Notes under the pieces: generated by a model | What the model was told of the DNA's origin: nothing | Database searches by the model: none | Seen by the model: only the letters and a program-made list of their open reading frames with translations | IMG/VR virus record: IMGVR_UViG_3300028840_001170 | Coordinates: 1-22,487 of that record | Length of the DNA: 22,487 nucleotides | Source of the DNA: a virus | Reading direction: 5' to 3' (one strand) | Program-made: the position numbers and the translations under genes | Part shown: positions 1-22,487 of the stretch, one piece after another | How positions within the stretch are numbered: the stretch's first letter is position 1 | Layout of the letters: each line of letters opens with the position of its first letter

Positions 1-240
1 GTCTATGACGCCTGGGTAGCGGCGCGAGCTGCGGCAGAGGCAGCCAAGGTGCAGCGCGAGACGGACGCAGCGGCGATCAAGCAGGACAACGCGGTCAAGC
101 AACTGATCAACGCCAGCCCGGACCAGATCGAGACCTGGATCACCAACAACGTGACCAACTTGGCCGAGGCCAAGGCGGTGCTGATCCGCCTGACCAAGGC
201 CCTGAGTGCGGTAGCACGCGAGGCGTTCGTAGACGACTAA
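1..240 (+). CDS. 3' end of an unknown phage protein (truncated by window edge)
   Basis: The frame is open from base 1 to a TAA at 238-240 and gives 79 residues with no start inside the window that must be used (a GTG lies at 49). The visible part is rich in Ala, Gln, Asn and charged residues and looks helical, with a short patch DQIETWITNNV in the middle and an acidic end. No catalytic motif or family is recognised. It runs rightward, opposite to the module that follows, and its stop overlaps the stop of the convergent gene. It may be the last gene of the late operon, with the window edge falling inside it. That placement is inference. Confidence 0.6.
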   Translation, partial: VYDAWVAARAAAEAAKVQRETDAAAIKQDNAVKQLINASPDQIETWITNNVTNLAEAKAVLIRLTKALSAVAREAFVDD

Positions 241-578
241 CGCCACCTGGCTCTCAATGCTGCGCGAACCTCTGCTGGCAGCGTCGGTGCAATATCCTTG
301 TCCTGGTGGGTCATCATGGTCCTCGACTTCTGATCAACTGCACAGGCCGTGCACTGCCTCTTATCGTTGCGCAGCTGCCCCTGGTTGACCGTCTCCTGGG
401 CGCCGCAACTGCACTCGACCTGGTACCAGTGCTGCGGCTTCGCCAGGTGCTTCCCGGTGGCCGGGTTGTCGCATGAGTGTATGAGGTAGCGAAGCACTTT
501 CAACTTGCCAAAGGTGTCGCCCTTCCTGAAGGCGGGGGTGGCTCTCATCCGGCCGCCGTATTCAATCTTGATGCTCAT
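237..578 (-). CDS. Small zinc-ribbon-like protein, possible DNA-binding
   Basis: 113 residues from ATG 578, which overlaps the upstream stop as ATGA and is preceded by a strong Shine-Dalgarno (GGGAGGGGGA). An in-frame start at 638 would add residues read from another gene's frame and is less likely. The core reads GDTFGKLKVLRYL, then a Trp, then CSCG, a Val/Leu-rich patch and CTAC. This C-x-CG...C-x2-C layout resembles the N-terminal zinc-ribbon-like domain found in many phage HNH/AP2-type DNA-binding proteins. No HNH or AP2 domain follows, so this is a stand-alone ribbon or a shortened relative. It is the last gene of the leftward module and ends nose to nose with the rightward gene at 240. 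Confidence 0.75.
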   Translation of the reverse strand: MSIKIEYGGRMRATPAFRKGDTFGKLKVLRYLIHSCDNPATGKHLAKPQHWYQVECSCGAQETVNQGQLRNDKRQCTACAVDQKSRTMMTHQDKDIAPTLPAEVRAALRARWR

Positions 579-892
579 TCCCCCTCCCGTGCCCCGGCGA
601 TGGCAGCGTCGATTTCTTCTTCGGTAGCTTCGAGCCACCCCATGCGCACAGCCATGCGATACCGCTCAGCGTCTTTCAGCGATTGTTCGTAACCGCTGCG
701 AGACATTTGTATTTCCAAATAGTTGACGCGTTTTCTCATCCGCTCGTTTTCTTCTTGAAGCCGGTCCTTCTCATCCCGCACATTATGCAGCACTGCAATC
801 TCGCGGCGCTGCGCCTCTATCAGATCATCCTGCTCCCGGATGCGCCGTAGCAGTTGCTCACACTCGCGATACTTGCCTTCATACTCACTCAT
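575..892 (-). CDS. Coiled-coil hypothetical protein
   Basis: 105 residues from ATG 892, which shares its A with the stop of the 51-codon gene upstream (TGATG), so translation is probably coupled. A longer form from ATG 955 would overlap that gene out of frame and has no better ribosome site. Roughly residues 10-65 are Glu/Arg/Gln/Leu-rich with heptad-like leucines (LLRRI, EIAVLHN, RLQEENERM), a clear coiled coil. The C-terminal third carries the short pattern DAERYRMAVRMGWL and ends AIAGAREGE. The same coil plus Asp-Ala-Glu-Arg and Ala-Ile-Asp/Ala-Gly-Ala-Arg pattern recurs in the gene at 1437-1697, so the two may be diverged paralogues. Function unknown. Confidence 0.75.
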   Translation of the reverse strand: MSEYEGKYRECEQLLRRIREQDDLIEAQRREIAVLHNVRDEKDRLQEENERMRKRVNYLEIQMSRSGYEQSLKDAERYRMAVRMGWLEATEEEIDAAIAGAREGE

Positions 893-1047
893 CACTCTGG
901 TTTCCCGTCTAGTTTCCCGCAGTCGTAAGCGTATTGCTTCCAGTCGGCTAAGCATTTACGCGCTTCACGCAAAGTCTTTGCTGCCTTTTGGTCTGCGTTC
1001 AAGATTGCCTCTAGTTCGGCGATCATGCTTTCCAGATTAAACCCCAT
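892..1047 (-). CDS. 51-residue hypothetical protein
   Basis: A short gene read directly: ATG at 1047, stop TGA at 892-894, 51 residues. A strong AAAGGAG lies eight bases before the start, and the stop forms a TGATG junction with the next gene. The start overlaps the end of the gene upstream by 11 bases. The product is Ala/Lys/Glu-rich and probably helical (IAELEAILNADQKAAKTL), with Cys at residues 32 and 43 and a Trp near the middle. No family is recognised. The ribosome site and exact operon fit are the main support. Confidence 0.65.
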   Translation of the reverse strand: MGFNLESMIAELEAILNADQKAAKTLREARKCLADWKQYAYDCGKLDGKPE

Positions 1048-1444
1048 CACCTTGCTCCTTTGTTGTTATGTCAACGTCGTTAAAGATCTCGGCGGCTGGG
1101 ATGCGATCCGGATAGTCCAGGCACGACACACCCTGAATCTCAATAGGGAGGGTGTGCGGGCTGTAGATCTGGATCTCGCCAGTGAACTTGTTGAAGGCGA
1201 TCATCAGGGTCAGTGTCTTGGTGACGATTAGCTTGATACACCGCCAGTTGCCGGCACGGTCTTCTTCCAGTGTGCGCAGCACCTCGGTCTCGGTGAACCC
1301 GTCCCGCAGAACAGCACAAACATGGGTCTCAGTCTGCTCGATAATCCTGCCGAGTGGCCACTCTTCGGCTATCATGCCGGGGTCATCGAACAGCGTACAA
1401 AGCTCTTTGTACTGTTCGTGGGTCAGGTACATGGCGTCACTCAT
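1037..1444 (-). CDS. Hypothetical protein
   Basis: 135 residues from ATG 1444, preceded by GAGGGAGCAAGG and overlapping the upstream stop by 8 bases. The frame stays open to 1618, but that extension is Ser/Thr/Arg-rich shadow of the upstream gene. The N-terminus reads MSDAMYLTHEQYKEL, followed by an acidic stretch and a region rich in beta-type residues (CIKLIVTKTLTLMIAF) ending near EIQIYSPHTLPIEI. There is no signal peptide or membrane segment. No family is recognised. Third codon positions are less GC-rich than in the replication genes, as for the other small genes at this end of the module, so it may be a later acquisition. Confidence 0.72.
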   Translation of the reverse strand: MSDAMYLTHEQYKELCTLFDDPGMIAEEWPLGRIIEQTETHVCAVLRDGFTETEVLRTLEEDRAGNWRCIKLIVTKTLTLMIAFNKFTGEIQIYSPHTLPIEIQGVSCLDYPDRIPAAEIFNDVDITTKEQGDGV

Positions 1445-1697
1445 CACCTTGCTCCCTCGCCGCGTCGATGGCGGCGTGTAGGTCTGCGTTGTCTGATTCG
1501 TTAAGCATCGAATCGTATGCTTCCCAAATACGCGGCCAGTGCTTGCGCCACCGCTCGGCGTCTTTGCGCAGCCGCTCGTTTTCCTCCTCAAGCTCCCGGA
1601 TGCGCTTGTCTGATGCATCGCCGTTGACCCACTCGCCTTCTTCGTCCAGCCCCATGCGCCAGATTAGCTCGGGAGTATATCGTTCAAGGTCACTCAT
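1437..1697 (-). CDS. Small coiled-coil hypothetical protein
   Basis: 86 residues from ATG 1697, overlapping the helicase stop as ATGA. Residues about 30-55 form a short charged coil (RIRELEEENERLRKDAERW) followed by Trp-rich KHWPRIWEAYDSML and an acidic/Ala C-terminus (AAIDAAREQG). The coil and the Asp-Ala-Glu-Arg and Ala-Ile-Asp-Ala patterns resemble the protein at 575-892. It sits directly downstream of the helicase in the same leftward operon. Its role is unknown; structural or adaptor functions would fit a coiled coil but nothing shows this. Confidence 0.75.
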   Translation of the reverse strand: MSDLERYTPELIWRMGLDEEGEWVNGDASDKRIRELEEENERLRKDAERWRKHWPRIWEAYDSMLNESDNADLHAAIDAAREQGDE

Positions 1698-3523
1698 CTC
1701 ATTTCCCCCATGTCATAGCCGACGATCTCGGGGTACTTGCCCCTGGTGTCGACCCGGATCCGCTCAGGCTTTACGAGCTCATGCGAGCGCAGCAGGGCAT
1801 TGGTGGTCGACGTTGGTGTCGGCATCAATCCGCCGAGCTTGATCCACAACGACCTGGCGGCGGTCGCCGCGTAGCCACTGTGATCGAATGCCAGCCACTT
1901 GCTGGCGCGCTGCATGCCATTCGAGTACGCGAAGTTCAGGCGCATCGAGTCGGGCTTGCCGGCCTTCCTGTGCCGCGAAGCAGCCATTGAATCGACCTCG
2001 ACCCAGGTGGTGGTGCTGATCGGGTCAGCAATGATCCTGAGCGTGCTCGCCGAGGCATTCGGCTGTGGCCGATCCTGCACTGGCCACTCATAGCCGCAGG
2101 CGGGGCAGGTCATCGTCGACAGATGCACGATCTCGTCGCACTCCGGGCAGGCCTTGGTCGGCGCTGCGCCCTCCTCGTGATTGACGATGTGTGGCTCAAC
2201 CCGGTTGACCGGGCCGTGCCTGGCGACGTTGCCGGCGAAGTCGAGCACCAGGCAGTCCTCTTTCCCCGGGGCGATGCGCATCCCGCGGCCCATCATCTGC
2301 ACGTACAGCACGGTCGACATCGTCGGCCGCAGCAGGGCCATCAGGTCGGTCATCGGGGCATCGAAGCCCGTGGTCAGGACGTTGGCGTTGGTCAGGGCCC
2401 GCAGGCGGCCGGCGCGGAAATCGTCGATTAGCTCGGCACGGGTGGCCTTGGGCGTCTTGCCGGTGATGCAGCCCGCGGTGATCCCCCTGGCGGTCAGCGC
2501 CTGGGCAACCGCTTCAGCGTGCTCGACGCCGGTACAGAACAGCAGCCAGTGCTTGCGGTGCTGCCTGGCGGCGAAGGACTCGACCTCGTCGAGGATGCGC
2601 TCGGTCAGCTGGTCATCGTTGACCCGCTCCTCGAGCTCCGAATGAACGAAGTCGCCGGCGCGAACCGTGATGCCATCGACGTTGATGACCGACTCGGTGC
2701 GCTTCGGGTGCAGCATCGAGAGGTAGCCCAGGTCGAGCAGCTGGTCGATGGTCACCCGGTGCGCAATGTCAGTGAAGATCCGGTTGTGTCCGTGCGTCAG
2801 CGGCCCGTGCCCTGTGCGGTACGGTGTGGCCGTAAAGCCGATGACCTTTAGGGCAGGGTTGGTCTGGGTGAGATCGTCCAGGAAACGGCGGTACATGCCC
2901 TCTGGGTCATGGTTTACCAGATGGCACTCGTCGATGATCACCAGGTCCACGTGGCCGACGTCGTTGGCCTTGCGCCAGATCGACTGGATCCCGGCGTAGA
3001 CGATCGGCTTCGAGTGGTCGTAGCTGCCCAGGCCGGCCGAGTAAATGCTGACAGGTGGGTGGCCGTCCCAGGCCAGCACCAGCTTCTCGTGGTTCTGCTC
3101 GATCAGCTCCTTCACATGCGTCAGCATCAGGATCTTCTGGTCGGGCCACTCGGCCAGCACGCTCTTAATGAACTCGGCGATGATCCAGCTCTTACCGCCG
3201 CCGGTCGGCACCTCGATGATCGGGTTGCCATCGAGCTCTTCGAAGTATTCATAGATCGCGTCATGTGCCGCCTGCTGGTACTCGCGGAGCGAATTCGTAG
3301 CATTCGAGCTTGACCCAGGGGTAGAGGGTGATCCCTCGCCAGACGAGCTTGTGGCGCTCGTGTTCGATCTGCGTTGATCCAACCCTTGCATGACTCGCGG
3401 TTGCGTCGGCCCCACAGGATCCAGCTCCACCTCGTGGGTTATATCGACTGGGCTTGAAATGTCGGCAGGCGCCGCATCGCGCCACCAGTCGATCGTCGAG
3501 TTGTCCAGGTCGTCTTTCATCAT
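1694..3523 (-). CDS. Superfamily 2 DEAD/DEAH-type helicase with C-terminal zinc ribbon
   Basis: 609 residues from ATG 3523 (or adjacent ATG 3520), after AAAGGAG. It is expected to be an ATP-driven DNA helicase or remodeller for phage replication/recombination. Visible motifs: LREYQQ near 79, Walker A PTGGGKS at 106-112, Walker B IIDECH at 196-201, motif III TATPYR near 231, motif V TGFDAP near 385, motif VI QMMGRGMR near 409. A Cys4 ribbon follows (C459, C462, C473, C476), then a tail of about 130 residues of unknown fold. Residues 52-77 are Ser/Thr/Gly-rich and low in complexity; that stretch overlaps another plausible ORF in the -1 frame (3261-3485), so the true N-terminus may be shorter (ATG 3391 is possible but lacks a ribosome site). 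It lies next to a RecB/Cas4-like nuclease, as in phage recombination cassettes. Confidence 0.93.
   Translation of the reverse strand: MMKDDLDNSTIDWWRDAAPADISSPVDITHEVELDPVGPTQPRVMQGLDQRRSNTSATSSSGEGSPSTPGSSSNATNSLREYQQAAHDAIYEYFEELDGNPIIEVPTGGGKSWIIAEFIKSVLAEWPDQKILMLTHVKELIEQNHEKLVLAWDGHPPVSIYSAGLGSYDHSKPIVYAGIQSIWRKANDVGHVDLVIIDECHLVNHDPEGMYRRFLDDLTQTNPALKVIGFTATPYRTGHGPLTHGHNRIFTDIAHRVTIDQLLDLGYLSMLHPKRTESVINVDGITVRAGDFVHSELEERVNDDQLTERILDEVESFAARQHRKHWLLFCTGVEHAEAVAQALTARGITAGCITGKTPKATRAELIDDFRAGRLRALTNANVLTTGFDAPMTDLMALLRPTMSTVLYVQMMGRGMRIAPGKEDCLVLDFAGNVARHGPVNRVEPHIVNHEEGAAPTKACPECDEIVHLSTMTCPACGYEWPVQDRPQPNASASTLRIIADPISTTTWVEVDSMAASRHRKAGKPDSMRLNFAYSNGMQRASKWLAFDHSGYAATAARSLWIKLGGLMPTPTSTTNALLRSHELVKPERIRVDTRGKYPEIVGYDMGEMR
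3261..3485 (-). CDS. Nested out-of-frame zinc-ribbon-like ORF inside the helicase gene
   Basis: 74 codons from GTG 3485 to TGA 3261, in the -1 frame relative to the helicase. The product begins with C-x2-C as CGACRHF, continues NPRGGAGSC, and ends with LYPWVKLEC then YEFAP. The order C-x2-C-x-H-F, Asn-Pro-x-Gly-Gly-x-Gly-x-Cys, Tyr-Pro...Cys-x-x-Phe resembles a small Cys4 protein type common in phages and mobile elements. From codon 41 to 65, 21 of 25 third positions are G or C, against 15 of 25 in the helicase frame, where the product is Ser-rich. No clear ribosome site precedes the GTG; the frame is open further upstream. It could be a real overlapping gene, an overprinted ancestral gene, or the remains of a gene fused to the helicase by an indel. 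Confidence 0.45.
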   Translation of the reverse strand: MARCGACRHFKPSRYNPRGGAGSCGADATASHARVGSTQIEHERHKLVWRGITLYPWVKLECYEFAPRVPAGGT

Positions 3524-3535
3524 TGGGCTCCTTTA

Positions 3536-4633
3536 TTAGTTCTGGTCTCGCGCCGAAGGCTTTCCCAGCGCCTCTACAAACGGGTCTACGATGAACTTCA
3601 CATCAGCTACTTTCATGCCGCCAATCTCGCGACTCTTGATGTGATGCTCCTCGGTCCCTCCGTTTACAAAATTCGCCAGGTCATCTACTCGATATGTGCA
3701 CCAGTCCTGGATATCGCCGTCATCAGCATCGACAACATCGAGCGGCACCAGGGCGGGGATAAATACGTGGAAGTCGCAGCCGGTGAGCTGGGCCTGCATG
3801 TCAGGTATCTCGCAACCCCACCTGGCACAGTTCCAGGTGCCGTTGTCCATCGGGGTCGAGTGGATGCAGGTCCGGCACGTGGCCAGCGGCATGGTCTTGC
3901 CGTAGCACACGGCGTTGTAGTCGCACATCCGGCACTTGTAGAAGGTCTCGTCCTGGGCGATGCGCGGCAGTCCCTCCGGCGTCGGCTCGTTGATGATCGT
4001 CTCGGCCTTCTTGATGAGTGCCTTGGCATCTTCGGCGTGATAGTCGGTCCGCAGGCTGATCGTCTTGCGACCACCTGGCGTTGAGATCGTCATGTAGTGG
4101 CGCTTCAACTTGAAGGCCTTCATGTAGACCTGGGCCTGGCCGTAGTAGGTCGGACTCCAGGCCTTCAGCGCCTTCTTCTCACCGTGCTCCTTGATGGCCT
4201 TCTCGACCTCCTTCAGGCGTCGATCGGCAACCTGCTTGTGCTCCCATACATGCCGGGTCTTTGGGGCCTGCAGCAGGCCCAGGATCTTACCGTCGGCGTG
4301 TCCGCGGAAGTGGCCTCCGACGTCCTCGAGGGCGAACTGCTCGCCGGTATTCGGATCCCGGACCTCGAGCACCAGGCCGGGCACGCGCTGCAGCCTGGCC
4401 GCCATCAGCTCCTCGCCGATGTGGCCATCCTCGAATCGCTTGAGTGTCTCGGCGTCGAAGTTGCGCGCGGCCACCTTGCGGAAGTCGAACCATAGTTTGC
4501 GCCAGCACTCGTCGCCGATACTCGATGCGCCCAGGTACCCTCTGGGCGGCTTGGCGTTCTCGAACTCCTCGAGGGCGGCGTCTGCCGCCTCGAGGGTCGG
4601 GTCGCCTTTCGGTACTTGAAAGGACAGCCCCAT
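3536..4633 (-). CDS. Cas4/RecB-like PD-(D/E)XK exonuclease with Fe-S-type cysteines and extra C-terminal Cys domain
   Basis: 365 residues from ATG 4633, 12 bases upstream of the helicase start. The nuclease core shows GHIGEEL near 70-76, Asp114 in GHADG, Glu131-x-Lys133 in EHKQ, and a Gln166-x3-Tyr170 motif in YYGQAQVY, the RecB-family signature. Cys43 plus Cys234, Cys237 and Cys243 match the spacing of the Cas4/AddB-type Fe-S cluster that pins the nuclease ends together. A second Cys/His cluster (Cys253, 256, 269, 274, 286 and a following His) forms an added C-terminal module before a hydrophobic IPALVPLDV stretch. The expected role is resection of DNA ends for recombination with the Sak4-like ATPase upstream. 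It is not part of a CRISPR locus. Confidence 0.9.
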   Translation of the reverse strand: MGLSFQVPKGDPTLEAADAALEEFENAKPPRGYLGASSIGDECWRKLWFDFRKVAARNFDAETLKRFEDGHIGEELMAARLQRVPGLVLEVRDPNTGEQFALEDVGGHFRGHADGKILGLLQAPKTRHVWEHKQVADRRLKEVEKAIKEHGEKKALKAWSPTYYGQAQVYMKAFKLKRHYMTISTPGGRKTISLRTDYHAEDAKALIKKAETIINEPTPEGLPRIAQDETFYKCRMCDYNAVCYGKTMPLATCRTCIHSTPMDNGTWNCARWGCEIPDMQAQLTGCDFHVFIPALVPLDVVDADDGDIQDWCTYRVDDLANFVNGGTEEHHIKSREIGGMKVADVKFIVDPFVEALGKPSARDQN

Positions 4634-4636
4634 GGC

Positions 4637-5152
4637 TCAGCGCCCCTGGGTCCAGGCGGGCGCACCAGCGGAGGCTGGCGGCGCGGCGGCAGGCTGAGCG
4701 GCTTGTGCCGGCTGCTGTGGCCGCGGCTGCTGAAGCGCCGGGATTTCCGGCTCGAGGTAGGCCTGGACCTTGTTCTTGTCCGGGTACTGCGGATCCTTGT
4801 TCTTCTCCACCCCGATGCGGATGGTGATCGGGCGGTTCACCAGCTCCTGCGGATCCCTGAACCCGGCAATGCCGATCGACTTGCAGATCGATGTCATGCG
4901 ACGGTTGGCGCTCTCGATCATCTTGTCATGGCTCTGGTGCCCCTGGACCGGCCAGAAGAACAAGCGGTCCCAGACCTTGCGGCCGGCGTACTGCGGACCG
5001 GTGATGACCAGGGTGAGCTCGAGCCAGGCGTTGCCGGTGTTCTGCGAATCCTTGCGCTGCTGCGCCTCGATGACGGCCTGGTAGGTGCCGTTCGGGATCA
5101 GGTCAAAGCTGTCGGATTCGGGCTGGTGCTGGTTTGCGTCGAATGAAAACAT
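4637..5152 (-). CDS. DUF669-family phage protein, probable ssDNA-binding/recombination accessory
   Basis: 171 residues from ATG 5152 after AAGGAGG. The N-terminal 130 residues carry the DUF669 pattern: an FDLIPNGTYQAVIE opening, GNAWLELTLVITGPQYAGRKV, then KSIGIAGFRDPQEL and a final beta section with Lys-Asp-Pro. From about 135 the protein turns into a Pro/Gln/Ala-rich flexible tail ending PAWTQGR, much like the disordered tails of single-strand-binding proteins. DUF669 genes commonly sit beside Sak4-type ATPases, exactly as here, which supports a role in handling single-stranded DNA. That biochemical role is inference from context. Confidence 0.88.
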   Translation of the reverse strand: MFSFDANQHQPESDSFDLIPNGTYQAVIEAQQRKDSQNTGNAWLELTLVITGPQYAGRKVWDRLFFWPVQGHQSHDKMIESANRRMTSICKSIGIAGFRDPQELVNRPITIRIGVEKNKDPQYPDKNKVQAYLEPEIPALQQPRPQQPAQAAQPAAAPPASAGAPAWTQGR

Positions 5153-5164
5153 GGTTGTGCCTCC

Positions 5165-5854
5165 TTAGGCGTCGTTAAGAATCTTGCTGGTAATGGTCGC
5201 CAGGTTCGGCGGCTCATAAGGGTCGAGGCGGCCGGATCGATCCTTGGCCTCGTATTGGTGGTCCCTGGCGGTCTGCAGGAACCGGGCGATCGCTCCATCC
5301 TGGGACGGGTCCGGCTCGGCGCGCATGGCCATCACCAGGTCGAACCAGTACGGAAGCTGCTGGCCCAACTTGTTGCCTGGCATGCTGGGTACGAACATCA
5401 GGCTGCCGCTGTACTCGTCCTTGATGCGCTCGAGCTTGGCGGTCATCAGCACGTGGTAGCCGGGCAGGTCGCGGAACGTGCGCACCAGGTTGCCGACCTG
5501 ATCCATCGTCTGGCCGTAGGCCTGGCGGGGGTCAGAGGCACGCTTCTTATCATTGGCCAGGAGCACCTCGCCAATCTCCGACAGCGAGTCGATGCAGATC
5601 TGCTCGAACTCGGTGCCGGCCATCAGCATGTTGACGATCTCCTCGATGTCCTCGACCGTCTTCACCTCGACCACCTGGATGTGCTCCGGTGCGTTAACCA
5701 GGGAGAGCAGGCCGCCCTCGGCACTGATCACCAGGGTGGGCCGGTCACTGGTTGCGCACAGCACGGTCTTGCCGGAGCCGGCCGCGCCGTACACCAGGGC
5801 GCGGATGCCCCGGTTCTTTACCGCCTCGTGCGGCTTCATGATCTTGATTGCCAT
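5165..5854 (-). CDS. Sak4-like RecA-fold ATPase (phage recombinase)
   Basis: 229 residues from ATG 5854, which overlaps the preceding stop as TGATG. Walker A is GAAGSGKT at 23-30, and the Walker B strand ends in ICIDS (Asp89). Downstream are RTFRDLPGYHVLMTAKLER and a Pro/Gly-rich PSMPGNKLGQQLPYW segment typical of the phage nucleotide-binding proteins grouped as Sak4. These single-domain RecA/Rad51-like proteins promote annealing or strand exchange, usually with a single-strand-binding partner. Gene order with DUF669, nuclease and helicase fits a complete phage recombination module. Start choice is secure because of the tight junction. Confidence 0.9.
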   Translation of the reverse strand: MAIKIMKPHEAVKNRGIRALVYGAAGSGKTVLCATSDRPTLVISAEGGLLSLVNAPEHIQVVEVKTVEDIEEIVNMLMAGTEFEQICIDSLSEIGEVLLANDKKRASDPRQAYGQTMDQVGNLVRTFRDLPGYHVLMTAKLERIKDEYSGSLMFVPSMPGNKLGQQLPYWFDLVMAMRAEPDPSQDGAIARFLQTARDHQYEAKDRSGRLDPYEPPNLATITSKILNDA

Positions 5855-6252
5855 CAGTCAATCTCCTCGACTTTGATGCCGGTCTTGCCCGGCGTGGTAA
5901 CGATGGCCGGCAGAATGTCGTCGAAGATCTCCGGATCATTGAGCTCGAGGTGCTTGAACATCTTCGCGTCGAGTTCGTACTTGGTCCGGAACACCTTGTT
6001 GAACATCGAGCGACCGATCTTCTTGCGCACGGCGGACACCTGGTCGATCAGCACCTTGCGGTACTGGCGGGCCGTGGTGGTGACCTTGAAGTGCGGTGTC
6101 AGGGTGGTGATGCTTCCGGCGTCCTTGACCGGCACAACATCGGTGAGCTGCTGCTCGATATGCTTCATGCGGCTATCGAGCATGTCGCGCTGGTGCTTTA
6201 GCCGCAGGTACTCGGAGGCCAGGTCGTCGGCAATGTTGATGTCGATGCTCAT
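5854..6252 (-). CDS. Conserved-looking hypothetical protein of the recombination operon
   Basis: 132 residues from ATG 6252 (ATGA overlap upstream, TGATG downstream with the Sak4-like gene). The first 40 residues are a charged helix (YLRLKHQRDMLDSRMKHIEQ). A beta-like patch HFKVTTTARQYRKVLIDQ follows, then a Lys-rich segment and an acidic end. A phage protein of this layout, with Phe-Lys-Val-Thr-Thr and an N-terminal coil, is often seen beside recombination ATPases, but no function is established. Tight coupling suggests it works with the Sak4-like protein. Confidence 0.8.
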   Translation of the reverse strand: MSIDINIADDLASEYLRLKHQRDMLDSRMKHIEQQLTDVVPVKDAGSITTLTPHFKVTTTARQYRKVLIDQVSAVRKKIGRSMFNKVFRTKYELDAKMFKHLELNDPEIFDDILPAIVTTPGKTGIKVEEID

Positions 6253-6686
6253 TTCGAATCTCCGCTGACTGAAGGCGACCAGGCCGGCTCGTCCGGCGGG
6301 AAGTAGCCGTTCGTAATCATGTGCTGCTCGAGCCTGGCGACCGCCCGCTGAAGGGCGATGACCGCCTGCCGCTGATCCTTAACCTCGGCGTCTATGACCT
6401 CGAGCTCGGTCTGCACATCAGAGACCTTCAGCTTGGGGTGTGTGCCGGACAGGCGCTTGAACACATAGGGCACGCCCTGCGCTGCGCAGGCCTCCTTGAT
6501 GTGGTAGGACTGGATCTCGATGTTTTCGGACTTGCCGGCCTTTACCAGCATGGCCTTGATCTCCGCGCCCTGCTCCGGAAGTGTCATGTTGGGCATGCGC
6601 GCCTGGTTGTCCCGGACCCAGTTGCCGATCATTATCCAGTCGGTATTGGCTACGGTTTTCTCTACGGACTTTCGGTTGCTTGGCAT
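6249..6686 (-). CDS. Hypothetical protein with C-terminal coil
   Basis: 145 residues from ATG 6686, preceded by ACGGAGA at good spacing. The N-terminal part (DWIMIGNWVRDNQARM) and the middle (ENIEIQSYHIKEACAAQG) look like small helices, possibly a winged or helix-turn-helix fold. Residues about 85-125 form a coil (VIDAEVKDQRQAVIALQR). The gene heads the recombination cluster and follows a 126-base gap with a strong hairpin. No catalytic residues are evident. A DNA-binding or adaptor role is possible but unproven. Confidence 0.78.
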   Translation of the reverse strand: MPSNRKSVEKTVANTDWIMIGNWVRDNQARMPNMTLPEQGAEIKAMLVKAGKSENIEIQSYHIKEACAAQGVPYVFKRLSGTHPKLKVSDVQTELEVIDAEVKDQRQAVIALQRAVARLEQHMITNGYFPPDEPAWSPSVSGDSK

Positions 6687-6812
6687 TTCAGTTCTCCGTT
6701 GAATGTTGAAAAGTGGCCGCTTACGGCGGCCAGTCGGTCAGCGCCTGGCAATGACATTGCTGTCACGAGGTATGGCTCTTGGAGACCACGCCATCGCTGA
6801 CTGCGGGTGTTA
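6687..6812. promoter_or_regulatory. Intergenic gap with inverted repeats upstream of the recombination cluster
   Basis: 126 bases without a convincing gene. On the leftward strand, TGGCCGC (6732-6726), a 5-base loop and GCGGCCA (6720-6714) form a perfect 7-bp hairpin followed by CTTTTC, a weak terminator or processing site just before the ribosome site of the gene at 6686. A second small inverted repeat near 6746-6762 (TGACA-TTGC-TGTCA overlapping GCAAT-GAC-ATTGC) may be an operator. The first hairpin resembles the GGCC-rich elements that precede the genes at 9007, 9338 and 9553. Confidence 0.45.
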
Positions 6813-7022
6813 CTAGCGCCACCTCCCGCTGGGCTGCTTGATGCTGGCCACGCGAACGTCTTCGTTCATGACCAGGTTCGAGTAGAGGCTGCGCATCTTC
6901 TGCTCGGCCTCCTCGAACGTGTCCCAGAGATACGGCTTGCGACGCTGCGAGCTCCTTACCAGGGCCCACTCGTCGCAGCCGTCTTTGGCGTTGCGGATCC
7001 TGACCTCGATGCCGTACTTCAC
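6813..7022 (-). CDS. Small hypothetical protein (GTG start)
   Basis: 69 residues from GTG 7022, overlapping the upstream stop as GTGA, with GAAGAGG about ten bases ahead. The product is basic and short: an N-terminal beta-type segment (YGIEVRIRNAKDG), a Trp, an RRKPYLWDTFEEAEQKM stretch and a basic end. The Thr-Phe-Glu-Glu-Ala pattern before a helix recurs in small phage proteins, but no named family can be assigned. Last gene before the 126-base gap. Confidence 0.7.
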   Translation of the reverse strand: MKYGIEVRIRNAKDGCDEWALVRSSQRRKPYLWDTFEEAEQKMRSLYSNLVMNEDVRVASIKQPSGRWR

Positions 7023-7273
7023 GCTACCGGCCTCTTCAGGAACGCGCGCGCCCCCTTGGTGATACCCAGGCTGGCGCCGGCCTGGCGGAACTTGCGCACC
7101 GCCTTCTTGACCGGGTAGTCGTAGTCCTCCATGTAGCGGGCCTCGGACAGCGGCACCTTCTTCAAGGTGACGCCGGTCCCGTAGCCGATGGTGCAGACAG
7201 AGATCTTCTTCCGCCCCTCTTCAACCAGCGCGCAGTACACGCCCTGGTCGGTTCCGTATCTAACGAGTTTCAT
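7019..7273 (-). CDS. Small basic hypothetical protein
   Basis: 84 residues from ATG 7273, after AGAGGAGACC. Start overlaps the upstream gene by 14 bases and stop overlaps the next as GTGA. The N-terminal half is beta-like (YGTDQGVYCALVEEGRKKI), and the C-terminal half is Lys/Arg-rich (VKKAVRKFRQAG). It could bind nucleic acid or a partner protein, but nothing specific is visible. Confidence 0.7.
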   Translation of the reverse strand: MKLVRYGTDQGVYCALVEEGRKKISVCTIGYGTGVTLKKVPLSEARYMEDYDYPVKKAVRKFRQAGASLGITKGARAFLKRPVA

Positions 7274-7604
7274 CGTTGGTCTCCTCTTGGAGTTGGCTGA
7301 TCATTACGCGCTGAGCATCGAGCAGCTCTCGAGCGAATTTGCTCGTCAGCGCGGCTGACTTGAGGTCGGTGTTCATGAAGGCCTGCGCGCTATCGAATGC
7401 CGATATCTGCGCCGGCCCCAGGTCGGGGTGATCGGGGTGGTAGACCACCACAAATGAATTGTCGGTGAATGAAAAAAACTGTAACTCGCCATCCTTCCAT
7501 TCAGCGGTGGTTTTCATGTGGTAGGCAAACTCATCGAACACCTCATCGATGTCGCCGACATCACAAACGCCAATAGCGTTGGTCATTGCTTTGGCGAGTT
7601 TCAT
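7260..7604 (-). CDS. Hypothetical acidic protein
   Basis: 114 residues from ATG 7604 after CAAGGAGACC, with an ATGA overlap to the preceding gene. The product is acidic with an aromatic beta patch (LQFFSFTDNSFVVVYHPDHP) followed by a helical C-terminus (SKFARELLDAQRVM). Codons are distinctly more AT-rich than neighbours, including a run of seven A in the coding strand's complement near 7470, which hints at a different origin. No family recognised. Confidence 0.72.
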   Translation of the reverse strand: MKLAKAMTNAIGVCDVGDIDEVFDEFAYHMKTTAEWKDGELQFFSFTDNSFVVVYHPDHPDLGPAQISAFDSAQAFMNTDLKSAALTSKFARELLDAQRVMISQLQEETNDETR

Positions 7605-7852
7605 TGCTGGTCTCCTTGGAAGCCGGCGGCTCCCAGGTAGTGGGCATCGAGCAGATCGACAAGGCGATCACAGGTGCCCCTGGTGCATTCAAGCCTGGCG
7701 GCGCGCTTGGCCAGGCTCAGGTACCGCACAGCGGTCCAGGCCTGGTCGCGGTTGCGCACGCTCTTGACGACGCGCGCAGCCTTGGCGACCAGGTGCTGGT
7801 CCCAGGCGATGTCCAGGCGGACCCTGGCGGGAAGTGAGTAGGGGAGCTTCAT
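7601..7852 (-). CDS. Small basic hypothetical protein
   Basis: 83 residues from ATG 7852 (ATGA overlap with the gene upstream). A longer open frame to 8233 exists, but those extra residues are the shadow of the two upstream genes. The product begins MKLPYSLPARVRLDIAW and is Arg/Lys-rich and helical (LVAKAARVVKSVRNRDQAW), with two Cys in LECTRGTCDRLVDLL. No family recognised. Confidence 0.7.
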   Translation of the reverse strand: MKLPYSLPARVRLDIAWDQHLVAKAARVVKSVRNRDQAWTAVRYLSLAKRAARLECTRGTCDRLVDLLDAHYLGAAGFQGDQQ

Positions 7853-8127
7853 ACCGGTCCCTCCTCGATCGTCACGGTCTGGTACGAGCGAATACCGTAG
7901 GCGGACTCGGTACGAGTGCGGAACCCGTTGCGGACCCAGCCGTTGAACCGGCGACTGCGCCTGGCATCCTTCACCAGCTCGCGCACGCTGCGCTTCTCCG
8001 GGTAGCTGACGCGGCTCTTCACTTCGTACTGTCCGCGCAGCACCTTGTAGAAAGGGGCCAATGGGGTGCCCAGGTTGACGCTCTCGTCGACCTTTTCCCA
8101 GAACGTGGTGACAATCAAACGTCGCAT
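7849..8127 (-). CDS. Small basic hypothetical protein
   Basis: 92 residues from ATG 8127. Its start overlaps the upstream gene by 13 bases and its stop forms ATGA with the next. An N-terminal beta strand (RRLIVTTFWEKV) precedes a basic stretch SVRELVKDARRSRRFNGW and a Tyr/Thr-rich end. The high Arg content suggests contact with nucleic acid, but this is composition only. Unknown function. Confidence 0.7.
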   Translation of the reverse strand: MRRLIVTTFWEKVDESVNLGTPLAPFYKVLRGQYEVKSRVSYPEKRSVRELVKDARRSRRFNGWVRNGFRTRTESAYGIRSYQTVTIEEGPV

Positions 8128-8330
8128 GATTCATCCTCCAATTCAGGTATCGCGTTATCGAGCAGCGCGTGCAAGGTGTTGGCCAGGTCGCGTCGACGAT
8201 CTCCGGACATCGGCTTGTCGTCGTACAGTGCAAGCATCACGCGTTGCAGGCTATGCATGACTTCCGGCTCGATGATGAAGTGCCTGACCTGGCGCTCCTG
8301 GCCGCGGACCAGCAAAGTAAAGCCGGCCAT
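8115..8330 (-). CDS. Small hypothetical protein
   Basis: 71 residues from ATG 8330, sharing a TGATG junction with the gene upstream. It has a beta-like start (GFTLLVRGQERQVRHFII), a helix (VMHSLQRVMLALYDD) and an acidic end with one Cys. No known motif. Tight coupling on both sides supports expression. Confidence 0.68.
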   Translation of the reverse strand: MAGFTLLVRGQERQVRHFIIEPEVMHSLQRVMLALYDDKPMSGDRRRDLANTLHALLDNAIPELEDESCDV

Positions 8331-8635
8331 CAGGCCGCGGCCTTGGTCTTGGCTGCGACGCGCAGCGAGGTGACCTGGCGGTCCTTGGTGTAGGCCCGGA
8401 TCAGCTGACGGGACGGCTTGAGGTAGGCGGCGACGCCTTTCCAGTCGGTCAGGCTGCGCACCTGGCGCACGATGGCGACGCGGAACAGGTCGCCCTCGAC
8501 GACGCTGACGGTCTCATCGACCCCCTTGATGGTGGTCTCGAGCTCGCGGGCCTCGGACTGGAGCCGATCGATCTCGGCGCGAAGGTGGCCCAGGCGGTCG
8601 GCCGCGCGGGCAAGCGGAAGGGTAGTGGCATTCAT
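8330..8635 (-). CDS. Hypothetical protein with coiled N-terminus
   Basis: 101 residues from ATG 8635 after AGGAGA; the open frame to 8728 is not needed. Residues 10-45 form a coil (LRAEIDRLQSEARELETT). After a Val-rich loop there is a conserved-looking segment with VEGDLFRVAIV, TDWKGVAAYLKPS and QLIRAYT, then a Lys/Ala-rich tail. Small phage proteins with this order (coil, Gly-x-x-Phe-Arg, Trp-Lys-x-Val-Ala) are common in GC-rich phages, but their function is not known to me. Confidence 0.75.
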   Translation of the reverse strand: MNATTLPLARAADRLGHLRAEIDRLQSEARELETTIKGVDETVSVVEGDLFRVAIVRQVRSLTDWKGVAAYLKPSRQLIRAYTKDRQVTSLRVAAKTKAAA

Positions 8636-8734
8636 GGCTTTTCTCCTGTTGGGGTAGCGGCCGTCTGGCTGCTGTTCACTGAATCCCCAACGACAGTATA
8701 CACGAAAGGTGGGGCCGTGAAGCCCCAATTTGGG
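8636..8734 (-). promoter_or_regulatory. Intergenic region with candidate internal leftward promoter
   Basis: On the leftward strand a good -10 hexamer TATACT lies at 8700-8695, with a poor -35 (CTTCAC or TTCACG, spacer 15-16). It continues as TATACTGTCGTTGGGG, close to the sequence at the head of the module (11066-11051, TACACTGTTGGTGGG). A GGGGC-TTCACG-GCCCC hairpin (8726-8711) overlaps the -35 area and follows the upstream gene's stop by nine bases, so it could act as a weak terminator or an operator. Predicted start of transcription is about 50 bases before ATG 8635. Confidence 0.35.
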
Positions 8735-9007
8735 TCAGACTTCGGCCAGGAACTCCCTGGCCAGCTTGATCGCCCCGCTCAGGGTTTTGGACGAGGCGAC
8801 CTGGTTGCCGTAGGCACGCTCGACCAGGAACGGCCGCTTGCGCTCGACGTAGGTCCAGCGGCTGGTGGCCCGGGTCGCGTCGTAGCGGATCCAGAGGCCG
8901 TGCTTCTTGAACTCCTTGTCGTGGCAGACGCTGGTCCACTCGCGGACCATGTCGTGGTCGACCTCGATGGGATCCTGGCCGTGAGTGTAGCTGTCGAAAT
9001 AGATCAT
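8735..9007 (-). CDS. Small hypothetical protein
   Basis: 90 residues from ATG 9007, after CCTGGAGACACACC; the frame extends to 9103, but that part lies in the repeated intergenic element and the upstream gene. It starts MIYFDSYTHGQDPIE and contains a Trp/Arg-rich middle (SRWTYVERKRPFLVER) and a helical end (LSGAIKLAREFLAEV). No family recognised. A copy of the repeated intergenic element lies directly upstream. Confidence 0.7.
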   Translation of the reverse strand: MIYFDSYTHGQDPIEVDHDMVREWTSVCHDKEFKKHGLWIRYDATRATSRWTYVERKRPFLVERAYGNQVASSKTLSGAIKLAREFLAEV

Positions 9008-9047
9008 GGTGTGTCTCCAGGTTGGTGGCCGTCCGTGGCCGGGGTTG
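9008..9047 (-). repeat. Intergenic repeat element, copy A
   Basis: The plus strand contains GGTTGGTGGCCGTCCG followed by TGGCCGGGGTTG, directly before the ribosome site of the gene at 9007. Copies B (9339-9376) and C (9554-9593) share this core at the same place relative to the next start codon. On the leftward transcript it reads GGCCACGGACGGCC, which can fold as a short GGCC stem. See the finding on these repeats. Confidence 0.7.
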
Positions 9048-9338
9048 TCAGGCGTCGTAATCGCAACCGCAGCCGCAACCCGGCACGCATGCTTCCAATT
9101 CAACCCATGTCAGTTGTTCGCGAACGTCTTTCAGGGTGTGTTCAAATAGGCCGTGCGTCATTTCGCCGTTTCCGAAATGAAAGCCTTCAGGCGCGCGAAT
9201 TTCCCAGACTGGATCGGGTGACGACCACTCGCGGCGAAGGTCTTCAACGAAGACGGTTTGTCCGCTCACAGTCGCGACACTGTGAAGTGGGTAGAGGCCG
9301 TCGTAGGCCTGCTTTTCCTGTTCAGTTGCTTTGCGCAT
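9048..9338 (-). CDS. Hypothetical protein with Cys-rich C-terminus
   Basis: 96 residues from ATG 9338 after ACCGGAGAGAGAC. The body has a Val/Thr-rich part (HSVATVSGQTVFVED) and Trp residues. The end is striking: CVPGCGCGCDYDA, four Cys within eight residues plus two Asp, which could hold a metal or form disulfides. Codon use is more AT-rich than in the replication genes. No family recognised; it is flanked on both sides by the intergenic repeat. Confidence 0.7.
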   Translation of the reverse strand: MRKATEQEKQAYDGLYPLHSVATVSGQTVFVEDLRREWSSPDPVWEIRAPEGFHFGNGEMTHGLFEHTLKDVREQLTWVELEACVPGCGCGCDYDA

Positions 9339-9376
9339 GTCTCTCTCCGGTTGGTGGCCGTCCCTGGCCGTTGTGT
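9339..9376 (-). repeat. Intergenic repeat element, copy B
   Basis: The plus strand reads GGTTGGTGGCCGTCCC then TGGCCGTTG between the genes ending at 9377 and starting at 9338. It matches copies A and C, with one changed base in the centre and a shortened right flank. Confidence 0.68.
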
Positions 9377-9553
9377 TCAGTCGATCAGGGTGTGCAGGAT
9401 GCCATCGCGATAGCCTTCCTCGTAGAGTGGAGAGTCCTCGTTCTGTGATCCGACACCAGTCACTCCATCGCGGAACCCTTTCGAGTAGTCCTCCGCTTCT
9501 CGCTGAGACCTTACAAGGCCGCTCTCAATAGCTTGTTTCAGGTACTTGTTCAT
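9377..9553 (-). CDS. 58-residue acidic hypothetical protein
   Basis: A short gene read directly: ATG 9553 to TGA 9377, 58 residues, with CTGGAGAGAG seven to eight bases before the start. The sequence is acidic and contains a repeated Tyr-x-x-Gly-x-Arg-Asp-Gly pattern (YSKGFRDG and YEEGYRDG), typical of small helical proteins with a Gly-Tyr/Phe-Arg-Asp-Gly turn. Function unknown. Copies B and C of the repeat flank it exactly, which supports its being a real unit. Confidence 0.68.
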   Translation of the reverse strand: MNKYLKQAIESGLVRSQREAEDYSKGFRDGVTGVGSQNEDSPLYEEGYRDGILHTLID

Positions 9554-9593
9554 TTTCTCTCTCCAGTTAGTGGCCGTCCGTGGCCAGGGTTGA
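9554..9593 (-). repeat. Intergenic repeat element, copy C
   Basis: The plus strand reads AGTTAGTGGCCGTCCG then TGGCCAGGGTTGA between the frameshifted tail of the DUF932-like gene (stop at 9594) and ATG 9553. On the leftward transcript TGGCC-ACGGAC-GGCCA forms a perfect 5-bp stem. That the element begins exactly at 9594 supports reading the shifted tail as the true end of the upstream gene. Confidence 0.68.
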
Positions 9594-9704
9594 TCAGGCA
9601 GCGAGCGCCAGCGTGTCGATGATCGTCGAACGGGCGATCTGCGTCCGCTGGGACACGGTGTCCATGTTGACCGTCTGCCCGGTGGGCTTCAGCGCCTCAG
9701 TCAC
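9594..9704 (-). pseudogene. Out-of-frame C-terminal remainder of the DUF932-like gene
   Basis: In the -1 frame relative to the gene at 9701-10333, reading runs without a stop to TGA 9594-9596. It encodes SVTEALKPTGQTVN, then SQRTQIARS and a hydrophobic IIDTLALAA end. DUF932-type proteins characteristically end with an Asn-x-Trp ... Val/Phe-Thr-Glu-x-Leu-Lys segment; here the Trp is in one frame and the Thr-Glu in the other. This points to an indel near 9704-9716, a sequencing error, or less likely a programmed shift. Confidence 0.6.
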
Positions 9705-10333
9705 GCTCTGCTCGCCCAGGCGTTGCGGCCGTCGGCCAGGTGCTCAGGGTAGGACGGGGTGTCCCACTCCTCGAGGGCCCGGCCAAGCTGGGCCGACGTC
9801 AGGCCGCCGTTGCGGAACACGCGGGCCAGCAGAGCGTCGCCGGCGGACAGCTTGATCTCGCGATCCTTCATGCGGTCGATCAGGCGCTCCTCGCGCTCGA
9901 AGCTGGCCGGCAGCCGGGCGGCAATGCGCTCGACCAGGTCCGGGATCCGGCGGGCGATGAAGGTCGTCTGCTTGGTCTCGACCTTCACCTCGCCCCAGAA
10001 GCACAGGTTCGAGCAGACCATCACGCTCTCACCGACGACCAGGCCGCGGCTGACCGACTGGTCATAGCTGCCGCGCAGGCCGACGACCCAGGACAGGTCG
10101 GTGCGCTCGGACCGGACCTCGATGGTGCCGAACATCCGCATGTTGTCCTTCGAGACGGCGAACTCGGCATTGGCCGGGACCAGGCCGTTGGCGCTCAGGT
10201 TGTCGACCACCAGGTTGGCGTAGTCGCTGAACGGGTAGACAAAGTGACGCGGCCCCTGGGCGTCCGGTACCGGCAAGCTGGCCAGCTCCGGCAGGGTCAG
10301 GCGGGTTTCATTGGCGGGGTTGTACATGACCAT
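9701..10333 (-). CDS. DUF932-like phage protein, apparently frameshifted near its end
   Basis: 210 residues from ATG 10333, after ACGGAGG at ideal spacing. The central part has the DUF932-type layout: VVGLRGSYDQSVSRG, VGESVMVCSNLCFWGE, then a helical Arg/Glu-rich region (PASFEREERLIDRMKDR) and GLTSAQLGRALEEW near the end. DUF932 proteins are widespread in phages and plasmids; their biochemical role is unclear. The frame ends NAWASRA with a stop at 9701, just where the family continues; the expected continuation is present in the -1 frame up to 9594, making an estimated 245-residue full product. Whether the phage makes the shortened form is unknown. Confidence 0.8.
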   Translation of the reverse strand: MVMYNPANETRLTLPELASLPVPDAQGPRHFVYPFSDYANLVVDNLSANGLVPANAEFAVSKDNMRMFGTIEVRSERTDLSWVVGLRGSYDQSVSRGLVVGESVMVCSNLCFWGEVKVETKQTTFIARRIPDLVERIAARLPASFEREERLIDRMKDREIKLSAGDALLARVFRNGGLTSAQLGRALEEWDTPSYPEHLADGRNAWASRA

Positions 10334-10407
10334 TTTCGGCCTCCGTTGTTTGTTGGTTCCTGGAACATCCCAGGCTCGAGCCCCCTCGCGAGGAGGCTCT
10401 GGTCTGG
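10334..10407. promoter_or_regulatory. Intergenic palindrome between early genes
   Basis: A 22-bp near-perfect palindrome lies at 10378-10399: GAGCC, one mismatched base, CCTCG, CGAGG, one mismatched base, GGCTC. A second small hairpin CCTGG-AACATC-CCAGG lies at 10359-10374. No T-run follows in either direction, so an operator or mRNA processing structure is more likely than a terminator. Confidence 0.4.
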
Positions 10408-10683
10408 TCAGTCGAGGGTGAACCCGTCAGCGTGCCACTTGTCGATGTCGGCCATCGAGACCTGGCAGGGCTCGGCGTTGATGATCTTCTCGACCCGGTC
10501 GAGCTCGGGATCGAGGGCCCTGAAAGCACACTCGATCGCGGCCGCCTTGGCGTAGTAGCTCTCGCGGCCTTCCGGCGCCATGTAGACGCTGCCGGCGCGA
10601 TCCAGGCAGCGGCAGTACCGGTCGTAGAGCTCGCTGCGCAGGGCTTTGAGGGCGTTGTAGCGGATTTCCATTGAGTTGCTCAT
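10408..10683 (-). CDS. Hypothetical protein
   Basis: 91 residues from ATG 10683, after AACGGAGACC. Two helical stretches dominate: RYNALKALRSELYDRY and AAAIECAFRALDPELDRV, followed by an end reading ADIDKWHADGFTLD. Cys residues at about 24 and 26 (RYCRCLDR) are not part of a known motif. Second gene of the leftward operon; function unknown. Confidence 0.75.
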   Translation of the reverse strand: MSNSMEIRYNALKALRSELYDRYCRCLDRAGSVYMAPEGRESYYAKAAAIECAFRALDPELDRVEKIINAEPCQVSMADIDKWHADGFTLD

Positions 10684-10695
10684 GTCGGGTCTCCG

Positions 10696-11001
10696 TTAGA
10701 TGAGTGGGTCCAGCGAGCTGCGCGGCTCGAGGTCGACGTCGATGGTCACCATGGCGGACATGCCGACGGTCTCGCTCCGAACGCCCTCGAAGTCGTAGTT
10801 CTCGTAGGCGGCGTAAATGCCGGGGTTGTAGGGGTCGTCGACAGCGTCGGCGATCTCGATGTACTTGCGGCCAGGGCTGCCGGCCATGGCGTCGATACTG
10901 TCGAGAATGTACTCGCGGACGGCGCCGATGCTGGCGCGGGTGGTGACGCGGAACCCGTTGGGGCCCTCGATCACCCAGGAAAGGACGGTGGTGTCATTCA
11001 T
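10696..11001 (-). CDS. First gene of the leftward operon, hypothetical
   Basis: 101 residues from ATG 11001, after CAACGGAGACC. It opens with a beta-type segment (TTVLSWVIEGPNGFRVTT), then a helix (REYILDSIDAM), an acidic AYENYDFEG region and a second beta segment (SAMVTIDVDLEP). No HTH, membrane segment or signal peptide is seen. Being first behind the divergent control region, it is likely among the earliest expressed genes, a position where host-takeover proteins often sit; that role is a guess. Confidence 0.76.
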   Translation of the reverse strand: MNDTTVLSWVIEGPNGFRVTTRASIGAVREYILDSIDAMAGSPGRKYIEIADAVDDPYNPGIYAAYENYDFEGVRSETVGMSAMVTIDVDLEPRSSLDPLI

Positions 11002-11211
11002 TTTCGGTCTCCGTTGGCTGGGGACTCGGCCCCGGTGGCGGGCGCTCCTTGCCCACCAACAGTGTAGGGTACCAGGCTCAGATCTACAAGGATTTTTTGA
11101 CTAATATTGAAAATCGTTTGGAATCAAGAAGATAGAATTGCCCTAAAACCATGCAGCATAGTTCAAGGGCTGACTCAGACAGCAAAATGCAGTTAGCTGT
11201 CCTACCCGGAG

Positions 11212-11232
11212 CACTGGAAAAGTTTTCCAGTG
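11212..11232. promoter_or_regulatory. 21-bp perfect palindrome, likely operator
   Basis: Arms CACTGGAAAA and TTTTCCAGTG flank a single central G. Ten perfect base pairs of arm and an odd length suit a dimeric HTH repressor. There is no T-run after it in either direction, which argues against a terminator. Confidence 0.65.
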
Positions 11233-11245
11233 GGCGGTGGAACTA

Positions 11246-11260
11246 TTGGGTGGCACCCAA
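11246..11260. promoter_or_regulatory. 15-bp perfect palindrome, likely operator
   Basis: Arms TTGGGTG and CACCCAA around a central G, 13 bases downstream of the first palindrome. Same architecture (odd length, single central base) but a different sequence. Confidence 0.55.
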
Positions 11261-11268
11261 CAGTTCAT

Positions 11269-11284
11269 TGGTAGCCGGCTACCA
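11269..11284. promoter_or_regulatory. 16-bp perfect palindrome, likely operator
   Basis: TGGTAGCC followed by its exact complement GGCTACCA, just upstream of the TTGACA at 11295-11300. Its closeness to that hexamer would allow a bound dimer to affect rightward transcription. Confidence 0.58.
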
Positions 11285-11329
11285 GCGGGATCAATTGACA
11301 CGGCTCGTGGATGCTTTAAGGTCCACCGA

Positions 11330-11572
11330 ATGGACACGCAAACCACTGAATACCGAACTCAGCCGCTGCTGCATCAAATCGTCTACGAGAAGCTCGGCGG
11401 GGTAACCAAAACGGCCAAACGATGCGGGATCCGCACCTCGGCCGTCTACAACTGGTTCTGGCGCGGGATCTCCCCCGGCGCAGCCCTCCAACTCGAGGAG
11501 CTGTTCAAGGTGCCAGGCCTGGCGCTGGAGCTGATACGTGAGGCGAAGGAGCTACAAAATGAGAACGGGTAG
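11330..11572 (+). CDS. Small HTH regulator (Cro/YdaS-like)
   Basis: 80 residues from ATG 11330; the frame is open from 11237, but that part contains two palindromes and has no ribosome site. AAGG lies eight bases before ATG 11330. Residues about 14-60 form a helix-turn-helix of the Cro/YdaS type: HQIVYEKLGGVTKTAKRCGI, then TSAVYNWFWRGISP, then a helix ALQLEELFKV. Such proteins bind short palindromes as dimers. It is the first gene to the right of the control region, the classic place for a Cro-like repressor of early transcription. A CII-type activator is an alternative. Confidence 0.82.
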   Translation: MDTQTTEYRTQPLLHQIVYEKLGGVTKTAKRCGIRTSAVYNWFWRGISPGAALQLEELFKVPGLALELIREAKELQNENG

Positions 11573-11747
11573 ATGTGAACAATGCGACTGGTACGCGCAG
11601 ACGGGGACCGGTGAGTTCGGTGAATGCCGGGCCACACCGCCGGGAGGCCTGGCTAACTCGGACGTAGTAACGGTCTACTGGAACTTTCCGCTGGTGCACC
11701 GCTACGACTGGTGCTCGGCCTGGTCGGCGATGGAAGATGGCGCGTGA
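11559..11747 (+). CDS. Small Cys-rich (zinc-ribbon-like) protein
   Basis: 62 residues from ATG 11559, after AAGGAG at seven bases; the longer frame from 11538 lies within the HTH gene. The pattern is C-x2-C (CEQCDWY), GEFGECRATPPGG, then a Trp and DWCSAWSAM. Phage proteins with C-x2-C-x-Trp/Tyr, Gly-x-Cys-Arg-x-x-Pro-Pro and a late Asp-Trp-Cys are common, and the four Cys probably bind one zinc. Function unknown; overlaps HTH gene by 14 bases and the next by GTGA. Confidence 0.75.
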   Translation: MRTGRCEQCDWYAQTGTGEFGECRATPPGGLANSDVVTVYWNFPLVHRYDWCSAWSAMEDGA

Positions 11748-11926
11748 CCGGCGACACAGGATATCTTCGGGCGAAGGTGGCCGAGCTCAAGGCGGAGCTC
11801 GAGATGGTGCGCGGCAGCGATGCCGCGGCCAGATCCGCACTGGATGCGATATCGAAAATGGACTACTGGCAGGGGGTGCAGATGCGCAAGGTGGCATTGC
11901 GTGCGCTCGATAAGCCGGTCCACTAA
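11744..11926 (+). CDS. Small coiled-coil protein (GTG start)
   Basis: 60 residues from GTG 11744, which overlaps the preceding stop as GTGA. The N-terminal half is a charged coil (YLRAKVAELKAELEMV), followed by Ala-rich helix, DYWQGVQMRKV and a short basic end. Ribosome site is weak (GGAAG), so coupling to the upstream gene is likely. No known family. Last gene before the hairpin-rich primase leader. Confidence 0.6.
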   Translation: MTGDTGYLRAKVAELKAELEMVRGSDAAARSALDAISKMDYWQGVQMRKVALRALDKPVH

Positions 11927-11966
11927 AAAGAAAACGCCCCCGGAAGGCGCGAGGCCGACCGGGGGC
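11925..11966 (-). terminator. Hairpin with T-tract in the leftward direction
   Basis: GCCCCCGG (11936-11943) and CCGGGGGC (11959-11966) form a perfect 8-bp stem with a 15-base loop. Read leftward it is followed by GTTTTCTTTTT, a good intrinsic terminator; read rightward it is followed by ATTAATG and would be poor. It would stop leftward transcripts before they enter the regulator genes, although no leftward gene is known to its right. Confidence 0.55.
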
Positions 11967-11972
11967 ATTAAT

Positions 11973-11999
11973 GTCTGGAGCCACAAACCAGACCTGGTT
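11973..11999 (+). promoter_or_regulatory. Alternative hairpins in the primase leader
   Basis: GTCTGG (11973-11978) can pair with CCAGAC (11988-11993). The same CCAG bases can instead pair in AACCA-GACC-TGGTT (11986-11999). The two folds exclude each other, as in attenuator-like leaders. The second also forms a 14-bp palindrome at DNA level (AACCAG-AC-CTGGTT), so an operator is another reading. Confidence 0.4.
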
Positions 12000-12020
12000 A
12001 CCCAACACCAACGGAGGTAG

Positions 12021-12062
12021 ATGCAAGGTGCTCAACATTCACCAGAGAGGAACGTTAAGTGA
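12021..12062 (+). CDS. Candidate 13-residue leader peptide before the primase
   Basis: ATG 12021 follows ACGGAGG closely, and the ORF encodes MQGAQHSPERNVK. Its TGA (12060-12062) overlaps the primase GTG as GTGA. A ribosome terminating there would be placed on the primase start. It may serve translational coupling rather than make a functional peptide. The short spacing (three bases) and tiny size keep this tentative. Confidence 0.35.
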   Translation: MQGAQHSPERNVK

Positions 12063-14329
12063 CTGAAACGATATCAGGCCGCTCAGAGCAGCACAAGGCG
12101 GCAATCAAATACGCGGAGCTTGGTTTTGGGGTGATCCCGATCCACTGGATCCGCGACGACGGGACATGCAGCTGCGGCCAGGTCGACTGCAGCTCCCCCG
12201 GCAAACATCCCCTGACCCGGTTCGGCTCGGCCGATGCCACGCTCGACAAGCGGGCGATCGACAACTGGTGGACACGCTGGCCACAGGCCAATATCGCGGT
12301 CGCCACCGGTGAGAAGTGGAACCTGGTGGTGATCGATATCGATGCCCGCGACAACGGCGTCGAGCACTGGCACGAGGTAATCAGCGAGAACGGCGGGATC
12401 CATGCCCTGCCGGACACCGTGCAGGCGGTCACCGGCGGCGGCGGCGAGCATCTGTTTTTCCGCTACCCCGACGGCGCCAACATCAAGAACAGCGCCAACA
12501 AGATCAAGCCGGGCATCGATGTCCGCGGCGCCGGCGGCTACGTCCTGGTCGAGCCCTCGAACCACGCCAGTGGCGGGGTCTACGAGTGGGAGGGCTCCAG
12601 CGATCCGCTCGAGGGCGCCACTCTGGCCGATATGCCCGGCTGGCTGGTGCGCCTGGTCTCGAGCACCTGGCTGGCATCAACCCAGGCGCCACCGAATAGC
12701 AACGTGTTCAGCTTCCAGGCCAACGGCCCGGGTGAGCACGTGCCGGCAGACGGCTCCCCGGTCTCGATCGGTGAGCGCAACGTCACCCTGGCCAGCCTGG
12801 TCGGGCAGTGGATCCACGAAGGCCAGGCGCGCGATGAACTGATGGCCGCGGCGACCCGCTGGAACAGCGAGTGCACGCCGCCGCTGTCACTGAAAGAGGT
12901 CGCGCATACCGTCGAGTCGGTCTGTAACACCCACGAGCGCAACGGCAACCCGGCTGTCCCGGCGACGCGGGAGTATGTCCCGGAGCCGCCAAAGGAGGCG
13001 ATCCAGGCCGCTGAGAGCGACGATTACGACGACGGGGTGCCCAAGTACCACCTCAGGTGGAATGTGGACCTGTCCAGGCTGCCAGGCGCCCTGCAACAGG
13101 GGGTCGATTACTACAACCAGATCACCCCGACACCACAGCCGGAATTCGCCGTCGCCGCCATGCTCAGCCTGGCCTCGGCCGTCGCCGGGCGGCGCTATCA
13201 CTACGATCACCAGAAGCTAACCCTGTTCCAGGCCCTGATCGCCAGGTCGGGCGCCGGCAAGGACACGGTCCTGCGGGCGGTGCGGCGGATCCTGATCGAG
13301 GCCGACCTGGGTGATCGCATCGAGTCCGGCTACCACAGCCGGACGGGGCTCCACCTGTCGCTGTCGACCGGGCCCAGCCGGATCCTGATGATCGATGAGT
13401 TCGGGCGGGCGCTAAAACGTATGCAGGACGACCTCAACGCGACCGCGCATGACCTGGTGACCTCGATGATGGAGTCGTTCACCGATGAGCTGGTGAAGCC
13501 GCATGTCACGGTCCAGCAGCCGCGGGACATGGTCGAGACCATCCACTGGCCGGCACTGTCCCTGCTCGGCGTCAGTACCCCGGAGGCCTTCTTCCAGGCA
13601 CTCAGCCTGCGCAATTCCCAGGACGGGGCGCTGGGACGGTTCCTGTACTTCAGGTCAGAGCAGGAGCCGAGCGATGAGCTGCGCCAGCGGTCCAGGGCTG
13701 TTGTGCCGCCAGATCTGGTCGAGTGGTGCCACCGGGCGTCAGGCCCGCATCCAAGCGCCGGGCGCAGCGATGGTGACGAGCTCGAGCATGCCTCCCGGGC
13801 ACCGACACTGACCGAGGTCATTTCCACCGATGGCGCGATCGAGGTGTTCCGGATCCTGCTCAAGGACGTCAGGGCGCTGCAGGCCCGACTCGAGCCCTTT
13901 GGCCTGGACTCGATCGTGACCCGCGGCTACGAGCTCGGCGCACGCCTGGCCGGGCTACTGGCGATCGCCGAGGATCCGGTCAATCCGAAGATCACCGAGA
14001 CCCTGGCCAAGTGGGCCTCGAGCTACGTGATGCGTAGCCAGAACTCGCTGCTGACCGACATCGAGGAGCACGGCCTGGGACAGAGCGAGATCACCCGGGT
14101 GATCAACAAGGTGCGCGAGGCCCTGGCCAGGCCGGCAGCTGAGTATGGGCTCACGCTCAGGGAGCTGAAGCGCAACTGCGTTGAATTCAAGAACGCCTCT
14201 GCGGAGGTCCAGCACAAGGTCATGGAGATGCTGGCCAAGTCAGGGCAGGTTGAATTAATGGCGGGCCAAAACCGCCAAGGTGGCGGTCGGAAGCCCGCAA
14301 ATCGGTACCGACTCAGGGAGGGGGCCTAA
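12059..14329 (+). CDS. Bifunctional primase-polymerase / helicase
   Basis: 756 residues from GTG 12059, after AGAGAGG. The N-terminal domain is an archaeo-eukaryotic-type Prim-Pol: a zinc loop CSCGQVDC then GKHP, the metal motif VVIDIDARD (Asp near 94 and 96), the motif GGGGEHLFF (His near 131), and GIDVRGAGGYVLVEP. A PriCT-1-like domain follows at about 233-297 (SIGERNVTLASLVGQW, CTPPLSLKEVAHTV). The C-terminal half has a P-loop ARSGAGKDT near 395-403 and a Walker B RILMIDEFG near 440-448, as in DUF3987-type helicase regions. It should prime and unwind at the phage origin, working in the rightward replication module. The C-terminal 60 residues look like a small winged-helix-type domain. Confidence 0.93.
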   Translation: MTETISGRSEQHKAAIKYAELGFGVIPIHWIRDDGTCSCGQVDCSSPGKHPLTRFGSADATLDKRAIDNWWTRWPQANIAVATGEKWNLVVIDIDARDNGVEHWHEVISENGGIHALPDTVQAVTGGGGEHLFFRYPDGANIKNSANKIKPGIDVRGAGGYVLVEPSNHASGGVYEWEGSSDPLEGATLADMPGWLVRLVSSTWLASTQAPPNSNVFSFQANGPGEHVPADGSPVSIGERNVTLASLVGQWIHEGQARDELMAAATRWNSECTPPLSLKEVAHTVESVCNTHERNGNPAVPATREYVPEPPKEAIQAAESDDYDDGVPKYHLRWNVDLSRLPGALQQGVDYYNQITPTPQPEFAVAAMLSLASAVAGRRYHYDHQKLTLFQALIARSGAGKDTVLRAVRRILIEADLGDRIESGYHSRTGLHLSLSTGPSRILMIDEFGRALKRMQDDLNATAHDLVTSMMESFTDELVKPHVTVQQPRDMVETIHWPALSLLGVSTPEAFFQALSLRNSQDGALGRFLYFRSEQEPSDELRQRSRAVVPPDLVEWCHRASGPHPSAGRSDGDELEHASRAPTLTEVISTDGAIEVFRILLKDVRALQARLEPFGLDSIVTRGYELGARLAGLLAIAEDPVNPKITETLAKWASSYVMRSQNSLLTDIEEHGLGQSEITRVINKVREALARPAAEYGLTLRELKRNCVEFKNASAEVQHKVMEMLAKSGQVELMAGQNRQGGGRKPANRYRLREGA

Positions 14330-14523
14330 TTAATGGCGATTGACAGCCATTACTGGCGCCCAGTTCCGCCACTATAACCTATTGATTCTTCGTTACTTAT
14401 TTAATTAATGGAATAAAAGAAGACCCCCCCCATATGTATATAAATAACGCGCGTGTATATATCTCTATGGGGCCGTCCGTCGTTTCGCCGTTTTCTATTT
14501 CAGCCCATGGGAGGGCAACAGCA
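14330..14523. promoter_or_regulatory. Hairpin- and AT-rich gap after the primase; candidate origin or promoter region
   Basis: 194 bases with several stacked signals. TAATGGC-8 bases-GCCATTA (14331-14352) and ACTGG-CGC-CCAGT (14352-14364) are adjacent inverted repeats. AATTAATGG occurs at 14253, 14328 and 14403, exactly 75 bases apart each time. From 14371 the sequence is AT-rich, with TTGATT (14382) and ATTAAT (14404) as a possible promoter, a run of eight C (14424-14431), and two TGTATATA copies (14435, 14454). Location beside the primase suggests an origin; location ahead of late genes suggests a promoter. Confidence 0.45.
14333..14377 (+). CDS. Candidate 14-residue ORF behind a strong ribosome site
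   Basis: GGGAGGGGG stands eight bases before ATG 14333, the best ribosome site in the region, and the ORF MAIDSHYWRPVPPL ends at TAA 14375-14377. It begins a few bases after the primase stop. It might be a tiny peptide, the stub of a truncated gene, or chance: it overlaps two inverted repeats. Confidence 0.25.
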   Translation: MAIDSHYWRPVPPL

Positions 14524-14724
14524 ATGATCAGCAGAAAGTCAAAAATTCGTCACGGGTTCAGCCAGGTTCACGTGCTCCAGGAAGGCGAGGAGTTCATTTC
14601 AATAACCACCCTGGCTGACAAGTATGGCGACATCGTTGTGGTGGCTACCACCAATGGCGTCTACGTGGTGGGAGACGGTGAGGTCAGCGGCATCGAGTGG
14701 CCTGATGAGGAGGTGGACCAGTGA
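14524..14724 (+). CDS. Small hypothetical protein
   Basis: 66 residues from ATG 14524 after GGGAGGG; the frame is open from 14434, but the extra part lies in the AT-rich gap. The product has a basic start (MISRKSKIRHGF), a beta-rich middle (FISITTLADKYGDIVVVATT) and an acidic end, suggesting a small barrel. No family recognised. It overlaps the next gene by GTGA. Confidence 0.7.
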   Translation: MISRKSKIRHGFSQVHVLQEGEEFISITTLADKYGDIVVVATTNGVYVVGDGEVSGIEWPDEEVDQ

Positions 14725-14942
14725 CTACCCGCACCTACCAGGAGATGGACGCACTGCGAACCGCAACGATCAACCTGCACAAGGCCAAGCCAGGCCTGCG
14801 CGGCAAAGTGGACGCCATGTGCTGCGAATGTATCTACGATCCCGGATCCGGAGGGGGCACCTGGCGGGAACAGGTCGAGGCCTGCACCTCACCCGAATGC
14901 CCGCTGTACGAGGTCCGGCCGAGGTCAAAGCCCCATGACTGA
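14721..14942 (+). CDS. Small Cys4 protein, putative zinc ribbon
   Basis: 73 residues from GTG 14721, with GAGGAGGTGG upstream and a GTGA overlap. After a helical start (RTYQEMDALRTATINLH) it shows CCECIYDPGSGGGTWREQVE, then CTSPECPLYEVRP. The C-x-x-C-x-Tyr-Asp-Pro ... Gly-Thr-Trp-Arg-x-Gln-Val-Glu-x-Cys-Thr ... Cys-Pro-Leu-Tyr-x-Val-Arg-Pro pattern is a recognisable phage protein often found next to RusA-type resolvases, as here. Probably binds zinc; exact role unknown. Confidence 0.82.
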   Translation: MTTRTYQEMDALRTATINLHKAKPGLRGKVDAMCCECIYDPGSGGGTWREQVEACTSPECPLYEVRPRSKPHD

Positions 14943-15366
14943 TTTTGATGAGGGCATAAAAATGCCAGCGCCACCCGATGTGCTGAGCTTCGCACTGCCG
15001 TTCCCACCAACAGTGAATCACTACTACCGGCGGACCAACGGCGGCAAGCGCGTGGTGCTGACAGAACGCGGCGTGGCCTACCGAAGCAGGGTCAGAGCCC
15101 TGGTCAAAGGCGATCGCCTCGATATGGGCCTTACAGGGCGTCTCACGGTGCATGTCAGCGCACATATGCCGGACCAGAAAGTCCGCGATCTGGATAACCT
15201 GCTCAAAGCCCTGCTCGACTCGATGGAAAAGGCCGGTGTCTACAAGTCGGACGGGCAAATCGACGATCTGCGCATTACCCGGGTAAAATGCTCGGAAATG
15301 TCCAGGGACATGGGCGGACTGGTCACCATCCGAATCTGGGAGCACCACGATGACGAGCCAGGCTGA
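14935..15366 (+). CDS. rusA: RusA-family Holliday junction resolvase
   Basis: 143 residues from ATG 14935 (overlapping the previous gene by 8 bases); ATG 14962 with GAGGG ahead is an alternative start nine residues later. The fold opens with FALPFPPTVNHYYR. Asp85, Asp87, Lys91 and Asp106 have the same spacing as the RusA catalytic residues Asp70, Asp72, Lys76 and Asp91, within DLDNLLKALLDSM and KSDGQIDDL. RusA dimers cut four-way junctions symmetrically, here probably to clear branches before packaging. It lies between replication genes and the terminase genes. Confidence 0.93.
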   Translation: MTDFDEGIKMPAPPDVLSFALPFPPTVNHYYRRTNGGKRVVLTERGVAYRSRVRALVKGDRLDMGLTGRLTVHVSAHMPDQKVRDLDNLLKALLDSMEKAGVYKSDGQIDDLRITRVKCSEMSRDMGGLVTIRIWEHHDDEPG

Positions 15367-15589
15367 ACGCATCATTTCGAAATTCGGCTCGAGCTACCGC
15401 CTGGCCAAGGTGCTGACCCAGGTGCTGGATCGCGAGGTCTATACCAGCACCGTCTGCCGATGGCGGCGCAACGGTACCATCCCCCAACGCATGCACGTGG
15501 CGGTCTTCGCGGCCGCGGTGCATTGCAAAATCACCCTAAATGCGGAAGACTTTATGGTATTCGACCGATCCATAGATGATTCTCTATGA
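15350..15589 (+). CDS. Small HTH protein (YdaS/carph-isopro-like)
   Basis: 79 residues from ATG 15350, with GGGAG eight bases ahead and a 17-base overlap with rusA. The sequence RIISKFGSSYRLAKVL, TSTVCRWRRNGTIPQRMH and FAAAVHCKITLNAEDF follows the pattern of small HTH proteins often found before phage terminase genes: Phe-Gly near the start, Ser-Thr-Val-x-x-Trp in the recognition helix and Asn/Thr-x-x-Asp-Phe at the end. It may regulate late genes or be a second Cro-like factor. Target unknown. Confidence 0.82.
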   Translation: MTSQAERIISKFGSSYRLAKVLTQVLDREVYTSTVCRWRRNGTIPQRMHVAVFAAAVHCKITLNAEDFMVFDRSIDDSL

Positions 15590-15605
15590 CAGAGGCAAGT
15601 AGATC

Positions 15606-15872
15606 ATGGCAGGACCAGGCCGACCAAAGACCGGCGGACGCAAAAAAGGCGTAACCAACAAGGTCACAAAAGAGCTCAAGGACATGATCCTCGGCGCACT
15701 CGACAAGGCCGGCGGGGAGAAGTACCTGCAGCAACAGGCGATCGACAACCCGACCGCGTTCATGACCCTGGTCGGCAAAGTGCTCCCGACCACACTCAAG
15801 GGCGACGGCAGGGGCGGCAACATCATCCTCGAGGTTCGGACCGGCGTGCCGAAACCCGATGGCAGCGACTGA
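15606..15872 (+). CDS. Terminase small subunit (short form)
   Basis: 88 residues from ATG 15606. It opens with a basic stretch GRPKTGGRKKGVTNKVTKE, then a helix KDMILGALDKAGGEKYLQ and FMTLVGKVLPTTLKG. This Gly-Arg-Pro-Lys...Gly-Gly...Leu-Gly-Lys-Val-Leu-Pro-Thr arrangement is that of short phage small-terminase proteins, which recognise the packaging site. Its position directly before the large subunit, overlapping it by 14 bases, supports this. The product is smaller than classical small subunits, so it may lack the oligomerisation part seen in those. Confidence 0.82.
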   Translation: MAGPGRPKTGGRKKGVTNKVTKELKDMILGALDKAGGEKYLQQQAIDNPTAFMTLVGKVLPTTLKGDGRGGNIILEVRTGVPKPDGSD

Positions 15873-17217
15873 GGAAGTCATCTACCAGGGCATGGATCTG
15901 CCCTACAAGCCAAGGGAATGGCAGGACAAGGTCCACCGGGCAAAGAAGCGATTCAACGTCCTGGCGCTCCACCGCCGCGCCGGCAAGACCGAGCTCGCGA
16001 TCATGCAGCTCATCGATGCCGCGATGGAGTTCGACAAGGAGATGGGCCTGTTCATCTACCTGGCCCCCTACCTCAAGCAGGCCAAGGCGATCGCCTGGCT
16101 GCGCCTCAAGGAGAAACTGGACCCGATGATCGCCCTCGGCCAGGTCGAGGTGCGCGAGGGCGACAACAGCGTTGTGTTCAAGCACAACGGCTGCATGATC
16201 CGCCTGTTCGGTGGCGACAACCCCGACGCCATGCGCGGCTTGCGCATCGACGGCGCCGTCATCGATGAGGTGGCGCAGATCAAGAAGGAGGTCTGGGACG
16301 AGATCGTCCAGCCGGCCATGGCCGACCGCAAGGGCTGGGCCATCTTCATTGGCACGCCAAACGGCGTGAACCTGTTCAGCGAGCTCTACTACCACGGCCT
16401 CGAGGATCCGCTCTGGCAGTCCGGCCGCTGGACGGTCTACGACACCGACGCCCTGGATCCCGAAGAGATCGAGCGACTCAAGGCGACCATGACCGAGAAC
16501 GCCTTCGCTCGCGAGTTCCTGTGCGACTTCAGCGCCCAGGCCGAGAACACCCTGATCTCGCTGCACCAGTGCATGGATGCGGTCAACTCGCCACTCAGGA
16601 TGGAGGACGTCGAAGGCTCGCCGGTGATCCTGGGCGTCGACGTCGCGCGCTACGGCGACGATCGCAGCGTCATCTTTAAGCGCCAGGGCCTGATCGCCTC
16701 GAAGCCGAAGGTCTACCAGGAGCTCAGCAACATGGAGCTCGCAGCGATCGTGGCCGAGATGATCAATCACCATCACCCCGACATGGTCTGCATCGACGCC
16801 GGCCGCGGTGAGGGTGTGATCGATCGCCTGCGCCAGCTGGGGCACAGCGTCATCGAGGTCAACTTCGGTGGCAAGCCGATGAACCCGCACTATGTGAACA
16901 AGCGCGCCGAGATGTGGGACGCGGTAAAGCTGTGGCTGGGCAGCGGCGGCAAGATACCCAACGACCAGCGCCTGATACAGGATCTGTGCACGCCGACCTA
17001 CAGCTACGACAACGCTGCACAGAAGTTTCAGCTCGAAAGTAAAGACAAGATCCGCGAGCGTGGACTGCCATCACCCGACCTCGGTGACGCCCTGGCGCTC
17101 ACCTTCGCTTACCCCGCCGAACCGGCGCCGAGTAAATCGATCACTGGTGCCAATGTAGATCTGCGAGCCACCGCCAGGCGGCGCAAGAGAGAGTACGACC
17201 CGCTCGATCACATATAG
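15859..17217 (+). CDS. terL: Terminase large subunit
   Basis: 452 residues from ATG 15859 (ATG 15892 is a weaker alternative). The packaging motor and nuclease are both visible: Walker A HRRAGKT at 38-44, Walker B AVIDE at 133-137, motif III GTPNG at 165-169, and RNase H-like nuclease acids Asp261 (GVDVARYGDD), Asp313 (CIDAG) and Asp407/Asp410 (SPDLGDALALT). It drives DNA into the prohead through the portal and cuts the concatemer. Length and motifs are normal for the family. The C-terminus is basic (ARRRKREYDP). Confidence 0.96.
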   Translation: MAATEEVIYQGMDLPYKPREWQDKVHRAKKRFNVLALHRRAGKTELAIMQLIDAAMEFDKEMGLFIYLAPYLKQAKAIAWLRLKEKLDPMIALGQVEVREGDNSVVFKHNGCMIRLFGGDNPDAMRGLRIDGAVIDEVAQIKKEVWDEIVQPAMADRKGWAIFIGTPNGVNLFSELYYHGLEDPLWQSGRWTVYDTDALDPEEIERLKATMTENAFAREFLCDFSAQAENTLISLHQCMDAVNSPLRMEDVEGSPVILGVDVARYGDDRSVIFKRQGLIASKPKVYQELSNMELAAIVAEMINHHHPDMVCIDAGRGEGVIDRLRQLGHSVIEVNFGGKPMNPHYVNKRAEMWDAVKLWLGSGGKIPNDQRLIQDLCTPTYSYDNAAQKFQLESKDKIRERGLPSPDLGDALALTFAYPAEPAPSKSITGANVDLRATARRRKREYDPLDHI

Positions 17218-17307
17218 TTGCGAAAACTGCTACCTACACGAAAGTAGGTGGGCGACCTATCATGCACGGGAATATATCTATTTCCGGAAATGCATAGGAG
17301 ATCCTCT
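17218..17307 (+). other. Intergenic leader with small hairpin
   Basis: 90 bases between terL and the next gene. ACCTAC, a six-base loop containing GAAA, and GTAGGT form a small hairpin (17232-17249) without a T-run. An AATATATCTATTT stretch near 17270 precedes the AGGAG of the following gene. It could separate packaging from head gene expression, but no clear promoter was found. Confidence 0.4.
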
Positions 17308-17505
17308 ATGTGTGGCAGCGGCCCCAAGTACGATCCGCCACCCCCGCCGCCGGCAGCGCCGCGCATGGTCGACCAGGGCGTTCAGCAGGCCCGTGCTGAC
17401 GACAAGCGTCGCCAGCGTATGGCTGCCGGGCGTAGCTCGACCATCAAGACCTCCGGCGACCTGCTCGGCCAGGCATCGACGACGGGCAACCTGCTCGGCA
17501 GCTGA
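17308..17505 (+). CDS. Small Pro-rich protein between terminase and portal
   Basis: 65 residues from ATG 17308 after AGGAG; the longer frame to 17248 has no ribosome site. The product starts MCGSGPKYDPPPPPPAAP, a Pro-rich arm, then a basic helix and an end reading SSTIKTSGDLLG and TTGNLLGS. Short proteins with Met-Cys-Gly, a poly-Pro stretch and a Thr/Leu-Gly end are typical of podovirus-type genomes at this exact place. Role unknown. It overlaps the portal gene by TGATG. Confidence 0.8.
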   Translation: MCGSGPKYDPPPPPPAAPRMVDQGVQQARADDKRRQRMAAGRSSTIKTSGDLLGQASTTGNLLGS

Positions 17506-19160
17506 TGGCTCGCAACCAGAAAAGGATCGACCACTACCGCAAGCGGTTGAAGTCGCTCGAGACCGAGCGTTCGCCGTTCATACCACTGTGGCGTGAGCTC
17601 AGCGATTACATCCTCGGCCACCGCGGTCGATTCCTGGTGACCGACGGCAACAAGCCGAAGCGCAACACCAAGCAGCACAACAACACCGCCAAGATGGCGG
17701 CGCGCACCCTGGCCTCCGGCATGATGGCCGGCATCACCTCGCCCGCCAGGCCGTGGTTCCAGCTCGGCACGCTGGATCCGGATCTGGCCGAGTTTGGGCC
17801 GGCCAAGATCTGGCTGCACGATGTTGAGATGAAGATGCGCGAAGTGTTCGCGCAGTCGAACGTCTACAACCAGCTGCACGCCAGCTACGCCGAGCTGGGC
17901 ACCTTCGGCACTGCGCCGATGGGCGTCTACTTCAACCGCGAGAACATCATCCGGGCCAAGGCCTATACCGCCGGCAGCTACATGCTGGCGACCAATGGCT
18001 TGGACGAGGTCGACACCTTCTTTCGCAAGTACCGCATGACCGTGGGCCAGGTGGTGAAGGAGTTCGGCAAGGACAACGTCAGCCGCTCGTGCCTCGACAA
18101 CTGGAACCGCGGCAATACCGAGTCCTGGGTGAACATCATCCACTGCATCGAGCCCAACGACGACGCTGACATGATGTCGGCAAAGGGCACCTCGATGCCC
18201 TACCGCTCGGTCTACTTCGAAGAGAACCAGTCGGAGGACAAGTTCCTGCGGGTGAAGGGCTTCGAAGACTTCCCGATCATGGCGCCGCGTTGGGACATTG
18301 CCGGCGACGACATCTATGCGACCTCGTGCCCCGGCATGGACGCACTCGGCGACAACAAGGCGCTGCAGCTGCACGAGAAGCGCACCAGTACCGCGATCGA
18401 CATCCTGGTCGACCCGCCGAAGCAGGCGCCGATCGCAATGAAGAACATGATCTCCGGCAGCTTCCTGCCTGGCGACCTCGAGTTCGTGCCGGACACCGGT
18501 AATGGCATCAAGTCGATGTACGACTTCAAGCCAGACCTGAACGCCATGGCATCGATCTCCGCGCGTGATGAGGACCGCGTCAACAAGGCCTACTACGTGG
18601 ACCTGTTCCTGATGCTGGCCAACAGCGATCGCCGGCAGATCACGGCACGCGAGATCGAGGAGAAGCACGAGGAGAAGCTGTTGATGCTGGGCCCGGTGCT
18701 CGAGCGTCTGCATAACGAGCTGCTCAACCCGCTGATCAAGCGCACTTTCAACCTGATGATGCAGGCCGGCGTGCTGCCTGAGCCGCCGAGTGATCTGCAG
18801 GATACCGCGCTCAACGTCGAGTACATCTCGGTCCTGGCCCAGGCGCAGAAGCTCACCGCCATCAACGGCCTCGAGCGCCTGTCGACCTATGCCATGAACC
18901 TGGCCCAGGTATGGCCGGAAGCGCGTCACAAGTTCGATGCCATGCAGTCGATCGACGAGTACGCACAGTCGGTCGGCGTGGCACCTCGCGTGGTCAAGGA
19001 CGACGAGGCAGCCGAGGGCGCGATCGCTGCCGAGAGACAGCAGCAGCAGGCCGCACAGATGGCAGAGCTGGCGCCGGGCATGGCCCAGGCCGCCAAGAGC
19101 ATGGCCGACACCGATGTTGAATCGGCCAACGCCCTGACTCGCTCGATGGGTCTGGCGTGA
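17505..19160 (+). CDS. Portal / head-to-tail connector protein
   Basis: 551 residues from ATG 17505. The N-terminus (RIDHYRKRLKSLETERSPF, PLWRELSDYILGHRGRF) and ARTLASGMMAGITSPARPW are signatures of the podovirus head-to-tail connecting protein family. The family forms the twelve-part ring at one capsid vertex through which DNA is packed and the tail is attached. The C-terminal 60 residues are Gln/Ala-rich and helical (AAERQQQQAAQMAELAP). Length is usual for the family. It ends in a GTGA overlap with the next gene. Confidence 0.95.
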   Translation: MARNQKRIDHYRKRLKSLETERSPFIPLWRELSDYILGHRGRFLVTDGNKPKRNTKQHNNTAKMAARTLASGMMAGITSPARPWFQLGTLDPDLAEFGPAKIWLHDVEMKMREVFAQSNVYNQLHASYAELGTFGTAPMGVYFNRENIIRAKAYTAGSYMLATNGLDEVDTFFRKYRMTVGQVVKEFGKDNVSRSCLDNWNRGNTESWVNIIHCIEPNDDADMMSAKGTSMPYRSVYFEENQSEDKFLRVKGFEDFPIMAPRWDIAGDDIYATSCPGMDALGDNKALQLHEKRTSTAIDILVDPPKQAPIAMKNMISGSFLPGDLEFVPDTGNGIKSMYDFKPDLNAMASISARDEDRVNKAYYVDLFLMLANSDRRQITAREIEEKHEEKLLMLGPVLERLHNELLNPLIKRTFNLMMQAGVLPEPPSDLQDTALNVEYISVLAQAQKLTAINGLERLSTYAMNLAQVWPEARHKFDAMQSIDEYAQSVGVAPRVVKDDEAAEGAIAAERQQQQAAQMAELAPGMAQAAKSMADTDVESANALTRSMGLA

Positions 19161-19423
19161 ACAAGAAGGAGCAGGAAAAGCAGCTCCTGGAGCTCAAGCA
19201 GGCATGGCAGTTTGTCATGGGCTCGAACCAGGGGCGGATGGTGATCCAGAACATTCTGGATCTGTGTGGCCACGGGATGTCGCCGTTCGTGAACGGTGGC
19301 ACCAACGCCACGATCAAGAACGTAGGCATGCAGGACGTTGGGCGATTGATTGCGAATGCGGCAATGGCTCATGCGTTCGATGACTACATCAAACTCATGA
19401 AGGAAGGAAATGAACATGGCTGA
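19157..19423 (+). CDS. Bbp19-like small head protein
   Basis: 88 residues from GTG 19157, coupled by GTGA to the portal gene. After a basic coil (KKEQEKQLLELKQAWQF) come NQGRMVIQNILDLCGHG, SPFVNGGTNATIKNVGMQD and a helix. This order (Phe, Gly, Val-x-x-x-Leu, Cys, then a Gly-x-Arg helix) fits the Bbp19-like domain that lies between portal and scaffold genes in BPP-1-type phages. Role not established; an assembly function is likely from position. Confidence 0.8.
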   Translation: MNKKEQEKQLLELKQAWQFVMGSNQGRMVIQNILDLCGHGMSPFVNGGTNATIKNVGMQDVGRLIANAAMAHAFDDYIKLMKEGNEHG

Positions 19424-20045
19424 AGCTCAGACCGCCGACACTGCGGGTGCGGCTGACGATGCAGCCAGTGCGTCGCCTGATGATGGTGACCTGCTGGAGG
19501 CCGGACAAGGTACCGAACCTGGTGCCGACGATGGTGATGATGCAGGCGCTGCCGCAGGCGGCGAACAAGCTGGTGGAGAAGAGCAATCCGACGTACCCGA
19601 CGAGTACGCCGCATTCAGCACTCCTGAAGGCATAGAAATAGACGAGAACCTGGTGGCCCAGGCGAACCCGATCTTCAAAGAGCTCGGACTATCGCAGGAA
19701 CAAGCCCAGAAGCTCGTCGATTTTCAATCGGCGCAAGTAAAGGCCCAAGTCGATGCTTTCCACGAGCGTGTAAACGGATGGAAGGAGGCGTCACGCAGCG
19801 ACCCTGAAATTGGCGGCGACAAGCTCGATAGCAACGTCGCGATCGCCAACAAGGTGTTGTTCGATGCGTTCAGCCAGCCGTTTGTAGATGAACTGAAGCA
19901 GATCGGTTTCCTCAATCATCCGGAGTTCATCCGGGGGCTGAGCAAGCTCGGCAATCAGTTCTACACCGAGGACGATCCCGGCGGCGGCAATGCTGCTGGC
20001 CGTGAGAAGTCCCGCATTGAACGACTCTACGGAAAAACTGAATAG
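19416..20045 (+). CDS. Scaffold-like acidic protein
   Basis: 209 residues from ATG 19416, eight bases after AGGAAGG; ATG 19410 is in frame but only two bases from that site. Residues 1-60 are almost wholly Ala, Gly, Asp, Glu and Gln, a long acidic disordered arm. Next is a conserved-looking middle (PEGIEIDENLVAQANPIFKE, LGLSQEQAQKLVDFQ) and a helical end (HPEFIRGLSKLGNQFY). Acid-rich then helical layout between portal and capsid genes is that of phage scaffolding proteins, which guide shell assembly and then leave. Confidence 0.85.
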   Translation: MAEAQTADTAGAADDAASASPDDGDLLEAGQGTEPGADDGDDAGAAAGGEQAGGEEQSDVPDEYAAFSTPEGIEIDENLVAQANPIFKELGLSQEQAQKLVDFQSAQVKAQVDAFHERVNGWKEASRSDPEIGGDKLDSNVAIANKVLFDAFSQPFVDELKQIGFLNHPEFIRGLSKLGNQFYTEDDPGGGNAAGREKSRIERLYGKTE

Positions 20046-20057
20046 GAGTAACGACTC

Positions 20058-21089
20058 ATGGCCACTCTCGGCTCAACTTATTTCGATCTGATCGATCTTT
20101 ACAAGAGTCAGGAACCCGATGGCACCATTGCGGATGTCATCGAGATGCTGATGGAAATGAACCCGATCCTCGAGGACGCGATGGCCGTTGAATGTAACAA
20201 CGGCACCAAGCACCTCACCACGATCCGCACCGGCCTGCCGTCGGTTGCCTGGGGCAAGCTGTACCAGGGTATCGCGCAGTCCAAATCGACCAAGGCACAG
20301 GTCGAGGATACGACCGGCTTCGTGGAAGCCCTGTCGACTATCGATACCAGGCTGCTCGAGCTGTCCGGTAATGAGGGCGCGATTCGCCTGTCCGAGGCCC
20401 AGGCCTTCATCGAGGCGATGAACCAGGAGGTCGCCAGCACCCTGTTCTACGGCAACACCGCAAGTGCGCCGAATGAGTTCATGGGTCTGACCCCGCGCTA
20501 TGACAGCCTGTCCGCAGCGAGCGGTAACAACATCGTCAACGCCGACCCCGATTCGGACGGCGCCGGTGGTGATTACACCTCGATCTGGTTCGTGACCTGG
20601 GGCGACAACCAAACCCAGCTGCTGTACCCGAAGGGCACCAAGGCTGGCGTCGACCGCATGGACAAGGGCGAGCAGCGCGTCACCGATGGCGACGGTAACG
20701 CTTACTACGTGAAGGAAGAGCTGTTCCGCTGGAACATCGGCCTGTCGGTTCGTGACTGGCGCTACAACGTCCGCATCGCGAACATCGATACCTCGCGTGC
20801 ACTGGCCGATCCGGGCAACGTGGACGGCAATAGCAACTCGATCTACGACTACATGCGCAAGGCTTACTGGAAGATGCAGTCTCGCCGCGTGCCAGGTGGT
20901 CGCATGGCGATCTATGCCAACCGCGACATGCTCGAAGTGCTGGATGGTGCTGGCGTTGGTGCCGGTGCTACCGACCACTTCCTGCGCCTGCGCCCGATGG
21001 AGATCGAAGGCAAAGAGGTTCTCACCTACCGGGGCATCCCGATTCGTGAGTCCGACGCTTTGATCTCTGGCGAAACTGAAGTCAGCTGA
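20058..21089 (+). CDS. Major capsid protein (Bbp17/GP7-like, HK97 fold expected)
   Basis: 343 residues from ATG 20058, after TAGGAG. Recognisable parts are TIADVIEMLMEMNPILEDA near 25, NGTKHLTTIRTGLPSVAW, EAQAFIEAMNQEVASTLFYG, SIWFVTWGDNQTQLLYPKG and WNIGLSVRDWRYNVRIAN. This is the major capsid family of BPP-1-like podoviruses, whose shells have the HK97 fold. It forms the icosahedral head together with the downstream cement protein. Codon use is strongly biased as expected for a highly expressed gene. Confidence 0.93.
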   Translation: MATLGSTYFDLIDLYKSQEPDGTIADVIEMLMEMNPILEDAMAVECNNGTKHLTTIRTGLPSVAWGKLYQGIAQSKSTKAQVEDTTGFVEALSTIDTRLLELSGNEGAIRLSEAQAFIEAMNQEVASTLFYGNTASAPNEFMGLTPRYDSLSAASGNNIVNADPDSDGAGGDYTSIWFVTWGDNQTQLLYPKGTKAGVDRMDKGEQRVTDGDGNAYYVKEELFRWNIGLSVRDWRYNVRIANIDTSRALADPGNVDGNSNSIYDYMRKAYWKMQSRRVPGGRMAIYANRDMLEVLDGAGVGAGATDHFLRLRPMEIEGKEVLTYRGIPIRESDALISGETEVS

Positions 21090-21126
21090 TCTGACTAGCC
21101 AACGCAACTGAAATAGGAGAAATGTA

Positions 21127-21543
21127 ATGATCTTCAGTGCACAACAGATGTTCACCGAGGCTGGCGGTCAGACTGTCAACACGACCGAAGACTCAACCAA
21201 CGTGATCGACCTCGGCGCTGCCGGCACCCCTTATGGTGCCGCTGCCGCGCTCAGTAACGACCCTGGTCCGGGTAACCCGGTATCGATTCTGGTGCAGGTC
21301 ACCAGCGCGATCACTGGCACCCTGGTGGTCAAGGTGCTGAACTCGGCTGCCGAGAACCTCAGTTCCGAGACCGTGGTCGCCCAGTACACCTTCCCGGCAA
21401 CGGCCGCGGCAGGTTCGCAGTGTGCCATCCAGGTGCTGCCGCATCAGCTTGATCAGCGGTATCTGGGCCTCGAGTTCAGCGGCGCGACCGCTGGCGTCGT
21501 CGAGGCGGGTATCACGATGGGCAACCAGTCCAACGGTATCTGA
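21127..21543 (+). CDS. Bbp16-like capsid cement (decoration) protein
   Basis: 138 residues from ATG 21127 after TAGGAG. The opening MIFSAQQMFTEAGGQTVN and TNVIDLGAAGTPYG, followed by a Ser/Thr/Val-rich beta-type body (PVSILVQVTSAITGTLVVKV) and a Gly-rich end, match the Bbp16 family. In BPP-1 this protein binds the outside of the capsid and stabilises it. It sits directly after the capsid gene and is followed by an intrinsic terminator. Confidence 0.9.
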   Translation: MIFSAQQMFTEAGGQTVNTTEDSTNVIDLGAAGTPYGAAAALSNDPGPGNPVSILVQVTSAITGTLVVKVLNSAAENLSSETVVAQYTFPATAAAGSQCAIQVLPHQLDQRYLGLEFSGATAGVVEAGITMGNQSNGI

Positions 21544-21571
21544 TCCCTCCCTCCCACAGGGAACTACCCTT

Positions 21572-21598
21572 GGCCCGCCTTCGGGCGGGCCTTTTTTT
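21572..21598 (+). terminator. Intrinsic terminator after the cement protein gene
   Basis: GGCCCGCC, a TTCG tetraloop and GGCGGGCC are followed by seven T. An 8-bp GC stem with a stable tetraloop and T-run is an ideal rho-independent terminator. It should let capsid and cement transcripts end here, with partial read-through to the tail genes. Confidence 0.93.
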
Positions 21599-21609
21599 AG
21601 AGATGAACG

Positions 21610-21870
21610 ATGGCCTATACCTACAAAGTAAAAGCCCCGATTTTTTACAAGAGCACGCTGTACCGCCCTGGCAAGCGTGATGTGCTCGTCTCCGATGAGG
21701 AGCTGGATTACAAGCAGCTCGAGCTCATCGAGGGCGAGAAGGCGGTGAAGGTGGCGAAGAAGCGCGCCGCCAAAAAGGCTGCGCCTTCGCCGACTCAGGC
21801 CGTGAGCAATCCGCCGAGCGGCGGCGGTGGTGTGAAGGCAGCGATCCAGGACATCGAGTTCGAGGACTAA
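21610..21870 (+). CDS. Small head/tail protein at the Bbp15 position, hypothetical
   Basis: 86 residues from ATG 21610, only 12 bases after the terminator T-run and without a strong ribosome site. The N-terminal 45 residues (YKVKAPIFYKSTLYRPG, DELDY-like acidic helix) resemble a compact beta-rich domain, followed by a Lys/Ala-rich linker (KVAKKRAAKKAAPSP), a Gly run and an acidic end. By order it corresponds to the short gene between cement and adaptor genes in BPP-1-like phages. Function unknown. Confidence 0.72.
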   Translation: MAYTYKVKAPIFYKSTLYRPGKRDVLVSDEELDYKQLELIEGEKAVKVAKKRAAKKAAPSPTQAVSNPPSGGGGVKAAIQDIEFED

Positions 21871-21873
21871 GCG

Positions 21874-22487
21874 ATGAACAAGGTCGAGATCTGCAACCTG
21901 GCGCTGGGCAACATTCGAGAGAGCTCGATCAACTCGCTCACCGAGACCAGCCTGGCCGCACAGGTGTGTGATCAGCGTTTCGACCACTCGGTAAAGGTGC
22001 TGCTCGAGGCCTTCCCCTGGCGCTTCGCTCGCAAGACGACCGCTCTGGCGCTGCTGTCGGCGACGCCGAACGGCTGGGAGTATGCCTACGACCTGCCGAG
22101 CGATTGCATCACGCCGCTGCATGTGGTGCCGGAGAACTGGCCAGGTGGTCTCGGCGATCGCACGATCGAGTACCGGTTCGATGACTGGACCGAGGACTAC
22201 CGCTACCCGACGCCGGCGAGCTGGGAGCTGGTTGAGCTCGATGGCGACCGGGCGATCGTCACCCAGCAGGCCGAGGCCTATCTGATCTACACCGCCGCTC
22301 AGTCAGACGAGTCGCGGTTCAATGCTCACTTTGTCGAGTCCCTGTCCTGGTACCTGGGTGCGATGATAGCGATTCCCCTGGCTGGTGCCGAAAAGGGGCG
22401 CGATCTACGCAAAGACTGCCTGCAGATCTATGACGAGGTTTTGAATCAGGCAAAGGCACAGGATGCCAATCAGCAGGTCGGCGTTTC
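21874..22487 (+). CDS. Tail adaptor / gp11-like tubular protein, cut by the window edge
   Basis: Open from ATG 21874 to the last base (204 full codons, no stop). It begins MNKVEICNLALGNI and continues with LLEAFPWRFARKTTALALL, YAYDLPSDCITPLHV and a late FNAHFVESLSWYLGAMIAIP. An N-terminal Asn-Leu-Ala-Leu-x-x-Ile, a Pro-Trp-x-Phe-Ala motif and Tyr-x-Leu-Pro-x-Asp-Cys are typical of the podovirus tail-tube/adaptor family (T7 gp11 and P22 gp4-type). These proteins form the ring between portal and tail. Usual length is near 200 residues, so little is missing. Confidence 0.88.
   Translation, partial: MNKVEICNLALGNIRESSINSLTETSLAAQVCDQRFDHSVKVLLEAFPWRFARKTTALALLSATPNGWEYAYDLPSDCITPLHVVPENWPGGLGDRTIEYRFDDWTEDYRYPTPASWELVELDGDRAIVTQQAEAYLIYTAAQSDESRFNAHFVESLSWYLGAMIAIPLAGAEKGRDLRKDCLQIYDEVLNQAKAQDANQQVGV

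Follow-up and report, generated by a model that had tools for sequence, protein, structure and literature searches.

A small Cys4 gene beneath the N-terminus of a phage helicase, probably an older gene read through in a second frame

Where two frames over the same bases both read as protein, which of them is the older gene? The question arises in a viral DNA of 22,487 nucleotides (positions 1 to 22,487 of IMG/VR virus record IMGVR_UViG_3300028840_001170; this whole stretch is the window in what follows), in which the N-terminal part of a helicase ORF covers a small ORF with four Cys codons. A preliminary description had offered two solutions, a true overlapping gene pair or a helicase that gained its N-terminus by overprinting an older gene. 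The second is favoured here by the gene layout of a relative, L151, and by the absence of the N-terminal extension from 244 helicase relatives; the first would also apply if both frames are translated. The features concerned, in minus-strand order, are:

3536..4633, minus strand: gene of exonuclease type, lying directly upstream of the helicase ORF and ending TAATAA; its homology to an annotated phage gene makes it Cas4-like
3528..3534, minus strand: AAAGGAG, resembling a Shine-Dalgarno sequence and set 7 bases ahead of the second ATG in the next feature
3518..3523, minus strand: ATGATG, where the extended helicase likely starts (second ATG at 3518-3520); L151 likewise has ATGATG after its exonuclease stop
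1694..3523, minus strand: RadD-like / phrog_16 SF2 helicase ORF of 609 aa, counted from the upstream ATG
3290..3523, minus strand: N-terminal extension of the helicase, 78 residues and lineage-specific, which covers most of the nested ORF
3261..3485, minus strand: nested zinc-ribbon-like ORF, 74 aa, GTG start and TGA stop, with a homologue in L151 and a leave-out profile match at E=7.7e-12
3474-3476, 3465-3467, 3414-3416 and 3300-3302, minus strand: Cys codons of the nested ORF (codons 4, 7, 24 and 62)
3429, minus strand: population variant in L003 that leaves Gly19 of the zinc frame unchanged and replaces Val32 of the helicase frame by Ala
3301..3303, minus strand: possible relic of the original helicase start, a third-frame ATG followed by CTA CGA (compare MLRQYQ in L151)
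1694..3289, minus strand: conserved helicase part from LREYQ (residue 79), where the relatives begin

The nested ORF lies in a 113-codon stop-to-stop frame, at -1 relative to the helicase. It is open and placed as had been claimed, and the four Cys with the motifs quoted for them (CGACRHF, NPRGGAGSC and LYPWVKLEC) are all in that frame. The helicase frame is of low complexity here, as also described: the second half of the extension is Ser/Thr/Gly-rich, and residues 45-78 are 71% Ser, Thr, Gly, Pro or Asn, compared with at most 56% in 785 windows from the contig's other genes. Two other IMG/VR contigs carry the same stretch with a single substitution, so an assembly error peculiar to this record is not the explanation.

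Codon usage divides the overlap. The preliminary description had argued from third positions in the second half of the nested frame that this frame looks the more gene-like, which stands for the latter part of the ORF and does not extend over its whole length. In 20-codon windows from 3379 and 3361 the zinc frame is gene-like (GC3 0.85-0.90, codon score +0.18 to +0.23), and the helicase frame, at -0.57 to -0.77, is non-coding-like and within the range of shifted frames. For the ORF as a whole, GC3 is 0.59 in the zinc frame versus 0.64 in the helicase frame (0.84 in this phage's true genes), and in the first third (3523-3433) the helicase frame is ahead in codon score, its first 13 codons scoring as coding.

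Homology gives further evidence. Searching for the 74-residue product by HMM, as had been suggested, gave nothing significant in Pfam, NCBIfam or PHROGs, and a strong match only to a profile built for the purpose. This profile represents an uncurated family with the pattern C-x2-C-x2-F ... NP-x2-G-x-G-x-C(-G) ... P-x4-5-C, which the window's ORF also has, with the fixed spacing of the first half, as judged by alignment, leave-out profile and spacing pattern. Some members stand alone: a 52-residue protein in L321 (MIVCETCKHF..NPAAGIGQCG..) and one in L004 (starting MVTC), near a helicase 47% identical to that of the window. In L322, L315 and L318 the Cys4 unit is the C-terminal domain of larger proteins (pairwise E = 8e-9 for L315). 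The window's protein has in common with the family the Cys spacing, the NP..G.G.C core and the C-terminal P....C; it differs in having a longer middle part and a gene covered by the helicase frame. A profile of six other members, built without the window's protein and including L151 and L315, ranked the nested ORF 1st of 477 six-frame ORFs (E=7.7e-12; the second had 0.72). Since the search that found L315 had the window's protein in its query, the cleaner tests are two further profiles, the second and third, which leave out L151 and L315. One of these, made from the two viral members L321 and L322 alone, gave E=7.5e-7, with a mild circularity in the first half of the motif because both were found by a spacing pattern derived from the window, L151 and L315.

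Other searches were negative: tblastn with the 74 residues in phage and plasmid collections gave no match, the family profile found nothing in 385 genomes of another class, and a motif scan of the exonuclease relatives showed no zinc ORF. Matches to the DNA pattern for CGxCRHFxP in viral contigs were mostly of another Cys motif type lacking the NP..G.G.C core, and the weak profile matches L316 and L319 were judged spurious.

The relative closest in layout is L151, located through its helicase and not through the zinc frame. Its helicase is the nearest found (58% identity), and its genes run exonuclease, Cys4 ORF, small ORF, helicase, the last starting with ATG (MLRQYQ). The Cys4 frame thus lies between exonuclease and helicase and outside the helicase reading frame. 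The two Cys4 proteins are 33% identical (E=1e-11 in a single comparison), with the four Cys and surrounding motifs intact in both and no stop in 68 aligned codons. Conservation of the four Cys in a relative with a separate gene, to which the preliminary description had looked for support, is therefore found in L151, at the same place in the gene order. The opposite pattern, in which relatives keep the helicase frame only, was not seen: in L151 the zinc frame is kept, and a stop interrupts the frame of the helicase extension. Identity to L151 at the three codon positions of the zinc frame (0.47/0.51/0.31) is as expected if that frame is coding, in an alignment that was made on proteins and so favours this pattern. 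Relatives in the overlap stretch were either >99% or ~33% identical, and one alone closely shares the window's arrangement.

Other small Cys-rich genes occupy similar positions. In the Acetobacteraceae sequences L278, L280, L284 and L286 (~2100-2540) a different Cys4 gene (CxTCxFW..GLCRRRAP..WPRTF..SDWCGEW) lies directly upstream of the helicase start and slightly overlaps it, and in L167 and L199 a third type, NC[ED][TS]CPHWDL..GLCRC..YHTCSQHPG, lies between exonuclease and helicase. Elsewhere in the window, at 11538-11747 on the plus strand, another small Cys-rich ORF (CEQCDWY..GEC..WNFPLVHRYDWCSAW) has a layout like that of small phage zinc-ribbon proteins; it matched one family profile, weakly (E=0.11).

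The helicase itself is well defined by phrog_16 (E=9.6e-98) and by Pfam ResIII (9.8e-20) and Helicase_C (2e-14), which make up an SF2 core. With 286 bits it does not reach the NCBIfam RadD equivalog cut-off of 720 bits, and we call it RadD-like, not RadD. Its 78-residue N-terminus is missing from all 244 relatives checked, each with a potential start codon lying 0-7 codons upstream of the LREYQ position. In the window the nearest in-frame start is a TTG 31 codons from LREYQ. The in-frame candidates are TTG 3382, ATG 3391, GTG 3415, GTG 3430 and ATG 3520/3523, the best-placed Shine-Dalgarno sequence serving ATG 3520, and translation from any of them would run across the zinc ORF. A helicase made from an ordinary start would therefore have at least ~31 residues that are read through the zinc gene. 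Spacing within the module points the same way: of the 162 relatives that have both genes, 100 place the exonuclease stop <=12 bases from the helicase core, and in the window it is 246-247 bases away, roughly the length of the zinc gene. The minus strand here reads exonuclease TAATAA, AAAGGAG, ATGATG, helicase ORF.

A trace of the former start may survive at 3284-3303 on the minus strand, where ATG CTA CGA (Met-Leu-Arg, 3303-3295) is followed by 11 bases and then by GAG TAC CAG (Glu-Tyr-Gln). From this one sequence, the old start (M-L-R-E-Y-Q) could have been pushed out of frame by an 11-base insertion.

Taking these observations together, we think it likely from comparison of the sequences that an older Cys4 zinc-ribbon gene is genuine, and that the helicase, without its ancestral start, is read from an upstream start through that gene. 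Three parts of this reading are observed: the zinc ORF has a homologue at the matching position, relatives lack the extension, and no in-frame start lies nearer. Both frames are presumably translated today, the helicase from one of the starts named above.

Population variants, taken from L002 and L003, bear on this little. Variant 3429 is the only one in the overlap, and since about one random change in four would be silent in the zinc frame it is weak evidence alone. The others (three in the helicase core, two in the exonuclease) are all silent. As 3429 turns GTG 3430 into GCG in L003, that start is not needed there. Frame by frame, then, the zinc frame is conserved to L151, and no evidence of constraint was found on the extension, with a single variant in the overlap. 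Just downstream of the helicase, at 1569-1697 on the minus strand, clustered replacing changes and an insertion of one base set L002 apart from the window, in ORF 1437-1697 and near the end of the shared sequence.

The start of the zinc ORF is the point at which other explanations enter. GTG 3485 sits exactly three residues before the first Cys, as do the starts of the standalone proteins of L321 (MIVC) and L004 (MVTC); no Shine-Dalgarno sequence precedes it. In the zinc frame of L151 (1949-2344) the stretch from the exonuclease stop to the first Cys contains no ATG, GTG or TTG, and the sole ordinary start further upstream, GTG 1952, is deep within the exonuclease gene. Both points count against the older-gene reading. 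These gaps, together with the first-third codon scores in favour of the helicase frame, are what a decaying remnant might show, one that has lost its RBS and start and persists because the helicase N-terminus is read through it. We consider such decay unlikely, given the Cys and motifs intact in two lineages, the 68 aligned codons without a stop, the gene-like codon use kept in the last part of the frame and, for what a single variant is worth, the silence of 3429.

ATGATG could instead serve both proteins. It follows the exonuclease stop in the window and in L151, the zinc frame is at -1 to it in both, and in both the first codons after it score as coding. A regulated arrangement kept in the two genomes, in which one start signal feeds the zinc ribbon and the extended helicase by some unconventional frame change or start, nevertheless strikes us as very improbable. 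Its specific form, in which the zinc protein is made from ATGATG by a -1 frame shift, is very improbable too: inspection of the sequence between 3523 and 3476 in the window revealed no slippery heptamer, RNA folding around the start is unremarkable (z = -0.40), the standalone proteins of L321 and L004 show that no leader is needed, and the same frame relation would arise in two cases by chance 1 time in 3.

Chance was assessed in several ways. When codons were resampled with the helicase protein fixed, the zinc frame stayed open in 17% of cases and the Cys4 pattern appeared in 2e-5. That the -1 frame is merely an open frame of a GC-rich helicase gene, such as 74-codon stretches of this phage's genes show in ~9% and ~18% of cases for the two shifted frames, is contradicted already by the rarity of that pattern, the family profile match and the L151 homologue at the same place, and we give it almost no credence.

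Returning to the older-gene reading, its steps might have been as follows. The zinc-ribbon gene would first have stood between exonuclease and helicase, as in L151, within a module for phage recombination and replication. The helicase would then have lost its own start or been put out of frame, its translation passing to an upstream start, probably ATGATG with its Shine-Dalgarno sequence right after the exonuclease stop. Read across the zinc gene in another frame, the helicase would have gained its 78-residue and probably unstructured N-terminus. An open frame in between calls for no particular explanation, since codon resampling of the zinc protein leaves it open in 38% of trials. The small Cys4 protein probably binds zinc, and its neighbours suggest that it is an accessory of the recombination module, binding nucleic acid or protein; an AlphaFold2 model of it from three sequences was uninformative (pLDDT 38.8).

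The locus is a clear example of how relatives can reveal which overlapping frame came first. The conserved frame is a small gene that standard annotation would probably omit, and the newcomer is the N-terminus of a larger protein, a warning that phage annotation can miss nested genes and accept recent or spurious N-termini. The case also adds members to an uncurated family of small zinc-ribbon proteins, and at least two other Cys4 gene types sit between exonuclease and helicase in related modules.

Among known systems, Pseudomonas phage PSASB_03 (PQ621116) carries a RadD-like / phrog_16 helicase beside a Cas4-type exonuclease and Sak4. It shares with the window the exonuclease-helicase order and the helicase core; unlike the window, it has neither an intervening zinc gene nor an N-terminal extension, the helicase starting right behind the exonuclease. 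The overlap arrangement is a new case of a known kind. Its type of origin is that described as 5' elongation of a downstream gene (2013, PMC3887535; Delaye et al. 2008, PMC2268670, mechanism b), where a downstream gene without its own start is opened inside or before its neighbour, in another frame. It differs from those cases in that the helicase product becomes 78 residues longer and the upstream gene is wholly nested, with ~13 codons of helicase leader before the zinc gene begins.
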